A stretch of 64,000 nt of DNA from Aquipuribacter nitratireducens (GTDB taxonomy: Bacteria; Actinomycetota; Actinomycetes; Actinomycetales; JBBAYJ01). This document shows positions 1-64,000 of the stretch, one piece after another; position 1 is the first letter of the stretch; every line of letters begins with the position of its first letter. The DNA lies in NCBI RefSeq assembly GCF_037860835.1, contig NZ_JBBEOG010000006.1:62001-126000 (forward strand). Direction: 5' to 3'. The notes under the pieces were generated by a model. It was not told the DNA's origin. It saw only the letters and a list, made by a program, of their open reading frames with translations, and made no database searches. The position numbers and the translations under genes are program-made.

Positions 1-382
1 CCAGGTCGACGTCGTGCTTCCACCGCTCGAGCGCGTCCGCGCCGACCTCGGCGAGGCTGAGCATCACCTGGAGGCGCGTGTCGCCCTCCTGCAGCGTCGC
101 GAAGGCGAGCTTGCCCGTGCCGCGCAGGAACATCACCCGGCCGGCGACCGACACCACGTCGTCGCTCTCCTCGCCCGCCGCGAGCGCGGCCCAGGCGGGG
201 TCGGCGGCGACCTCCGCGAGGGAGTGGGTGCGGGGCACCTCGACGGGGTAGGCCTCACCGCCCGCGTCGAGGATCCGCTGCCGCTTCGCGCGGCGGACCG
301 CCACCTGCTCCTCGACGGCCTCGCGGGACTCCGTGGTGTCCTCGCCCGGCGGGGCGGCCACGGCTGTGGTGGGGTCGCTCAC
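1..382 (-). CDS. lysS: Lysyl-tRNA synthetase, N-terminal part (cut by window edge)
   Basis: Class II lysyl-tRNA synthetase, which charges tRNA-Lys in the cytoplasm. Only the first 127 residues are inside the window. They show the usual N-terminal helix with the RRAK..R.. segment, the GGEAYP motif near residue 45, and the start of the OB-fold anticodon domain (VSVAGRVMFLRGTGKLAF region, then QVML). The GTG start at 382 gives the expected family N-terminus. A TATCCT hexamer on the minus strand at 390-395 would place transcription initiation at or next to the GTG, so the message may be leaderless. The gene lies on the same strand as nadC-nadB-panC but is separated from them by two opposite-strand genes. 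Confidence 0.9.
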   Translation of the reverse strand, partial: MSDPTTAVAAPPGEDTTESREAVEEQVAVRRAKRQRILDAGGEAYPVEVPRTHSLAEVAADPAWAALAAGEESDDVVSVAGRVMFLRGTGKLAFATLQEGDTRLQVMLSLAEVGADALERWKHDVDL

Positions 383-389
383 ACGTCCC

Positions 390-395
390 AGGATA
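390..395 (-). promoter_or_regulatory. Possible -10 element for lysS
   Basis: The minus strand reads TATCCT here. The expected initiation site about 7 bases downstream falls on the base before the lysS GTG, which would give a leaderless transcript. I see no clear -35 element. This is an inference from position and sequence only. Confidence 0.3.
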
Positions 396-401
396 AGGAC
401 C

Positions 402-428
402 GGCGGGCGGGCGCCCGGCCCGCCCGCC
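402..428. other. GC-rich stem-loop between lysS and the methyltransferase gene
   Basis: GGCGGGCGGGC at 402-412 is the reverse complement of GCCCGCCCGCC at 418-428, with a 5-base loop. It sits in the 97-base divergent region, so it cannot be a terminator for either neighbour. It may be an operator or a leader structure of the methyltransferase gene. Confidence 0.45.
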
Positions 429-479
429 CGGCAGGATGCCGGCCACCGGGCGCGTGGCCCGGGTGGTGAGGAGGACCTC

Positions 480-1256
480 GTGACGCAGGACCCCGACGGC
501 GCCGCGCGCTGGCACGGCTCCCGTGACCAGGCGCTGTCGTTCGGCGCGGTCGCCGAGGGCTACGAGCGGGTCCGGCCCGGCTACCCGGCGGAGGTCGCCC
601 GCTGGGCGTTCGGCGACCGGCCGCGCCGGGTGGTGGACGTCGGCGCGGGGACGGGGAAGTGGACCCGCGTGGTCCGCGACCTCGGGCACGACGTCGTCGC
701 GGTCGAGCCGGACCCGGGCATGCGGGCGCGGCTGGCCGGGGTCCTCCCTGACGTCGAGGTGCTGGCCGGGGCGGGCGAGGCGCTGCCGCTGCCGGACGGC
801 TCCGTCGACGCCGTCACGTTCGCGCAGTCGTGGCACTGGGTGGACCCCGACGCCGGGACGGCGGAGGTGGCGAGGGTCCTGCGTCCCGACGGCCGCCTCG
901 TGCTCGTGTGGAACCGCCGCGACCCCGAGGCGCCCTTCACGCGTGCGGTGGCGACGACGGTCGCCGACGTCGAGCCGGGCCTCCTCGAGCGCTCGACCGC
1001 GGACAGCAGCGCGCTGGCGGAGGTGCCCCGGCTGCCCGGGCCGCTCGTGCACGATGGGACCCTCGAGGTCCGCAACGACGTCCCGCTGTCGCTCGACGAC
1101 GCCGTCGCCCTCGCGGCCACGTGGTCGTACGTCGCGCTGTCCGCCGCGCGGGACGAGCTGCTCGACGGTCTGCGGGGCCGGCTCGAGGGCCTCGCGGACG
1201 GCGGCCGGGTGGTCCTGGCCCAGCGGGCGTTCGCGTACCGCTTCCGCCTCGTCTGA
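480..1256 (+). CDS. Class I SAM-dependent methyltransferase
   Basis: A 258-residue class I (Rossmann-like) methyltransferase of the Methyltransf_11/UbiE-like type; the substrate cannot be told from sequence. Motif I is VDVGAGTGKW near residues 53-62. It is followed by the acidic VEPDP loop (motif II) and the conserved QSWHWVDP segment near residue 120, typical of actinobacterial and fungal family members. The GTG at 480 is chosen because GTGAGGAGG ends 6 bases upstream; an earlier in-frame start would place non-conserved Pro/Arg-rich residues ahead of the domain. The gene is divergent from lysS and stands where coaX is often found in related genomes. Confidence 0.85.
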   Translation: MTQDPDGAARWHGSRDQALSFGAVAEGYERVRPGYPAEVARWAFGDRPRRVVDVGAGTGKWTRVVRDLGHDVVAVEPDPGMRARLAGVLPDVEVLAGAGEALPLPDGSVDAVTFAQSWHWVDPDAGTAEVARVLRPDGRLVLVWNRRDPEAPFTRAVATTVADVEPGLLERSTADSSALAEVPRLPGPLVHDGTLEVRNDVPLSLDDAVALAATWSYVALSAARDELLDGLRGRLEGLADGGRVVLAQRAFAYRFRLV

Positions 1257-1340
1257 TCGGGCTGCCGCGCCCGTCCGACACGTGGCGAGGGGCCTGGCGG
1301 GCAGACCCTCAGCGTGCGAACCTGAGTGAGGCAGGTCACG

Positions 1341-1706
1341 ATGGCCGCGCACGAGGACGACCGGCGACCCGAGGGAGCGGACGTGCAGGTACCCGGGATC
1401 CCGGAGCCCCGCGACCGCGCGGGCGACGTGGCCGTCCAGCGGGTCGGCACGCAGGTCGTCGTTCGCCTGTACGGCCACCTCGACGACCGGGCCGCGGAGC
1501 GCCTCGCGGACGCGACGGCCGAGGTCGAGAGCATGGTGCTGAGCCGCGTGGTCGTCGACCTCGACGAGGTCGACTCCATCGAGGGCGCGGGGCTGGACTT
1601 CCTCGTCGGTCTGCACCGCCGCTGGAAGGTGCGCCTGCTCAACACGCCCAACCAGCTCCGGGGGCGCATCCCCCGGCTGGCAGCGGTCCGCACCGCCGAG
1701 GGCTGA
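1341..1706 (+). CDS. STAS-domain (anti-anti-sigma-like) protein
   Basis: A 121-residue protein with a STAS-type fold. After about 30 variable residues come VAVQRVGTQVVVRLYGHLDD, a long helix, VVVDLDEVDSIEGAGLDFLVGLHRRW and a final helix with LLNTP. The pattern of strand, DL..V..I.G.GL.FL and helix is that of anti-anti-sigma factors. The usual phosphorylatable Ser after the D.. strand is at S73 or replaced, so switch function is uncertain. The ATG at 1341 follows GAGGCAGG closely; a GTG at 1326 is also in frame. No anti-sigma kinase gene is adjacent. Confidence 0.6.
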   Translation: MAAHEDDRRPEGADVQVPGIPEPRDRAGDVAVQRVGTQVVVRLYGHLDDRAAERLADATAEVESMVLSRVVVDLDEVDSIEGAGLDFLVGLHRRWKVRLLNTPNQLRGRIPRLAAVRTAEG

Positions 1707-1732
1707 GCGCCCGGCGGGTCGGCGCTGCCGGC

Positions 1733-2638
1733 TCAGCCCACCCAGTCGAGGCCGAGGTCGAGCTGCGGCGAGGAGTGGGTGAGGGCGCCGACGGACACGT
1801 GGTCCACGCCCGTCGCCGCGACGTCGCGCACCCGGTCGAGGCTGAGCCCGCCCGTCGCCTCGACCTCGACGCGCCCGTCGGGACCGTCGAGGTCCCGTAC
1901 GAGGTCGCGCACCGCCCGGACCGTGGCGGCGAGGGCGTCGAGGTCCATGTTGTCGCACATGAGGTAGCGGCCACCGGCGCGCACGACGGCGAGCGCGTCC
2001 GCCGTCGACTCGACCTCGACCTCGACCGCGGCGTCCGGCCACCGGCTGCGCACCGCCCGGTAGGCGGCGACGACGGACCCGGCGGCCGACGCGTGGTTGT
2101 CCTTCACCATCGCCGTGTCGAAGAGACCCACGCGCTTGTTCACCCCGCCACCGCAGCGCACGGCGTACTTCTCCCACGCCCGCAGCCCCGGCGTGGTCTT
2201 GCGGGTGTCGAGGACCTGCACCCCGGTCCCGGCGAGGACCTGGACCCAGCGGTGGGTGTGCGTCGCGATGCCGGACGCTCGGCCGGCGAGGTTGAGCCCG
2301 GACCGCTCGGCCACGAGGAGCGCACGGGTGGGGCCGGTGAGCCGCGCGACGACGTCACCGGGGCGCACGGGCGCGCCGTCGTCGGCGAGCAGCTCGACGA
2401 CGGGCGGGTCCTGCGCCGTCCGGCGTGCGGCGTCCGTCAGCAGCGGACCCCACACGACCTGCCCGGCGAGGACGCCGGCGGCGCGGGCGCGGACCTCGAC
2501 GACCGCGCGGTCGGCCTCCGCCACGGTCGCGACCGTCGTGAGGTCGGTACCGGGGTCGCCGCCCAGGTCCTCGTCGAGCGCGACGCGGACGAGCCGCCGC
2601 AGCGTCTCCGGCGCGATCGCGCCGGCGGTCACGCTCAC
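1733..2638 (-). CDS. nadC: Nicotinate-nucleotide pyrophosphorylase (carboxylating)
   Basis: Quinolinate phosphoribosyltransferase, 301 residues. It converts quinolinate and PRPP to nicotinate mononucleotide, CO2 and pyrophosphate in de novo NAD synthesis. Visible family motifs are GDPGTDLTT at the N-terminus, LNLAGRASGIAT, VLDTRKTTPGLR near residue 143 (substrate-binding Arg and Lys), KYAVRCGGGVNKR, and the C-terminal VEVEATGGLSLD and GVDHVSVGALTHS. The GTG start overlaps the nadB stop by four bases (GTGA), so the two are probably translationally coupled. A separate quinolinate synthase gene (nadA) is not in the window. Confidence 0.96.
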   Translation of the reverse strand: MSVTAGAIAPETLRRLVRVALDEDLGGDPGTDLTTVATVAEADRAVVEVRARAAGVLAGQVVWGPLLTDAARRTAQDPPVVELLADDGAPVRPGDVVARLTGPTRALLVAERSGLNLAGRASGIATHTHRWVQVLAGTGVQVLDTRKTTPGLRAWEKYAVRCGGGVNKRVGLFDTAMVKDNHASAAGSVVAAYRAVRSRWPDAAVEVEVESTADALAVVRAGGRYLMCDNMDLDALAATVRAVRDLVRDLDGPDGRVEVEATGGLSLDRVRDVAATGVDHVSVGALTHSSPQLDLGLDWVG

Positions 2639-4332
2639 CGGCCGGCCGCCGCGTGCCCGACGCCGGCGAGGGGCGCCTCGACGGTGACGTCGACGGTCCC
2701 GTCGGCGCCGGAGCGAACCGCGACGTGCCGCCGCCACGCGGTCTCCTCGTGGGGGAAGTCGCGACGCACGTGCCCGCCGCGCGACTCCTCGCGCACCTGC
2801 GCGGCGGCGGTGAGCGCGACGGCCACCGCGTGGAGGTTCGCCGCCTCCCACTCGGGGCGGTCGGTGCGGGCGCTGACGCCCGCGTGGTCGTGCGCGTCGA
2901 TGACGACGTCGCCCAGGGCCCGGGCCGCGGCGGCGAGCCCGTTCGCGTCGCGGAGCACGCCGGGACCGTTCGAGGCCGCGCGCTGGACCCGGGAGCGTGC
3001 GGTGGCCGGGACGAGGCCGACCGGGCCCGGCCGCACCACGGGCGGGCCGGGGGCGAGCTCGTCGGCGGCGAGGCGGCCCGCGATGTCGTCGGCGAGCCGC
3101 GCGGCGAACACGAGGCCCTCGAGCAGCGAGTTGCTCGCGAGCCGGTTGGCGCCGTGGACGCCGGTGCACGCGGTCTCCCCGACCGCGTAGAGGCCGGGGA
3201 CGCTCGTGCGGCCGTCGAGGTCGGTCCGCACCCCGCCCGAGTGGTAGTGCTGGGCCGGCGCGACCGGGACGGGGTCCGCGGCGAGGTCGAAGCCGTGCTC
3301 GGCGAGGCGCCGCACGATCGAGGGGAAGCGCCGGGCCAGGTAGTCGGCGCCGAGGTGGCGGGCGTCGAGCAGCACGTGGTCGGCACCGGTGGCGCGCATC
3401 CGGTCGACGATGCCGCGGGCGACGACGTCCCGGGGGGCGAGGTCGCCGCGGGGATCGAGGTCGGGCATGAACCGGTGGCCCTTCTCGTCGAGCAGCACCG
3501 CCCCCTCCCCGCGCACCGCCTCGGAGATGAGGGGCTGCTGCCCACGGGCCCCGCCGCCGAGCCACAGGACGGTCGGGTGGAACTGGACGAACTCGAGGTC
3601 GGCGAGGACGGCCCCGGCGCGCAGCGCCGCCGCCACCCCGTCGCCGGTGGCCTCCGGCGGGTTGGTCGTCGACCGGTACACCTGGCCGATGCCGCCGCTG
3701 GCGAGGACGACGGCCCTCGCACGCAGCCGCCGGGTGCCGTCCGTCCCGGCGACGAGCACACCGGTGGCGGCGCCGGTCGCGTCGGTGAGGACGTCGACGG
3801 CGAACGTGTGCTCGAGCAGGCGCACGCGCTCGTCCCCGACCACGCCCTCGAGGGCGGCGACGAGCGCGCGGGAGATCTCCTCCCCGGTGGCGTCGCCGCC
3901 GGCGTGGGCGATCCGGTCCGCGCCGTGCCCGCCCTCGCGCGTCAGGGCGATCTCGCCGGCGGGGTCGAGGTCGAAGCGCGCCCCGAGGCGCACGAGGCCG
4001 CGCACGCGGCGCGGCCCGTCGTCGACGAGCACGCGCACCGCAGCGGGGTCGCAGAGCCCGCCGCCGGCCCCGACCGTGTCGGCGTAGTGGGCGTCGGGGG
4101 AGTCGGTCTCCGCGAGCGCCGCGGCGATCCCGCCCTGCGCCCAGCGCGTCGACCCGCTCGCGGCGACGGTCTTCGTCACGAGCGTGACCCCGAGCCCGCG
4201 CGCCGACAGGCGCAGCGCCGCGGTGAGCCCGGCGATGCCGGACCCGACGACCACGACGTCGTCGACGTCACGCTCCCGCGGCGGGCCGGGTGCGGGGGCG
4301 GGGGCCGCGAGCCGCGTCGGGACCCGCGTCAC
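2635..4332 (-). CDS. nadB: L-aspartate oxidase
   Basis: FAD enzyme of 565 residues that oxidises L-aspartate to iminoaspartate, the first step of de novo NAD synthesis. The dinucleotide-binding motif GSGIAG is at residues 30-35. It is followed by [24 protein letters not shown], the active-site FVQFHPT segment, [11 protein letters not shown] and [15 protein letters not shown]. The C-terminal helical domain with [14 protein letters not shown] is complete. The GTG start overlaps the panC stop by four bases, and the gene's own stop overlaps the nadC start, giving a tightly coupled panC-nadB-nadC run. Confidence 0.97.
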
Positions 4333-5195
4333 GCGCCGCTCACACCCGGCGGTGCGACGACGACGTCGACGTTGTCGATGAGCCGGGTGGCCCCGACCCG
4401 GGCGGCGAGGAGCAGGACGGCGGGACCTGCGTAGTCGGCGTCGACCGGGGCGAGGTCGCCGGGGTCGACGAGGGCGACGTAGTCCGCCTCCACGCCGCCG
4501 GCGTCGGCGAGCACCTCCCGGGCGACCCCGAGGACCTGGTGCGCGCCGGCGCCCGCGGCCGCGGCCTGGTCGGCGGCGCGACCGGCGGCGGGCACCGCAC
4601 GGGCCCGGCGGCGCTCCGCCTCCGACAGGTAGGCGTTGCGGCTCGACAGCGCGAGCCCGTCCGGCTCCCGCACCGTCGGGACGCCCTCGACGCGGACGTC
4701 GATCGCCAGGTCCCCGACGAGGCGGCGGACGAGGGCGAGCTGCTGCCGGTCCTTGCGGCCGAAGACCGCGACGTGAGGGCGGACGAGGTGGAGCAGGACG
4801 GTGACGACGGTGAGGACGCCGTCGAAGTGACCGGGCCGCGACTGCCCTTCCAGGCGCTGCCCGAGGGGGCCCGCGGCGACGCGGACGCTCGGCTGCCCGT
4901 GCGGGTACACCGCGTGGGCGTCCGGGGCGAACACGACGTCGACCCGCTCCCGCTCGCACACCGCGAGGTCGGCGTCGAGGGTGCGGGGGTAGGCGTCGAG
5001 GTCCTCCCCCGCGCCGAACTGGAGCGGGTTGACGAAGACGGTGACGACGACGTGGTCCGCGAGCTCGCGCGCGCGTCGGACGAGCGCGACGTGCCCGTCG
5101 TGGAGGGCGCCCATCGTCATGACGACGGCGACCGTGCCCGGGAGACCGTCGCGGACGGCGGCGAGACCGGCGCGGTCCCGGACGACGTGTGTCAC
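4329..5195 (-). CDS. panC: Pantoate--beta-alanine ligase
   Basis: Pantothenate synthetase, 288 residues. It joins pantoate and beta-alanine using ATP. The nucleotidyltransferase signature TMGALHDGH is at residues 27-35. The pantoate-binding FVNPLQFG, the [10 protein letters not shown] loop, GRKDRQQL and the KMSKS-like LSSRNAYLS are all present. The start is GTG. It lies 9 bases after the DUF2520 gene stop, consistent with one operon. The stretch near residues 190-215 (Ala/Arg-rich) is low in conservation but in frame. Confidence 0.96.
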
Positions 5196-5204
5196 GCCTG
5201 CACG

Positions 5205-6161
5205 CTACCCACGCCCGCGCGGGTCGGCGTCCGCGGACCCGGGCGGGCGCTCGTCGAGGGCGCCCAGCAGCGCGTCCGCCGCGGCCGGGGCCAGGCGGCG
5301 CTGGGCGAGCGCGCGCAGCACCGTGGCCCGGGACAGCGCCCGGTAGGCGGGGAGGACGGCCTCGCCGTCGGGGCGGCGGGCGTCGACGGCCGCGAGGGCG
5401 GCGACGTGCTCGGCCAGCGTGCCCGCGTCGCCGCGGGCGACCGGCCCGGTGAGCGCGAGGTCCCCGGCGCGGAGCGCCTCGTCGAGCGCCGCCCGGGCGA
5501 GCGGTCCGAGTAGGGCGGCGGGAGCCTCGACCCCCGCCTCGGCGAGCACCTGCCGGGCCTGCGCGAGGACCGTGACGAGGTGGTTGGCGGCGTGGGCCAG
5601 GCCCGCGTGGTACGCCGCGCGGGCCGCCTCCGGCACCACCACCGGCTCGGCGCCCATCTCGATGACGAGGGCCTGCGCGACCGGGAGCACGACCGGTGGT
5701 GCCGTCACCGCCATGCTCGAGCCGACCAGGCGTGCGAGGTCGACGCTCGTGCCCGTGAAGGTCATCGCGGGGTGCACGGCGAGGCCGATGGCCCCGGCGG
5801 CCGCGGCGGGGGCGAGCACGCCGGTGCCGAAGCGGCCCGCGGTGTGGACGACCAGCTGCCCGGCCTGCCACGCGCCGGTGGCGGCCAGCCCGGCGACGAG
5901 GTCCGGCAGGGCGTCGTCCGGTACCGCGAGGAGGACGAGCTCGGCGCGTCGCACGACCTCGGGGACGTCGAGCCGGGGGACGCCCGGCAGCAGCTGCTCG
6001 ATGCGCTCGCGGCTGTCCTCGCTCACGCCGGAGGCGCCGACGACCGCGTGCCCGGCGGCGCGGAGGGCGGAGCCGAGGACGGCGCCCACGCGGCCGGCGC
6101 CGACGACGCCGACACCGAGCCGGCCGTCGCGGGCGGGCGGCGGGGCCGGGTGCGCGGTCAC
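5205..6161 (-). CDS. Rossmann-like and DUF2520 domain protein
   Basis: A 318-residue protein with an N-terminal NAD(P)-binding Rossmann fold (GVVGAGRVG, GxGxxG at residues 21-26) and a C-terminal helical DUF2520 domain (AAYHAGLAHAANHLVTVL, then LTGPVARGD). This pair resembles ProC and ketopantoate reductase folds and commonly sits just upstream of panC in actinobacteria. A role in pantoate or pantothenate supply is therefore plausible but unproven. The GTG at 6161 begins a short Pro-rich leader before the fold. It is the first gene of the minus-strand DUF2520-panC-nadB-nadC run. Confidence 0.85.
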   Translation of the reverse strand: MTAHPAPPPARDGRLGVGVVGAGRVGAVLGSALRAAGHAVVGASGVSEDSRERIEQLLPGVPRLDVPEVVRRAELVLLAVPDDALPDLVAGLAATGAWQAGQLVVHTAGRFGTGVLAPAAAAGAIGLAVHPAMTFTGTSVDLARLVGSSMAVTAPPVVLPVAQALVIEMGAEPVVVPEAARAAYHAGLAHAANHLVTVLAQARQVLAEAGVEAPAALLGPLARAALDEALRAGDLALTGPVARGDAGTLAEHVAALAAVDARRPDGEAVLPAYRALSRATVLRALAQRRLAPAAADALLGALDERPPGSADADPRGRG

Positions 6162-6184
6162 GGCCCGCACGGTACGCGCCGACC

Positions 6185-6224
6185 CGGCTCGACTCGGCTC
6201 GGCCCGGCCAGGCCCGGCCCGGCC
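6185..6224. repeat. Degenerate pentanucleotide tandem array
   Basis: Eight consecutive 5-base units read CGGCT, CGACT, CGGCT, CGGCC, CGGCC, AGGCC, CGGCC, CGGCC. The array fills the 73-base gap between the divergent DUF2520 and lipoprotein genes and so lies in the promoter region of both. A change in copy number would shift promoter spacing. Confidence 0.75.
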
Positions 6225-6234
6225 CCGTGCGAGC

Positions 6235-6867
6235 ATGTCGCGCATGCGCCCGACCCCTGCCCGGGCGGTCCCGCCGCGTGCGGTGGCCGTCGTGTGCGCC
6301 GTGCTGCCCGTCCTGCTCGCCGGCTGCGGCGGCGACGTCGCGGCGGGTCCCGTCCCCGTCACCGTGACCGTCACGGCCGAGGCGCCGGACCCGGTCCCCA
6401 CCTCCGACGAGCCGGGCGACGATGCGTCCGCCGCGCCGTCGGTCGCGCCGTCGGTCGCGCCGTCGGTCGCGCCGTCCGTCGACCTCGCGGCCCTGCCGCG
6501 GCAGGACCGGGGCCACGACGTCGCGCTCGTCGAGGGGTCGTCGACGGTGGACGGCGGGACCGTGCTGTCCTTCGACCGGCTCACCGTCGTCGGTCTCGAC
6601 GACGCGCGGCTCGCCAGCGAGGGCACGCCGGTGACGGTCGACACGGGCGAGCAGTTCACCAACCAGACCGTGCGGCTGTACGAGGTGGGCGTGTCCCCCG
6701 ACGCGCGCTTCTACCTCACGACGTGCGCGCGCGACGACTCAGGTCCGGTCATCCGGTCCGCGCCGGTCGAGCTCGACACCTTCCTCGCCTCGCTCGACGA
6801 CAGCGCCGTCACCCTCGCGTACGCCGACGGGCTCGTCGTGCGGGGGGAGACCAACCCCCGCTGCTGA
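6235..6867 (+). CDS. Secreted lipoprotein of unknown function
   Basis: About 210 residues. A short basic N-terminus and hydrophobic stretch end in the lipobox LLAGC (Cys31 from the ATG at 6235), so it should be a membrane-anchored lipoprotein. A Pro/Thr/Val-rich linker contains four APSV repeats encoded by 12-base units. The C-terminal 130 residues form a mixed fold of unknown family (TGEQFTNQTVRLYEVGVSPDARFYLTT core; Cys at 165 and at the C-terminus could pair). A second ATG at 6244 is equally possible. The last 129 bases overlap, in antisense, the end of the PH-domain gene. Confidence 0.75.
   Translation: MSRMRPTPARAVPPRAVAVVCAVLPVLLAGCGGDVAAGPVPVTVTVTAEAPDPVPTSDEPGDDASAAPSVAPSVAPSVAPSVDLAALPRQDRGHDVALVEGSSTVDGGTVLSFDRLTVVGLDDARLASEGTPVTVDTGEQFTNQTVRLYEVGVSPDARFYLTTCARDDSGPVIRSAPVELDTFLASLDDSAVTLAYADGLVVRGETNPRC
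6433..6480 (+). repeat. 12-base tandem repeats in the lipoprotein gene
   Basis: Three exact copies of GCGCCGTCGGTC and a fourth with one change encode (Ala-Pro-Ser-Val)4 in the linker behind the lipobox. Gain or loss of units keeps the frame and changes linker length by four residues. Confidence 0.9.
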
Positions 6868-8337
6868 CGGCGTCGCCGCGCCCGCCCGGCGCATCCACCG
6901 CTCGGGCCCCGCGGCGGCCCTCGCCGCACGCGCCCTCGCCCCCTGCTCCCACAGCACCCGCTGCCCCTCGGCCTCCGACAGGTGCGGCACCGTCGGGCTG
7001 ACCGGGCCCGGCGTCGAGTGGAGGGCGAACGTCACGACGCCGAGCCGCCGCTGGAGCGGTCCCTGGGTGAGGCCGAGGCTCTGCGTGCGGGCGTGCGGCA
7101 CGGCGACGAGCTCGCGGTTGAGCAGACCCGATCGGGCGAGGAGCACGTCCTCGGTGACGGCGTAGCCGATGCGCCGCCACGCGAGCAGGTCGAGCCAGCG
7201 GGCCCGCCGCGGCACCGTCGTGTACCCGCCGTCGGGGCCGGACCCGTCGAGGCCGTGGCGGACGACCGACCAGTCCCCGGTGTCGAGGCCGGGCGTGACG
7301 AGCCCGAGGAGGGCCCGCACGTCGTCACGTCTACCGACCGGCAGGAGCACCGCGCTCGTGCTCTGCGACTGCGCGTCGGCGCCGTACCCGGCGATGTTGA
7401 CCTTCACGTGCCACCAGTCGAACGGCCGCCACAGCCACGACTGGCTCACCTTGACCGCCTGGACGCGGCCCGGCGGGACGGTCGCGGCGCGGGTCTCCGT
7501 GAGCCCCGAGCGCACGCGCAGGCCGTCCGGGGACACCGCCACGCGGAAGGCGAACGACTTCGCGAACTGGTTGGCGGACGTCACGACGAGCGCGATGAGG
7601 GCGCCGGGACCGGCCGCGAAGGGCGCGAGCACGGCGGACAGCGGGACGGCGGGCACGAGCGCCGCGACGAGGAGCCCGACGCCCGCCGCGATCGCGAGGA
7701 CGAGGAGGGCGATGGTCGTGCCGGTGAGGACGCTCCCGCCGACGAGCCGGCCGAGCGGGACCTGCAGGACGGGGGTCTCCGGCGCCTCGGGGGCGTCCTC
7801 GGTCTCGTAGTCGACGCCCGCGGCGGCGGCGAGCAGCGCGTTGCGCAGCCGCTGGGCCTCCGACTCCTTGAGGTACTGCAGCCGCACCTGCGAGTCGGCC
7901 CCACCGGCGACCTCGATGCGCACCTCGGCGAGCCCGACGAGGCGGCCGACGAGCGGCTGGACGACGTCGACGGCCTGCAGCCGGTCGAGGCGCGCCTGCC
8001 GCTGGTTGCGGTTGAGGACACCGGTGTGCAGGTGGACCGCCTCGGCGTCGATCCGGTAACGGGCGACCGCCCAGCCCACGACGTTGCCGAGGACGACGAG
8101 CACCGCCACGGCGAACACGGCGCCCACCTGCACGCCGAGGTTCCCGAGGAACTCCAGCTCCGGCCCGGGCATCGGCCCACCGACGACCCCCTCGAGCACG
8201 ATCGCGAGCCCGATGAGGAGGGCCGCCCAGCCCTTGACCAGGGGGGTGACGGGGTGGAGCCGGCGCCAGTCGGTGGCGCCGAGCTGCCGGCTCGCCGCCG
8301 CCAGCTCCGGCGAGCCGTGGTCGGCCGGCTCGCTCAC
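6739..8337 (-). CDS. PH-domain membrane protein, YdbT-like
   Basis: A 532-residue bacterial PH-domain (bPH2/YdbT) protein. Two N-terminal transmembrane segments (from ~residue 30) lead into a first bPH2 domain (RYRIDAEAVHLHTGVLNRNQRQARLDRLQAVDV). A second pair of membrane segments follows, then two more PH-like units (VSPDGLRVRSGLTETRAATVPPGRVQAVKV and YAVTEDVLLARSGLLNRELVAVPHARTQS). The GTG start overlaps the stop of the smaller PH gene by four bases; such pairs are common. The last ~45 residues are Arg/Glu/Asp-rich, look non-conserved and run antisense into the lipoprotein gene. Function is unknown; related pairs affect antimicrobial-peptide tolerance or envelope stress. Confidence 0.85.
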   Translation of the reverse strand: MSEPADHGSPELAAASRQLGATDWRRLHPVTPLVKGWAALLIGLAIVLEGVVGGPMPGPELEFLGNLGVQVGAVFAVAVLVVLGNVVGWAVARYRIDAEAVHLHTGVLNRNQRQARLDRLQAVDVVQPLVGRLVGLAEVRIEVAGGADSQVRLQYLKESEAQRLRNALLAAAAGVDYETEDAPEAPETPVLQVPLGRLVGGSVLTGTTIALLVLAIAAGVGLLVAALVPAVPLSAVLAPFAAGPGALIALVVTSANQFAKSFAFRVAVSPDGLRVRSGLTETRAATVPPGRVQAVKVSQSWLWRPFDWWHVKVNIAGYGADAQSQSTSAVLLPVGRRDDVRALLGLVTPGLDTGDWSVVRHGLDGSGPDGGYTTVPRRARWLDLLAWRRIGYAVTEDVLLARSGLLNRELVAVPHARTQSLGLTQGPLQRRLGVVTFALHSTPGPVSPTVPHLSEAEGQRVLWEQGARARAARAAAGPERWMRRAGAATPSAAGVGLPPHDEPVGVREGDGAVVERGEEGVELDRRGPDDRT

Positions 8338-8924
8338 AGTCCCGCCAGCTGCGCCCGCCCGGCCTGCGACAGCCGGTCCCGCAGGCGCGCGGCGGCCTCC
8401 TTCGTGAGCCCGGGGATGGTGGCGTCGGTCGAGGCGCTCGCGGTGTGGAGGCGGACCGTCGCGAGCCCGAGCGCGCGGTCGACGGGCCCGGCGCTCACGT
8501 CGACGTACTGCATGCGTCCGTACGGCACCACGGTGAGGGCGCGGAACATGATCCCGTGCCGCACGAGGAGGTCCTCCTCGCGCTCGGCGTAGCCCCACGC
8601 CCGGACCTGCCGCGGCACGACGACGAGGCTCACGACGGCGACGACGACGCCCACCGCCAGCGGCAGGAGGCCGAGACGGCTGTCGGCGACGACCAGGAGG
8701 ACGACCGAGGCGACGACGGTGAGGAGGAGGAAGATCCCGGCGCCCGCGAGGCGGACCCACGTGAGGCGCGGGCTCACCCGGGTCCACCGCACGCCCTCGG
8801 GGTCGAACGGCTCCGCACCCTCGACCGGCGGCAGGATGTCGCGCGGGGGGATGTCGCGCGGGACGGCGTGCGCGGACCCGGGGGCCTCGGGCTCGCCGCT
8901 CGGCTCTGGCTGGGACGTCGTCAC
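8334..8924 (-). CDS. PH-domain membrane protein, YdbS-like
   Basis: A 196-residue protein. About 45 Pro/Glu-rich residues precede two transmembrane segments (residues ~50-95) and one bPH2 domain (REEDLLVRHGIMFRALTVVPYGRMQYVDVSAGPVDRALGLATVRLHTASA). It is the partner of the larger YdbT-like protein encoded next. The GTG at 8924 is preferred because GGGGGAGGA lies 8 bases upstream; an in-frame GTG at 8942 would put that ribosome-binding site inside the coding region. The stop overlaps the next start (GTGA). Confidence 0.85.
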   Translation of the reverse strand: MTTSQPEPSGEPEAPGSAHAVPRDIPPRDILPPVEGAEPFDPEGVRWTRVSPRLTWVRLAGAGIFLLLTVVASVVLLVVADSRLGLLPLAVGVVVAVVSLVVVPRQVRAWGYAEREEDLLVRHGIMFRALTVVPYGRMQYVDVSAGPVDRALGLATVRLHTASASTDATIPGLTKEAAARLRDRLSQAGRAQLAGL

Positions 8925-8947
8925 GTGTCGATCCTCCCCCACCGGTA

Positions 8948-9030
8948 CAACCCCTGCCCCGCAGGGACCGTGGACGCCCGAACGCCCACTCCGGCGCTAC
9001 ACCCCCTGCTCCGCAGGGACCGTGGACGCC
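8948..9030. repeat. Imperfect direct repeat with small hairpins
   Basis: A ~30-base unit ending GCAGGGACCGTGGACGCC occurs at 8948-8978 and again at 8999-9030. Each copy carries a short inverted repeat (CCTG...CAGG type, e.g. CCCTG-CTCCG-CAGGG). It lies between the membrane coiled-coil gene and the PH gene pair, both on the minus strand. It could be a tandem attenuator or terminator, or a duplicated regulator site. Confidence 0.6.
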
Positions 9031-9052
9031 GTCGTGGACGCCCCCCCGGCTC

Positions 9053-9889
9053 TCAGGCGACGTCGCGGGCGGCGCGCACGGTCGACCGGGCCGTGCTGAC
9101 GCGCGACGGCTCGGACGTGCGCGGCTCGAGGACCGGGTCGGCGGCGTGACGGCCCCGGCGGGCGGGAGCGTCGAGGGCGGCGTCCTCGAGGCCCATGTCG
9201 GCCTCGGTGAACGCGTCGAACACCCGCAGGTCGACGCTGGCGAAGCTCCGCTGGCCCCGGATCGGGAGGGGCCGGGACGCCACGGGGACGCCCGCGGCCT
9301 CGGCGCGCCGAACGGCCTCGGTCGCGGCCGCCGTCTCGGCACGGGCCGCGTGCAGGCGCACCCGGAGCTCCTCGCGCGCGGCCACTGCGGCAGCGGCCGC
9401 GGCACGGGCGCGAGCGGCGTCCTCGCGGGCGCCCGACAGCTCGCCCCGCGCCGTCGCGAGCTCCACCCGCACCTGCCGCAGGTGCCGCCGGGCGGTCTCG
9501 AGCTCGGCCGCGGCGTCCGCGCGGGCGTCGGCGAGCGCCCCGACACGGTCGGACATGCGGCGCAGCTGCAGGTCGGCGACGGCGACCTCACCGGCGAGCA
9601 CGTGCCGGCGGCGCGTCTCGGTCGCGAGCGCGCGGCGGGCCCGCCCCAGGGCACGGCCGGTCACGACCGCCGGCGCCACCGCGGACACGGCCATGAGCGC
9701 GGTCCCGGCCGCGGGGTCGAGGGTCGATCCGACGAGCACGCCGCAGAGCCCGGCCGCCCCGACGAGGGCGAGCGCGGGACCGGACGGCCGCGCGCCCGCA
9801 GGACGCGACGGCTGGGCGACGCGACGGCGCGTGGGCAGGACGAGCTGCCACCACCGTCGGCGCGTGGACGCACGATGACGACCGGACAC
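9053..9889 (-). CDS. Membrane protein with coiled-coil domain, unknown function
   Basis: About 278 residues from the GTG at 9889. A very basic N-terminus (RRRWW, RRR) is followed by two hydrophobic segments (~residues 39-54 and 62-78). A long Ala/Arg/Glu heptad-rich coiled coil then spans ~85-190, and a conserved-looking SRPLPIRGQRSFASVDLRVFDAFTEADMGL block precedes a polar tail. It is not recognised. The topology, two membrane segments with a cytoplasmic coil, is compatible with a scaffold. The start is uncertain: no strong ribosome-binding site precedes 9889 and the frame stays open to 9961. A stem-loop terminator lies just upstream. Confidence 0.6.
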   Translation of the reverse strand: MSGRHRASTRRRWWQLVLPTRRRVAQPSRPAGARPSGPALALVGAAGLCGVLVGSTLDPAAGTALMAVSAVAPAVVTGRALGRARRALATETRRRHVLAGEVAVADLQLRRMSDRVGALADARADAAAELETARRHLRQVRVELATARGELSGAREDAARARAAAAAAVAAREELRVRLHAARAETAAATEAVRRAEAAGVPVASRPLPIRGQRSFASVDLRVFDAFTEADMGLEDAALDAPARRGRHAADPVLEPRTSEPSRVSTARSTVRAARDVA

Positions 9890-9960
9890 GGTCCGTGATC
9901 TTACGGACGGCACCCTGCGTCGCCGGGAACGCCACGCCGCGCACCGGACCGGGCGCGGCA

Positions 9961-9991
9961 CGGGCCCGGCGCGAAGGTCGCACCGGGCCCG
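9961..9991 (-). terminator. Stem-loop terminator behind the ABC substrate-binding protein gene
   Basis: CGGGCCCGG at 9961-9969 pairs with CCGGGCCCG at 9983-9991 across a 13-base loop. It begins 12 bases past the stop of the substrate-binding protein gene. No T-run follows, as is usual in high-GC actinomycetes. Confidence 0.65.
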
Positions 9992-10003
9992 CGACGACGA
10001 CGG

Positions 10004-10987
10004 TCAGCCGCCGAGCAGCCCCTCCTCCTCGAGGAAGCTGCGGGCGACGTCCTCGGGCAGCTCGCGGTCGGCGTCGACACGGCGGTTGAGCTCGGCCAGG
10101 TCCTCGGTCTCGAGCACCGGGGCGAGCGAGTTGAGGGTCTCGACGAGGGTCTGGTCCTCGGCCGCCCCGGCGTTGGCGACGGGCACGAGGTTGTCGGCCA
10201 GCTGCAGGGACTGGTCGTCCTCGAGCAGCACGAGCCCGTCGTCGGCGAGGGTCGCGTCCGTCGTGCCGACGAGCGCCATGTCGGCCTCGCCGGCGATGAC
10301 GGCCTGCTTGGCCTGCGGGCTGCCGAAGCCGAGAGGCAGGACCTCGGTGACGTCGAAGCCGTAGGTCTCCTCCAGCCCGGGCTCGCAGAAGGGCCGGGTC
10401 GGGCACTCCTCGGTGGCGGCGAGGACGATCTCCGGCTGGAAGGCCGCGAAGTCCGACAGCGTCGTGATGTCGTTCTCGGTGGCGACCGACTCGAGGATCG
10501 CGTAGCCGTTCTGGCTCGATGCTGCCGCGGGCTCCAGCACGACGAGACCGAGCTCCTCGGCGAGGGGCCGCATCGCCTCGACGGTGCTCTGCGCGTCGTT
10601 CGTGGCGACCACCTCGGCCTCGGGCCCGTTGACCTCGCGGTTGAGGTACTCCGCCATCGTGGCGGCGTACTCCGGCACGACGTCGATCTCGCCGCTGATC
10701 AGCGCGTCGCCGTAGATCTCGCGGGAGTCGCTCGCCACGGTCTCGACCGTGTAGCCCGCGTCCTCCAGGAGGGCGGCGTACATCGCCGTCATGATCTGCA
10801 TCTCGGTGAAGTTGGCGCCGCCGACGACGACGGTGCCGGCCGGGGCGTCGGCGGCGTCGGAGGCACCGCCGCCCGCCGCCGGCTCGGAGGACTCCGCGAG
10901 CGGGTCGCCGGACCCGCACGCGGCGAGCGCGAACGTGGCGACGACGGCGGCGGGCAGCAGGGCGCGCCGCAGGATGCTGGTGGTCAT
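10004..10987 (-). CDS. Glycine betaine/choline-type ABC transporter substrate-binding lipoprotein
   Basis: A 327-residue OpuAC/OsmX-family binding protein. A signal peptide ends in the lipobox LAAC (Cys24), so it should be lipid-anchored outside the membrane. The mature part begins VVVGGANFTEMQIMTAMYAALLEDAGYTV and has SGEIDVVPEYAATMAEYLN, typical of OpuCC/OsmX-type proteins for quaternary ammonium osmolytes. The ATG at 10987 has AGAAGGCG 7 bases upstream. A 182-base gap separates it from the permease genes, so it may have its own promoter. The ligand (betaine, choline, carnitine or ergothioneine-like) is inferred from family only. Confidence 0.9.
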   Translation of the reverse strand: MTTSILRRALLPAAVVATFALAACGSGDPLAESSEPAAGGGASDAADAPAGTVVVGGANFTEMQIMTAMYAALLEDAGYTVETVASDSREIYGDALISGEIDVVPEYAATMAEYLNREVNGPEAEVVATNDAQSTVEAMRPLAEELGLVVLEPAAASSQNGYAILESVATENDITTLSDFAAFQPEIVLAATEECPTRPFCEPGLEETYGFDVTEVLPLGFGSPQAKQAVIAGEADMALVGTTDATLADDGLVLLEDDQSLQLADNLVPVANAGAAEDQTLVETLNSLAPVLETEDLAELNRRVDADRELPEDVARSFLEEEGLLGG

Positions 10988-11169
10988 GGGTGTTCGCCTT
11001 CTGTGTCCCGGGGCCTGCGCCCCGCGTGTCTGGCCGTGCACGGTGGCCGGCAGGTGTCGGCACCGCTGGACGGGACGTCCCGCCTGTCCGGTCTGTCTAA
11101 CCCCCACGGCTGACAGCCGCATCCCACGGGAGCCGTCCCCCACATCACGATCCGGGAACGGTTGCGGAC

Positions 11170-11934
11170 TCAGCCCGTCGGGACCCGCTGCCGGTCGGTC
11201 GTGCCCGGCCGGTCGGCCGCCTCGGCCTCGTCGACCTCCGCCTCACCCACCGCACGACTCGACCTCGCCGGCGTGAGGCGCCGCTGGAGGAGCTGGAAGG
11301 CGAGCTCGACCGCGACGGCGAACAGCGCGACGAGCACGGCGCCGCCGATCAGCTGGGCGGTGTCCTGGTTGCCGAACCCCGCGGTGATGAACCGGCCGAG
11401 GCCCGGCCCGGCGATGATCGCCGCGATCGTGGCGGTCGCGATGACCTGGGCCGTGGCGATCCGCAGCCCGGCCACCACGAGCGGCACCGCGAGCGGCAGC
11501 TCGACCCGGAACAGCACCTGGCGTCCCGTGAGCCCCATGCCCCGCGCCGCCTCCACGAGGTCCGCGTCGACCCCCCGCATGCCGGCGTACGCGTTGGTGA
11601 GGATCGGGGGGATCGCGAAGAGGACCAGGGCCGCGACCGTGCACGTCACGACGTTCGTGATGCCGAAGGGCTCGGGCGACAGGACGAGGATCACGAGCAC
11701 GGCGAGGGTCGGGACGGCGCGGCCCAGGTTCGCGACCGCGGACGCGAGCGCCCCGCCGCGGCCGAGGTGCCCGAGCACGAGCGCCACCGGCAGGCCGACC
11801 AGGGCGGCGATGAGGACGCTCACACCGGATATCCACACGTGCTCCCACAGCCGGACGGGGATGCCCGCGCTGCCGGACCAGTTCGCCGGGTCGGTGAGCC
11901 ACGCCCAGACCGCGCCGAGGAGGGAGTCGTTCAC
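11170..11934 (-). CDS. ABC transporter permease (OpuCD/OpuCB type)
   Basis: Inner-membrane permease of 254 residues with about six membrane segments. The BPD_transp_1 coupling signature reads EAARGMGLTGRQVLFRVELPLAVP. The N-terminal WLTDPANWSGSAGIPVRLWEHVWIS segment is characteristic of osmolyte OpuC permeases. The GTG start overlaps the stop of the sister permease gene by four bases. It should act with the second permease, the upstream binding lipoprotein and the divergently encoded ATPase. The C-terminus is a polar, acidic tail (EAEVDEAEAADRPG). Confidence 0.92.
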   Translation of the reverse strand: MNDSLLGAVWAWLTDPANWSGSAGIPVRLWEHVWISGVSVLIAALVGLPVALVLGHLGRGGALASAVANLGRAVPTLAVLVILVLSPEPFGITNVVTCTVAALVLFAIPPILTNAYAGMRGVDADLVEAARGMGLTGRQVLFRVELPLAVPLVVAGLRIATAQVIATATIAAIIAGPGLGRFITAGFGNQDTAQLIGGAVLVALFAVAVELAFQLLQRRLTPARSSRAVGEAEVDEAEAADRPGTTDRQRVPTG

Positions 11935-12611
11935 GCGGCACGCTCCCGCGACCACGGCGTGACCCGGCGCTCGAGGAGGAGCAGCAGCCCGTCGAGGGCG
12001 AGCGCGAGGACGACCACGAGCACCGTCGCGGTGAGGACCTCGGCGTTGAAGCGGCTGTTGAGCCCGATGATGATGCGGTTGCCGAGGCCGCCGTAGCCGA
12101 AGAGCCCGCCGACGGTCACGAGCGCGACTGTCGACACCGTCGCGATCCGGACGCCGGCGAGGATCGCGGGCAGGGCGAGCGGGAGCTCGACGCTCCACAG
12201 CCGCCGACGTGCGCTCAGCCCCATGCCGGCGGCGGCGTCGAGGGTGTCGGCGGGCACCTGCTGGAGCCCGACGACGATGTTCCGCAGGAGGATCCCGAGG
12301 GAGTAGATGGCGAGACCGACGACGACGATGCTCGGACCGAAGGGCAGCCCCAGGGCGAGCAGCAGGGGGAACATCGCGAGCGACGGCACGGTGTAGAGGA
12401 CCGTCGCGACGGCGGACGCCCCTGTCTCGACGAGCGCGGACCGGCTCGCCAGCACCCCGAGGGGCAGTGCGACGACGAGCCCGAGCAGGACCGCGGCGAA
12501 CGTGAGCCCGACGTGGTCGACGAGGGCGTCGAGCAGGATGTCCTGGCGCGTCGTCACGTACTCGGGGCAGACCCACGCGTTGCGCTGCAGACAGGACTCG
12601 GCGACGCTCAT
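11931..12611 (-). CDS. ABC transporter permease (OpuCB type)
   Basis: Permease of 226 residues, sister to the next gene. The N-terminal CLQRNAWVCPEYVTTRQDI segment is typical of OpuCB/ProW-like osmolyte permeases. Six hydrophobic segments follow, and the EAA-loop equivalent is DAAAGMGLSARRRLWSVELPLALP. The ATG at 12611 gives the family N-terminus. It is the first gene of the minus-strand half of the importer, divergent from the ATPase gene across 72 bases, and is coupled to the next permease through a GTGA overlap. Confidence 0.9.
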   Translation of the reverse strand: MSVAESCLQRNAWVCPEYVTTRQDILLDALVDHVGLTFAAVLLGLVVALPLGVLASRSALVETGASAVATVLYTVPSLAMFPLLLALGLPFGPSIVVVGLAIYSLGILLRNIVVGLQQVPADTLDAAAGMGLSARRRLWSVELPLALPAILAGVRIATVSTVALVTVGGLFGYGGLGNRIIIGLNSRFNAEVLTATVLVVVLALALDGLLLLLERRVTPWSRERAA

Positions 12612-12683
12612 CGGATGGTCGACGAGGGCGCCCGGCACGCCACCGACGCTAGCGACGACACCGCGACACCGCCCGGTGAGGTG

Positions 12684-13826
12684 ATGATCCGGCTCCGGGG
12701 CGTCCGCAAGGAGTACGCCGACGGCACGGTCGCCGTCGAGGGCCTCGACCTCGACGTCCGCCGCGGCGAGCTCGTCGCCCTCGTCGGCCCCTCCGGCTGC
12801 GGCAAGTCGACGATCCTGCGGATGGTGAACCGGCTCATCGAGCCGAGCGGCGGGTCGATCGAGGTCGACGGGACCGACGTCATCCACGCCGACGGCCCCA
12901 CCATGCGCCGCGGCATCGGGTACGTCATCCAGTCCGGGGGCCTCTTCCCGCACCGGACCGTGGCCGACAACGTCGCGACGGTCCCCCGCCTCGTCGGCTG
13001 GGACAGGCGCCGCACGCGCGAGCGGGTCGACGAGCTGCTCGGCCTCGTCGGGCTCGACGCCCAGCGGCACGGACCGCGGTACCCCCACGAGCTGTCCGGC
13101 GGGCAGCGGCAGCGCGTCGGCGTCGCGCGGGCGCTCGCGGTCGACCCGCCCGTCCTCCTCATGGACGAGCCGTTCGGCGCCGTCGACCCGCTCGTGCGCG
13201 ACCGGCTGCAGATCGAGTTCCGCCGGCTGCAGCAGCGTCTGGGGACCACGGTCCTCCTCGTCACCCACGACATCGACGAGGCCGTACGCATCGCCGACCG
13301 CATCGCCGTCCTCAGCGTCGGCGGGCGGCTCGAGCAGTACGACGCGCCGGCGAACGTCCTCGGGGCTCCCGCGACGGAGTTCGTCGCGGACTTCGTCGGG
13401 GCCGACCGCGGCCTGCGCCGCCTCGCCGTCACCCCGATCCTCGACGAGGACCTCGAGCACCCGCCGACGGTGCAGGTGTCGGACACCACCGACCACGCCC
13501 TCGCCCTCCTCGAGGCGTCCCACCTCGACTACGCCGTCGTCCTCGACGGCGACGCGCTGCGCGGCTGGGTGTCGCAGCAGGCGCTGCGGCGCGGGCACAC
13601 CGTCGGGGAGGTGCGCCGCCGCTTCGACGACACGGTCGACTGCCGCGACAGCCTCAAGACGGGCTTCAGCGAGATCGTCGCCCACGACGCCGGCTGGCTG
13701 CCCGTCCTCGACGGCGAGCGCTACATGGGCGTCCTCACTCCGGACTCGGTGCACCGGGCGCTGCGGCGCCTCCTGCCGGAGCGGGTCGACGGGGAGCTCC
13801 CCCGGGTCGTGAACCTCGCCGTCTGA
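12684..13826 (+). CDS. Glycine betaine/choline-type ABC transporter ATP-binding protein
   Basis: ATPase of 380 residues that powers the importer encoded divergently. Walker A is GPSGCGKST at residues 35-43, the signature is LSGGQRQR near 135, Walker B with the following Glu is LLMDEPFG near 155, and the switch His is in LLVTHD. The C-terminal 120 residues (VQVSDTTDHALALLEASHLDYAVVLDGDALRGWVS) are CBS-like, as in OpuCA/OpuAA, where they sense ionic strength. The start is ATG, with GTG three bases earlier as an alternative; GGTGAG lies close upstream. A strong hairpin follows the stop. Confidence 0.93.
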   Translation: MIRLRGVRKEYADGTVAVEGLDLDVRRGELVALVGPSGCGKSTILRMVNRLIEPSGGSIEVDGTDVIHADGPTMRRGIGYVIQSGGLFPHRTVADNVATVPRLVGWDRRRTRERVDELLGLVGLDAQRHGPRYPHELSGGQRQRVGVARALAVDPPVLLMDEPFGAVDPLVRDRLQIEFRRLQQRLGTTVLLVTHDIDEAVRIADRIAVLSVGGRLEQYDAPANVLGAPATEFVADFVGADRGLRRLAVTPILDEDLEHPPTVQVSDTTDHALALLEASHLDYAVVLDGDALRGWVSQQALRRGHTVGEVRRRFDDTVDCRDSLKTGFSEIVAHDAGWLPVLDGERYMGVLTPDSVHRALRRLLPERVDGELPRVVNLAV

Positions 13827-13830
13827 CGTC

Positions 13831-13850
13831 CCGCTCCGCGCCCGGAGCGG
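13831..13850 (+). terminator. Hairpin terminator after the ABC ATPase gene
   Basis: CCGCTCCG at 13831-13838 pairs perfectly with CGGAGCGG at 13843-13850 around a 4-base loop. It starts five bases after the stop codon. It separates the transporter gene from the GGAD-repeat gene. Confidence 0.65.
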
Positions 13851-13930
13851 CGACCGGGCCGTCCCGCCTCGCGGGCGGGTCGGGGCTGGGAGATGCTCCC
13901 CGTACCGACCACCACACGAGGAGGACGCAC

Positions 13931-14194
13931 ATGGCGCTCGACGACGAGATGACGACGACCGGCGGGGACGAGCACGGTCCCGCGGACCACGGCGCCGAGG
14001 GCGTGCCCGGTGAGCACGACGGCGGCGCGGACGGCGGTGCGGACGGCGGTGCGGACGGCGGTGCGGACGGCGGCGCGGACGGCGGCGCGGACGGTGGGGC
14101 GGAGCACGGCCCGGCCGACCACGGCGCCGACGGCACCCCCGGGGAGCACGACGGCGGGGCGGACGGCGGCGCCGACAGCGGGGCGGACCGCTGA
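13931..14194 (+). CDS. GGAD-repeat acidic small protein, unknown function
   Basis: An 87-residue, highly acidic peptide made almost only of Gly, Ala, Asp, Glu, His and Pro, with no Cys, Lys or aromatic residue. Residues 31-54 are six perfect GGAD tetrads, then GGAE. A module, EHGPADHGAxGxPGEHD followed by GGAD units, occurs twice (starting at Glu14 and Glu58, 44 residues apart). The ATG has a strong GAGGAGGA 7 bases upstream, and a hairpin isolates it from the gene before. It is immediately followed by a JmjC/cupin oxygenase-like gene. The His/Asp pattern could bind metal, or the peptide could be a substrate of the cupin enzyme; both are inference. I recognise no family. Confidence 0.7.
   Translation: MALDDEMTTTGGDEHGPADHGAEGVPGEHDGGADGGADGGADGGADGGADGGADGGAEHGPADHGADGTPGEHDGGADGGADSGADR
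13970..14164 (+). repeat. Duplicated 63-base module in the GGAD gene
   Basis: The segment at 13970-14032 (residues 14-34) is repeated at 14102-14164 (residues 58-78) with mostly third-position differences. The difference at synonymous sites suggests an old duplication kept by selection on the protein. Confidence 0.8.
14021..14104 (+). repeat. 12-base tandem repeats encoding GGAD units
   Basis: Seven 12-base units of the form GGCGGTGCGGAC (third-position variants) encode six GGAD and one GGAE tetrad. Unit gain or loss would stay in frame. Confidence 0.9.
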
Positions 14195-15459
14195 CGACCA
14201 CGGACAGCGCCCACCAGGGCGGCACGACGCGCCGGGCGGTCACCGACCGCCCGGCGCTGTCGCGCTGCACCGCGGTGCCGGTCGGGGAGTTCGCCGAGCG
14301 CGTGTGGGCGCGCGTGCCCTCCCTCAGCAGCGCCGCCGACCTGCCGCGGGACTTCACCGACCTCCTCGACCTCGCCGACGTCGACCGGCTGCTGTCCGAG
14401 CAGGGCCTGCGCACCCCGTTCCTGCGTCTGGCGAAGGACGGGCAGGTCGTGCCCGAGTGGCGCTGGACCGGTGGTGGCGGCGTCGGCGCCGGCATCGCCG
14501 ACCAGGTCCGCGACGACCGGGTCGCCGAGCTCTTCGCGGACGGCGCGACGGTCGTGCTGCAGGCGCTGCACCGCACGCACGCGCCGCTCGTCCGCTTCGC
14601 CGCGGACCTCGCCGCGGACCTCGGCCACCCCGTGCAGGTCAACGCCTACGTGACGCCGCCGCAGAACCAGGGGTTCGCCTCCCACTACGACGTCCACGAC
14701 GTCTTCGTCCTCCAGGTCGCGGGCGAGAAGCGGTGGCGCCTGCACGCGCCGGTCGTCACCGACCCGCTGCGCGACGACCCGTGGACCGACCACCGCGCCG
14801 ACGTCGAGGCCCGCGCGGCCGAGGCGCCGTACCTCGAGGCCGTGCTGCGCCCCGGCGACGCCCTCTACCTGCCGCGCGGCTGGCTGCACGCCGCGACGGC
14901 ACTGGGTGACGTGTCGGCCCACCTCACCGTCGGGGTCCACGTGCGGACGCGCGCCGCGCTGGTCGAGGAGCTCGCCCGGCTCGTCCTCGACGACCCCGCC
15001 CTGCGGTCGACGCTGCCGCTCGGCACCGACCTCACCGCACCCGACGCGCTCGCCCCGCACCTGGACGCGACCGTCGACGCGCTCGTCTCACGGCTGCGCA
15101 CCGTCGACCCCGCGGCGCTCGCGGACCGCCTCACCGGTCCCGTGCTCTCGGGCAACCGCCCCGCGCCGCTGGCACCGCTCGCGCAGGCTGCGGCCGTCCG
15201 TACGACCGACGCGGCCACGCGGGTGCGTCTCCGGCCTGGTCTGCGCCACGTGCTCCGCGAGGACACCGACGAGGTCGTCGTCGTGACGGGCGACCGCCGT
15301 CTCGCCGTGCCGGCGCGCGCTGGCGACGCCGTCCGGACCCTGCTGTCCGGGGCCACGGTCTCGGCCGCCGGCCTGCCCGGCCTCGGCGTCGACGACGCGG
15401 TCGACCTCGTGCGGCGTCTGCTCCGCGACGGGCTCGTGGTGCCGGCACCGCCGGCGTGA
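14191..15459 (+). CDS. JmjC/cupin-4 domain protein (putative Fe(II)/2-oxoglutarate hydroxylase)
   Basis: A cupin_4/JmjC-like protein of up to 422 residues, related to ribosomal-protein hydroxylases such as YcfD/RoxA. Metal-ligand candidates are His165 and Asp167 in SHYDVHDVF, and His233 in LPRGWLHA (numbered from 14191). The QVNAYVTPP and GEKRWRLH segments match the family. A C-terminal helical/winged region follows. The first usual start is GTG at 14275, but the conserved-looking SRCTAVPVGEFAERVW region begins upstream of it. CTG at 14191, overlapping the stop of the GGAD gene as CTGA, fits better. The next gene overlaps by four bases, so all three are probably one transcript. The substrate is unknown. 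Confidence 0.85.
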   Translation: MTTTDSAHQGGTTRRAVTDRPALSRCTAVPVGEFAERVWARVPSLSSAADLPRDFTDLLDLADVDRLLSEQGLRTPFLRLAKDGQVVPEWRWTGGGGVGAGIADQVRDDRVAELFADGATVVLQALHRTHAPLVRFAADLAADLGHPVQVNAYVTPPQNQGFASHYDVHDVFVLQVAGEKRWRLHAPVVTDPLRDDPWTDHRADVEARAAEAPYLEAVLRPGDALYLPRGWLHAATALGDVSAHLTVGVHVRTRAALVEELARLVLDDPALRSTLPLGTDLTAPDALAPHLDATVDALVSRLRTVDPAALADRLTGPVLSGNRPAPLAPLAQAAAVRTTDAATRVRLRPGLRHVLREDTDEVVVVTGDRRLAVPARAGDAVRTLLSGATVSAAGLPGLGVDDAVDLVRRLLRDGLVVPAPPA

Positions 15460-16373
15460 GCGCGTCGCACCGGCCACCGCGCTGCGCGGACGCCGCCGAA
15501 CGACGCGGTGACCCGCTCGCCGGGTCCGCGGTCCCCGTCGCCCGCTGGCTGCTCGTCGAGCAACCGGGCCCGTGGGGCCGGGAGGCGCTCACGCAGTCCC
15601 GGCTCGACGTCGACGTCGCGGCCCACCTCGGGACGGTGGCCCGGGAGGTGGGCGCACGCGTGCTCCTCGTCCGACGTCACGGGCGGGCCGGTCGGCACGG
15701 CCACGGCCGCCGGCACTGGGCGGTCGCCGACTCCCGACCCGGATCGGAGAGCCTCCGGTGGGGCCGCTACGACGACGAGCGGGAGCTGCTCGACCTCGAC
15801 CCGGCGACCCTGGTCGGCCCACCGGCGGCGGCCGGCCCGGCCGAGACCGTCTACCTCGTGTGCACCCACGCCCGGCACGACACGTGCTGCGCGGTCCGCG
15901 GTCGCGGCGTCGCCGCGGCCCTCGACGACGTCGCACCCGGGCGGGTGTGGGAGTGCTCCCACGTCGGCGGCTGCCGGTTCGCCGCCAACGTCGTGGTCCT
16001 CCCCCACGGGCTGTACTACGGGCGCGTGGGCCCCGCGTCCGCCCCGGCCCTCGTCGAGGCGACCGACCACGGCCACGTCGTGGCCGACCTCCTGCGGGGC
16101 CGGTCCTCCCTGAGCGGCGCCGCCCAGGCGGCCGAGCACCACGCCCGCCGCGTCCTCGCCGGACCCGACGTCACCCGCCTCGACGCGTTCCGGGCGCTGC
16201 GCGAGCGCGGGCTCGGCGGGGGCCGCGTCGAGGTGCGCCTGCTGCGCACCCGCACCGACCAGGTCGTCGACGTCACCGTCGCCCGTGAGGACACAGCAGC
16301 GCCGACCCTGCTGACGTGCGCGGCGACCCGTCCCGCCGCGCCCCAGGGGTGGCGGCTCGCCGGCCTGCGCTGA
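15456..16373 (+). CDS. Sucrase/ferredoxin-like (Suc_Fer) protein
   Basis: A 305-residue Suc_Fer-family protein with a thioredoxin-like 2Fe-2S ferredoxin fold. The N-terminal CADAAERRGDPLAGSA and WLLVEQPGPWG segments are typical. The cluster-binding region has CTHARHDTCCA followed by ECSHVGGCRFAANVVVLPHG and YYGRV. The usual GGHRF is GGCRF here, adding an extra Cys. The GTG start overlaps the cupin stop by four bases. A redox protein beside an oxygenase could supply electrons or act on the same product, but no partner has been shown for this family. Confidence 0.87.
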   Translation: MSASHRPPRCADAAERRGDPLAGSAVPVARWLLVEQPGPWGREALTQSRLDVDVAAHLGTVAREVGARVLLVRRHGRAGRHGHGRRHWAVADSRPGSESLRWGRYDDERELLDLDPATLVGPPAAAGPAETVYLVCTHARHDTCCAVRGRGVAAALDDVAPGRVWECSHVGGCRFAANVVVLPHGLYYGRVGPASAPALVEATDHGHVVADLLRGRSSLSGAAQAAEHHARRVLAGPDVTRLDAFRALRERGLGGGRVEVRLLRTRTDQVVDVTVAREDTAAPTLLTCAATRPAAPQGWRLAGLR

Positions 16374-16377
16374 CGCG

Positions 16378-17022
16378 TCAGCCCGGCGACCGACCGCGCA
16401 GGTGCTCGAGCGCCCACGCCTCGTCGACGACCTCGGCGTACTTCGCCGCCAGGTCCCGGAGGTTGGCGGAGTGGACGTCCGCGGACCGGTCGCCGCACGC
16501 GTCGGCGACGACGAAGGGCGTGAAGCCGTGGGACATCGCGTCGACGACCGTGGCCCGCACGCAGCCGGACGTCGACACCCCGCACACGACGACGGTGTCG
16601 ACGCCGGCGGCGGTGAGCGTCGAGGCGAGCGTGGTGCCGAAGAACGCCGACGGCATCTGCTTGAGGAGGACGACCTCGTCGTCGCGCGGGGCGACCTCCG
16701 GCCGGAACTGCCCGGCCGCGGTGTCCCCGACGAAGTCGAGGAGCCCGGGGACCTTCCGGACGAAGGGCCCGCCGTCGAGACCGCCGGCGGCGTAGCGGAC
16801 CCCCGAGTGGGCGACGAGGACGCCGGCGGACCGGGCGGCCTCCAGGAGCCGCGCCGCCGACCGGAGCGGCTCGAGCGACGGCAGCTGGAAGGTGCCGCCC
16901 TCGTCGTAGTAGGCGCGGACCATGTCGATGCACAGCAGGGCGGTGCGCCGGCCCGGCCGGAGCGTGCCGCCCCAGCCGGACCGGTCGTGCGTGCCCTGGT
17001 GGGCGGACAGGTCGGGCGTCAC
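16378..17022 (-). CDS. Isochorismatase-family cysteine hydrolase
   Basis: A 214-residue hydrolase with the family triad Asp33 (LLCIDM), Lys121 (VLLKQMPSAFFGT) and Cys154 (CGVSTSGCVRATV), with the preceding cis-peptide GVS region. Closest families are N-carbamoylsarcosine amidase and related amidohydrolases. The GTG start overlaps the stop of the hydantoinase B gene by four bases. Next to hydantoinase A/B, hydrolysis of an N-carbamoyl amino acid to amine, CO2 and ammonia is a reasonable role. It ends four bases from the convergent Suc_Fer gene. Confidence 0.88.
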   Translation of the reverse strand: MTPDLSAHQGTHDRSGWGGTLRPGRRTALLCIDMVRAYYDEGGTFQLPSLEPLRSAARLLEAARSAGVLVAHSGVRYAAGGLDGGPFVRKVPGLLDFVGDTAAGQFRPEVAPRDDEVVLLKQMPSAFFGTTLASTLTAAGVDTVVVCGVSTSGCVRATVVDAMSHGFTPFVVADACGDRSADVHSANLRDLAAKYAEVVDEAWALEHLRGRSPG

Positions 17023-18896
17023 GCGCGCAGGCCCACCGGCGGTGAGGGTGCGGGCAGGCCCGTCTCCTCGAGCGCGTTCGCGAGGATCTCCTCCAGCGGA
17101 GGCCCGGAGTTCACGATCGGCACCTCCGCCGGCCGGCCGGCGCGCAGCTCGTCCCGCAGCGCGGCCGTGGCGTCGGCGTCGACGTCCCCGGCCTCGGAGC
17201 ACACCACGCCGTAGCGGCGGGCGCCCTCGACGCTCACGAGGCCGCGGCGCACCTCGAGCGCGACGAGCGCCGGGTCCCGCTCGAGCGGGTCGCCCCAGCC
17301 GCCCCCGCCCCACGTGACGAAGTGGAGCACCTCGCCCGCCCTCACCGGCACGTCGTGGCACTTGCTCGGCAGGACCTCGCGGGTGCCGTCGAGCCGCTCG
17401 ACCCACTTGGTGCCGCGGGCCCCGGGCTCCCCGCCCAGCACACCCCACGGGTAGGTGAGCCAGCGGTCGTCGTGGATGGCGATCTCGCCGTCGGACAGGA
17501 ACCGGTAGGCGACGTCGACCCCGTTGCCGCCGCGGTGCAGGCCGGCACCGCCGGTGTCGGTGACGGTCTCCCACTTCTCGATCCGCAGCGGGTAGTACGA
17601 CTCGAGGTACTCGCACGGGATGTTCGTGAAGCTCGGCCACAGCGAGTGCCCGTCCGGGCCGTCGCCCATCGGCCGGCCGGGGATGCCGCCGAAGCCGATC
17701 GAGTACAGCTGGAACCACTCCCCCTTCTGGTCGCCGCTGGAGTACCGGCCCGAGTACATGAAGTGCGGGGAGGAGGAGAAGCCGGCGGCGTTCATCAGCT
17801 GCGGGTTCGTCTGCCCGAGCAGGCCGCCGAGCAGGTCGAACACCCGCCCGATGCCGTGGTTGCGGCCCGACAGGGCCGCGGGGAACCGCGGCTTCCAGAA
17901 GGAGTCCTCGGGGATGACGACGTCGACGAGCGGGTAGAAGCCGTCGTTCCACAGGATCTGCGGGTCGGCGACCGTGATCATGTAGATGCCGAAGAACATC
18001 CGGATGAGGTTCTCGTTGATGTAGTAGTTGATGGGCCCGGCCGCCTGCGGCGAGCTGCCGGTGAAGTCGAGGACGACCTTGTCGCCGTGCCGGGTGAGCG
18101 ACAGCTTCAGCTCGTACGGGCCGAAGCCGACGCCGTCGTCGCAGATGTAGTCGGTGAAGCTGATCGTCCGCCCGTCCTCGAACACCATCGCGAGGAGCGT
18201 CCTCATCGCGTCGTGGTTGCGCTGCAGCAGGGCGTCGAGCGCCGACAGGTAGGTGTCGGTGCCGAACCGGTCGCACATCTCCTGGATGCGGCGCCCTGCG
18301 GTGCGGCAGGCGGCGACGATGCCGTTGAGGTCGGCGCGGTTCCAGTCCGGCTTGCGGACCTGGTTGAGGATGATCTCGAGGGCCTCCTCGGCGAGCTCCC
18401 CCTTCCGGTAGAGCTTGAAGGGCGGGATGACGACGCCCTCCTCGTAGATCGTGCGGGCGTCCGTCGGCATGGAGCTCGCCGTCTTGCCGCCGACGTCGCT
18501 CATGTGGCCGAACATCGACGCCCACCCGACGACCCGGCCCTCGTGGAAGACGGGCATGACGACGAGCCAGTCGTTGGCGTGGCTGATCGCGGCGCCGCAC
18601 GAGTACGGGTCGGAGGTGAGGAGGACGTCGCCCTCCTCGATCGTGCCGTCGTAGTTGTCGAGGAAGTCCGGGATCGACAGGCCGAACTGGCCGACGACCA
18701 TCTTCCCCTCGGGGTCTCCGATGAGGGGGAACTCGTCGTGCTGCTCCCGGATGCCGGGGCTGAGCGCGGTGCGGAACAGCACCTCGTCCATCTCGTAGCG
18801 GGCGTTGCGCAGGGCGTTCTCGACGAGGTCGAGGGTGACGACGTCGACGTCGACGCGCGCGACGGGCTCGGTGGCGGTCTCGATGATGCGTGCCAC
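17019..18896 (-). CDS. hyuB: Hydantoinase B/oxoprolinase family protein
   Basis: A 625-residue HyuB-type subunit. Recognisable blocks are VENALRNARYEMDEVLFRTALSPGIREQHDEFPLI, LLTSDPYSCGAAISHANDW, FGHMSDVGGKTASSMPTDARTIYEEGVVIPP, LNGIVAACRTAGRRIQEMC, LDFTGSSPQAAGPINYYINEN and GGAGLHRGGNGV. With HyuA it forms an ATP-dependent enzyme that opens hydantoin, 5-oxoproline or similar lactam rings; acetone carboxylase alpha is a related family. It begins four bases after hyuA and overlaps the isochorismatase gene. The substrate cannot be read from sequence. Confidence 0.92.
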   Translation of the reverse strand: MARIIETATEPVARVDVDVVTLDLVENALRNARYEMDEVLFRTALSPGIREQHDEFPLIGDPEGKMVVGQFGLSIPDFLDNYDGTIEEGDVLLTSDPYSCGAAISHANDWLVVMPVFHEGRVVGWASMFGHMSDVGGKTASSMPTDARTIYEEGVVIPPFKLYRKGELAEEALEIILNQVRKPDWNRADLNGIVAACRTAGRRIQEMCDRFGTDTYLSALDALLQRNHDAMRTLLAMVFEDGRTISFTDYICDDGVGFGPYELKLSLTRHGDKVVLDFTGSSPQAAGPINYYINENLIRMFFGIYMITVADPQILWNDGFYPLVDVVIPEDSFWKPRFPAALSGRNHGIGRVFDLLGGLLGQTNPQLMNAAGFSSSPHFMYSGRYSSGDQKGEWFQLYSIGFGGIPGRPMGDGPDGHSLWPSFTNIPCEYLESYYPLRIEKWETVTDTGGAGLHRGGNGVDVAYRFLSDGEIAIHDDRWLTYPWGVLGGEPGARGTKWVERLDGTREVLPSKCHDVPVRAGEVLHFVTWGGGGWGDPLERDPALVALEVRRGLVSVEGARRYGVVCSEAGDVDADATAALRDELRAGRPAEVPIVNSGPPLEEILANALEETGLPAPSPPVGLRA

Positions 18897-18899
18897 GGC

Positions 18900-20990
18900 T
18901 CAGTCCTCCGTGCTCTCGTGGGTGGGTGCGTGGCCGACGGGGGTGAGGAGCAGCGAGCCGCTGGGGTGGACGCGGGCCTCGTGCCCGGGCAGGACGAGCG
19001 TCGTGGAGTCCATCTCGGTGATGACGGCGGGCCCGGCGACGACGGCCCCGGCACCGAGCCGGGCCCGGTCGTAGACGCCGGCGCTCACACGGCCGCCCTC
19101 GACCCAGATGTCGTGGTCGGCGACCTTCGCCGCCGACGGGTCGCCGCCCTCCGGCAGCGTCTCGGCCGCCACGGCGGGCCGGGGCCCGGTGGCCGAGGCG
19201 CGCAGCGTCACGACCTCGTGGGCGTTGCGGAGCAGGAAGCCGAAGAGGCGCTGGTGCTCGGCGTCGAAGCGTTCGGCGAGGGAGGCGAGGCCGGCGCCCT
19301 CGCCGTCGAAGGCGTCGAGGTCGATCGTCACCGGGATCTCGAAGCCCTGCCCGTGGTAGCGCAGGTCGGCGGAGTACCCGACGGTGACGTCGGCGTCGTC
19401 GAGGCCCTCGGCCCGCAGCGTCGCCCGGGCGGAGGCGGCGAGCTCCTCCAGCGCCGCGCGGAGGTCGTCGTCGGAGGTCTCGGGGAACTGGCGGATGTAC
19501 GTGCGGGCGGCCTCGTCGCGCAGGCTCGTCGTCGCGTCGCCGTACGCGCACAGCACGCCGGGGCTCGGCGGGATGATGACCGGCCACGCGCCGGTGAGCC
19601 GGCCGAGGGCGTTGGCGTGGAGCGGTCCGGCGCCGCCGAAGGCGACGAGCGCGAAGTCGCGGGGGTCGAAGCCCTGCTGGACGCTCACGAGCCGCAGCGC
19701 CCCGAACATGTTCTCGTTGACGATGTCGACGATCCCCGCCGCGGCGGCCTCCACGGACTCCAGCGCCGTCGCGTCGGCGATGGTCTGCACCGCCGCCCGG
19801 GCGGCGTCGACGTCGAGGGTGATCTCCCCGCCCGCGAGGCTGCTCGGCAGGTACCCGAGGACGACGTTGGCGTCGGTGACGGTCGGCGCCTCGCCGCCCT
19901 GCCCGTAGGCGGCGGGTCCGGGCACGGCGCCCGCGGACTGCGGCCCCACCCGCAGCGCCTGGGTGAGTGGCGGGACGTGGGCGATCGAGCCGCCGCCCGC
20001 CCCGACGGTGCGGACGTCGACGCTGGCGGCGCGGACGTCGAGGTCGCCGACGCGGGTCTGGCGCCCCACGCGCGGCACGAGGTCCTGGACGAGGGCGACG
20101 TCGGTGCTCGTGCCGCCCATGTCGAAGGTGAGGAAGTCGCGGTAGCCGGCCTGCTCGGCCGCCCACGCCGCGCCCGTCACGCCGCCGGCGGGACCGGACA
20201 GCAGGAGGTTGACGGGGTTCGCGGCCGCGGCGGAGGCGGAGGCGAGGCCGCCGTCGGAGCGGAGGATGTAGAGCGGGCCGTCGACGCCGGCCCCGGACAG
20301 CTGCTCGGCGAGGCTGCTGACGTAGCGGGCGACCTGCGGCTGCACGTAGCCGTTCGCCACCGTCGTCACCGTCCGCTCGTACTCCCGCAGCTCCGGCAGC
20401 ACGTGGCTCGACAGGGAGACGGGGAAGCCGGCGCCGAGCTCCTCGGTCGCGATGACGCCGACCTGCTTCTCGTGGTCGCCGTTGGCGAAGGAGTTGATGA
20501 GGCTGACGCACAGCGCCTCGACGCCCTGCTCCTTCAGCGTCCGGATCTTCGCCCGGACGTCGTCGGCGTCGAGCGGTGTGACGACGCTGCCGTCGCTGCC
20601 GACCCGCTCGACGGCCTCGACGGTGTTCTCCAGCGCCGCGAGCGGCTCCGGCTTCGGCCAGATGATCCAGCCGGCGAGCCCGCCGGGCACGAACGAGCGG
20701 GCGATCTGGAGGACCTGCCGGAAGCCCTGTGTCGTGACGAGCCCGACCTTCGCGCCCTTGCCCTCGAGGATCGCGTTCGTCGCGACCGTCGTGCCGTGGA
20801 GGACCTCCGTGAGGTCGGCGAGGCCGACGCCCGCCTCGGCGCACACGCGCTCGATGCCCCGCAGCACCCCCACGGACTGGTCCTCCGGGGTCGAGGCGGT
20901 CTTCGCCCGCCACGTCCGTCCGGTGCCGGTGTCGATGAGCAGGACGTCGGTGAAGGTGCCTCCGACGTCCACGCCGAGACGGTGCGCCAT
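18900..20990 (-). CDS. hyuA: Hydantoinase A/oxoprolinase family protein
   Basis: A 696-residue ATP-binding HyuA subunit with the actin-like ATPase fold. The N-terminal phosphate loop is GVDVGGTFTDVLLID, and HGTTVATNAILEGKGAKVGLVTT and LTFDMGGTSTDVALV are the family motifs. Further on come VGAGGGSIA and FGGAGPLHA. The ATG at 20990 has GAGAGGA 7 bases upstream. It lies between the CoA-transferase gene (44-base gap) and hyuB. The usual role is ATP-dependent ring opening with HyuB, for example of N-methylhydantoin or 5-oxoproline. Confidence 0.93.
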   Translation of the reverse strand: MAHRLGVDVGGTFTDVLLIDTGTGRTWRAKTASTPEDQSVGVLRGIERVCAEAGVGLADLTEVLHGTTVATNAILEGKGAKVGLVTTQGFRQVLQIARSFVPGGLAGWIIWPKPEPLAALENTVEAVERVGSDGSVVTPLDADDVRAKIRTLKEQGVEALCVSLINSFANGDHEKQVGVIATEELGAGFPVSLSSHVLPELREYERTVTTVANGYVQPQVARYVSSLAEQLSGAGVDGPLYILRSDGGLASASAAAANPVNLLLSGPAGGVTGAAWAAEQAGYRDFLTFDMGGTSTDVALVQDLVPRVGRQTRVGDLDVRAASVDVRTVGAGGGSIAHVPPLTQALRVGPQSAGAVPGPAAYGQGGEAPTVTDANVVLGYLPSSLAGGEITLDVDAARAAVQTIADATALESVEAAAAGIVDIVNENMFGALRLVSVQQGFDPRDFALVAFGGAGPLHANALGRLTGAWPVIIPPSPGVLCAYGDATTSLRDEAARTYIRQFPETSDDDLRAALEELAASARATLRAEGLDDADVTVGYSADLRYHGQGFEIPVTIDLDAFDGEGAGLASLAERFDAEHQRLFGFLLRNAHEVVTLRASATGPRPAVAAETLPEGGDPSAAKVADHDIWVEGGRVSAGVYDRARLGAGAVVAGPAVITEMDSTTLVLPGHEARVHPSGSLLLTPVGHAPTHESTED

Positions 20991-21034
20991 CGCGTGTCCT
21001 CTCACTCCGTTGTGCGGTCGGTTCTCCGGGTAGG

Positions 21035-22237
21035 TCAGACGATCCCGGCGCCGCGGAGCCGCGCGAGCTCCGCGTCGTCGAGGCCGAGGAGGTCGCGGTA
21101 CACCTCGTCGGTGTGCTCCCCGAGCGCGGGCCCGACGGCGCGGACCCGGCCGGGGGTGGCCGAGAGGCGGGGGAACACGTTCTGCATGGGGAGCTCGCCG
21201 AAGTCGGGGTGGGCGAGCCGGACGACGGACTGCCGCGCCGCGAAGTGCGGGTCGGCGAGCATGTCCTTCGCCTGGTAGATGCGCCCGGCCGGGACGCCGC
21301 CCGCCTCGAGGCGGGCGAGGAGGTCGTCGGCGGGGACGGTCGCCGTCCACCGCGCGATGAGGCCGTCGAGCTCCTCGGCGTTCTGACCCCGTGCGCCGTG
21401 GGTGGCGTAGCGGGGGTCCGTCGCGAGGTCCGGGCGCTCCATGACGGTCGCGAGCCGCGCGAAGACCGTGTCCTGGTTCGCGGCGACGAGGACCATCTCC
21501 CCGTCGGCGGTGGGGTAGACGTTGCTCGGCGCGACGTTCGGCAGGGTCGTGCCCGTGCGCTCGCGCTGGTAGCCGGCGACCTCCCACTCCGGCAGCAGCG
21601 ACTCCATCATCGCGAGGACGGCCTCGTAGATCGCGGAGTCGACGACCTGGCCGCGGCCGGTGCGGTCGCGGTGGTGGAGCGCGACGAGCGTGCCGACGCA
21701 CGCGAACGTCGCGGCCAGGGAGTCCCCGATGCTGATGCCGGTCCGCGCGGGCGGAGCGTCGGGGTCACCCGTCACGTGGCGCAGACCGCCCATCGCCTCC
21801 CCGATGGAGCCGTACCCGGCGCGCGGCGAGTACGGGCCCGACTGCCCGAAGCCGGTGACGCGGGTGACGACCAGACGGGGGTTGACCTCCCACAGGGACT
21901 CCGGGGACAGCCCCCACCGCTCGAGCGTGCCGGGACGGAAGTTCTCCAGCAGGACGTCGGCCCCGGCGACGAGGCGGCGGACGAGGTCCTGGCCCTCCGG
22001 GGTCCGCAGGTCGCACGTGACGCTCCGCTTGTTCCGCGCGACGACCGGCCACCACAGCGACTTCCCGTGCGGCTTCTCCCGGCCCCACTCCCGCATCGGG
22101 TCGCCCCGGCCGGGGTCCTCGACCTTGATGACGTCGGCGCCGAAGTCGCCGAGCAGCTGCCCGCAGAACGGGCCGGCGAGGAGCTGGCCGAGCTCGACGA
22201 CGCGGACGTCGGACAGGGGCAGGGGGGGCTCGCTCAC
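21035..22237 (-). CDS. CaiB/BaiF family (class III) CoA-transferase
   Basis: A 400-residue family III CoA-transferase. It shows VVELGQLLAGPFCGQLLGDFGADVIKVE with the catalytic Asp further on (GYGSIGEAMGGLRHVTGDPDAPPARTGISIGD region), VDSAIYEAVLAMM, and a typical C-terminal half. The related human enzyme SUGCT uses glutarate and 3-hydroxy-3-methylglutarate, which is notable because an HMG-CoA-lyase-like gene lies divergently. The GTG start overlaps the GntR stop by four bases, so regulator and enzyme are coupled. Donor and acceptor are not known. Confidence 0.9.
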   Translation of the reverse strand: MSEPPLPLSDVRVVELGQLLAGPFCGQLLGDFGADVIKVEDPGRGDPMREWGREKPHGKSLWWPVVARNKRSVTCDLRTPEGQDLVRRLVAGADVLLENFRPGTLERWGLSPESLWEVNPRLVVTRVTGFGQSGPYSPRAGYGSIGEAMGGLRHVTGDPDAPPARTGISIGDSLAATFACVGTLVALHHRDRTGRGQVVDSAIYEAVLAMMESLLPEWEVAGYQRERTGTTLPNVAPSNVYPTADGEMVLVAANQDTVFARLATVMERPDLATDPRYATHGARGQNAEELDGLIARWTATVPADDLLARLEAGGVPAGRIYQAKDMLADPHFAARQSVVRLAHPDFGELPMQNVFPRLSATPGRVRAVGPALGEHTDEVYRDLLGLDDAELARLRGAGIV

Positions 22238-22899
22238 GCGGTCCTCTCGGCGGGTCGGGGCCCGAGCAGGGACGCCCGGGCGGACATGAGGTGGCTGCGC
22301 ATCACCGACTCCGCCCACAGCCCGTCGCGGGCGCGGAGCGCGGCGACGATCTCGAGGTGGTGCTGGGTGCTGCGCCGCATGGCGTCGTCGTCGAAGCCGT
22401 GGAGGGTGCGGAGCACGGCGCCGGTGTGGACGAGGGAGTCGACGACGCCCGGCAGGACGCCGCTGCCGGTCGCCTGGACGATCCCCGCGTGGAAGCGGGA
22501 GTTGAGGACGTACACCCGGTCGAGGTCCTGCGCCGGACCCGGCAGGGCGTAGCGGACCATCTCCTCCGCGTCGGCCCGGAGCCGGTCGAGGGCCTCCTCC
22601 TCGATGGTCGCCGCCGCGAGGCGCGCGGCGAGGCCCTCGACGTGGGCCCGGAGGAGGAAGACGTGGTCGAGGTCGGCCGGCGACAGCTCGACGACGCGGG
22701 CGCCCTTGTGGGGGGTGATGTCGACGAGGCCCTCCGCCGACAGGCGGCGGAGGGCCTCGCGGACCGGTGTGCGGGACACGCCGAGCTGGCGCGCGAGCTC
22801 GACCTCGCCGAGCCGCTCGCCGGGCGCGTAGACGCCGCGCAGGATGAGCGCACGCAGCGAGTCGGCCGTGGTGGCCGGTTCGACCGTGACGCCGTCCAT
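22234..22899 (-). CDS. GntR/FadR-family transcriptional regulator (FCD domain)
   Basis: A 221-residue regulator with an N-terminal winged helix (LRALILRGVYAPGERLGEVELARQLGVSRTPVREALRRLSAEGLV) and an FCD ligand-binding domain (LRAHVEGLAARLA, the metal-site histidines in NSRFHAGI and in STQHHLEIV). It heads the CoA-transferase-hyuA-hyuB-isochorismatase run and faces the HMG-CoA-lyase-like gene across 128 bases. The expected role is repression of one or both units, relieved by an organic-acid ligand. Confidence 0.92.
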   Translation of the reverse strand: MDGVTVEPATTADSLRALILRGVYAPGERLGEVELARQLGVSRTPVREALRRLSAEGLVDITPHKGARVVELSPADLDHVFLLRAHVEGLAARLAAATIEEEALDRLRADAEEMVRYALPGPAQDLDRVYVLNSRFHAGIVQATGSGVLPGVVDSLVHTGAVLRTLHGFDDDAMRRSTQHHLEIVAALRARDGLWAESVMRSHLMSARASLLGPRPAERTA

Positions 22900-22992
22900 G
22901 CGCAGCTCCGCACACAGCAGGGATGGGGTGTGTGCAATCTAGGAGGCCCGACCCGGTCGCACAAGGGGTTGTCCGGCGCTTTGGAGGCCCGT

Positions 22993-23027
22993 TGCATGCA
23001 CCTGTCGGACTTGGCACTCTAGGTGCC
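22993..23027. promoter_or_regulatory. Palindromes between GntR and lyase genes
   Basis: TGCATGCA at 22993-23000 is a perfect 8-base palindrome. GGCAC-TCTAG-GTGCC at 23013-23027 is a 5-5-5 inverted repeat that ends on the base before the lyase ATG, where a ribosome-binding site would be expected. Either could be the GntR operator. Confidence 0.4.
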
Positions 23028-23951
23028 ATGGCAGACGACGGTGTCCGGCCGGCGGGTGTGCACGTGGTCGAGGTGGGCCCCCGCGACGGGCTGCAGAACG
23101 AGCGCCGCGTGCTCGACGTCGCCACGCGCGTCGAGCTCGTGCGCCGGCTCGTCGCGGCGGGGGTGCGCCGGCTCGAGACAGTGAGCTTCGTCAACCCGAC
23201 CCGCGTCCCGCAGATGGCGGGCGCGGAGGAGGTCATGGCCGAGGTGCCGCGCACGGCGCCGGACGGGTCGCCGGTCGCGCACATCGGTCTCGTCCTCAAC
23301 GAGCGCGGCCTCGACCGGGCGCTCGCGGCGGCGGTCGACGAGGTCAACCTCGTCGCGATCACGACCGAGACGTTCTCCCACCGCAACCAGGGCGCGGGGG
23401 TCGACGACGTGCTCGCGGCGACGGTCCGGATGCTCGAGCGCGCCCGGGCCGCCGGCGTGCCGGCCTCGGTGACGGTGTCGGCGTCGTTCGGCTGCCCCTT
23501 CGAGGGCGAGGTGACGACGGAGCAGGTGATGCGCGTCGTGCGGGCCGTGCTGCCCGCCGAGCCGGTCGAGGTCGCCCTCGCCGACACCATCGGCGTCGGT
23601 GTGCCCGCGGACGTCCGGCGGCTCGTGCGCGCGGTGCGGGCGGAGTCCGACGTGCCGCTGCGCGCCCACTTCCACAACACCCGCAACACCGGCTACGCCA
23701 ACGCCCTCGCCGCGGCCGAGGAGGGGGTGCTCGCCCTCGACGCCTCGATCGGCGGGTACGGCGGCTGCCCGTTCGCGCCGAACGCCACGGGCAACATCGC
23801 GACGGAGGACCTCGTGTACGCGCTGGGACGGTCCGGGCACGACGTCGGCCTGCGGGTCGACGACCTCGCGGCCCCGCGCGACTTCGTCACGAGCGCGCTG
23901 GGCGCCGACCAGGCACCGGGTCTCCTCGGGCGGGCAGGCGACTGGCCGTGA
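23028..23951 (+). CDS. Hydroxymethylglutaryl-CoA lyase-like enzyme
   Basis: A 307-residue DRE-TIM metallolyase. The start VVEVGPRDGLQNE carries the catalytic Arg-Asp. ETVSFVNPTRVPQMAG, the metal-binding HFHNTRNTGYAN and GGYGGCPFAPNATGNIATEDLVY (with the catalytic Cys) are all present. The family cleaves HMG-CoA to acetoacetate and acetyl-CoA, and relatives cleave other 3-hydroxy-3-methyl acyl-CoAs. The ATG at 23028 gives the family N-terminus, but no clear ribosome-binding site precedes it. It may work on the product of the divergently encoded CoA-transferase. Confidence 0.9.
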   Translation: MADDGVRPAGVHVVEVGPRDGLQNERRVLDVATRVELVRRLVAAGVRRLETVSFVNPTRVPQMAGAEEVMAEVPRTAPDGSPVAHIGLVLNERGLDRALAAAVDEVNLVAITTETFSHRNQGAGVDDVLAATVRMLERARAAGVPASVTVSASFGCPFEGEVTTEQVMRVVRAVLPAEPVEVALADTIGVGVPADVRRLVRAVRAESDVPLRAHFHNTRNTGYANALAAAEEGVLALDASIGGYGGCPFAPNATGNIATEDLVYALGRSGHDVGLRVDDLAAPRDFVTSALGADQAPGLLGRAGDWP

Positions 23952-23957
23952 CCTGAC

Positions 23958-23987
23958 CGCCCGTCGGTGCCATCACACCGGCGGGCG
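23958..23987. terminator. Bidirectional stem-loop terminator
   Basis: The bases at 23958-23969 pair with 23976-23987 in a 12-base stem with one T-G wobble and a 6-base loop. It lies between the convergent lyase and FAD monooxygenase genes, so it can serve both. Confidence 0.7.
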
Positions 23988-24038
23988 ACGTGGGCCGCTC
24001 TCACGACCACGTGGGACGAGGCCGAGGGCCGCCCGCAC

Positions 24039-25283
24039 TCAGCGTCGAGCCCACGGCGGGGCGTGCTCCGGCAGCGGGCCGATGGCGACGAGCCGCGCGG
24101 GCACGCCCTGCAGCCACGGCAGGCGCTGCAGCACCTGCAGGGCCCGCGGCGGCCGCGTCGCCGACGCGCCCGGCGCGTCCCCGCCGAGGACCCGCCGGAT
24201 GATCCGCCGGTGGGCGAGGCGCTGCCCCGCCTGCACCAGGACCGTGGGCAGCCACCGGCGGCGCTGCACCCGGCGGCAGGCGGCATCGAGCGCCTCCGGT
24301 GCAGGGTCGCCGGCACGCAGCACCTCACCGAGGTGCCGCGCGGCCGCCGTGGCGTCCTGGATCGCGAGGTTGATGCCGACCCCGCCTACGGGCGACATCG
24401 CGTGCGCGGCGTCCCCGATCACGAGGAGCCCGGGAGCGTGCCAGCGGCGCAGCCGGTCGAGACGGACCGCGAGCAGGCTGACGTCGTCCCACCCCGCCAG
24501 GTCAGCGGTGCGCCCGCGGAGCCACGGCAGCAGGCGCTCGAGCTCGGCGCGCAGGTGGTCGACCGGCTGCCGCCGGAGCTCCTCGTCGCCCCCGTGGCGG
24601 ACGAGGAACCCGCACTGCCAGTACCCGCCCCGGTCGATCATGACGACCATCCGGCCGGACGAGATCCTCCCGACGAGCCCCGACGGGTCGGAGTCCGCGC
24701 GCGGCAGCCGGAACCACTCGACGTCCATCGGCACCCCGAACGTACGCGTCGGCAGCCCGGCCGCCGCCCGGACGGTCGACCCGCGCCCGTCGCACGCGAC
24801 GACGAGGTCGGCGCCCACCTCGCTCGTGGCACCGTCCGTCCGGTCGCGGACCACGACCCCGCACACCCGTCCGCCGCCGTCGCGCCGCACCCCGACCACC
24901 TCGGCGTCGCGGCGCAGCGAGAACGTCGGCTCGCGGGCGGCGGCGGACGCGAGGAGCTCGAGGAAGTCCCACTGCGGCACCAGCGCGATGTGGCGGTGCC
25001 GTCCCGGCAGGCGGCGCAGGTCCCCGACGCGCACCGGCCCGGAGTCGAGCACCACCTCGGCGGTCTCGACGCGCCGCTGCGGCAGCCGCGCGAGCTCCTC
25101 GCCGAGTCCGAGCTCGTCGAGGAGGGTGAGCGTCGAGGCGTGCACCGTGTCGCCGCGGAAGTCGCGAAGGAAGTCCGTGTGCTTCTCCAGCACGGTGACG
25201 CGCACCCCGCCCCGCGCCAGGAGGGTCCCGAGGACCATCCCGGCCGGCCCGCCGCCGACCACGCACACCTGGGTCGCAGCCAT
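24039..25283 (-). CDS. FAD-dependent aromatic-hydroxylase-type monooxygenase
   Basis: A 414-residue flavoprotein of the UbiH/p-hydroxybenzoate hydroxylase family. The N-terminal GGGPAGM is followed by VLEKHTDFLRDFRGDTVHASTLTLLDELGL. The middle DGRGSTVRAAAGL motif and the GDAAHAMSPVGGVGINLAIQDATAAA motif bind FAD and NAD(P)H. The ATG at 25283 is selected because it begins just before the first beta strand. It is likely monocistronic and sits downstream of the folate genes on the same strand. The substrate is unknown. Confidence 0.9.
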   Translation of the reverse strand: MAATQVCVVGGGPAGMVLGTLLARGGVRVTVLEKHTDFLRDFRGDTVHASTLTLLDELGLGEELARLPQRRVETAEVVLDSGPVRVGDLRRLPGRHRHIALVPQWDFLELLASAAAREPTFSLRRDAEVVGVRRDGGGRVCGVVVRDRTDGATSEVGADLVVACDGRGSTVRAAAGLPTRTFGVPMDVEWFRLPRADSDPSGLVGRISSGRMVVMIDRGGYWQCGFLVRHGGDEELRRQPVDHLRAELERLLPWLRGRTADLAGWDDVSLLAVRLDRLRRWHAPGLLVIGDAAHAMSPVGGVGINLAIQDATAAARHLGEVLRAGDPAPEALDAACRRVQRRRWLPTVLVQAGQRLAHRRIIRRVLGGDAPGASATRPPRALQVLQRLPWLQGVPARLVAIGPLPEHAPPWARR

Positions 25284-25344
25284 CCGCCACGGTACTGCCG
25301 AGGACACACCGACCCGTCGACGCGCCCGAGCGCGGGACCCCGCG

Positions 25345-25833
25345 TCAGGCGGGGCTGGCCTCCCCGCCGGGCGGGCCGTCGTCGTCGTCCTCCGGCGGCA
25401 GCATGCACCAGCGCTCGGCGACGAGGCCCGCGACCGTCACCGCGAGCGAGGCGAGGACGACGGCCGCGGTGAGCGCCACCCGGCCCGGCTGCGCGGACAC
25501 GCTGACGAGCGGGACGGCGACGAGCGCGAAGCCGGTCCACGCCCCGCTCATGACGGCACCCGCGAGCGCGGCCGCCTTCGCCAGGGCGACGGTCCGGGCG
25601 GCGCGCAGCGGGTCGAGGTGCCGGTCCCGCTCCCCCTTCGTCCACCGCCGGACGGGCCACGCGACGACGAGGATCGCCGCGGCGAGCGCGGCGAGCACGG
25701 CGGAGGCGGCGAGCGGGGGCGCGGCGAACGCCTGCCCCCCGGCGCTGCGGACCTGGAGCACGGCCGTGGTGACGGCGAACGCGACGCCGGCGAGGAGGAG
25801 GAGCGGGCCGGCCCGGGTGGGAGCGACGTGCAC
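25345..25833 (-). CDS. DUF3180 membrane protein
   Basis: A 162-residue protein with four predicted membrane segments. A basic loop (WPVRRWTKGERDRHLDPLRAARTVALAKAAAL) between segments two and three is the hallmark of DUF3180. The gene conventionally follows folK in actinobacteria, as here (six-base gap). The function is not known. It starts with GTG and ends in an acidic Asp/Pro tail. Confidence 0.88.
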   Translation of the reverse strand: MHVAPTRAGPLLLLAGVAFAVTTAVLQVRSAGGQAFAAPPLAASAVLAALAAAILVVAWPVRRWTKGERDRHLDPLRAARTVALAKAAALAGAVMSGAWTGFALVAVPLVSVSAQPGRVALTAAVVLASLAVTVAGLVAERWCMLPPEDDDDGPPGGEASPA

Positions 25834-25839
25834 GGCGCC

Positions 25840-26823
25840 TCAGCCGCTCGGCGGCAGCCCGAAGGGGAGCGCGAGGTCGTGCCGCACGACCACCGCCTCG
25901 TCGTCGTCCTCGTCCTCGAGCTCGACGAGCTCCTCGAGCAGCTCGCGGACGGGACGCTCGACCCCCGGCCAGTGCCACAGCCGCGCCTCGGGGTCGACGA
26001 GCGACCACGGCTCGAGGACGAAGCGGCGGTCGGCCGCCCTCGGGTGCGGCAGCTCGAGGTCCTCGGTGTCGAGCACGAGCGGTGCGCCGTCGTCGCGGCG
26101 CACCTCGACGACGTCGACGTCGAGCGTGCGGGGCCCCCAGCGCAGGTCCCGCGTGCGGCCGTGCGCCTGCTCGACGTCCTGGCAGGCGTGCAGCAGCGCC
26201 CGCGGCGACAGCCGCGTGCGGACGAGCAGCACGGCGTTGAGGTAGCGGTCCTGCGTCGGCCCGCCGACGGGCGCGGTGTCGACCACGGGCGAGGCCTCCA
26301 TGACCTCGACGCCGTCGCGGTCGGCGAGGTCGAGGACGGCCTGGTGGAGCGTCGCGTAGGCGTCCCCGAGGTTGGCGCCGAGCGCGAGGACGGCGCGGTG
26401 CGGCGCGTCGGGGGCCTGGTCGGCGAGCGCGTCGTCCTGCGTGCGGACCACCCGTACCGTGACGTCGTCGAACGGCACGCCGACCGGAGCCTGCGGCTTG
26501 TGGACCGTCACCTCGACGACGGACACCCGGCGGTCCTCGAGCACCGCCGCGGCGATGCGCTCGGCGACCGCCTCGACGAGGTCGAGGGACGGGCCGGTGA
26601 GGACCTCGTGGGCCTTGCGGGCGACGACCGAGTAGTCGACGGCGTCGGCGAGGTCGTCGGTCCGCCCGCCGCGCAGGCGACGGACGTGCAGGGCGACGTC
26701 GCACGAGAACTCCTGCCCGTCGCGCTTCTCGTGCGCGAGCACCCCGTGGAACCCGTGGCCCCGGATGCCGGTGACGCTCACCCGGTCGAGGGGGCCGGGA
26801 CCGTCGTCGCCCACGTCGCTCAC
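25840..26823 (-). CDS. folBK: Bifunctional dihydroneopterin aldolase/HPPK
   Basis: A 327-residue fusion. Residues ~12-135 are dihydroneopterin aldolase (VTGIRGHGFHGVLAHEKRDGQEF, DYSVVARKAHEVL, SLDLVEAVAERIA, VTVHKPQAPV). Residues ~150-320 are 6-hydroxymethyl-dihydropterin pyrophosphokinase (ALGANLGDAYATLHQAV, RYLNAVLLVRT, RTRDLRWGPRTLDVDVV, LPHPRAADRRFVLEPW). Together they carry out two consecutive folate steps before FolP. The GTG start overlaps the folP stop by four bases. An acidic stretch (EDEDDDE) near the C-terminus is a local oddity. Confidence 0.95.
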   Translation of the reverse strand: MSDVGDDGPGPLDRVSVTGIRGHGFHGVLAHEKRDGQEFSCDVALHVRRLRGGRTDDLADAVDYSVVARKAHEVLTGPSLDLVEAVAERIAAAVLEDRRVSVVEVTVHKPQAPVGVPFDDVTVRVVRTQDDALADQAPDAPHRAVLALGANLGDAYATLHQAVLDLADRDGVEVMEASPVVDTAPVGGPTQDRYLNAVLLVRTRLSPRALLHACQDVEQAHGRTRDLRWGPRTLDVDVVEVRRDDGAPLVLDTEDLELPHPRAADRRFVLEPWSLVDPEARLWHWPGVERPVRELLEELVELEDEDDDEAVVVRHDLALPFGLPPSG

Positions 26824-27721
26824 GTCGACCGATCCTGCCGAGCGACGGCCGCGCGCGCACGGCGCCAGGCCGCGCCGACCGTCACGGCGTCGAGGGTGGC
26901 CAGGGCCGTGTGCGAGCGCACCGCCCACACCCCCTCCGCCGCGAGGAGGGCGGCGACGGCGGCGGAGGCGTCGTCCCGCTGCTCGACCGGTCGCGGCTCG
27001 CCGTCCGGCCCCGGCAGCAGGGCGCCGAGGAACCGCTTGCGGCTGACGCCGACGAGCAGCGGCAGGCCGAGGGCCGCCAGGGCGTCGAGCCCGGCGAGGA
27101 GGTCCCAGTTGTGGCCGGCGTCCTTCGCGAAGCCGATGCCGGGATCGAGCACCAGCCGGTCGGCGTCGACCCCGGCGGCCACGAGGTCGTCGACCCGCCT
27201 CCGCAGCTCCGCGACGACGTCGGTGACCGTGTCCGCGTAGGTCGCCTGCGACGCCATCGACCGCGAGTGGCCGCGCCAGTGCATGACGACGAACGGGCAG
27301 CCCGCCTCCGCCACGACCCGGGCCATCGCCGGGTCGGCGGCACCGCCACTCACGTCGTTGACGAGCACCGCACCGGCCTCGAGGCAGGCGGCGGCGACCT
27401 CCGCACGCATCGTGTCGATGCTCACCGGCACGCCGTCACCGGCGAGCCGGCGCACGACGGTCACGGTGCGGCGCAGCTCCTCGGCCGCGTCGACCCGCGC
27501 GGCGCCGGGCCGGGTCGACTCGCCACCGACGTCGACGGCGTCCGCGCCCGACGCCACGAGGTGCAGGCCGTGGCGGACGGCGTCGTCCGGGTCGTGCCAC
27601 AGCCCCCCGTCGGAGAACGAGTCGGGCGTGACGTTGAGGACCGCGAGCACGGCGGGCCGGTCGAGGCCGACGAGGCGCCGCCGGGCCGCCTCGGGCAGCC
27701 CGGCAGGCCCGGCATGAGGGG

Positions 27722-29854
<2,133 letters not shown>

Positions 29855-29883
29855 GTGGTCACCACACGGGGCCGTGGCCCCGT
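29855..29883 (-). promoter_or_regulatory. Adjacent inverted repeats in the ftsH leader
   Basis: GTGGT-C-ACCAC at 29855-29865 abuts ACGGGGCC-GT-GGCCCCGT at 29866-29883. The first ends one base from the ftsH ATG and replaces the expected ribosome-binding site. They may form a translational control structure or an operator. Confidence 0.5.
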
Positions 29884-30064
29884 CCTGTTCGTCTCGGGTT
29901 CGTCGTCCGGCACGTCCGGCCCGCGACGTCCCTGGTCACGAGGGTACAGCGGGTGGCGCGGACCGGCTCCGGCGAGGAGGCGCGACCGCGTCTCCCGTCA
30001 CCTGCTCAACGGGGGTACCCGCCCACCCGTTCCGGCGGGTGCGGGTGTTCGCCGGGAGCGGACG

Positions 30065-30487
30065 TCAGGCCGGTCCGGACGACGCGTGTCCTGTCAGCGT
30101 CCGGTCGCCGGCAGCCGCCTCGGCGGAGCGCAGCCGCCCGAGCTGCAGCAGGGCGTAGCCGAGCTCCTGGTCCGCCCGGTCGGCGCGACGCCGCTCGGCC
30201 GCCAGCCGCGCCCGCAGCTCGAGGACCTCCGCCTCGAGCCGCGCGACGCGGCCCTCCGAGTCGCCGGCCTGCGCCGGCACCCGCGGGAGCACCCCGAGGG
30301 AGGCCAGCGACCGGAGGCTCACCCGCCACTCACGACCGTGGGGCCCGGGCACCTTGTAGGCGCGGAGGCGTCCTGACCGGGCGCGGGCGCGCAGGGACGC
30401 GACGGACGCGCGGTACGCGCGGGAGGCCTCCTGCAGCGGCACGTACACGTCGACGGGCACCTCCGGGCCGTCGTCCGCAGCGCTCAC
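30065..30487 (-). CDS. Small DNA-binding-like protein with coiled coil
   Basis: A 140-residue protein. Residues ~10-60 (DVYVPLQEASRAYRASVASLRARARSGRLRAYKVPGPHGREWRVSLRSL) look like a MerR/excisionase-type winged helix. Residues ~75-125 form a Leu/Arg/Glu coiled coil. The GTG start has GGAGGAGG 8 bases upstream. It sits between ftsH and the secreted coiled-coil gene on the same strand. The HTH assignment rests on pattern only; the function is unknown. Confidence 0.7.
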   Translation of the reverse strand: MSAADDGPEVPVDVYVPLQEASRAYRASVASLRARARSGRLRAYKVPGPHGREWRVSLRSLASLGVLPRVPAQAGDSEGRVARLEAEVLELRARLAAERRRADRADQELGYALLQLGRLRSAEAAAGDRTLTGHASSGPA

Positions 30488-30566
30488 AGCGGGCCTCCTC
30501 CCGTGCTGGACCGAGTGTTCTCCCCGGAACGCCCCGTGGCCAGGGCCGCTTCGCGGGAGGACGGGT

Positions 30567-30599
30567 CCGGCCCCACCCGGTGTGGTCGGGTGGGGCCGG
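30567..30599 (-). terminator. Perfect 13-base-pair terminator hairpin after the coiled-coil gene
   Basis: CCGGCCCCACCCG at 30567-30579 pairs fully with CGGGTGGGGCCGG at 30587-30599 around a 7-base loop. It begins 17 bases beyond the stop codon of the minus-strand gene. It is the strongest hairpin in the window. Confidence 0.8.
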
Positions 30600-30616
30600 G
30601 CGGTCGGGCGCCGACC

Positions 30617-32602
30617 TCAGACGAGGCAGCCGCCCATCGCGATCTGCCGGTCGAGGCCGGCGATCCTGTCGAGGACCGCGCCGTACTTCGCCTGGAGGTC
30701 GCTCACGACGGCCTTCTGCGCGGCGACGGCCGTGCGGTTGACCTTCTTCGCGCTCTCGAGCGTGTTGAGCCTCGACGTCTCGGTGACGATCTGCGCGTCG
30801 AGTGCCGACAGCTCGGCCTTCGCGTCCGTGAGAGCCGCTTCCCGCTCGCTGATCTGCTTGTCGATCAGGTTCAGCGAGTCCTGGAGCGGCGCCAGCCGGG
30901 TCTGCAGGTCGAGGATGTCCCGCTCCTTGCCTGCGATGGCCGAGTTCACCCCGTCGAGCGAGACAACCAGCTCGTCGACCTCGGCCTCGAGCGCCGAGAC
31001 CGCGCTGGTCTCGCTCGCGACCACGGCTTGCGCCGCCGCCAGCGCGTCCTCGAAGGCGGGGATCCCCGCCTGGAGCGCCGTGAGCCGTGCCTGCTCGGCG
31101 ACGACGGCCGCAGCGGCCGCGTCGGCATCCTGGGACGCGCTCTCGAGGGCGGCCTCCAGCCTCGCGACCTCGCTCGCGGCCTCCGTGACAGCCGCGTCGG
31201 CGTCGGCGAGGTCGGCGGCCGCCGTTGCAGCCGCCTCCTTCGCGGCCGTGAGCGCCGTCGTCCCGGCGGCCACCTCCTGCTGCGCGCCGGCCAGGTCGGA
31301 CTGCAGCGACCACAGCTGCTGCTGGAGGGCGCTGCTCTCCTGCTGCTTCGTGGACAGCTGCGCGTTGAGCGTCGCGAGCTGCTGCTGCAGGGCGGTGAGG
31401 TCGCCCTGGAGGGCCTGCAGCTGCGCCGCCTTGGCGGCGGCCTGCTGCTGCGCCGTCGTCAGCTGCCTGTTGAGGTCCTGGATCTGGTTCTGCAGCTGCT
31501 GCTTCAGGGCGTTGTCGTTGGTGTTCTGCCGCAGGTCCCGCAGCCGCGCGATCTCGGCCTCGAGGGCGCTGACGGCCGCCGCGGTGCCGGTGGCCTCGGC
31601 AGAGACGATCGCGATCTCCGTCTGCTTGGCGTCGATCTCCGTGCTCATCGTCGCGACGTCGGTCTGCAGTCCCCCGATCTGGGTCTGGAGGGCGGAGATC
31701 CGCGCCTCGACGAAGCCGATCTCGCTCGTGAGGTCCGCGACCTCCTGCTCCGCGATGCGCAGCGCCTCCTCGGCCGCAGCGACCGTCCCTGCGGCGGCCG
31801 ATGCGTGCGCAGCGGCCTGCAGTGCCGCAGCGGACAGACGGGTGAGGGCGTCGCGGGCGTCGGCCAGGTCGCTTCGGGCCGACTCGAGAGCGGCCTGGGT
31901 GGCGTCGTCGCGGGCCTCGAGGTCGGCCAGCCGCTGCGTCGAGTCCGCCACGGCCGCGACCTGGTCGGCGAGGGCTGCCTTCGCCGTGGCGGCGGTCGCG
32001 TCCGCAGCCGCGAGCCGGCCCTGGGCCGCCGCGAGCTCGGCCGCGGCGGTCCTGAGCTCGTCGTTGAGGCCGTCGCGCTCGGCCTCGAGGTCGGCGACCG
32101 CTGCCGTGGCGGCCTCGAGCAGCGAGACGAGCGGCGCGATCTCCTCCAGGAGCGCAGTCCGGTCGTCCTTCAACGCGGCCAGGTCGGCCTCCGCCTGCTC
32201 GATGGCCGCCGCCCGCTCCGTGCTGTCCGCGGTCATCGCGGTGAGAGCGGCCACCGCCGCCGCGATCTCCGCGTCGAGCAGTGTGCCCTCCGTCTCGAGG
32301 GCGGCGAGTCGTTGCTCCACGAGCAAGATGTCGGCAGCCAGCTGCTGCTGCGTGACGACCAGGCTGTCGCGCTCCGCCTGAAGCCGGGCCACGAGGGCGG
32401 CGTTCTGCGTGGCGGCGGCCTTCACGAGGTTGGCCTGGACGTTTCCGCGGTGGCTCAGCTGGTTGACGACGCCGTTGCAGATCCCGGACGTGCCGGCGGG
32501 TGCCGCGACGGCGACCGGCGCGGCGAAGGTGAGCAGGCCGGCGACGAGGCCGGGCAGCACGACGGCGGACACGGCGCGGCGGGCGGGGGTGCGTGCGGAC
32601 AT
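30617..32602 (-). CDS. Large secreted coiled-coil protein, unknown function
   Basis: A 661-residue protein with a signal peptide (positive RRAV, then a hydrophobic run ending AVAAPAG near 36). The rest is almost entirely heptad-rich, Ala/Gln/Leu/Glu/Asp coiled coil. It has two Cys only, at ~42 (SGIC) and near the C-terminus (GGCLV). The coil breaks at RQNTNDNAL near residue 361, leaving arms of ~300 residues on each side. An antiparallel hairpin closed by a disulfide is therefore possible. There is no LPxTG, no cell-wall domain and no hydrolase domain. A two-component system lies upstream and a strong terminator follows. Confidence 0.8.
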   Translation of the reverse strand: MSARTPARRAVSAVVLPGLVAGLLTFAAPVAVAAPAGTSGICNGVVNQLSHRGNVQANLVKAAATQNAALVARLQAERDSLVVTQQQLAADILLVEQRLAALETEGTLLDAEIAAAVAALTAMTADSTERAAAIEQAEADLAALKDDRTALLEEIAPLVSLLEAATAAVADLEAERDGLNDELRTAAAELAAAQGRLAAADATAATAKAALADQVAAVADSTQRLADLEARDDATQAALESARSDLADARDALTRLSAAALQAAAHASAAAGTVAAAEEALRIAEQEVADLTSEIGFVEARISALQTQIGGLQTDVATMSTEIDAKQTEIAIVSAEATGTAAAVSALEAEIARLRDLRQNTNDNALKQQLQNQIQDLNRQLTTAQQQAAAKAAQLQALQGDLTALQQQLATLNAQLSTKQQESSALQQQLWSLQSDLAGAQQEVAAGTTALTAAKEAAATAAADLADADAAVTEAASEVARLEAALESASQDADAAAAAVVAEQARLTALQAGIPAFEDALAAAQAVVASETSAVSALEAEVDELVVSLDGVNSAIAGKERDILDLQTRLAPLQDSLNLIDKQISEREAALTDAKAELSALDAQIVTETSRLNTLESAKKVNRTAVAAQKAVVSDLQAKYGAVLDRIAGLDRQIAMGGCLV

Positions 32603-32693
32603 GACGAAGCGGCTCCTCGACTGGGGTCTCCAGGCGCACGGACTGCGCCTGCGACCGCGTCGGTTTCGCTGCTCGCTCCCCGGGGCCTAAAGC

Positions 32694-32708
32694 GACCAGG
32701 TCCTGGTC
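32694..32708. promoter_or_regulatory. 15-base inverted repeat upstream of the coiled-coil gene
   Basis: GACCAGG-T-CCTGGTC is a perfect 7-1-7 palindrome about 92 bases upstream of the coiled-coil gene start. It is placed well for a regulator operator; the adjacent LuxR-type response regulator is a candidate. Confidence 0.45.
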
Positions 32709-32789
32709 CCCGGATCAGTGCGTCACGGTCTGTCGTCGAGAACCGTACGAGCCGTCGACCGCCCGGCGGAGCGGAAACGGGCCGTCCGG

Positions 32790-32830
32790 GCGTTGAGATC
32801 CCGGAGGTCAACGTCCTCAACGCTCAACGC
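32790..32830 (-). terminator. Weak hairpin at the end of the response-regulator gene
   Basis: GCGTTGAG at 32790-32797 can pair with CTCAACGC at 32816-32823 or 32823-32830. The second copy overlaps the stop codon of the response regulator. Three TCAACG repeats lie here. Confidence 0.35.
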
Positions 32831-33477
32831 TCCCGGACCTCCTGCGCCAGCCGGACCGCGGCGGCCCGGTCCGGGACGCGCAGCTTGCGCAGGACCGTCG
32901 AGATGTGGGTCCGCACCGTGACCTGCGCGACGAAGAGCCGTCGGGCGATCTGGTCCGTCGTCAGCCCCTCGGCCATCAGGTCGAGGATCTCCTGCTCCCG
33001 TGGTGTCAGCTGCGACGGTGAGCGCCGGGCCCGCAGCGGGGCGACCCGCGCCGGCGCGGACCGGAGCTCGTCGACCACCCGGCGGACCAGCCAGCGAGGC
33101 AGGGCCGCCTCGCCGGCCAGGACGCCCCGGAGCGCCGCGGCGATGCGGGAAGGGTCCATGTCCTTCACGAGGTAGCCGGACGCACCGGCACGCAGCGCGG
33201 CGAACAGGTCCTCGTCGTCGCGCGACGCCGTCAGCATCACGACCGCCGTCCCCGGCAGGTCGCGCGTGATGTCCGCCGTCGCGAGCAACCCGCTGCCCGG
33301 CATGTTGATGTCGAGCAGGCACACGTCCGGCGCGTGCTCGTGGGCCGCGGCCAGGGCGGCGGACGCGCTGCCGACGTCCGCGACCACCTCGCAGCCCTCC
33401 GCCTCGAGGGCCTCGCGGACGACCTCACGCGTCGGTCCGTGGTCGTCGGCGACGACGACCCGCAGCGCCCCGCTCAC
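32824..33477 (-). CDS. NarL/LuxR-family response regulator
   Basis: A 217-residue regulator. The receiver domain has the acidic pair Asp11-Asp12, the phosphoacceptor Asp56 (LLDINMPG) and the conserved Lys in GYLVKDMD. The C-terminal LuxR-type HTH is LTPREQEILDLMAEGLTTDQIARRLFVAQVTVRTHISTVLRKL. The GTG start overlaps the kinase stop by four bases, so the two form one two-component system. The secreted coiled-coil gene downstream is a plausible target. Confidence 0.95.
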   Translation of the reverse strand: MSGALRVVVADDHGPTREVVREALEAEGCEVVADVGSASAALAAAHEHAPDVCLLDINMPGSGLLATADITRDLPGTAVVMLTASRDDEDLFAALRAGASGYLVKDMDPSRIAAALRGVLAGEAALPRWLVRRVVDELRSAPARVAPLRARRSPSQLTPREQEILDLMAEGLTTDQIARRLFVAQVTVRTHISTVLRKLRVPDRAAAVRLAQEVRER

Positions 33478-34922
33478 ACCCAGCTCACCCGCACCGTGGT
33501 CCCCTTCCCCTGCTCGGACTCCACCGCCAGCACTGCTCCGATGCCCTCGGCGCGCTCCCGCATGCTCCTCAGGCCGTAGGCGCCCGGCCGCCCGGGCGAC
33601 CCGGGATCGAAGCCGCAGCCGTCGTCCCGCACCGTGAGCCGCAGCGGCACCGAGTCGAGCCGGGCCTCGATGCGCGTGGCACCACCGTGCCGGACCGCGT
33701 TGCCCACCGCCTCCGTCGTGATGCGGACGAGTGCCTCCGTCATCGGCGCGTCGGCGTGGGACGCCGGGTCGAGACAGGCGGAGACGGACACGTCGTAGCG
33801 CCCGGCCAGCTCGTCGAGCGTCTGCCGCAGGACGACCGGCACCGGGTCGTCGTCCTCCCGACGCAACGCCGCGAGCGCGCGCCGTGACTCGCCGACCGCC
33901 CGCTCGGCGGCAGCCGCGATGCGCGCCACGGCCACCTCGTCACCGGGTTCCGCGGTCAGGCGGTGCGACTGGGCCCGGATGTAGGAGAGCTCCTGGATGA
34001 CGCCGTCGTGGAGGTCGCGGGCGAGGCGCCGACGGTCCTCCAGCACCGCGCTCCGCGCCCGCGCCTGCCAGTAGCCGGTGATCTCGCGGGCCGCGCCGAC
34101 GAGCATGCAGAGGTACGACCCCAGACGCAGCACGTCGCCGGTGTAGACGAACTCGCTGTAGAGGGAGGGGAAGAGGAAGTAGTGCACCCGGGCCGCGCCC
34201 GCCAGGACGCACCCGACGGCCACCCAGCGCAGCAGCGCGTCGTCGGTGCGGTCCGACTGCCGGGCGAAGGCCACGGCCGCCAGCCCGTAGAGCGCCGCGC
34301 CCAGCAGCTGCACGACGAGCACGACCGGGTGCGCCACGAGCGCGGGGCGTGAGGCGTCACCGGCCGCTGCGGGGTCGACCGCGGGCGGCAGGGTGTCGGT
34401 GACCAGCCTCCCGACGACGGCGACCACCACGACGACGAGCACGACCCCGACCGACACCGCAGCCGCCGTCCGGGCGTCGACCCGTGCCCGCACGGGCGTC
34501 CAGGCGGCCGCGGCGAGCAGCAGCGTCCCCAGCAGTCGCAGGCACAGCGGCACCCAGTACGCGAGCTCCTCCCCACGGCCCGGCGTCAGCGCGTCCGGCA
34601 CTGCCGTGAGGACCAGGTTCGCCACGGCCACCACGCCGAGCGCGAGGACCAGGAGGAGCTCCTGGAGCCGTCCGTGCTGCACGAACCGCCCGTACACGAG
34701 GTACAGCACGAGCAGCGCGACGACGGCGTTGGCCGTCTCGAGCATGATGTGGAGCGACGGCGCCCTGACGGCGAACGCGAGGAACGGGCTGGCCACGACG
34801 GCCGCCGTCGCGAGCAGTGCCACCACCGCCGCGCGGCGGACGAGGCGCAGCGCAGGACCCGCCGCGCGAGGCCCGGCGGACACAGCGCCGGGTCCGGGGT
34901 CCACGAGGGAGGTAGTCGGCAC
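33474..34922 (-). CDS. Membrane sensor histidine kinase (HisKA_3)
   Basis: About 482 residues. Seven or eight hydrophobic segments fill the first ~285 residues as a membrane-embedded sensor. The HisKA_3 motif RRRLARDLHDGVIQELSYI has the phospho-His near residue 304. The HATPase domain has NAVRHGGAT, LTVRDDGCGFDP, YGLRSMRERA and GKGTTVRVSW. The start is uncertain: GTG at 34922 (with AGGA directly before it) is used, and in-frame GTGs exist up- and downstream. It signals to the overlapping response regulator. Confidence 0.9.
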   Translation of the reverse strand: MPTTSLVDPGPGAVSAGPRAAGPALRLVRRAAVVALLATAAVVASPFLAFAVRAPSLHIMLETANAVVALLVLYLVYGRFVQHGRLQELLLVLALGVVAVANLVLTAVPDALTPGRGEELAYWVPLCLRLLGTLLLAAAAWTPVRARVDARTAAAVSVGVVLVVVVVAVVGRLVTDTLPPAVDPAAAGDASRPALVAHPVVLVVQLLGAALYGLAAVAFARQSDRTDDALLRWVAVGCVLAGAARVHYFLFPSLYSEFVYTGDVLRLGSYLCMLVGAAREITGYWQARARSAVLEDRRRLARDLHDGVIQELSYIRAQSHRLTAEPGDEVAVARIAAAAERAVGESRRALAALRREDDDPVPVVLRQTLDELAGRYDVSVSACLDPASHADAPMTEALVRITTEAVGNAVRHGGATRIEARLDSVPLRLTVRDDGCGFDPGSPGRPGAYGLRSMRERAEGIGAVLAVESEQGKGTTVRVSWV

Positions 34923-35032
34923 TCCTGTGACTGTTGCTGAGGGCACGCGGCACGGGCAACCCGACGGGGTCCACCGTTCGACCAGACCCTGATCACCCGA
35001 AGGGCTCGCCCCGTGACGGGCATCCTGGACCC

Positions 35033-36094
35033 GTGCGTGCTCCGAGCGACCGGGTCCGGATCCCACGACGACCCACGTCGCGCCCCGCGGCTCTCGCCGT
35101 CGTGGTCGGCGTCGCGGTCCTCGTGGGTGCCGTGCTCGTCGCCGATCCCGCGCGGTCGGGCCTCGGGCGCTGCGACGGCGAGCCGGAGGCCGTGCTCCTC
35201 CCGACCGCCGACGAGGTCCCCGACGTCGTGGGGCTCGCGGTGGCGACGGCGCGGGAGCGGCTCGCCGAGGTCGGGCTCGACGCCGCCGCCCTCGACGAGA
35301 CGTGGCGCACCGACCCCGCCCCGCGCGGCCGGGTGCTCGCCCAGTCCGGCGGGGCGTGCGGGGAGGACCTCGCCCTGTCCGTCAGCACCGGCGGGCCCCT
35401 CGTCCCCCTCGACGACCTGCCGCTCGCGGTCCGTTCCGTCCTCGCCACCGCCGTGGGCACCGACGGCGTGAGGGGCCCGGAGCCGCTGCTCGTGCGGGAG
35501 GTCGAGGTCGCGGACGGGGCCGTGTGGGCGACGGACGCGCTCGTCAGCGGGCAGTGCCGGCACGTCGCCGTCGCCCGGCAGGTCGAGCAGCTGCTGTCCC
35601 CCGCCGAGCTGTCGACGCGGGACGTCCGGTGCGTCCCGGACTCCGACGAGGCCCTGCTCGAGGCACTGCGGACCCGGCTGCCGGACGCCGAGGTCTGGCA
35701 GTGCGAGCCCGGTACCCGCTGCCGGCTCGGGACCGCCGACGGGGGGTGGTACGTCGAGGCGAGCGTCCGGCGCTTCGGCACGACCGCGCTGCCCACCGAG
35801 CTGCGCTGCGCGGCGCCGACCGCCTACGACGTCTGCGAGCTCGAGCCGCGCGACGGCGGGGGGCAGGTGCGGACCGTCCAGTCGCTCGGCAAGTCGCCAC
35901 CGGGGCGGCCCTACCTGACGCGGCGCGTCCGCCTCGTGACGGGCCCGTGGCAGGTCGACGTGCTCGTCGCACCGCGCTTCGACGAGTCCGGCCCGCTGGC
36001 GGAACGGCCCACCGCGACGCCCTTCGACGGCGAGGAGCTGCGGGTGGTGGCCGAGCTCGGGCTCGCGGCGGTGCGGGAGGTCAGCGCGCCGTGA
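35033..36094 (+). CDS. Membrane-anchored PASTA-like protein
   Basis: A 353-residue protein. A short basic cytoplasmic end is followed by one membrane segment (~17-37) and an extracellular part. Residues ~60-110 (VPDVVGLAVATARERLAEVGLDA and DPAPRGRVLAQSG) match a single PASTA domain, which in kinases and penicillin-binding proteins senses muropeptides. The rest is Cys-containing, of unknown fold and without a kinase domain. It is divergent from the histidine kinase gene across 110 bases and overlaps the YibE/F gene tail to tail by 14 bases. Confidence 0.7.
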   Translation: MRAPSDRVRIPRRPTSRPAALAVVVGVAVLVGAVLVADPARSGLGRCDGEPEAVLLPTADEVPDVVGLAVATARERLAEVGLDAAALDETWRTDPAPRGRVLAQSGGACGEDLALSVSTGGPLVPLDDLPLAVRSVLATAVGTDGVRGPEPLLVREVEVADGAVWATDALVSGQCRHVAVARQVEQLLSPAELSTRDVRCVPDSDEALLEALRTRLPDAEVWQCEPGTRCRLGTADGGWYVEASVRRFGTTALPTELRCAAPTAYDVCELEPRDGGGQVRTVQSLGKSPPGRPYLTRRVRLVTGPWQVDVLVAPRFDESGPLAERPTATPFDGEELRVVAELGLAAVREVSAP

Positions 36095-37328
36095 GCGGCG
36101 CCGCCCGACCGACGCTCACGGCCGCCACTGCCGTCGTCACGGGGATGGCGAGGATCATCCCGATGGAGCCGACGGCCGTGCGGGCGATCTCCTCCGCGAC
36201 GGCGCCGGACGTCACGACCTGCTCCAGGGGCTGCCCGTACAGCCCGAGGAGCAGCAGCGTCGGCAGCGCCGCCCCGGCGTAGGCGAACGCGATCGTGTAG
36301 ACGGTGGAGGCGAGGTGGTCCCGACCCACCCGCATGCCGCCCCGGAACAGCTCGCGGAACCCCGCCGTCGGCGCCAGCGCCCGGATCTCCCAGACCGCCG
36401 ACACCTGGGTGATCGTGACGTCGTTGAGGATGCCGAGCCCGGCGACCACGAGCCCGCACAGGACGATCCCCCGGAGGTCGGCACCGGTCGTGGCGGTGCT
36501 GAGGACGTAGGCGTCCTCGCTCGTGAGGCCCGTGAGGTCGGCCGCCCGGGTCGCCCAGACCGCGAGGCCCGTGGTGGCGAGCAGCCCGAACACGGTCCCC
36601 GACAGTGCGGCCGTCGTCCGGGTCGACAGGCCGTGCGCGAGGTAGAGGACCGCGGTCATCAGCGGCACCGCGACGCTGAGCGCCACCAGCACCGGGTCCT
36701 CGCCCTCGCGCAGGGCCGGGAGCACGACGTAGGCGATGGCCGCGTACGTGAGGGCGAGCCCTGCGATGGCCGCCGCCCCGCGCAGCCGGCCGATCGCGAC
36801 GACGAGGACCGCGAAGAGCCCGGCGAGCAGCAGGAGCGGCTGCGCCCGGTCGAAGTCGACGAAGGAGTAGACGACCTGGCCGGTGTCGGCCTCGACCTCG
36901 GTGCCCTCGACGGTCGTCGGCAGGTTCCGGCCGAGGACGACCCGCTCGCCGGGACCGATCCCGGCCTGCACCAGCTGGGGCGGCAGGGGGACGGTGACGA
37001 CGTCGCCGGCCTCGGGACCCTGCAGGACGCGGACGAGCGCCTCGGCGCACAGGGAGTCGAGCGGGATGGAGCCGTCCGGCTCCCGCTCGTCGGGTGCGCC
37101 CTCGCAGAGGTCGGCCGTGGCGGCGAGCACCTCGCCGGGGACCTGCTCCGTGCCCGACAGGTCGACGATCCCGCCGCGCTCGTCGCCCTCGAAGGACGCA
37201 CCGGAGGGCCACACCGCGACGAGCCCGACCACCGACGCGACGAGCAGCGGCACGAGCACGCCGAGCATGACCCGCAGGGCGGTGCGGTCCCCCGTGACGC
37301 CCTCCGCGGGCCCGTGACGCGCGCCCAC
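36081..37328 (-). CDS. YibE/F-like membrane protein
   Basis: A 415-residue protein. One N-terminal membrane segment precedes an OB-like extracytoplasmic domain (residues ~60-160, with GERVVLGRNLPT), followed by seven or eight membrane segments. The motifs GLGILNDVTITQVSAVWEI, RVGRDHLASTVYTIAFAYAGAALPTLLL and GSIGMILAIPVTTAVAA are typical of YibE/F. The family is thought to be involved in transport, but the substrate is unknown. It starts with GTG, four bases beyond the hpt stop on the same strand. Confidence 0.9.
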   Translation of the reverse strand: MGARHGPAEGVTGDRTALRVMLGVLVPLLVASVVGLVAVWPSGASFEGDERGGIVDLSGTEQVPGEVLAATADLCEGAPDEREPDGSIPLDSLCAEALVRVLQGPEAGDVVTVPLPPQLVQAGIGPGERVVLGRNLPTTVEGTEVEADTGQVVYSFVDFDRAQPLLLLAGLFAVLVVAIGRLRGAAAIAGLALTYAAIAYVVLPALREGEDPVLVALSVAVPLMTAVLYLAHGLSTRTTAALSGTVFGLLATTGLAVWATRAADLTGLTSEDAYVLSTATTGADLRGIVLCGLVVAGLGILNDVTITQVSAVWEIRALAPTAGFRELFRGGMRVGRDHLASTVYTIAFAYAGAALPTLLLLGLYGQPLEQVVTSGAVAEEIARTAVGSIGMILAIPVTTAVAAVSVGRAAPLTAR

Positions 37329-37332
37329 CTGC

Positions 37333-37884
37333 TCAGGCGTAGACGTGCTGGGCGAGCACCCCGATGTCGCGGAGGTTGCGGTAGCGCTCGGCGTAGTCCA
37401 GGCCGTACCCGACGACGAACTCCTCGCCGATGTCGAAGCCGACCCACTCGACCGCCACGTCGACCTTCGCGGCCGTCGGCTTGCGGAGCAGCGTCGCGAT
37501 CTTCACCGACGCCGGCCCGCGGGAGCCGAGGTTCGCGCTGAGCCACGACAAGGTGAGACCGGAGTCGATGATGTCCTCGACGATGAGGACGTTCTTCCCG
37601 GTGAGGTCGGTGTCGAGGTCCTTGAGGATCCGCACGACACCGGAGGACTTCGTGCCCGAGCCGTAGCTCGACACCGCCATCCAGTCCATGGTCACCGGCA
37701 CCGTGAGCGCACGGGCGAGGTCGGCCATCACCATGACGGCGCCCTTGAGCACCCCGACCAGCAGCACATCCGACCCGGCGTAGTGGGCGTCGATCTGCGC
37801 CGCCATCTCGCGGAGCCTGGTGTGCACCTGGTCCTCGGTGAGGAGCACGCGCTCGAGGTCCTGACCGGCGTCACGGGCGTCCAT
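37333..37884 (-). CDS. hpt: Hypoxanthine phosphoribosyltransferase
   Basis: A 183-residue purine-salvage enzyme that makes IMP and GMP from hypoxanthine and guanine with PRPP. The PRPP-binding motif is VLIVEDIIDSGLTL near residue 108. The N-terminal LLVGVLKGAVMVMADL and the C-terminal WVGFDIGEEFVVGYGLDYAERYRNL complete the family pattern. The ATG at 37884 has AGAGGA six bases upstream. It overlaps the tilS stop by 14 bases. In most relatives ftsH follows directly; here about 7.5 kb of other genes intervene. Confidence 0.96.
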   Translation of the reverse strand: MDARDAGQDLERVLLTEDQVHTRLREMAAQIDAHYAGSDVLLVGVLKGAVMVMADLARALTVPVTMDWMAVSSYGSGTKSSGVVRILKDLDTDLTGKNVLIVEDIIDSGLTLSWLSANLGSRGPASVKIATLLRKPTAAKVDVAVEWVGFDIGEEFVVGYGLDYAERYRNLRDIGVLAQHVYA

Positions 37885-38935
37885 GGGGGTCCTCTCGAGG
37901 CCTCGGTGCGGGGGTCGCCCGAAGCCTGCCACAGCCGTCGGGGCCGCTCGACCGCCGGACCCCGACACCGCCCGGCAGCGCGACCGGGCCCTGCCCGTGC
38001 CAGTCGTCGACGAGCGCGTCGAGGGCGGCGGTGTGGGCGGCGGTGAGCGCCCCGGCCCCGGCGCGCAGCGCGAGCAGGCGCAGGCAGCGACGCCGCACGG
38101 CGCCGGGCAGCCCGGCGAGGGGCGCCACCGGCACGCCGTCCGGGGCGTCGAGGTCCGGGAGCCCGGCGACGACGGCGCCCGCCCAGCCGTCGAGGGCGTC
38201 CGCGTCGGCGCGGGCGAGGTCGGCGGTGCGGGCGAGCGACCGGACGGCGCCCTCGCCGAGCGCCGCCTCGAGCGCGGGCACGACGTCGTGGCGCACGCGT
38301 GGGCGCAGGTGCACCGGGTCGGTGTTCGACGGGTCCTCCCACGGCAGGCCCAGGGGCGCCAGCAGCGGGGCGAGCGGGACCGTCGCCTCCCGGACGACCG
38401 CGCGGCGGACCCCGAGCAGCGGGCGGAGCAGCCCGTCCCGCACCGCGGGCATGCCGGCGAGGCTGCGGGTGCCGGACCCGCGCGCGAGCCCGAGGAGCAC
38501 CTGCTCGGCCTGGTCGTCGAGGGTGTGCCCGAGCAGCACCGCGACCGCCTCGTCCCTGGCCGCCACCGCGTCGAGAGCGGCGAGCCGCGCGGTCCGCGCC
38601 GCCTCCTCCGCTCCCCCGGCGCCGGGGCCGTGCCGTTGCGGGACCACGCGGACGACCCGCACGGGCGAGGCGCCGAGGGCGAGCGCGGCGCGGGCGGCCC
38701 GGCGCACCACGTCGGCTGTCTGCGGCCGCCAGCCGTGGTCGACGCACACCGCCCCGACCGCCCGGCCGAGCCCGTCGGCGACGTCGAGCGCCCCCGCGAG
38801 CAGGGCGAGCGAGTCCGCGCCCCCGCTGACCCCGACGAGGACCGGCCCGGGGGGCAGGTCCCGCAGGTGGCGGCGGACGGCGAGCGCGACGGCGGCGCCC
38901 GCGCCCGCGCTCAGCCGTGGACCCGGGCGACCCAC
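37871..38935 (-). CDS. tilS: tRNA(Ile)-lysidine synthase
   Basis: About 354 residues. It modifies C34 of tRNA-Ile(CAU) to lysidine. The PP-loop is SGGADS at 37-42 (from GTG 38935). CVDHGWR, LGHTLDDQAEQVLLGLARGSG, LLRPLLGVRR and EDPSNTDPVHLRPRVRH are family motifs. The GTG at 38935 overlaps the metalloprotease gene by 25 bases. A CTG at 38914 overlapping that gene's stop (CTGA) would remove seven non-conserved residues and may be the real start. Confidence 0.94.
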   Translation of the reverse strand: MGRPGPRLSAGAGAAVALAVRRHLRDLPPGPVLVGVSGGADSLALLAGALDVADGLGRAVGAVCVDHGWRPQTADVVRRAARAALALGASPVRVVRVVPQRHGPGAGGAEEAARTARLAALDAVAARDEAVAVLLGHTLDDQAEQVLLGLARGSGTRSLAGMPAVRDGLLRPLLGVRRAVVREATVPLAPLLAPLGLPWEDPSNTDPVHLRPRVRHDVVPALEAALGEGAVRSLARTADLARADADALDGWAGAVVAGLPDLDAPDGVPVAPLAGLPGAVRRRCLRLLALRAGAGALTAAHTAALDALVDDWHGQGPVALPGGVGVRRSSGPDGCGRLRATPAPRPREDPHGRP

Positions 38936-40062
38936 GTCGAGGGCTCGCGGAGCTCCGCGGGGCTCGGCAGCGCGTCCGGGCCCGCCCACACGGCGTTGAA
39001 CCCCTCGATGCCGACCTCGTCGGTCACGGCGCGGACGAACCGGGCGCCGTCGCGGTACTGCGCGGCCTTCGCCTCGAGCCCGAGGAGCCGCCGGACCACG
39101 CGGTCGACGGGTCCCGTGCCGCGACGGCGGGCGTCGAAGCGGGCGCGGATCTGCGCGACGCTCGGCACCACCGAGGGCCCGACCTCGTCCATGACGACGT
39201 CGGCGTGCCCCTCGAGGAGGCTCATGACGGCGGTGAGGGCGTCGAGGCGCGCCCGCTGCTCCGGCGTCTGGACGAGGTCGACGAGGCCCGTCGGCGTCCG
39301 CCGCCCACCTGCCGTCCCGTCGCCCGCGGCGCCGCCCGTCGGGTCGTCGGAGGCGCCCCGGAGGATGTCGGGCAGGCGCCCGAGGCCCTCGACGAACCGC
39401 TCGACGGTGGAGCCGGGGTCGGCGAGCAGGTCGTCGAGGAGGTCGGTGACCTGTCCGCGGAACCAGCCCGCGAGCCACGGGTTGGCGCCGAACTGGGCGC
39501 GGTGCGTCTCCTCGTGCAGGGCCACCCACAGCCGGAAGTCGGCCGGCACGGCCCCGATCTCCCGCTCCACCTGCGCGACGTTCGGCGCGACGAGGAGGAG
39601 CCGGCCCCCGTCCGGGGCGAGGACGTCGTACTGCCCGAGCACCTTCGTCGCCATGAACGCGAGGAGCCCCCCGGTCTCGGCGGCGTTGAGGGCCCGGCTG
39701 AGGCCGAGGAACGCGTCGGGGACGTCGCGGCCCTTCTCGAGGCGCTGCCGCTCGAGGGCGCGGGCGAGGACGGGGTCGACGAGGTGGCCGAACGAGCGGG
39801 CGTTCGCCCGGGCCCAGCCGGCGCGGTCGACGACGAGCACCTCGCCGGCGTCCGGTCCGGCCTCCAGCTGCGCGGTCTCCGCGACAGGGTCGACCGCGAG
39901 GCCCGCGCAGTCGCGCAGCTCGGCGACGAGCTCGGCGATCTCCTCGCGGGTCATCGCGGGGCCGGGCGGGGCGATGGCCGCGGCGGCCTCTCCCGCGGCG
40001 GCCCAGTCGACGGGGGAACGCCGGCCGCTCCCGGGGTGGCGGGTGCTCGTGGTGGCCGTCAT
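38911..40062 (-). CDS. DUF2342 zinc-dependent metalloprotease-like protein
   Basis: A 383-residue member of the actinobacterial DUF2342 family, annotated elsewhere as zinc metalloprotease or coenzyme-F420-associated protein. The metal motif is HEETH near residues 183-187 (LHEETHRAQFGANPWL), with the downstream ligand in LEGHADVVMDEVG. It commonly sits between dacB and tilS, as here. The substrate is unknown. A Gly/Ala-rich insertion (GGAAGDGTAGG) lies near residue 240. Confidence 0.88.
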   Translation of the reverse strand: MTATTSTRHPGSGRRSPVDWAAAGEAAAAIAPPGPAMTREEIAELVAELRDCAGLAVDPVAETAQLEAGPDAGEVLVVDRAGWARANARSFGHLVDPVLARALERQRLEKGRDVPDAFLGLSRALNAAETGGLLAFMATKVLGQYDVLAPDGGRLLLVAPNVAQVEREIGAVPADFRLWVALHEETHRAQFGANPWLAGWFRGQVTDLLDDLLADPGSTVERFVEGLGRLPDILRGASDDPTGGAAGDGTAGGRRTPTGLVDLVQTPEQRARLDALTAVMSLLEGHADVVMDEVGPSVVPSVAQIRARFDARRRGTGPVDRVVRRLLGLEAKAAQYRDGARFVRAVTDEVGIEGFNAVWAGPDALPSPAELREPSTWVARVHG

Positions 40063-40116
40063 CCCCCGAGAGTAGGCGCTGGGTGGCGGACGCCGGGTGC
40101 CCCGGTCAGCGGCAGG

Positions 40117-41559
40117 TCAGCAGCAGGCGGCCACGGCCGCGGCGACGCGGTCGACGGCGCGGCGGGCCGCCGCGGTCGACCCGGCGGGGACCTCGTCGGT
40201 GAGGACGGCGAAGGCGAGGCCCCGCCCGTCGGCGGCGGTGACGACACCTGCGAGGGCTGTCGTGCCCGTGAGGGTGCCCGTCTTCGCCCGGACCACACCC
40301 CGGCCCGCGGCCGCCGCCGAGTCGACGCCGAAGCGGTCGTCGAGGGTGCCCTCCAGACCGGCCACCGGCAGCAGGTGCGGCAGGAGCCGCAGGTCGTCCT
40401 CGTCGGGGGCGGCGGCCGCGGCCGCGAGCAGCGCCGTGAGCCCGGCGGCGGTGGCGACGCTGTCGTCGGAGAGCCCGCTGCCGTCGGTGAGGTCCGTCGC
40501 GCCGAGGTCGACGCCGCGCGCCTCCACCACCTCGACGATCGTGTCGCTCGCGGACGCGAGGGTCGTGCTGCGCCCCTGCTCGGCCGCCACGAGACCGGCG
40601 ACGGAGTCCGCGATGGTGTTGTCGCTCGTCACGAGCAGGTAGGAGAGGACGTCGGCGAGCGGGGCCGACCGCGCCTCGGCGACCACGACGGGCAGCGCGA
40701 CGGGACGGGTCGTCACCACCGGCGACCCGACGGCGGGCGCGTCCGCACCGAGGACCCGGGCCAGCTCGTCCTCTACCGCGTCGGCGAACGCGAGAGCCGC
40801 CGTACCGGCGGGGTCGTCGTCCCGACCGGCCCCTGCCCCGAGCCGCCCGGCCGACACCGCGAGGGACGCGGGCGTGGCGGCGAAGAACGCGTCGCCCGGC
40901 GAGCGGAGCAGCTGCTGGGGCGCGCCGAGGAGGGAGTCGTCGACGAGGACGTCGACCCCCGCGGCGTCGGGCGCGAGCAGCCGCTCCCCCGGATCGCCCT
41001 CGAGGACCGCGAGGACGGCGGACCGGGCGAGGTCGCCGAGCCCGACGCGGCCGTCGACGGTGCCGGGGTCCCCCGCGCCGGGCGCGAGGAGGAGGTCCCC
41101 ACCACCGACGAGCACGAGGGCGGGCCTGTCGCCGCCGCGCTCGGTGGCCGGCACCCAGCCGACGCGGGTGACGAGCCGCCAATCGGCACCGAGCACGTCG
41201 AGGGCGGCGGCCGCCGTGACGATCTTCGCGGTCGAGGCCGGCTCGACCGGGGTCGTGGAGTCGCGCTGCGCGAGCTCGGCGCCGGTGGCGAGGTCACGGA
41301 CGCTGACCGCGGGGGACGGCCCGAGGGCGTCGTCGGCGAGGAGGGGCGCGAGGCTCGTCGCGAGCACGGCGGGGTCGGGGGGCGGCGGGGCGGCGGGGTC
41401 GAGGGCGGGGTCCTGCGGCACGACCCGCTCGACGGGCGGCGCGACGACCTGCGGCTCCCCCGTGGGCGCGGACGCCGCGACGGGCGCGAGACCACCGGCG
41501 ACCAGCAGGGCGAGCCAGGGCGCGGCGACGCGGCGGGGCACCTCCCCCGGTCCGGTCAT
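40117..41559 (-). CDS. dacB: D-alanyl-D-alanine carboxypeptidase/endopeptidase (PBP4)
   Basis: A 480-residue class C penicillin-binding protein acting on peptidoglycan outside the membrane. The active-site motifs are S109-x-x-K112 (EPASTAKIV), SDN ([10 protein letters not shown]) and KTG ([10 protein letters not shown]). An N-terminal signal or anchor segment (~10-30) is followed by a Pro-rich linker. The protein ends in two adjacent Cys (AACC). It is located directly upstream of the DUF2342-tilS-hpt series and divergent from ppa. Confidence 0.95.
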
Positions 41560-41701
41560 GCCCGACCTCCGTCACTGCGACACAATGGCCCCGCTCGGCG
41601 CCGTCCCCCGGCCGCCGGGTCCTCGCGCGCCGGGCCGACCGCACCGTACCCGGCGCCGCTCGACACAGGTGCCGGCAGCGACAGGAAGGTCAGCCACTCT
41701 C

Positions 41702-42202
41702 ATGGAGTTCGACGTCACCGTCGAGGTGCCGAAGGGTCAGCGCAACAAGTACGAGGTCGACCACGTGTCGGGGCGGATCCGGCTGGACCGCATGCTCTTC
41801 ACCGCCACGCGCTACCCCGCGGACTACGGCTTCATCGAGGGCACCCTCGGTGAGGACGGCGACCCGCTCGACGCCCTCGTCCTGCTCGACGAGCCGACCT
41901 TCCCCGGCTGCCTCATCGCGTGCCGGGCGATCGGCATGTTCCGCATGCGCGACGAGGCCGGCGGCGACGACAAGGTCCTGTGCGTGCCGTACAACGACGT
42001 CCGCATGGCCCACATCCGCGAGCTCAACGACGTCGCGGACTTCCACCGCCTCGAGATCCAGCACTTCTTCGAGACGTACAAGGACCTCGAGCCCGGCAAG
42101 AGCGTCGAGGGGGCTCACTGGGCGGGCCGCGAGCAGGCCGAGCGGGAGGTCCAGCGGTCGGTGGTGCGGGCGCGCGAGGCGGGGTACTCCACCTCGCACT
42201 GA
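41702..42202 (+). CDS. ppa: Inorganic pyrophosphatase
   Basis: A family I soluble pyrophosphatase of 166 residues that pulls biosynthetic reactions by hydrolysing PPi. Motifs are [39 protein letters not shown] (the metal-binding Asp cluster), [11 protein letters not shown] and [13 protein letters not shown]. The ATG at 41702 gives the exact family N-terminus. It is probably monocistronic and ends 15 bases from the convergent hydrolase-OsmC gene. Confidence 0.97.
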
Positions 42203-42217
42203 CGCCCGGGCTCGCCC

Positions 42218-43531
42218 TCAGCCGGCGGTCGTGACGACGCGCACCCCCTGCTCGAGGGTCTTGTGGACCGGGCACTTGTCGGCGATCTCGAGCAGCCGGG
42301 CGCGCTGGTCGTCGTCGAGGTCGCCCTCGAGCCGCACCTCGCGGTGGAACTCCCGCACGCAGCCGGGGCGCCCGGCGACGCACTCGGTCGCGTCGTCGCC
42401 GTGGCGGTGCTCCTGCCCGAGGAGGACCTCGACCCGCCGCAGCGGCCAGCCCTTGCGGTCGGCGTACATGCGGACGGTCATCGCGGTGCACGCGCCGAGC
42501 CCCGCGAGGAGGTGGTCGTACGGCGTCGGCCCCGTGTCGGTGCCGCCGGGCACCTCGGGCGGCTCGTCGGCGGTCCACGAGTGCCGTCCGGCCCGGACCT
42601 CCTGCGCGAAGGGTCCCTCGCCGGTCTCCGTCACGAGGACCTGCCCGTCGGCCAGCGCGACGGCCGGGTCGGGCGAGGAGCCGGCGGACGCCTCCGCCTC
42701 GACCTCCCGGTCCGACACGACCGGTTCGGCCTCCGCGGTCGCCGACACCGTACGCCGGGGCGGGGTCACCGCGACGTAGCGGGACGCCCACGCGCTCACG
42801 ACGTCAGCGACGTACAGCGCGTCCGAGCGGCGGCTCAGCAGGTGGTCGGCGCCGTCGAGGGTGACGAACGACCGCGGGTGGCGGGCGGCGGCGAACAGCC
42901 TCGCGGCGTTCTCGATCCCGACGACCTCGTCGAGCGGGGAGTGGAGGACCAGCAGGGCGCCCTCGAGCTCCCCGACCTGCTCGAGGAGCCGCTGCGAGCG
43001 CAGGTCGTCGACGAGCTCCTGGCGGACGAGGAACTCCCGACCGGCGATGCTGACGCACGCGCTGCCCTCGGCCGCGAGCTCGGCCCCCGCCCCCGCGAGC
43101 AGCCGGGAGGCGTGCGCCGGGTCGGCGGGGGCGCCGATCGTCGCGACGGCCGCGACGCCCGACAGGCGGGCCGCCGCGGACAGGACCGCGGCGCCGCCGA
43201 GGGAGTGCCCGACGAGCAGGGTGACGGGACCCCGCTCGGACTCGACGTGGCCGACGGCGGCGACGAGGTCGTCGACGTCGGCCGTGAAGCCGGCGAGCGC
43301 ACCCTCGTCCCCGCCCTCGGAGTCGCCGAGGCCGCTGAAGTCGTAGCGGAGCACGGCCGTGCCGCGCTCCGCGAGCCCCCGGGACACCCGGGAGGCGGCG
43401 TGGCTGTCCTTGCTGCACGTGAAGCAGTGGGCGAACACCGCCCACGACCGGACCGGCCCGTCGGGCAGCTCGAGGACCCCGCTCAGCCGCTGGCCGCGCG
43501 CGCCCTCGAAGGTGATCCGTTCCCGGGCCAT
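42218..43531 (-). CDS. Alpha/beta hydrolase-OsmC fusion protein
   Basis: A 437-residue fusion. Residues 1-255 are an alpha/beta hydrolase with the nucleophile elbow GHSLGG near residue 108, ASRLLAGAGAEL and a late Asp and His (LHSPLDEVVG, DGADHLL). Residues ~285-437 are OsmC/Ohr-like, with peroxidatic-type Cys in GACTAMTV near 346 and in DKCPVHKTL near 419. Similar fusions are known in bacteria and are thought to act in peroxide or thioester stress. The ATG at 43531 is used. Confidence 0.9.
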   Translation of the reverse strand: MARERITFEGARGQRLSGVLELPDGPVRSWAVFAHCFTCSKDSHAASRVSRGLAERGTAVLRYDFSGLGDSEGGDEGALAGFTADVDDLVAAVGHVESERGPVTLLVGHSLGGAAVLSAAARLSGVAAVATIGAPADPAHASRLLAGAGAELAAEGSACVSIAGREFLVRQELVDDLRSQRLLEQVGELEGALLVLHSPLDEVVGIENAARLFAAARHPRSFVTLDGADHLLSRRSDALYVADVVSAWASRYVAVTPPRRTVSATAEAEPVVSDREVEAEASAGSSPDPAVALADGQVLVTETGEGPFAQEVRAGRHSWTADEPPEVPGGTDTGPTPYDHLLAGLGACTAMTVRMYADRKGWPLRRVEVLLGQEHRHGDDATECVAGRPGCVREFHREVRLEGDLDDDQRARLLEIADKCPVHKTLEQGVRVVTTAG

Positions 43532-43566
43532 GGCAGTCGTCCCCTCCGTCGGCGGGCGCGGGCGCC

Positions 43567-44508
43567 TCAGCCGCGCGTCTCGTCGCGCGCGGTCGTCCCG
43601 TCCGTCTCCTCCGTGTCCCCGGCCTCCTCGACCGTGACACCGGGCCCGTCGACCCCCGTCCCGGCCGCGAGCCGGGCCCGGTACACCGCCGGGCTCTCGC
43701 GGCGTCGCGCCGAACGGAGGAACCACAGCCCCACGGGGAACAGCGCGAGGCACATGTACTGGGCGCCGGTGAGCCCGTAGACGGTGTCGTCGTACGTGCG
43801 GAGGAAGTCCGACAGGAAGCGGGTGATCGCGTAGCCGACGCTGAAGATGCCGGCGAGCGTGCCGGCGCCGTACTCGCCGCGGCGGTCCACGAGCACCATG
43901 ACGACGAAGATCGCCATGACGTAGAGGAACTCCAGCACGGGAAGCGACCAGTACGTCTCCCCCAAGACGAGCGGGCCCTCCACCGTGTCACCGGGCGTGC
44001 CCTGGTACGTGATGCCGAGCGGGGACGACGTCGTCCCGCCGAGGTGCTCGCCGACCGCGTAGCAGCCGATGCGCCCGATCGCGAGACCGAGGGCGAGGCC
44101 GATGGCCGCCCCGTCGAGCAGGTGCCAGCGCTGCGCCGAGGACATGCCCCGCACGAGGAGCGGGGACACGAGCAACGCGGAGATGAAGCCGCCGGAGAAC
44201 TGGAGACCCCCGTCCCACACGGCGATGACGTCGACGGGGGACTCGATGGCGTCGAGGTTCGTCAGCACCCACAGCAGGCGGGAGCCGATGACGCCGACGA
44301 CGACGAGCGCGATGACGATCTTCTCGGTCTGCTCCGTCGGGATGCCGAGACGCGCGTTGCGCCGGGCCGTGACGAGCCCGCCCAGGAGGACGCCGACGGC
44401 GACGCACAGCCCGAACACCTGGATCGTGACCGGACCGAGCTCGATGGTCGGGAACGGCACGTAGGGGATGCCGGCCGGGACGGCGGCGGCGAGGGGCGCA
44501 GGGCTCAC
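43567..44508 (-). CDS. lgt: Prolipoprotein diacylglyceryl transferase
   Basis: A 313-residue membrane enzyme that transfers diacylglycerol to the lipobox Cys of prolipoproteins; it is needed for the lipoproteins elsewhere in this window. Seven membrane segments are visible. The N-terminal FPTIELGPVTIQVFGLCVAVGVL and the signature AIGRIGCYAVGEHLGG near residue 150 mark the family; the common Asn in the signature is Cys here. The GTG start overlaps the PAP2 stop by four bases. The C-terminal ~40 residues are acidic and disordered. Confidence 0.93.
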   Translation of the reverse strand: MSPAPLAAAVPAGIPYVPFPTIELGPVTIQVFGLCVAVGVLLGGLVTARRNARLGIPTEQTEKIVIALVVVGVIGSRLLWVLTNLDAIESPVDVIAVWDGGLQFSGGFISALLVSPLLVRGMSSAQRWHLLDGAAIGLALGLAIGRIGCYAVGEHLGGTTSSPLGITYQGTPGDTVEGPLVLGETYWSLPVLEFLYVMAIFVVMVLVDRRGEYGAGTLAGIFSVGYAITRFLSDFLRTYDDTVYGLTGAQYMCLALFPVGLWFLRSARRRESPAVYRARLAAGTGVDGPGVTVEEAGDTEETDGTTARDETRG

Positions 44509-45341
44509 GACGTCACGGTATCCGCCTCACCCGGGTGCTCCCCGGACTGCTCGTGGCGGCTGGACCGGCGCCCGGCCCGCACGAGCACGAGCTGGTGGAC
44601 GGCGACGACGACGGCGAGCCAGCCGAGCCCGAGCGCCCACGCGACGACGACGTCGGTGAACCAGTGGTGGCCGAGGTACACCCGGGACAGGCCCATGAGG
44701 ACGGCGTGGACGACCGCCCCCATGACGACGAGCACCCGCACCGCCCCCGAGCGCACGTGGAGCCACACGAGGTAGGCGAGGGTGAAGGCGATGACCGTGG
44801 CGTTGAGGGTGTGGCCGCTGGGGAAGGCGGCGGACGTCTCGAACGGCGGCACGGCGAGGTCCATGTCGGGCCGCGCCCGGGCGACGACTGCCTTGCCGAC
44901 CGCCGTCATCGCGAGGGAGCCCGCGGTCGCGACGACCATGAGGACGAGGGGGGTCCACGAGCGCCACAGGACGCACAGCCCCGCCACGAGGAGGGCGGTG
45001 AGGACCGGAGCCCACACGGTGCCGCCGAGGTCGGTGTAGAGCGTGATCGCCCGGTCGAGGGACGGCGACCGCAGCTCGAGAGCCGCACGGAGCAGCGGCT
45101 CGTCGACCGCCGCGAGCTCGTCACCGTCCTGCACGTTGTCGTAGACCTCGGCGACCGCGGCGACCATGGCGGCGAACAGCCCGCCCGCGAGGACGAGGAC
45201 GAGGAGCAGCTGCCACTGGGACGCGGCGACCTCGACGACGCGGCGCCAGCCGGACCGGGCCTCCTCCATGGTGGGCGGGCGGACGGCGCCTGGCGCACCC
45301 GTGGTGTCGTCGCGTCGCTGGGCGAGGTCGCGCTGGTCCAT
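44505..45341 (-). CDS. PAP2-family membrane phosphatase
   Basis: A 278-residue lipid phosphatase-like protein with six membrane segments. The three PAP2 motifs are KAVVARARPD, PSGHTLNA and SRVYLGHHWFTDVV, all with their catalytic residues. The likely substrates are undecaprenyl pyrophosphate or phosphatidate; the sequence does not decide. The ATG at 45341 is preceded by CAGGACGG. The gene's stop overlaps the start of lgt (GTGA), suggesting co-expression in envelope lipid metabolism. Confidence 0.93.
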   Translation of the reverse strand: MDQRDLAQRRDDTTGAPGAVRPPTMEEARSGWRRVVEVAASQWQLLLVLVLAGGLFAAMVAAVAEVYDNVQDGDELAAVDEPLLRAALELRSPSLDRAITLYTDLGGTVWAPVLTALLVAGLCVLWRSWTPLVLMVVATAGSLAMTAVGKAVVARARPDMDLAVPPFETSAAFPSGHTLNATVIAFTLAYLVWLHVRSGAVRVLVVMGAVVHAVLMGLSRVYLGHHWFTDVVVAWALGLGWLAVVVAVHQLVLVRAGRRSSRHEQSGEHPGEADTVTS

Positions 45342-45385
45342 CCGTCCTGGGTACCCGGGGACGACCGGATCCGCACCCTCGGTGG

Positions 45386-45976
45386 TCAGAAGGGCCAGGC
45401 GTCGAGCAGGACCGGCGCCGCGAGCACGAAGACGAGGAAGCGGACGAGCCGTCCCACGAACGTCGCCACGAGGAACAGGGGGTATGGCAGGCCGGCGGTG
45501 CCCGCGACGAGCCCGGCGACGTCGAAGGCGGGGTTCGGCACGGCGGCGAGGACCGCGAGCGCCCCGGCGGCCGGAACGCGCCGCTCGCTCTGCCGGTGCA
45601 GCCACGTGACGACCCGCCCCGAGCGCCCCTCGGAGGGGAGCACCGCACGCCCCTGGGCGCCGACCCACCAGCCCGTCGACTCCCCGAGGGCGCTGCCAGC
45701 CGCGGCGAGCACCGCGACGAGGAACGGCCACTCGACCACCGTCATGATCTGCAGGACGACGGGGTTGTACGGGACGGGCACCGCGACGGTCGCGTTCGTC
45801 AGCAGCGACAGCAGGAACGAGCCGCCGTAGGCGTACTGCTCGAGGGCAGTGAGCCAGCGCTGCGCGGTGTCGGTGGCGAGCAGGGCGTACGCCCCGACGT
45901 TGACGACGACGACGAGGGCGACGAGGGCGACCGCCCGACCGCGGCCGGCGCGGGGCCGTGCCGGGGCCTCGCTCAC
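45386..45976 (-). CDS. VTT-domain (DedA-like) membrane protein
   Basis: A 196-residue protein with four or five hydrophobic segments. The VTT/SNARE-associated core has NATVAVPVPYNPVVLQIM, AAAGSALGESTGWWVGAQGR and NPAFDVAGLVAGTAGLPYPLFLVATFVGRLVRF. DedA-like families move polyprenyl phosphate or phospholipids across the membrane; this member is shorter and its role is unknown. The GTG start overlaps the Ada-like stop by four bases. Confidence 0.85.
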   Translation of the reverse strand: MSEAPARPRAGRGRAVALVALVVVVNVGAYALLATDTAQRWLTALEQYAYGGSFLLSLLTNATVAVPVPYNPVVLQIMTVVEWPFLVAVLAAAGSALGESTGWWVGAQGRAVLPSEGRSGRVVTWLHRQSERRVPAAGALAVLAAVPNPAFDVAGLVAGTAGLPYPLFLVATFVGRLVRFLVFVLAAPVLLDAWPF

Positions 45977-46911
45977 CCGGCCAGCGTACGGTCGCCCGCG
46001 TCCACCGACCGGCGTTCCGCGTCGAGCAGCGACCGCTTGACCGCGAGGCCCCACCGGTAGCCGGCGAGCGACCCGTCGGCGCGGACGACGCGGTGGCACG
46101 GGACGACGAGGGCGACAGGGTTCGTCGCGCACGCCCGGGCGACCGCGCGGACGCTCGTGGGACGCCCGACGGCGGCGGCGACCTCCGTGTACGTGCGCGT
46201 CTCGCCGGCGGGGATCTCCTGCAGCGCCTCCCACACGCGGGCCTGGAACGCGGTCCCGGCGACGTCGAGGGGCAGCCCGGCCCTCGCGGCGGGGCCGAGG
46301 GGACGCCCGTCGGCGAGCTCTCGGACCGCGTCGAGGACGTGGACGAGGGCGGCGTCGTCGCGGACCAGCTCGGCGTGCGGCAGCTCGGCCGCCACCTCGT
46401 CGAGCAGGCGAGGCACGTCGGCCTCCCCGTCGGCCGCGACGCGGACCGCGCATATCCCGTCCGGGCTCACGACGACGAGCACCGCCCCCACCGCGGTCGC
46501 CGTCCACGACCACTGCAGCCGCCGGCCGGGCCCGCCCCGGGCGTACTCGGCGGGGCTCATGCCGAGCCGGCGGCCGACCTCCTCGTAGAAGCCCCGCGCC
46601 GAGCCGTAGCCCGCCTCCCACACGGCGTCGGTGACGGACCCGCGCGCGCCGCGCAGCACCTCGCGCGCCCTGCCGGTGCGCACGGCACGGCCGTACTGGA
46701 GCGCACCGACCCCGAGGACGGCCGCGAACGCGCGGTGCAGCTGCCGGGTGCTGCAGGCGGCGACCCGGGCGAGCTCCACGGCGGGGACCGGACCGCCGGT
46801 GTCGTCGAGGACGCGGCACGCGACGGCGACGCGCCGTCGGTCCTCCGCGGTGCCGCCGACGGCCCTGTCGGGTCCTGCTGCCGCGCTGTCCACACCCACC
46901 TCCGCACTCAC
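45973..46911 (-). CDS. AraC HTH-methylated-DNA--cysteine methyltransferase fusion (Ada-like)
   Basis: About 312 residues. Residues ~30-125 are an AraC-type HTH (LARVAACSTRQLHRAFAAVLGVGALQYGRAVRTGRAREVL, GYGSARGFYEEVGRRLGMSPAEYA). Residues ~135-305 are an O6-alkylguanine transferase with RVWEALQEIPAGETRTYTEVA and the acceptor Cys in VVPCHRVV near 272. The zinc/methylphosphotriester domain of classical Ada is missing, so a methyl-sensing switch through that Cys is not expected. The GTG at 46911 is used; a later GTG (46893) is possible. It is divergent from the sugar phosphorylase gene. Confidence 0.9.
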   Translation of the reverse strand: MSAEVGVDSAAAGPDRAVGGTAEDRRRVAVACRVLDDTGGPVPAVELARVAACSTRQLHRAFAAVLGVGALQYGRAVRTGRAREVLRGARGSVTDAVWEAGYGSARGFYEEVGRRLGMSPAEYARGGPGRRLQWSWTATAVGAVLVVVSPDGICAVRVAADGEADVPRLLDEVAAELPHAELVRDDAALVHVLDAVRELADGRPLGPAARAGLPLDVAGTAFQARVWEALQEIPAGETRTYTEVAAAVGRPTSVRAVARACATNPVALVVPCHRVVRADGSLAGYRWGLAVKRSLLDAERRSVDAGDRTLAG

Positions 46912-46970
46912 ACCCCCGACGGTAGGCCGGGCGTCCGGGCGATCCCTCCCGATCCGTGCCGTGATCCGAC

Positions 46971-47000
46971 TTGACCCGGGGCCCGTGCGTGCCGTTACCT
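46971..47000 (+). promoter_or_regulatory. Possible promoter for the sugar phosphorylase gene
   Basis: TTGACC at 46971-46976 and TTACCT at 46995-47000 are separated by 18 bases and lie about 55 bases upstream of the ATG. They match a sigma-70-like promoter moderately. No ribosome-binding site is obvious before that ATG. Confidence 0.35.
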
Positions 47001-47054
47001 CTTCGGTGACCCCCCTTCTCGCACCGCCGCAGCCGCACGGGACACCGACGTAAC

Positions 47055-48830
47055 ATGCCTGAAACATCGACCGGCCGTGCCGTGCTGCCCGCCGCACCCG
47101 TCCGCCGCGGACCCTCCCCGCTCGCGGCGCGCCGACGCCACCTGCTGACGCGCCTGTACGACGGCGTGCTCGACGGGGCCGCGCTGACGGCGACGGCGGA
47201 CCGGCTCGAGGCGCTGCTCGCCGCCGCACCGCGCACCACACCGACCCGGCCGCTCGACGAGACCGACGCCTGGCTCATCGCCTACCCCGACCACGTGCAG
47301 GACAGCAGCGGCGCGCGCAGCCCGCTCGCCGCGCTCGCGGACCTCGTCGACGCCCACCTGTCGCCCGCCGTGACGGGCGTCCACACCCTGCCCCTGCACC
47401 CGTCGAGCTCCGACGGCGGCTTCGCCGTCATGGACCACGCGGAGGTCGACCCCGCGTACGGCTCGGCGCAGGACGTCCGCCGGCTCGCCGCCGGCGCCAC
47501 GTGGATGGCCGACGCCGTCGTCAACCACGTCTCCGCGCAGGGGACGTGGTTCACGCGCTGGCTCGCCGGCGACCCCGCGTACGCCGGGTTCTTCCGCGAG
47601 CTGGACGCCGGGACGCCGACCACGGCGGTGACGCGTCCCCGCACGAGCCCCCTGCGGACGGTCGTCACCCGCGGGGACGGGCGCGAGGTGGGGGTGTGGA
47701 CGACCTTCTCCCCCGACCAGGTCGACCTCGACTACCGCGAGCCCCGGGTCCTCCTCGCGATGGTCGAGGTGCTGCTGCGCTACGTCGCGCAGGGCGCCCG
47801 GGCGATCCGCCTCGACGCCGTCGGGTTCGCGTGGAAGGACCCGGCGACACCCTCGCTCAACCTGCCCCGCACCCACGTGCTCGTCCAGCTGTTCCGCGCG
47901 TGCCTCGACGCCGTCGACCCCGGTCTCGTCCTCGTGACCGAGACCAACGTCCCCCACGCGGAGAACGTCGCGTACCTCGGCCTCGACGGGGAGCGGGAGG
48001 CCCAGGCGGTCTACCAGTTCGCCCTGCCCCCGCTCACCCTCGACGCGTTCGTCGGGGGTGACGCCACGCGGCTCAAGGAGTGGGCCCGCGCGCTGTGGTT
48101 CCCCGGCGACGGCCGCACGTACCTCACGTTCCTCGCCAGCCACGACGGGATCGGCGTCCGCGCCGTCGAGGGGCTGCTCGACGACGCGGCCCTCGACCGG
48201 CTCGTCGCCGCCACGCAGCGCGCCGGCGGGCGCGTCAACGCCCGCTCGTGCGCCGACGGCTCGACCCGGCCGTACGAGCTCGCCGTGTCGTGGGCCGCGG
48301 TCATGGGCGCCGGCCACGACGAGGCGACGGCCCTGCGCCGGCACGTGTCGTCGTACGCCCTCGCCCTCGCCCTGCGCGGTGTACCGCTGCTGTACCTGGG
48401 GGCGCTGCTCGGCGCCGGCAACGACGAGGCGACGTTCGACCGGACGGGACACGCGCGCGACCTCAACCGCATGCGCTTCGACGCCGACGACCTCGAGCTG
48501 CTCCTCACGTCGCCGGGCACGCGCGAGGCCGCCTCGCTGGGGGCGATCAGCGAGCTGCTCCACCTGCGGCGCGCCCACGCCGCCTTCTCCCCCGACGCCG
48601 CGCAGGTCGTCCAGGGTGACGACCCGGCGCTCGTCGTCGTCGAGCGGGTGCCGGACCACGGCTGCCGCGCCGTCGTCGCCGTCAACGTCTCCGGCTCCCC
48701 GGTGCCGCTGGAGCTGCCCGAGGGCCGCTGGGCGCGAGTCGACTCCGGTGCGGACCGGCGCGGGGCCGCGCAGGCCGCCGGCGAGCCGCTCGCCGCGTAC
48801 GGGAACGCCTGGTTCGTCGAGGTGCGCTGA
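47055..48830 (+). CDS. GH13 sugar phosphorylase (sucrose/glucosylglycerate phosphorylase type)
   Basis: A 591-residue GH13_18-type phosphorylase. LPLHPSSSDGGFAVMDH, AIRLDAVGF with the nucleophile Asp254, VTETNVPHAENVAYLG with the acid/base Glu296, and FLASHDGIG with Asp364 are all present. The family releases glucose 1-phosphate from sucrose, glucosylglycerate or glucosylglycerol. The glucosylglycerate branch seems as likely as sucrose for an actinomycete, but specificity cannot be read here. The ATG at 47055 begins a short variable leader. It is divergent from the Ada-like gene; a P450 gene follows 41 bases later. Confidence 0.9.
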   Translation: MPETSTGRAVLPAAPVRRGPSPLAARRRHLLTRLYDGVLDGAALTATADRLEALLAAAPRTTPTRPLDETDAWLIAYPDHVQDSSGARSPLAALADLVDAHLSPAVTGVHTLPLHPSSSDGGFAVMDHAEVDPAYGSAQDVRRLAAGATWMADAVVNHVSAQGTWFTRWLAGDPAYAGFFRELDAGTPTTAVTRPRTSPLRTVVTRGDGREVGVWTTFSPDQVDLDYREPRVLLAMVEVLLRYVAQGARAIRLDAVGFAWKDPATPSLNLPRTHVLVQLFRACLDAVDPGLVLVTETNVPHAENVAYLGLDGEREAQAVYQFALPPLTLDAFVGGDATRLKEWARALWFPGDGRTYLTFLASHDGIGVRAVEGLLDDAALDRLVAATQRAGGRVNARSCADGSTRPYELAVSWAAVMGAGHDEATALRRHVSSYALALALRGVPLLYLGALLGAGNDEATFDRTGHARDLNRMRFDADDLELLLTSPGTREAASLGAISELLHLRRAHAAFSPDAAQVVQGDDPALVVVERVPDHGCRAVVAVNVSGSPVPLELPEGRWARVDSGADRRGAAQAAGEPLAAYGNAWFVEVR

Positions 48831-48871
48831 CGCGAGCGCTTCACCTGCCGTCCCCGGGGTAGGTCAGGGGC

Positions 48872-50278
48872 ATGACCCCTGAGCACGTCGACCACCTCGA
48901 CCCCGCCGCCGCTGACGCCGCCGCACGGGCTGCCGCCCACGAACCGCCGTCCCCCGGCGAGGCGGCGGAGGAGCTGCCCGTCGCGTCCGCTGCCGACACC
49001 GCACGCGCCCTCGCCCAGGTCGTCCTGCCCGTCGCGGCGCGGGGGGCGATCACACGGCGGCCCCGCGTCGTCGGGGCGCTCGACCGGGTCGACGCGGACG
49101 CGCGCGCCGTCACCGTCATGCAGCACCTGCGGGACCGATACGGGCCGGGCCCGGTCCAGCTGCGGCTCGGGGCGCGCCGGGTCGCGCTCGTCCTCGACCC
49201 GTCCGACGTGCACCGGGTCCTCGACGGCACGCCCGAGCCGTTCCGAGCCGACACCCGCGAGAAGCGACCGGCCCTCGGCCACTTCCAGCCCGAGGGCGTG
49301 CTCGCCTCCGACCCGGGGCAGCGCGAGGTGCGCCGACCCTTCAACGAGGCCGTCCTGCAGTCCGGTCGCACCGTCCACGAGATCGGCGACCGGACCCGGG
49401 ACGTCGTCCGCGAGGAGGTGGCGGGTCTGCGGGAGCAGCTGCGCCACGACGACGTCCTCGACTTCGACCGCCTCGTCCGCACGTGGTGGCGGGTCGTGCG
49501 ACGGGTCGTGCTCGGCGACTCCGCGCGCGACGACGACGCCCTCACCGACCGGCTCCTGCGGCTGCGCCGGCACGGGAACTGGGCGTACCTGCGACCGGCG
49601 GACGCCGGGCTCCGTGATCGCTTCCTCACCGGTCTCGCCTCCCGGGTCGAGGCGGCGGAGGAGGGCAGCCTCGCCGCCGTCCTGCGCCGGACCCCGGCCC
49701 CACCCGGCACGGAACCGGTCCAGCAGGTGCCGCAGTGGCTGTTCGCGTTCGACGCGGCCGGCTGGGCGCTCGCCCGCGCCCTCGCGCTCGTGACGACGCA
49801 CGAGGGAGCGGCCGCGCGGCTGCGCGACGAGCTCGGGACGGCCCCCGACCTGCCGTACGGGCGGGCGTGCGTCCTGGAGTCCCTGCGGCTGTGGCCGACG
49901 ACGCCCGCCATCCTCCGGGACACCGACCGGGAGACGTCGTGGCGGGGGCGGACGATGCGGGCGGGCACCTCGGTCGTCGTCTTCGCACCGTTCTTCCACC
50001 GTGACGACGCGACGCTCCCCCAGGCCCACCGCTTCGCGCCGGAGCTCTGGCTGCGCGAGCGGGGGCACGACGAGCACCCCCTCGTGCCGTTCAGCGGCGG
50101 GACCGCCATCTGCCCCGGGCGCAACATCACGCTGCTCGTGACGAGCCAGGTGCTCGCACGGCTCGTCGAGGAGCACGACCTCGAGCTCCTCGACCGGTCG
50201 GGGCTGTCCGACGGCCCGCTGCCGGGCACGCTCGACCCGTTCGGGCTGCGCTTCCGCCCGCACCCCCTCGACGGCTGA
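48872..50278 (+). CDS. Cytochrome P450
   Basis: A 468-residue P450. The heme ligand is Cys414 in PFSGGTAICPGRN. The ExxR motif is Glu336-Arg339 (ESLRLWP). The I-helix reads FAFDAAGWALARAL: the acidic residue remains, but the usual oxygen-activating Thr is replaced by Ala. That suggests an atypical proton-delivery route or peroxide use. There is no signal or membrane segment; the first 60 residues are Ala/Asp-rich. No ferredoxin or reductase gene is adjacent. The substrate is unknown. Confidence 0.92.
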   Translation: MTPEHVDHLDPAAADAAARAAAHEPPSPGEAAEELPVASAADTARALAQVVLPVAARGAITRRPRVVGALDRVDADARAVTVMQHLRDRYGPGPVQLRLGARRVALVLDPSDVHRVLDGTPEPFRADTREKRPALGHFQPEGVLASDPGQREVRRPFNEAVLQSGRTVHEIGDRTRDVVREEVAGLREQLRHDDVLDFDRLVRTWWRVVRRVVLGDSARDDDALTDRLLRLRRHGNWAYLRPADAGLRDRFLTGLASRVEAAEEGSLAAVLRRTPAPPGTEPVQQVPQWLFAFDAAGWALARALALVTTHEGAAARLRDELGTAPDLPYGRACVLESLRLWPTTPAILRDTDRETSWRGRTMRAGTSVVVFAPFFHRDDATLPQAHRFAPELWLRERGHDEHPLVPFSGGTAICPGRNITLLVTSQVLARLVEEHDLELLDRSGLSDGPLPGTLDPFGLRFRPHPLDG

Positions 50279-50320
50279 GCGAGGAGGAGTGGACCGCCCG
50301 AGCGCGGGTACCCGGCCGCC

Positions 50321-50509
50321 ATGGCCAACGCGATCGAGGTCCAGAAGTACCTGTCCGGCGTCGACTACCCGGCCGGACGCGACGCCCTCGTGCGGCGTGC
50401 CCGTGACAACGGCGCACCGGACGAGGTCGTCGAGGAGCTCCAGGGCATCGCCGACCGGGAGTACGACGGCCCGAGCGGCGTCAGCGAACAGCTGAGCGGG
50501 CAGAACTGA
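50321..50509 (+). CDS. DUF2795 small protein
   Basis: A 62-residue DUF2795 protein. The whole chain fits the family: EVQKYLSGVDYPAGRDALVRRARDNGAPDEVVEELQGI followed by DREYDGPSGVSEQL. Members are common in actinobacteria and cyanobacteria and have no assigned role. It follows the P450 gene by 42 bases and ends 28 bases from the convergent RNase III-like gene, with a 12-base palindrome CTCGGC-GCCGAG (50514-50525) between. Confidence 0.88.
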   Translation: MANAIEVQKYLSGVDYPAGRDALVRRARDNGAPDEVVEELQGIADREYDGPSGVSEQLSGQN

Positions 50510-50537
50510 GTCCCTCGGCGCCGAGCCGGGGAGGCGC

Positions 50538-51311
50538 TCACCAGAGCCGGCCGGCCTCGAGGACGCCCGCCTCGAGGCCGGCCGTCACCGCCACGAGCCC
50601 CACCCGCGCCTGGACGTGGTCGAGGACGTGCCGTGGCGGCCCGCCGCAGCCGGGCAGCCAGCCGAGGTCCTCGGCCACCTGCAGCACCCGCTCGCCGTCG
50701 AGCAGGAGCGCGCGCACGTCGCTGAGCCGGCCCTCGTCGGCGTCGGCGAGGTCGTCGCGTGCGTACGCGTGGTCGGCGGCGGACAGCTCGCAGACGTAGG
50801 CGCCGACGTGGGCGGGCGGCCCGAGCCCGTCGCACCGCAGAGCCGCCGCACGGTCGGCGAGCTCCGGCCGGGGACCCACCTCAACGACGTCGACGGCGTC
50901 GTGGACGAGGCGACGCACGACGGTCGCCGCTGCCTGCGCGCCGACGTGCCAGCCGGCCCCGACGCACGTCTCGACCGTGTCGGCGAGCCGCTCGGGGCCG
51001 GCGGGCCAGTCGAGCAGGTCCGGCAGACCCGCGTTCACCGCGGCCGGCGCGAGCACGGCGTCGGACACGAGGTCCTCCAAGCGGCGGTCCGCGCAGCAGG
51101 CCGGGTCGCCCCAGCGGTGCAGGGCGAGCACGGCATCGAGGGCCGAGTCGCCCTGCCACTCCAGGCGCTGGAACGCCCGGCCCCGCGGGTCGAGGACGAG
51201 CGCGGCGTCCGCGTCGGCGACGACGACACCGAGGACCGCCGCGACCCGCGAACGGTCGGTCGCGTCGACCCCGCGGCGCAGCGGCCCGGTCCGGCTGCCC
51301 TCGCTCACCAC
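50538..51311 (-). CDS. Divergent RNase III-like protein
   Basis: A 257-residue protein, not annotated by an obvious full-length family. Residues ~48-125 resemble the RNase III catalytic domain: FQRLEWQGDSALDAVL corresponds to the NERLEFLGDSVL signature, and LADTVETCVGAGW to the ADxxEAxxGA motif. All four acidic metal ligands are kept (Glu51, Asp55, Asp111, Glu114). There is no double-stranded-RNA-binding domain; instead a ~130-residue Asp/Leu-rich C-terminal half of unknown fold follows. It starts with GTG (51311, or 51308) 7 bases after the AAA ATPase gene, suggesting one operon. Assignment by motif only. Confidence 0.6.
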   Translation of the reverse strand: MVSEGSRTGPLRRGVDATDRSRVAAVLGVVVADADAALVLDPRGRAFQRLEWQGDSALDAVLALHRWGDPACCADRRLEDLVSDAVLAPAAVNAGLPDLLDWPAGPERLADTVETCVGAGWHVGAQAAATVVRRLVHDAVDVVEVGPRPELADRAAALRCDGLGPPAHVGAYVCELSAADHAYARDDLADADEGRLSDVRALLLDGERVLQVAEDLGWLPGCGGPPRHVLDHVQARVGLVAVTAGLEAGVLEAGRLW

Positions 51312-51318
51312 CCGCTGT

Positions 51319-52749
51319 TCACCAGCCGTCCTCGACGCCGAGCCGCTCGTCCGGGTCGCCGTCCTCGTCCGTGATGCCGAGCAGGACCCGGGTGATCCGC
51401 TCGCCGCTCGCGAGGAGCTCCGACAGGGCTGCCCTGACGTGGTCGGCCGACACGAGCTCCAGGGGCGCGGTCTCCGTGAGGCTCTCGAGGACCGCTCGAC
51501 GGATCAGCTCCTTGAGGAACGCGGCCGTCACCCCGTCCGTTCGTTCGACGACCTCGGCGACGTCGGCCTCTGCCAGGCGGAGGGGGACGCCCCGCGAGTA
51601 GAGCTCGAGGAGCCGGCGGCGGGCCTCGGCGTCCGGCAGACCGATCTCGACGGCCACGTCGACCCGACCCGGACGTGCGGCGAGCGCCGGCTCCAGCAGG
51701 TCCGCGCGGTTCGTCGTCAGCAGGAACAGCAGGTCGGCGTCCGCGGCGGCGCCGTCCATGGCGTCGAGCAGCTCGAAGAGCACCGGGTTCGCGCCGGGGC
51801 CGAAGCCGCGGTCCTCGGCCACGAGGTCGACGTCCTCGAGCACGACGACCGTCGGCTGCAGCTGCCGGGCCAGCCCGGCCACTGCTCCGATGAGGTGCAT
51901 CGACCGGCCCGACAGCAGCAGGACGGTGCAGCCGGTCATGCGACCGACGACGTACCGCGTCGTGTGCGTCTTGCCGGTCCCTGGCGGGCCAAAGAGCAGC
52001 AGCCCGCGCTTGAGGTGCTGCCCGGCGGCGCGCAGGGAGTCGCGGTGGGCGGCGACGTCGACCGTATGCCGCTCGATGCGCTGCAGCACCGTCTCGGGGA
52101 GCACGACGTCGTCGCGCTCGGTGAGCGGCAGCTCGGCGAAGGCCAGCGCCAGCTCGCCGGAGTCGCTGGTCCCGAGCTCCAGCACGTGGCCCCGGAAGAC
52201 GTTGTGGTGCGCACGCAGCCCGTCCAGCTCGGCGAGGACCGCCTGCGCGTCCGCCACCGCGAGGCCGGCGACCTCCAGGGAGAGGGTCGGCTCCTGGTGG
52301 GGGACGGGTCCACGGAGCATCAGGACGTAGTTGCCACGGTCGTCCTCGACGAGGACGAGTGCCGACTGCAGGCACGCGTGGGTGCGGCCCGGGCCGCTCG
52401 GCAGGTCGACGAGCGGTGGCGCCGACAGCCGCACCGGGGGCAGCCCCTCGCCGTCGAGGAGCTGCTGGAGGCCGATCGCCGCGTAGTGCGGCGGCACCGA
52501 CACGCCGTGGACGACGGCGGCGCGACCGGTGCGCTGCATCCAGTCCTCCAGGGCGAGCTGGAGGTTGACGTGCTCGAAGGGCGGCAGGGCGCGCGTCACG
52601 ACCGAGCGGTCGAGCCCGTGTGCACCGAGGTGCTCACCGACGAGCGACACCACGTGGCTCGCCCGTGCGCTGCCCCCACCGTGGACCCAGTCGAGGAAGC
52701 GGGTGAAGGCGACCGCGAACTCACGCGCCTCCTGCTCCGAGGCCGACAT
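51319..52749 (-). CDS. AAA family ATPase
   Basis: A 476-residue AAA protein. The first ~220 residues are an unrecognised domain ([33 protein letters not shown]; a middle beta-rich part LMLRGP, SLEVAGL). The AAA module has Walker [13 protein letters not shown] near 254-265, Walker [11 protein letters not shown], sensor [22 protein letters not shown] and a C-terminal lid. The architecture resembles stand-alone CDC48/Bcs1-like ATPases. The ATG at 52749 is preceded by AAGGGGGG. It is divergent from ureA and precedes the RNase III-like gene. Confidence 0.88.
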
Positions 52750-52803
52750 CGCTCTACCCCCCTTCCCGCTGCGGTGGTCGCCGCGGCAGCCATACGGTGG
52801 CAC

Positions 52804-52819
52804 GAAACACGGGCGAAAC
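52804..52819 (+). promoter_or_regulatory. GlnR-like element upstream of urease genes
   Basis: GAAAC-N6-GAAAC: the two pentamers are at 52804-52808 and 52815-52819. Actinobacterial GlnR boxes alternate GTnAC and GAAAC half-sites with 6-base spacers, so this is half-conserved. Its place in the ureA upstream region fits nitrogen control. Confidence 0.45.
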
Positions 52820-52837
52820 CCGGGTCGGGTTGACTCC

Positions 52838-52851
52838 CGCCACCGGTGGCG
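52838..52851. promoter_or_regulatory. 14-base perfect palindrome before ureA
   Basis: CGCCACC-GGTGGCG lies 17 bases upstream of the ureA ATG and just ahead of its GAGGAG ribosome-binding site. It could be an operator or a leader hairpin that controls access to the site. Confidence 0.5.
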
Positions 52852-52868
52852 AGGCACGAGGAGCGTCG

Positions 52869-53186
52869 ATGCACCTGAGTCCGCACGAGCAGGAACGGCT
52901 GCTCGTCTCCTACGCCGCCGAGCTCGCGTGGCGCCGCCGCGGTCGCGGCCTGCTCCTCAACCACCCGGAAGCCGTCGCCGTCATCACGTCGGCGGTGCTC
53001 GAGGGCGCCCGCGACGGGCGCAGCGTCCAGGACCTCATGCAGACGGGCCGTGAGGTGCTCGCCCGCGACGACGTCATGCCGGGCGTCGCCGAGCTCGTCG
53101 GCGAGGTGCAGGTGGAGGCCACGTTCCCGGACGGGACCAAGCTCGTCACCGTCCACGACCCGATCGTGCTGGAGACGCGGCCGTGA
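52869..53186 (+). CDS. ureA: Urease subunit gamma
   Basis: The 105-residue gamma subunit of urease. It contains the family core [38 protein letters not shown] and MQTGREVL...[31 protein letters not shown]. The ATG at 52869 has GAGGAG five bases upstream. It is the first gene of ureABCFGD and overlaps ureB by four bases. The gamma, beta and alpha subunits are separate proteins here, as in most bacteria. Confidence 0.97.
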
Positions 53187-53514
53187 CCGGGCACGTCGTC
53201 CCGGGCGAGGTGTGGCCGGCCGAGGGGTCGCTCGAGCTCAACGAGGGCCGGCCCGTCACCGAGCTCGAGGTCGTCAACACCGGCGACCGGCCCGTGCAGG
53301 TCGGCAGCCACTTCCACCTCGCGCAGGCCAACGCGGCGCTCGCGATGGACCGCGACGCCGCGTACGGGCAACGCCTCGACGTGCCGGCCGGAACGTCCGT
53401 GCGGTTCGAGCCGGGCGTGCCGCAGACCGTGCGGGTGGTCCCGCTCGGCGGCGCGCGGTACGTCGGCGGACTGCAGGGGGACGCTCCCGGGCACCTGGAC
53501 GGAGGCCCCGCCTG

Positions 53515-53515
<1 letters not shown>
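53183..53515 (+). CDS. ureB: Urease subunit beta
   Basis: The 110-residue beta subunit of urease. [29 protein letters not shown] and the [27 protein letters not shown] block are diagnostic. Its GTG overlaps the ureA stop (GTGA) and its stop overlaps the ureC ATG by one base (TGATG). Stoichiometric co-translation of the three structural subunits is thus expected. Confidence 0.97.
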
Positions 53516-55251
<1,736 letters not shown>

Positions 55252-55275
55252 TGGTCGTGCCCGGATGACGACACG

Positions 55276-55941
55276 ATGACGAGCGCGCTCGCCCTGCTGC
55301 TGGGCGACGGGCGGCTGCCGACCGGCGGGCACGTCCACTCCGGCGGGCTCGAGCAGGCGCGGTCCGACGGCCGGCTCACCGGCCTCGCGGACCTGGAGGG
55401 CTGGCTGCGGCGGCGGCTCCGGACGAGCGCGGCCGTGGCCGCCGGGGTCGCCGCGGCCGCCTGCGTGGCACCTCACCGGTACGCGGACCTCGACGCCGAG
55501 ACCGACGCGCGCACCCCGTCCCCGGCGCAGCGGGAGGCGTCCCGCTCGCAGGGCCGGGGGCTGCTGCGGCTGGCCGCCGCGACCTGGCCGGACACCGGAC
55601 CACCCGGCGGGTGGTCGGCGCTCGGTCGGCGCCCGCACCACGCGGTCGCTCTCGGCGTCGCGGCGGCCGCGGCGGGACTGGGACCCACGGACGCGGCCGC
55701 GGCCGCGGTCTACCTGGCCGTGTCGGGTCCGGCGGGGGCCGCGCAGCGGCTCCTCGCCCTCGACCCGGTCGCAGTCGCCGCGCTGACCGCCCGGCTGGCG
55801 GCGGAGATGGACGGCGTCGTCGCGACCGCCGTCGCGGCCGCCGCCGGGCCGCTGCACGACCTGCCGTCCCCGTCCGACCCGCTCCTCGACGTCCTCGCCG
55901 AGCGCCACGCCGCCGCCCCCGACCGGCTGTTCGCCTCGTGA
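55276..55941 (+). CDS. ureF: Urease accessory protein UreF
   Basis: A 221-residue all-helical nickel-insertion accessory protein. GDGRLPTGGHVHSGGLEQA near residue 10 and the later SQGRGLLRLAAATWP and HHAVALGVAAAAAGL segments match actinobacterial UreF. It forms the UreF-UreD(H)-UreG activation complex. It starts 24 bases after ureC. No ureE (nickel chaperone) is found between ureC and ureF. Confidence 0.92.
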   Translation: MTSALALLLGDGRLPTGGHVHSGGLEQARSDGRLTGLADLEGWLRRRLRTSAAVAAGVAAAACVAPHRYADLDAETDARTPSPAQREASRSQGRGLLRLAAATWPDTGPPGGWSALGRRPHHAVALGVAAAAAGLGPTDAAAAAVYLAVSGPAGAAQRLLALDPVAVAALTARLAAEMDGVVATAVAAAAGPLHDLPSPSDPLLDVLAERHAAAPDRLFAS

Positions 55942-55989
55942 CCCCGCCCGCCCGTCCCGTCGACAGGAACGCAGACATGAGGAGGACCT

Positions 55990-56682
55990 GTGTCCGGTGA
56001 CCACAGCCACGACCCGCACGAGCACCTGACCCACGACGGGCCGGTGCGCATCGGCATCGGCGGGCCCGTCGGCTCCGGCAAGACCGCGCTCGTCGCGGCG
56101 CTGTGCCGCACCCTCGGGCAGGAGCTGTCGCTCGCGGTCGTGACGAACGACATCTACACGACCGAGGACGCCGACTTCCTGCGCCGCAACGCCGTCCTGC
56201 CCGACGAGCGCATCGCCGCGGTCCGCACGGGGTGCTGTCCGCACACGGCGATCCGTGACGACATCACCGCGAACCTCGACGCCGTCGAGGACCTCGTCGC
56301 GACCGTGCCGGGGCTCGACCTCGTGCTCGTCGAGTCCGGTGGGGACAACCTCACCGCGTCCTTCAGCGCGGGGCTCGTCGACCGGCAGGTCTTCGTCGTC
56401 GACGTCGCCGGCGGCGACAAGGTGCCCCGCAAGGGCGGTCCCGGCGTCACGCTGTCGGACCTGCTCGTCGTCAACAAGACCGACCTCGCCCCGCTCGTCG
56501 GCGCGAGCCTCGACGTCATGCGCGACGACGCCGCCAGGGTGCGCGAGGACCGCCCGACGCTGCTGATCTCGCTGCGGGAGAACCCGAGCGGTGGGCCGGT
56601 CGCGGACTGGGTGCGCGGCCTCGTCGCCGAGCTGCGCGCGACCGGGCAGCGGGCCGGCCACGCGGACGGGCTCGTCGACTGA
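55990..56682 (+). CDS. ureG: Urease accessory GTPase UreG
   Basis: A 230-residue SIMIBI-class GTPase. Walker A is [13 protein letters not shown], the metal CPH motif is [11 protein letters not shown], and the nucleotide motifs ESGGDNL and VVNKTDL are intact. The N-terminus has six His ([15 protein letters not shown]), a metal-binding leader that may compensate for the lack of UreE. The GTG start has GAGGAGGA upstream. Its stop forms CTGA with the candidate ureD start. Confidence 0.96.
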
Positions 56683-57302
56683 GGACCACCGTCGACGTCG
56701 TCGCCGTCGCCCGCGGCGGGGTGACCGACCTGCAGCGGGTGGCGGTGACCGGGCCCGCGCTCGCCGTCCGGCGCACCGGCCCCGCGCGGCTGCACCTCGT
56801 CGGCACGGCCGCGGGGCCCATGGGCGGGGACGAGGTGCGCCTCCGCGTCCGAGTCGGTCCCGGTGCGGTCCTCGACGTCGCCGCCGTCGCCGCGAGCGTC
56901 GTCCTCGCCTCGCGCCACGAGGCGCGCTCCCGTGTGCACGCGGAGTGCGACGTCGACGACGGCGGGCTGCTGCGCTGCGCCCTCCCGCCGGTGGTCGTCA
57001 CGGCCGCGGCCGAGCACGAGACGACCACCCTCGTGCGCCTGGTGGGCGACGCGCACGTCGTGCTCACCGAGCACGTCGTCCGCGGTCGGCACGGCGAGCC
57101 GGGCGGCTGGTGGCGGGGCCGGCTCGACGTCACGCGGGACGACCGGCCCGTGCTGCGGCAGACGACGACGCTCGGCGGCGACGACCCGCGGGCGCTCGTC
57201 ACGGTCCTCGACACCGCGGACGGCTCGCCGGCGGCGGCGGGCGAGGGGCACGCGGTCATGCCGCTCGCCACTGGCGGGACGCTGACCGTCAGCGTGCGGT
57301 GA
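56679..57302 (+). CDS. ureD: Urease accessory protein UreD
   Basis: About 207 residues (also called UreH). The scaffold of the urease activation complex. The family pattern is seen in [34 protein letters not shown] and [42 protein letters not shown]. An ATG/GTG start occurs only at 56721 (GTG), which would drop the usual first strand. CTG at 56679, overlapping the ureG stop as CTGA, gives (Met)-Arg-Thr-Thr-Val, matching the typical UreD N-terminus. I therefore prefer the CTG. Confidence 0.88.
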
Positions 57303-57381
57303 CCGGCCGGAGATCGTCCGATGAGTTCCGGCCGCGTGCCCGGTCTCCCCCTCGGCACCCACCGACGAGCAGGAGGACACC

Positions 57382-57828
57382 ATGTCGACGCGTCCCATCG
57401 AGAAGCAGATCGACGTCGAGGCACCGCGGGAGCGGGTGTGGGAGGTCCTCACCGCTGACGCCACGTACCGGCAGTGGACCGCGGAGTTCGCGGAGGGGTC
57501 CTTCGCGGAGACCGACTGGCAGGAGGGCAGCAGCGTCCGGTTCCTCGGCCCCGAGGGGACCGGCCTGGTCGGCCGCATCGCCGCGAGCCGTCGACCGGAG
57601 CTCCTCGACGTCGAGTACACCGGTGTCGTGTCCGGCGGTGGCGACGACACCGAGAGCGAGGAAGCGCGGCTGTGGTCGGGGACCCACGAGACGTACCGCC
57701 TCGCCGACGCCGGCGGCGGCACGCACCTCATGATCTCCGCCCCGATGGAGGACGCCTACTACGACGACATGGTCGCGGCGTGGGAGCGTGCGCTGGCGAG
57801 GGTGAAGGAGCTGGCCGAGGCCCGGTGA
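57382..57828 (+). CDS. SRPBCC/AHSA1-family protein
   Basis: A 148-residue START-like (Bet v 1 fold) protein with EKQIDVEAPRERVWEVLTADATYRQWTAEFAEGS and YRLADAGGGTHLMISAPM, and a final long helix. Members bind hydrophobic ligands or activate Hsp90-like proteins; the role here is not known. The ATG has GCAGGAGGACACC before it. It follows ureD by 79 bases and ends opposite the DinB gene. Confidence 0.85.
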   Translation: MSTRPIEKQIDVEAPRERVWEVLTADATYRQWTAEFAEGSFAETDWQEGSSVRFLGPEGTGLVGRIAASRRPELLDVEYTGVVSGGGDDTESEEARLWSGTHETYRLADAGGGTHLMISAPMEDAYYDDMVAAWERALARVKELAEAR

Positions 57829-57835
57829 CGGGCGG

Positions 57836-57850
57836 CCGTCGCACCGACGG
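57836..57850. terminator. Short hairpin between convergent SRPBCC and DinB genes
   Basis: CCGTCG at 57836-57841 pairs with CGACGG at 57845-57850 around a 3-base loop. It is placed to end both convergent transcripts, but the stem is short. Confidence 0.4.
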
Positions 57851-57865
57851 ACCGCGCCCAGGGGG

Positions 57866-58594
57866 TCATCGCAGCAGCTCGAGGTCCCGTCGGACGTACC
57901 GCAGGTGGGCCCACTCCTCCTCGAGGACGACGCGGACGCAGTCACCGACGGTGGGACGCCAGCCGTCGCCGCCCCACGGGTCCGTGCGCTCCTCCGCGAG
58001 CTGCTCGTCCGTGACCGTGCCGAGGAAGTCGGTCACCATCCGCTGTCGCTCGGCGCGCACGGCGAGGACCTCCGCGTAGCCGGGCGGGTCGGCGCGGAAG
58101 GGCGACATGTCGACGCCGCTCTCCTCGGCACCGGTGAAGAGCAGGCCGATCTCGTGGAACGGCTGCTCGATGCCCTGGACCGCACCGCGGAGCCAGGCGT
58201 CGGTGGCGAGCACGAGGTGCCGGAGGGTCTGCGCGAGGGACCACTCGTCCGCCACGTGGGCGTCGACGAGCTCCGGCGGCGTGCACTCGACGGTCGTCCG
58301 CCACGCGGACCGCACCGCGACCCACGCCTCGCGCAGGCCCTCGGGCGTCCGCGCCGTCTGCAGCTCGCGGCCCGGGAACCGCCGGTTGAGCTCCGCGTCC
58401 ACCAGGGGCACGACGTCGACCCCGTTGACGACGAGGCTGCCGAGGAACAGGTCGTGGCTGTCGATGTCGAGCCCGGCCACGTCGACGCTCCGCATCGTGA
58501 CGTCGCTGACGTCGGAGAAGCGGAGGGTCGCTCCTCGGAAGCTCGACCGCACGAACGTCGCGCCCCGGAAGTCGCTCCTCATGTGGTCGGTCAT
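57866..58594 (-). CDS. Pentapeptide-repeat/DinB-family protein
   Basis: A 242-residue protein. The first ~60 residues have pentapeptide-like repeats (FRGATF, FRGATL, FSDVS). The DinB-like four-helix bundle follows (DEWSLAQTLRHLVLATDAWL, GDCVRVVLEEEWAHLRYVRRDL) with possible metal His in RHLVLA and EEWAHLR. Related proteins are thiol-dependent (mycothiol or bacillithiol) transferases. The ATG overlaps the allantoicase stop by four bases (ATGA), making it the last gene of the urate operon. No link to purines is known. Confidence 0.85.
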   Translation of the reverse strand: MTDHMRSDFRGATFVRSSFRGATLRFSDVSDVTMRSVDVAGLDIDSHDLFLGSLVVNGVDVVPLVDAELNRRFPGRELQTARTPEGLREAWVAVRSAWRTTVECTPPELVDAHVADEWSLAQTLRHLVLATDAWLRGAVQGIEQPFHEIGLLFTGAEESGVDMSPFRADPPGYAEVLAVRAERQRMVTDFLGTVTDEQLAEERTDPWGGDGWRPTVGDCVRVVLEEEWAHLRYVRRDLELLR

Positions 58595-59658
58595 CGCTGC
58601 GTCCTCGGGGCCGCGGCGGGTGCGCCGTCACCGTCGAGCTCGCCCCACACGCGGAAGCGGTTGACGCCCCCGTCGGGGTGGATGTCGAGGCGGACGTGCG
58701 TGACGACCGGCGGCTCCGCGAGGACGTCGCGGACCCGGAACCGGTGGACCGTATCGGGCAGCAGCGCGGTCAGCGGGACCAGGTCGACCCAGGTCCCGTC
58801 GTCCGTCGGGAGCTCCGCGCCGGCGTCGACCCGCACCCCGCGCACCCGCGCGGCGCCCGGTGCGTTGCCGAGGTAGTGGGTCGTGTCGACGTCGAGGACG
58901 CGCGGCCGGCCGGGCGCTCCCAGGGCGACGACGACCCACTCGTTGCCCGGGACGCGCCGGCGGGCGGTCTCCCAGCCCTCCCCGATCGTCGCGCCCGTGC
59001 CGGGGCGCAGCAGGTTGCCGGGCGAGGCGTAGAAGCGGTCCGAGGCGTCGACGACGTGTCCCCCGTTGACGGCGGCGGCGAGGTCGACGGTGCCCTCGAG
59101 GAAGCGGGGGTCGGGGCGGACCTCCCCGAGCACCCGCAGCCGGGCGACACCGCCGTCGGGGTAGATGCGCAGCCGCACGTGCGTCCACGCCTGCTCGCCG
59201 GCACCCGGGTCGACGTCGAAGCGGTTCTCGGTGTCCCCGGCGAGGCGGCTACGGGGCACGAGCGTCGTCCACGTCATCGCCTCGAGCGCCGCGACGTCGG
59301 CGTGCCCGTCGACGCGCACCGCCTCCACCGAGGCCTCCGCCGGGTAGTTGCCGGTGAAGTGGGCGGTGTCGACGACGACGCAGCGCACGACGCCGTGCGC
59401 GGCGAGCCGGACGAGGGCGGTGTCGTGCTCGTCGGCCCCCGGCACGGCACCGAGGCGACCACGGCGGCGGCGGGTCTCCCAGCCGTCGTAGACCTTGCCG
59501 TCGGGACCGAAGCTCGCCGGGTCCCACGACGCCGGACGGTCGGTGTTGAGGTTGCGACGGTCGGCGAACAGCTCGTCGTTCGCCGCGACCACGCGCCCAC
59601 CGAGGGCCCGGGAGGCGAGGTCGACGAGGTCCTCGAGGTGGGTGGGCGAGCTCGTCAT
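58591..59658 (-). CDS. alc: Allantoicase
   Basis: A 355-residue allantoate amidinohydrolase made of two homologous beta-jelly-roll (discoidin-like) halves. Each carries a G.VV..S/ND.F... N..R / DGWETRRRR and HVRL.I.PDGG...R...GE signature. It converts allantoate to (S)-ureidoglycolate and urea. The ATG overlaps the allB stop and the gene's stop overlaps the DinB start. Released urea feeds the urease encoded just downstream on the other strand. Confidence 0.96.
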
Positions 59659-61010
59659 GCGTCTCCTCGGGTGAGCAGCCGGCCCCGGGCGGGCCCGGCG
59701 GGGTCGAGCGTCCGGCCCGCGAGCCACACGGCCCGGACGGCGCCGGTGAGCGTCGCGCCGGCGTACGGCGTGACGGGGTTGCGGTGGTGCAGCCGTTCCG
59801 GGTCGACGACGACCCGGGCGTCGGGGTCGAACGCGACGAGGTCGGCGGCCGCACCGACGCGTATGCGTCCCTTGCGGCGGAGGCCGGCCACGCGGGCGGG
59901 GCCGGCCGCCGTCCACGCGACGACGTCGGCGAGGTCGTGTCCGCGGGCGCGGGCCGCCGTCCACACGAGCGGCAGCGTCAGCTGCAGGGACGAGATCCCG
60001 CCCCAGGCGGCGCCGAAGTCGCCGGTGTCGAGGGCCTTGAGGTCGGCGGTCGAGGGGCTGTGGTCGCTGACGACGGCGTCGACGACACCGTCGGCGAGCG
60101 CCTGCCACAGCGCGTCGGCGTTCGCGGCGTCGCGGATGGGCGGGCAGCACTTGAACGGGGTCGCGCCGTCCGGGACGCCCGCGGCGTCGAGGACGAGGTA
60201 GTGCGGGCACGTCTCGACCGTCACCGGCACCCCCGCGGCACGGGCCTGGGCGAGCAGCGGCAGCGCCTCGGCGCTCGACAGGTGGAGGACGTGGACGCGT
60301 GCGCCCGTCCGCTCGGCCAGCAGCAGGAGGCGCTCGACGGCGCGGACCTCGGCCTCGTCGGGCCGTGAGGCGAGGAAGTCGGCGTAGCGGCGCCCGGTGA
60401 CAGGCGGTGCGTCGGCGAGCGCGTCGGGGTCCTCGGCGTGGACGACGAGGAGCGCGTCGAGCGCCGCGACCTGCTCGAGGACGGCGCGCAGCTGCGGGTC
60501 GTCGAGGTGCCCGAACTCCGGCACCCCGGACGGCACGAGGAACGCCTTGAACCCGAGGACGCCGGCGTCGTGCAGCGGCGCGAGGTCGGCGAGGTTGTCC
60601 GGCACCGCCCCGCCCCAGAAGGCGACGTCGACGTGGACCTGCCCGGTCGCCGCGGCCTGCTTCGCGCGCAGGTGCGCGACCGTCGTGGTCGGGGGGACCG
60701 AGTTGAGGGGCATGTCGACGAGGGTCGTGATGCCCCCGGCGGCCGCGGCGCGGGTCGCGGTCGCGAAGCCCTCCCACTCGGTGCGGCCCGGCTCGTTGAC
60801 GTGGACGTGGCTGTCGACGAGCCCGGGCAGGAGCACCTGGTCGTCCGGCACGTCGACGACGACCGCAGCGGCCGGCGCGTCGGACCCGGGGTCGGCGACG
60901 AGCACGATGGTGCCGTCGCGTACCCCCACCACCGCGGGCGCCAGCCGTGGCCCGTCGCCGTCGTCGACGACGGCGCGCGCCGCCCGGACGAGGAGGTCGA
61001 GGTCGCTCAC
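59655..61010 (-). CDS. allB: Allantoinase
   Basis: A 451-residue amidohydrolase-superfamily enzyme that opens allantoin to allantoate. The metal motif is [17 protein letters not shown]. The carbamylated Lys is in [13 protein letters not shown], further ligands are in VHAEDPD and VHVLHLSS, and VSDHSPST carries the catalytic Asp. The GTG start overlaps the DUF6986 stop. The adjacency of uricase and allantoicase makes allantoinase rather than dihydropyrimidinase nearly certain. Confidence 0.96.
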
Positions 61011-62275
61011 GGCGTCCGGCCCGCGAAGTCCAGCAGCGTCGCGTCGTCGAGGCCCGTCGCGACGCGCACCTCGTCGCCGTCGAGCGCTCCGTCGTCGATG
61101 CCCCGCAGCAGCGCCCCGGCGAGGGCCCGGGCGGTGGCGGGCTCGTCGAGGGTGCCGGCCGCGGCACCGGCGGCGTAGGCGCGCAGCCGCGCGGCGGTGG
61201 CGGCGAGCTCCGCCCGGGCGAGGGCGACGGTGACGGCGTACCGGGTGACGAGCTGGCCCGGATGGAGGTCCCAGCCCTGCCGCAGCGCTCGGGCGTGCGC
61301 GCGGCGGACGAGGCGCCCGTGGAGGACGAGCGCGTCCCGCACCTGCTCGGGTGTCCCCACGGGCAGCACGTTCGTCGACCCGTCGCTCACGCGCACCCCG
61401 GTCTGCGCAGCGGCCAGCTGCATGACGGCCTTGGCGTGGTCGGCGAGCGGGTGGTCGAGGGACTGGTCGGCCGGCCCCACGCCGAGGGCGGCGCTGAAGT
61501 CGTACGTGCCGTAGTGGAGGCCCTCGACGCGCCCGGCCCCGGCGTGGACCAGGCGCGCGACCGTCGCCGAACCGTCGGCGGCGACCACGGCCTGCGGCAG
61601 CTCGACCTGCAGCTCGAGCCTCAGCGCTCCCGCCGGCAGACCGTGCGCGACCTCGAGCCGCTCGACCACGAGGACGGCGGCCTCCACGTGGGCGGGCGAC
61701 GCCACCTTGGGCCACGTCACGACCGTCCGGTGCGGCAGCCCGCCGGTGTCGGCGGCGGCGCCGACGAGCCGGTCGAGGCTGCGGAGAGCCCGGGCCCGGG
61801 TCGCCGGCTGCAGGCCCTTGACCCGCACCCCGGCGACGAACGGCGCACCCGCGTCGTCCCGCCAGGCTGCGAGCGTCCGACCGGCGGCCGCCGCGTGGGC
61901 GTCCTCCTCGGCGTCCGGCCGCAGGCCGTAGCCGTCCTCCAGGTCGATCCGAAGGTCCTGGACGGGACGCTCCCGGAGGACGCGACGGACGCGGGTCAGC
62001 ACCTCCTCCGCGTCAGCCGGCGCGAGCGGGACCCCGATGTCGGCGAGCAGGCGCGCGAGCGCGTCGACGTCGCCGGCGTTCGCGTCGAGGACCGCGCGCG
62101 CTTCGGCGCCCCACAGAGAGGGGGTGGTGCGGTCGGCCCGGTCCGCCGACACGTAGCACGTGTGGACCGGCTGCCGGGTCGTCGCGTCCCCCGGGTACGC
62201 GCGGGCCGTCGCGGCGTCGTCGTCGGCGAGGAGCGCGTCGACCTCCGCCAGCAGGTCGCGGGCTGCCCCGCTCAC
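61007..62275 (-). CDS. DUF6986 family (citrate lyase/aldolase-like) protein
   Basis: A 422-residue protein of the DUF6986 type, related to the HpcH/HpaI and malate-synthase-like TIM barrels. Metal-site candidates are in [11 protein letters not shown] (~residue 110), [17 protein letters not shown] and [16 protein letters not shown]. It is a regular member of actinobacterial urate operons. Its reaction is not established; use of glyoxylate or ureidoglycolate, the end products of the pathway, is an attractive guess. The GTG start overlaps the uricase stop. Confidence 0.85.
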
Positions 62276-63177
62276 ACGAACCCGGGGACGCTGTCCCAGG
62301 CCCGCCCTGCGGGCGGGGCGTCGTCACGCAGGACGCTGCCCTCGATGAGGCCGTAGGGCCGGTCGGCGGCGACGAAGACCTCGTTCGGGTTGTCGAGACC
62401 GAACGGCGACAGGTCGACGACGAAGTGGTGCTTGTTCGGCATCGACAGGCGCACCTCGGCGACGTCCGGGTGCTGCTCGAGGACGGCCTCGCCCATGGCG
62501 TAGAGCGTCTGCTGGAGGGCGAGGGAGTGCAGGGAGGCGAACGCCTCGAGGAGGGTCGTGCGGATCGCCGCGTGCGCCGCGCCGAAGTCGTCGGCAGCGG
62601 CGAGGACCGGGGAGGAGTAGCGCCAGCGCGCCGTGACGGCGGTCGCGAGGACGCGGTCGGTCGTCTCGGCGAGCGTCGTGTACCCGTCGCGGGGGAAGCC
62701 GTGGAACTCCGACCCGGTCGACTTCAGGACGACGAGGTCACGCAGCCCCGACACGACCCAGGCGTCGTCGCCGTCGACCGTCACGACGCTCGTGCGCACC
62801 TCCCCGCCGGGGCGGCGGAACGCGTGGTCGTGGTCGGTGCCGTCGACGCGGATCCGCTCCCACGCGTGCTGCTCGACCTCGACCCGGGCTCCCGTGACCG
62901 CCTCCTGGGCGTCGACGAAGTGCCGGGCGAGCCGCATCGCGAAGTCCTCGACGTGACCCACGCCGAAGCGCCGGGCGAAAGCGTAGACGGTGTTCTTCTG
63001 CGTGTCCGTCGGCAGGACGGCGGCGTTGTCGCCCCGCAGGTGGGTGCCGGAGAACTCCCCGCGCAGCTGCGTGGTGACGGTGAGGTCGGTGAGCGCGTGG
63101 CGGGGTGTCGAGCGGTCGACGTGGACGAGGCGCACCTCCGCCTTGCCGTACTGGTTCGCTCCGAGGACGACGGCCAT
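62272..63177 (-). CDS. uaZ: Urate oxidase (uricase)
   Basis: A 301-residue cofactor-free oxidase converting urate to 5-hydroxyisourate. The catalytic residues match the eukaryotic numbering: Lys12 (QYGKAEVR), Thr57-Asp58 (PTDTQKNTVYA), His near residue 255 (PNKHHFVVDL) and the PNEVF binding loop. The ATG at 63177 starts two bases after the uraH stop, and GGGGGAG is placed six bases upstream. There is no peroxisomal or signal sequence, as expected for a bacterium. Confidence 0.97.
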   Translation of the reverse strand: MAVVLGANQYGKAEVRLVHVDRSTPRHALTDLTVTTQLRGEFSGTHLRGDNAAVLPTDTQKNTVYAFARRFGVGHVEDFAMRLARHFVDAQEAVTGARVEVEQHAWERIRVDGTDHDHAFRRPGGEVRTSVVTVDGDDAWVVSGLRDLVVLKSTGSEFHGFPRDGYTTLAETTDRVLATAVTARWRYSSPVLAAADDFGAAHAAIRTTLLEAFASLHSLALQQTLYAMGEAVLEQHPDVAEVRLSMPNKHHFVVDLSPFGLDNPNEVFVAADRPYGLIEGSVLRDDAPPAGRAWDSVPGFV

Positions 63178-63179
63178 GC

Positions 63180-63518
63180 TCAGCTCCCCCGGTAGGTGGA
63201 GTAGGCGAAGGGCGACAGCAGCAGCGGGACGTGGTGGTGGGCCCGGGCGGGGTCGGCGAGCTCGACGGTGACGACGACCTCGGGGAAGAAGGTTGCGCGC
63301 CCCTGCGCCGCGAACCACGGGCCGGTCGCGAAGGTCAGCCGGTAGGTCCCGACGACGGTCGAGGCGAGGCCGAGGTCCCGGCAGCGCCCGTCGTCGTCGG
63401 TGGTCGCGGCGCCGACCGTCCGCCACGTGCCGTCGTCGAGGCGATGGAGGGTGACGTCGACACCGGCGGCCGGGGTGCCGGTGGCGGCGTCGAGGACGTG
63501 GGTGGTGAACGCGGTCAC
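63180..63518 (-). CDS. uraH: 5-Hydroxyisourate hydrolase
   Basis: A 112-residue transthyretin-like enzyme that hydrolyses 5-hydroxyisourate to OHCU. The N-terminal THVLDAATGTPA, central TYRLTFATGPWFAAQ, FFPEVVV and the C-terminal signature YRGS are all there. The GTG start overlaps the uraD stop by four bases, and the order uraD-uraH-uricase matches the reaction series. Confidence 0.96.
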   Translation of the reverse strand: MTAFTTHVLDAATGTPAAGVDVTLHRLDDGTWRTVGAATTDDDGRCRDLGLASTVVGTYRLTFATGPWFAAQGRATFFPEVVVTVELADPARAHHHVPLLLSPFAYSTYRGS

Positions 63519-63988
63519 GCGGGCTCCTCCACGAGGGGACGCAGGCGGAGGACGGCGATCTCGCCGAGCTGCTCGCGCACGACGACGTCCTCCAGCGAGC
63601 GATCGTGGCCGAGCCGCTGCCGGGCGAGGGCGAGCAGGTCGGAGGTGGACCGGCCCGCGGCGCGGACGAGGAAGACCCGGTCGAAGCGCTCCTCGTACGC
63701 ACGGACGGTCTCCCGCAGCCGCGCCGCGAGCGGGTCGTCGTCGCTCACGCCCGACTGCTCGCGGCGGGAGTGGGCCGCCTCGACGCCGTCGCCCTGCGGG
63801 CGGTCGCCGATGCGCGGGTGGGCGGCGAGCGCCTGGTCGAGCGCGTCGTCGTCGAGGTCCCTCGCGGCGCGCAGCGCCGCCTCCTCCAGCGCCGTCCGGG
63901 TCGGGTACGGGGCGCCGCCGAGCAGGGCGTCGGCCCAGGCGTCGGACCGCAGGCACGTGAGCAGGGCGTCGCGCGGGGGCAGCGCCAC
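63515..63988 (-). CDS. uraD: OHCU decarboxylase (start near window edge)
   Basis: A 2-oxo-4-hydroxy-4-carboxy-5-ureidoimidazoline decarboxylase of at least 157 residues, which gives (S)-allantoin. The catalytic His57 is in AAHPRIGDRP. Further family residues are the Ser/Glu in SRREQSGVSDDD, YEERFDRVFLVRAAGRS and LGEIAVLRLR. GTG at 63988 is provisional; the frame stays open to the end of the window, so the true start may lie further upstream. Confidence 0.92.
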   Translation of the reverse strand: MALPPRDALLTCLRSDAWADALLGGAPYPTRTALEEAALRAARDLDDDALDQALAAHPRIGDRPQGDGVEAAHSRREQSGVSDDDPLAARLRETVRAYEERFDRVFLVRAAGRSTSDLLALARQRLGHDRSLEDVVVREQLGEIAVLRLRPLVEEPA

Positions 63989-64000
63989 GGTGTCGGACCG

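Follow-up and report, generated by a model that had tools for sequence, protein, structure and literature searches.

An Asp-rich repeat peptide gene paired with a ROX-type JmjC oxygenase gene in Aquipuribacter nitratireducens and its relatives: a candidate peptide-modifying cassette

Closest described systems

The ribosomal oxygenases (ROX; NO66/RIOX1, MINA53/RIOX2 and YcfD) combine a JmjC domain, a dimerisation region and a C-terminal winged helix, an architecture set out in the excerpted text of PMC6006756. Excerpts of two further papers describe BipG/PbsQ, the JmjC (cupin-like) ornithine hydroxylase of the biphenomycin RiPPs (PMC12707348, PMC12257519), which modifies one Orn in an aromatic-rich core and whose gene is clustered with those of an MNIO, a radical SAM enzyme, an arginase and a protease. 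PMC12710340 points to PF08007 proteins of fish and algae that have RRE-like folds and whose bacterial homologues occur in RiPP-like contexts; its excerpted text names no Asp-repeat precursor or Suc_Fer cassette. Beta-hydroxylation of Asp in ribosomal precursors is ascribed to PesHI, an MNIO, in the excerpted text of PMC13060819, and to SmaO/SmaX in that of PMC13097080; by its title, PDB entry 2xum is a crystal structure of a JmjC enzyme together with an Asp-substrate peptide. Bufferins are copper-binding RiPPs modified by MNIOs, according to the excerpt of PMC12452194.

The locus reported here lies in a 64,000-nucleotide stretch of the A. nitratireducens genome (the window). Its oxygenase resembles the ROX enzymes in its HxD...H JmjC domain, dimerisation region and C-terminal winged helix; unlike theirs, its gene is tied to that of a small Asp-repeat peptide, often also to a Suc_Fer gene, and the protein carries extra conserved basic residues. 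The cassette would have in common with BipG a JmjC-type 2-oxoglutarate (2OG) enzyme hydroxylating a ribosomal precursor peptide, but it is set apart from BipG, as described in those excerpts, in being stand-alone and in having an Asp-repeat core. PesHI, in its excerpt, belongs to a different enzyme class and modifies one Asp, as opposed to the repeat array that would be the substrate here. The idea of a ribosomal metal-binding peptide produced by an iron enzyme is shared with the excerpted account of the bufferins, which differ in enzyme class, and Cys is almost absent from the leader-bearing peptides of this family. No MNIO/DUF692 family was found by Pfam in the three proteins of the unit at E <= 0.1; the neighbouring enzyme is of the JmjC_2 family. 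The pairing of peptide and oxygenase appears to be undescribed: no Asp-repeat/JmjC/Suc_Fer system was found among the top-ranked matches of the open-access literature, from which strings such as DGGADGG are absent.

The three-gene unit and its repeat peptide

Three forward-strand genes form one overlapping unit, as the original prediction had claimed from the sequence: an 87-aa GGAD repeat peptide (13931-14194), a JmjC oxygenase (14191-15459) and a Suc_Fer-like protein (15456-16373). The first two overlap in CTGA (14191-14194) and the last two in GTGA (15456-15459). The hairpin said to set the unit off from the preceding gene can be read as a 7-bp inverted repeat, CCGCTCC-6-GGAGCGG (13831-13850, forward strand; arms 13831-13837 and 13844-13850), in the interval that separates the unit from the ABC-transporter gene upstream; it lacks a T run, and a scan of 13600-16500 gave neither a terminator with a T run nor a sigma-70 promoter.

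The peptide gene starts with ATG, preceded by GAGGAGG, and encodes a putative precursor that begins with the leader MALDDEMTTT (13931-13960), which, compared with the leaders of relatives, is a shorter variant of LxDDD[IM]xT. The repeat core (14018-14188) consists of GGAD tetrads and HGPADHGA..PGEHDGGADGGAD modules; within it, a period-12 array at 14018-14103 comprises 7.2 copies with 94% matches (TRF). Twelve D[GSH][GSA]A tetrads were listed across the whole peptide, the pI of which is 4.05. The peptide matched no Pfam family at E <= 0.1 and no NCBIfam family; three other members of the peptide family gave no NCBIfam match above cut-off, one of them yielding three sub-threshold, low-complexity MSCRAMM matches. 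In the 3.83-Mb genome, the forward strand has seven occurrences of the DGGADGGA codon pattern, all of them within the peptide gene. Because the pattern is so confined, and because the gene recurs beside the oxygenase gene in relatives, the array is more than a product of chance. The reading frame is under selection: across 127 loci, mismatches between successive 12-nt units numbered 66/1719, 42/1701 and 538/1481 at the first, second and third codon positions, respectively.

The third protein matches Suc_Fer-like PF06999 (85.3 bits against a cut-off of 34.9). Foldseek returned three matches at E <= 0.001, all thioredoxin-like ferredoxins aligned over about 100 residues (1f37, 1m2a, 1m2d), bearing out the ferredoxin-like character predicted for this gene. 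The candidate [2Fe-2S] ligands C136, C144/C145 and H169 are invariant in 34 aligned rows. We propose this protein, with its predicted thioredoxin-like [2Fe-2S] ferredoxin domain, as a redox helper.

Conservation of the pair among relatives

Relatives were compared after removal of 20 loci with a duplicate oxygenase sequence (197 to 177); close relatives were required to have at least 400 bp of upstream sequence, and 11 loci with less were dropped. An Asp-rich small repeat gene lies just upstream of the oxygenase gene in 151 of 153 close relatives, as against 39 of 4268 control anchors. The automatic test for an Asp-rich upstream ORF was positive in 149/153; its four misses (L004, L038, L043, L080) also bear GGAD-type ORFs, and two of its positives (L012, L128) were discounted, their ORFs being non-repetitive, which gives the total of 151. 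With a stricter test requiring at least three tetrads, the figures were 129/140 loci and 9/2193 control windows. A short gene and its neighbouring enzyme thus travel as a pair in 151/153 loci, in the manner of RiPP-like systems. The score limit of 260 was chosen after the scores and Suc_Fer calls were known; comparison with the 13 loci that scored lower (Suc_Fer in 0/13, an Asp-rich ORF in 4/13) is therefore not independent. A quick tree of the loci had long branches, and L004 fell outside it. Of 394 genomes sampled from the class, 66 had a single oxygenase match of at least 290 bits; 136 plasmid records contained a match, each below 60% identity and none covering 80% of the query.

Suc_Fer is an accessory to the peptide-oxygenase pair. 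After three more loci were dropped for having less than 300 bp downstream, its gene was found directly downstream of the oxygenase gene in 124/150 close relatives and nowhere nearby in 26/150, absence here meaning none downstream within 0.8 to 4 kb of DNA rather than none in the genome. In one clade of 14, 12 of them assigned to Micromonosporaceae, the peptide is present in 14/14 and a nearby Suc_Fer gene in none; because this clade retains the peptide without it, peptide and oxygenase form the core of the system. The conservation proposed as a check on the original prediction, that of a small gene beside cupin/Suc_Fer pairs, is thus found at the frequencies given above. Further neighbours were sought by clustering ORFs of at least 90 aa (GC3-filtered, flanks up to 4 kb) in the best 80 of at least 552 confirmed matches, a biased sample. 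Among the 25 largest clusters no further neighbour was conserved in more than five genera, nor did any protease or exporter family recur in more than five; the method is coarse and misses genes, since it recovered Suc_Fer in just 40 of these 80 loci.

Most peptides of relatives share the acidic leader LxDDD[IM]xT, followed by cores that are highly variable yet retain Asp. A loose, uncontrolled regular expression for the leader matched in 119/153 close relatives; the 34/153 without a match include some start-site errors or the two discounted loci, and in groups such as L122-L133 and L138-L142 the peptide starts without DDDI. A blind scan of 388 genomes with one leader form, which the variant MALDDEMTTT does not match (0 in its own genome), gave 15 matches, all 15 located 196-320 nt from an oxygenase match. 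A conserved leader joined to a varying or repeated core that differs by clade is what is seen in RiPP precursors.

The leader-bearing peptides contain 19% Asp, 33% Gly and 0.01% Cys. This composition, the low pI, and divergent cores such as DADGTDGDGTDGTDGD, which we take to resemble DxDxDG metal loops, would suit an unmodified acidic peptide that binds Fe, Ca, Mn or Zn or serves as a scaffold or cofactor carrier, with the oxygenase and Suc_Fer, both iron proteins by family, as the iron-linked partners supplied or sensed. The conserved Asp, Gly and Ala could then mark a structural or metal-binding repeat needing no modification. We consider such a carrier unlikely: cassettes with no Suc_Fer nearby retain the peptide with the oxygenase alone, and a leader that is short and conserved, ahead of a variable core, resembles a recognised substrate more than a metal site. 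That the peptide is a substrate, as first proposed, is partly supported, its conservation beside the oxygenase having been borne out; the accompanying idea of "EHD" modules that bind Fe or Cu finds no support as a general rule, as at least three His residues are present in 51/119 leader-bearing cores.

Asp and Ala each occur at least three times in 119/119 such cores, Gly in 118/119, Ser in 93/119 and Arg in 7/119; the ORFs having been chosen by an Asp-rich test, the Asp count is in part circular. With that reservation, Asp, being kept in all cores examined, is the best candidate for the target. Modification of other residues or of another kind (at His or the backbone, or by an oxidation such as desaturation or cyclisation) would agree with the presence of PGxHDGGAD modules, with their His, in many genera, and with the entry titles of the closest solved relatives, which give hydroxylation of His for NO66 and MINA53 and of Arg for YcfD; the counts of cores with at least three His (51/119) or Arg (7/119) speak against it, and we judge it distinctly improbable.

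The oxygenase and its proposed action

The oxygenase matches JmjC_2 (PF08007, 96 bits) and Cupin_8 (45 bits), and its HxD...H triad is complete (H165, D167, H233), as had been predicted. Counted from CTG 14191, it would be 422 aa long. The first ATG, GTG or TTG in frame is GTG 14275 (residue 29), yet residues 22-25, ahead of this codon, are conserved among relatives, which implies a start at CTG 14191 or at another non-AUG codon. The same CTG is found in the congener L002, where it is the sole start-like codon of that stretch, and in L003, where an in-frame GTG follows six codons downstream.

The predicted structure has the full-length fold of NO66/MINA53, with JmjC domain, dimerisation region and winged helix. 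Over most of the chain it matched NO66 (Z 29.5), MINA53 (28.4) and YcfD (20.3), the alignment of model residues 19-422 with NO66 (4y4r_A) including 384 residues at an rmsd of 4.6. Against the family profile, eukaryotic NO66 reached up to 122 bits and YcfD-type enzymes 37-55 bits. The solved relatives modify His or Arg residues in ribosomal proteins, an observation that counts against the mechanism proposed below. In the C-terminal winged helix (15190-15456), the proposed leader-binding part, strands are followed by helices in RRE-like order (DSSP on the AF2 model; alignment A4). By sequence it matched neither PqqD nor any known RRE family; RIOX1_C_WH matched weakly in 1 of 32 oxygenase members, and RRE proteins were absent among the best 50 structural matches listed, which were whole-chain comparisons.

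The triad is invariant in both alignments (A1, 16 rows; A2, 36 rows), as are N151 and K180, the presumed 2OG-binding residues by comparison with relatives. Five basic residues (R74, R79, H127, R128 and H169) show no variation across the 36 rows of A2; at the aligned positions of NO66 they are missing or non-basic. In the more divergent A1, R74, R128 and H169 remain invariant, H127 nearly so, and R79 does not. Such family-specific residues would be fitting for an acidic substrate. An ordinary ribosomal oxygenase acting on a ribosomal protein, with a peptide that regulates it or rides along, would have just this full-length ROX architecture; however, the linkage to the peptide in 151/153 close relatives, the finding of one leader form only beside the oxygenase across 388 genomes, the restriction of other neighbour families to five genera or fewer (25 largest clusters), and the lack of the family-specific basic residues in NO66 make this highly improbable.

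The observed features (conserved gene unit, leader, coding frame, cofactor residues and predicted fold) are best read, with a probability of about 0.6, as a RiPP-like cassette: a ROX-type JmjC enzyme would recognise the leader and carry out beta-hydroxylation at many Asp residues, with redox help from Suc_Fer. The steps that we infer, and with them the purpose of the product, are as follows: the small gene would yield a precursor whose N-terminal leader is acidic and whose low-complexity core is built of many repeats containing Asp; the NO66/MINA53/YcfD-like oxygenase would bind the leader, probably through its C-terminal winged helix, and move down the core, where beta-hydroxylation of Asp is the most likely reaction; where present, the [2Fe-2S] Suc_Fer protein may keep the oxygenase iron reduced or perform a second redox step; and the resulting peptide, highly acidic and hydroxylated at multiple sites, would be suited to metal binding. 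The adjacency of an Asp-rich repeat protein and an oxygenase in many soil bacteria suggests that the enzyme may decorate the peptide many times over.

The peptide and oxygenase genes form a conserved pair that has so far gone unannotated. If the oxygenase decorates the repeats, the family would represent a new class of modified peptides with repeat cores and a JmjC activity directed at Asp, and would offer a bacterial test bed for the role of the winged helix in ribosomal oxygenases. A bolder and rather unlikely extension is that ribosomal poly-(beta-hydroxyaspartyl) metal-binding peptides, made by a JmjC enzyme of ROX type that reads the leader with its winged helix, occur phylum-wide. If that were true, human NO66 and MINA53 would have a common origin with a peptide-modifying system of bacteria, and their winged helix would be a relic of a peptide-leader reader or would work like one.

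A conserved three-gene cassette

The original prediction had treated a repeat peptide gene, an oxygenase gene and a Suc_Fer gene as one tight unit, and this held: all three genes are real, with four-base overlaps at both joints between the peptide gene (13931-14194), the JmjC oxygenase gene (ending at 15459) and the Suc_Fer gene (15456-16373). The 5' neighbor of the unit encodes a CBS-domain ABC-transporter ATPase; the 3' neighbor, on the opposite strand, encodes an isochorismatase-family hydrolase. The peptide is acidic (pI 4.05), and all seven forward matches to a DGGADGGA codon pattern genome-wide fall within its gene. A second Suc_Fer gene was located in the same genome, distant from the unit (G000:C3:308977-309507).

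The earliest ATG, GTG or TTG in the oxygenase frame is the GTG at 14275. Oxygenase residues 22-25, encoded 5' of it, are conserved across the family in both alignments (A2, 36 rows; A1, 16 more divergent rows): R25 is kept in every row of each and L23 in every A1 row; in A2, L23 and A22 each reach at least 90% of rows. Because these residues precede that GTG, the likeliest start in the region 14191-14277 would be the CTG within the CTGA overlap; another in-frame CTG occurs at residue 23. Of two congeners, L002 carries the same CTG without any other start-like codon ahead of the conserved region, and L003 carries it together with a GTG six codons later.

In an initial survey, the oxygenase was found in 17 of 59 relatives, with a repeat gene upstream in most full-length cases, and wider scans yielded 80 named oxygenase loci. 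The class scan gave matches at E <= 1e-20, distant JmjC relatives included, in 129 of 394 genomes, 66 of which held a single match of at least 290 bits; the phylum scan, at the same E-value limit, gave matches in 58 of 396. We assembled 177 loci with different oxygenase sequences, of which 166 had at least 400 bp upstream and 153 of these scored at least 260 against the oxygenase profile, a limit set after the scores were known. By a single fixed test, an Asp-rich small ORF ended near the oxygenase start at 149 of the 153 loci, as compared to 39 of 4268 control anchors within the same loci. The four loci missed carry GGAD-type ORFs slightly beyond the test limits or too rich in basic residues. 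At two others (L012 and L128), scored as negative, the upstream acidic ORF is Asp-rich but has neither repeats nor leader, and no Suc_Fer gene is nearby; these related oxygenases have possibly changed or lost their substrate. With the four added and these two discounted, the repeat peptide adjoins the oxygenase at 151 of 153 loci. Leaving aside MAGs and names that are unverified or at family level, it is present in 24 of the 25 genera named, the exception, Sciscionella, having too little upstream DNA. Suc_Fer lies downstream at 124 of 150 loci. Among 13 distant relatives (score < 260), none has Suc_Fer nearby and four have an Asp-rich ORF by the same test.

Leader and core of the repeat peptide

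Codon-position bias and a persistent N-terminal motif indicate that the peptide is more than low-complexity sequence. When the arrays of 127 loci were compared with themselves at a 12-base shift, mismatches were strongly concentrated at the third codon position (66/1719, 42/1701 and 538/1481 at positions 1, 2 and 3); the window array alone gave the small counts 1/23, 0/24 and 4/23. Most peptides carry the N-terminal motif (e.g. MALDDDDMTT, MSINDDDITT, RVEDEDIVTTW, LSDEEIETVW), which is retained even where the core has diverged beyond recognition; the N-termini of some groups, L122-L133 and L138-L142 among them, are short and acidic, without DDDI. A search of 388 whole genomes for one leader form, blind to the oxygenase, found 15 matches, each in a different genome. 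This narrow pattern misses the window's own leader variant. Every one of the 15 matches has an oxygenase match from the class scan 196-320 nt away, and the reversed pattern gave none among the matches listed.

Some cores are pure GGAD arrays, and the range extends to DPAGSDPAG, DADSTDADA and DADGTDGDGTDGTDGD. Among 119 leader-bearing cores, Asp occurs at least three times in 119, Ala in 119, Gly in 118, Ser in 93 and His in 51; the Asp figure alone proves little, since the ORFs were picked by the Asp-rich test, and the stronger fact is an Asp-rich ORF at nearly every locus. A divergent precursor at L205 combines the same leader type (LGDDDISS) with a different repeat grammar (GPRDA..DGTDQGV.GGTY), with no Suc_Fer in the 0.8 kb downstream.

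The oxygenase and its Suc_Fer partner

The oxygenase belongs to JmjC_2 (Pfam), and every row of A1 and A2 keeps the metal triad, N151 and K180. Its AF2 model (mean pLDDT 91.0) aligns with NO66 along almost the entire chain (Z 29.5, 384 residues, rmsd 4.6), followed by MINA53 (Z 28.4) and YcfD (Z 20.3); by sequence profile, NO66 (up to 122 bits) likewise exceeds YcfD-type enzymes (37-55 bits). All 36 A2 rows share R74, R79, H127, R128 and H169, of which R79 is not conserved in A1; NO66, where aligned, is non-basic or gapped at these positions. Such family-specific basic residues are as would be expected for an acidic substrate. The C-terminal domain runs strands then helices, the order by which PMC12710340 defines an RRE; by sequence, no relationship to PqqD was found.

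The Suc_Fer model (mean pLDDT 91.9) matches thioredoxin-like [2Fe-2S] ferredoxins across about 100 residues, and all 34 aligned rows share Cys10, Cys136, Cys144, Cys145, His169 and Cys288. Mapping Suc_Fer as a label onto a quick tree of 162 oxygenases requires 11 changes, at least nine by well-supported branches. One clade of 14, of which 12 are Micromonosporaceae, kept the peptide in all 14, with no Suc_Fer within 1.3 to 4 kb downstream. We read Suc_Fer as a putative helper that has undergone several losses.

Distant relatives and the proposed modification

Four distant JmjC relatives with no Suc_Fer nearby have short upstream ORFs bearing DSDGTDSSSDFI (L163, L165), DNDGTDGSSDFI (L164) or DSDGSDG (L169), which hints that substrates of this JmjC branch may commonly carry DG[TS]D. 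In L163, L164 and L165 these ORFs take the form MDPMEVEVEDLAEVTSRD..DSDGTDSSSDFI; the preceding gene is a prolyl oligopeptidase (Pfam) in L163 and, by appearance, a similar ORF in the other two. The arrangement resembles a relative of the repeat-peptide system that has just one core. At another locus (L167:2558-3984), a distant JmjC gene adjoins TfuA (100 bits) and YcaO (173 bits) genes (Pfam), a pairing known from thioamidated peptides.

We consider it likely, at roughly three chances in four, that the neighboring oxygenase modifies the repeat peptide. Asp beta-hydroxylation is the chemistry we favor, with somewhat lower confidence, at even odds or slightly better; the product may bind metal. 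Asp hydroxylation of ribosomal peptides by other enzymes is described in PMC13060819 and PMC13097080, as is JmjC hydroxylation of a RiPP precursor, by BipG, in PMC12707348. According to PMC12710340, RRE-like folds also occur fused to PF08007, with bacterial homologues in RiPP-like contexts, so the idea of JmjC enzymes in RiPP contexts is not itself new. Of the Asp-repeat precursor and its cassette, our searches of the open-access literature found no record. Because a coarse comparison of neighboring genes found no linked protease or exporter near the unit, the product may act intracellularly or be processed by general proteases.
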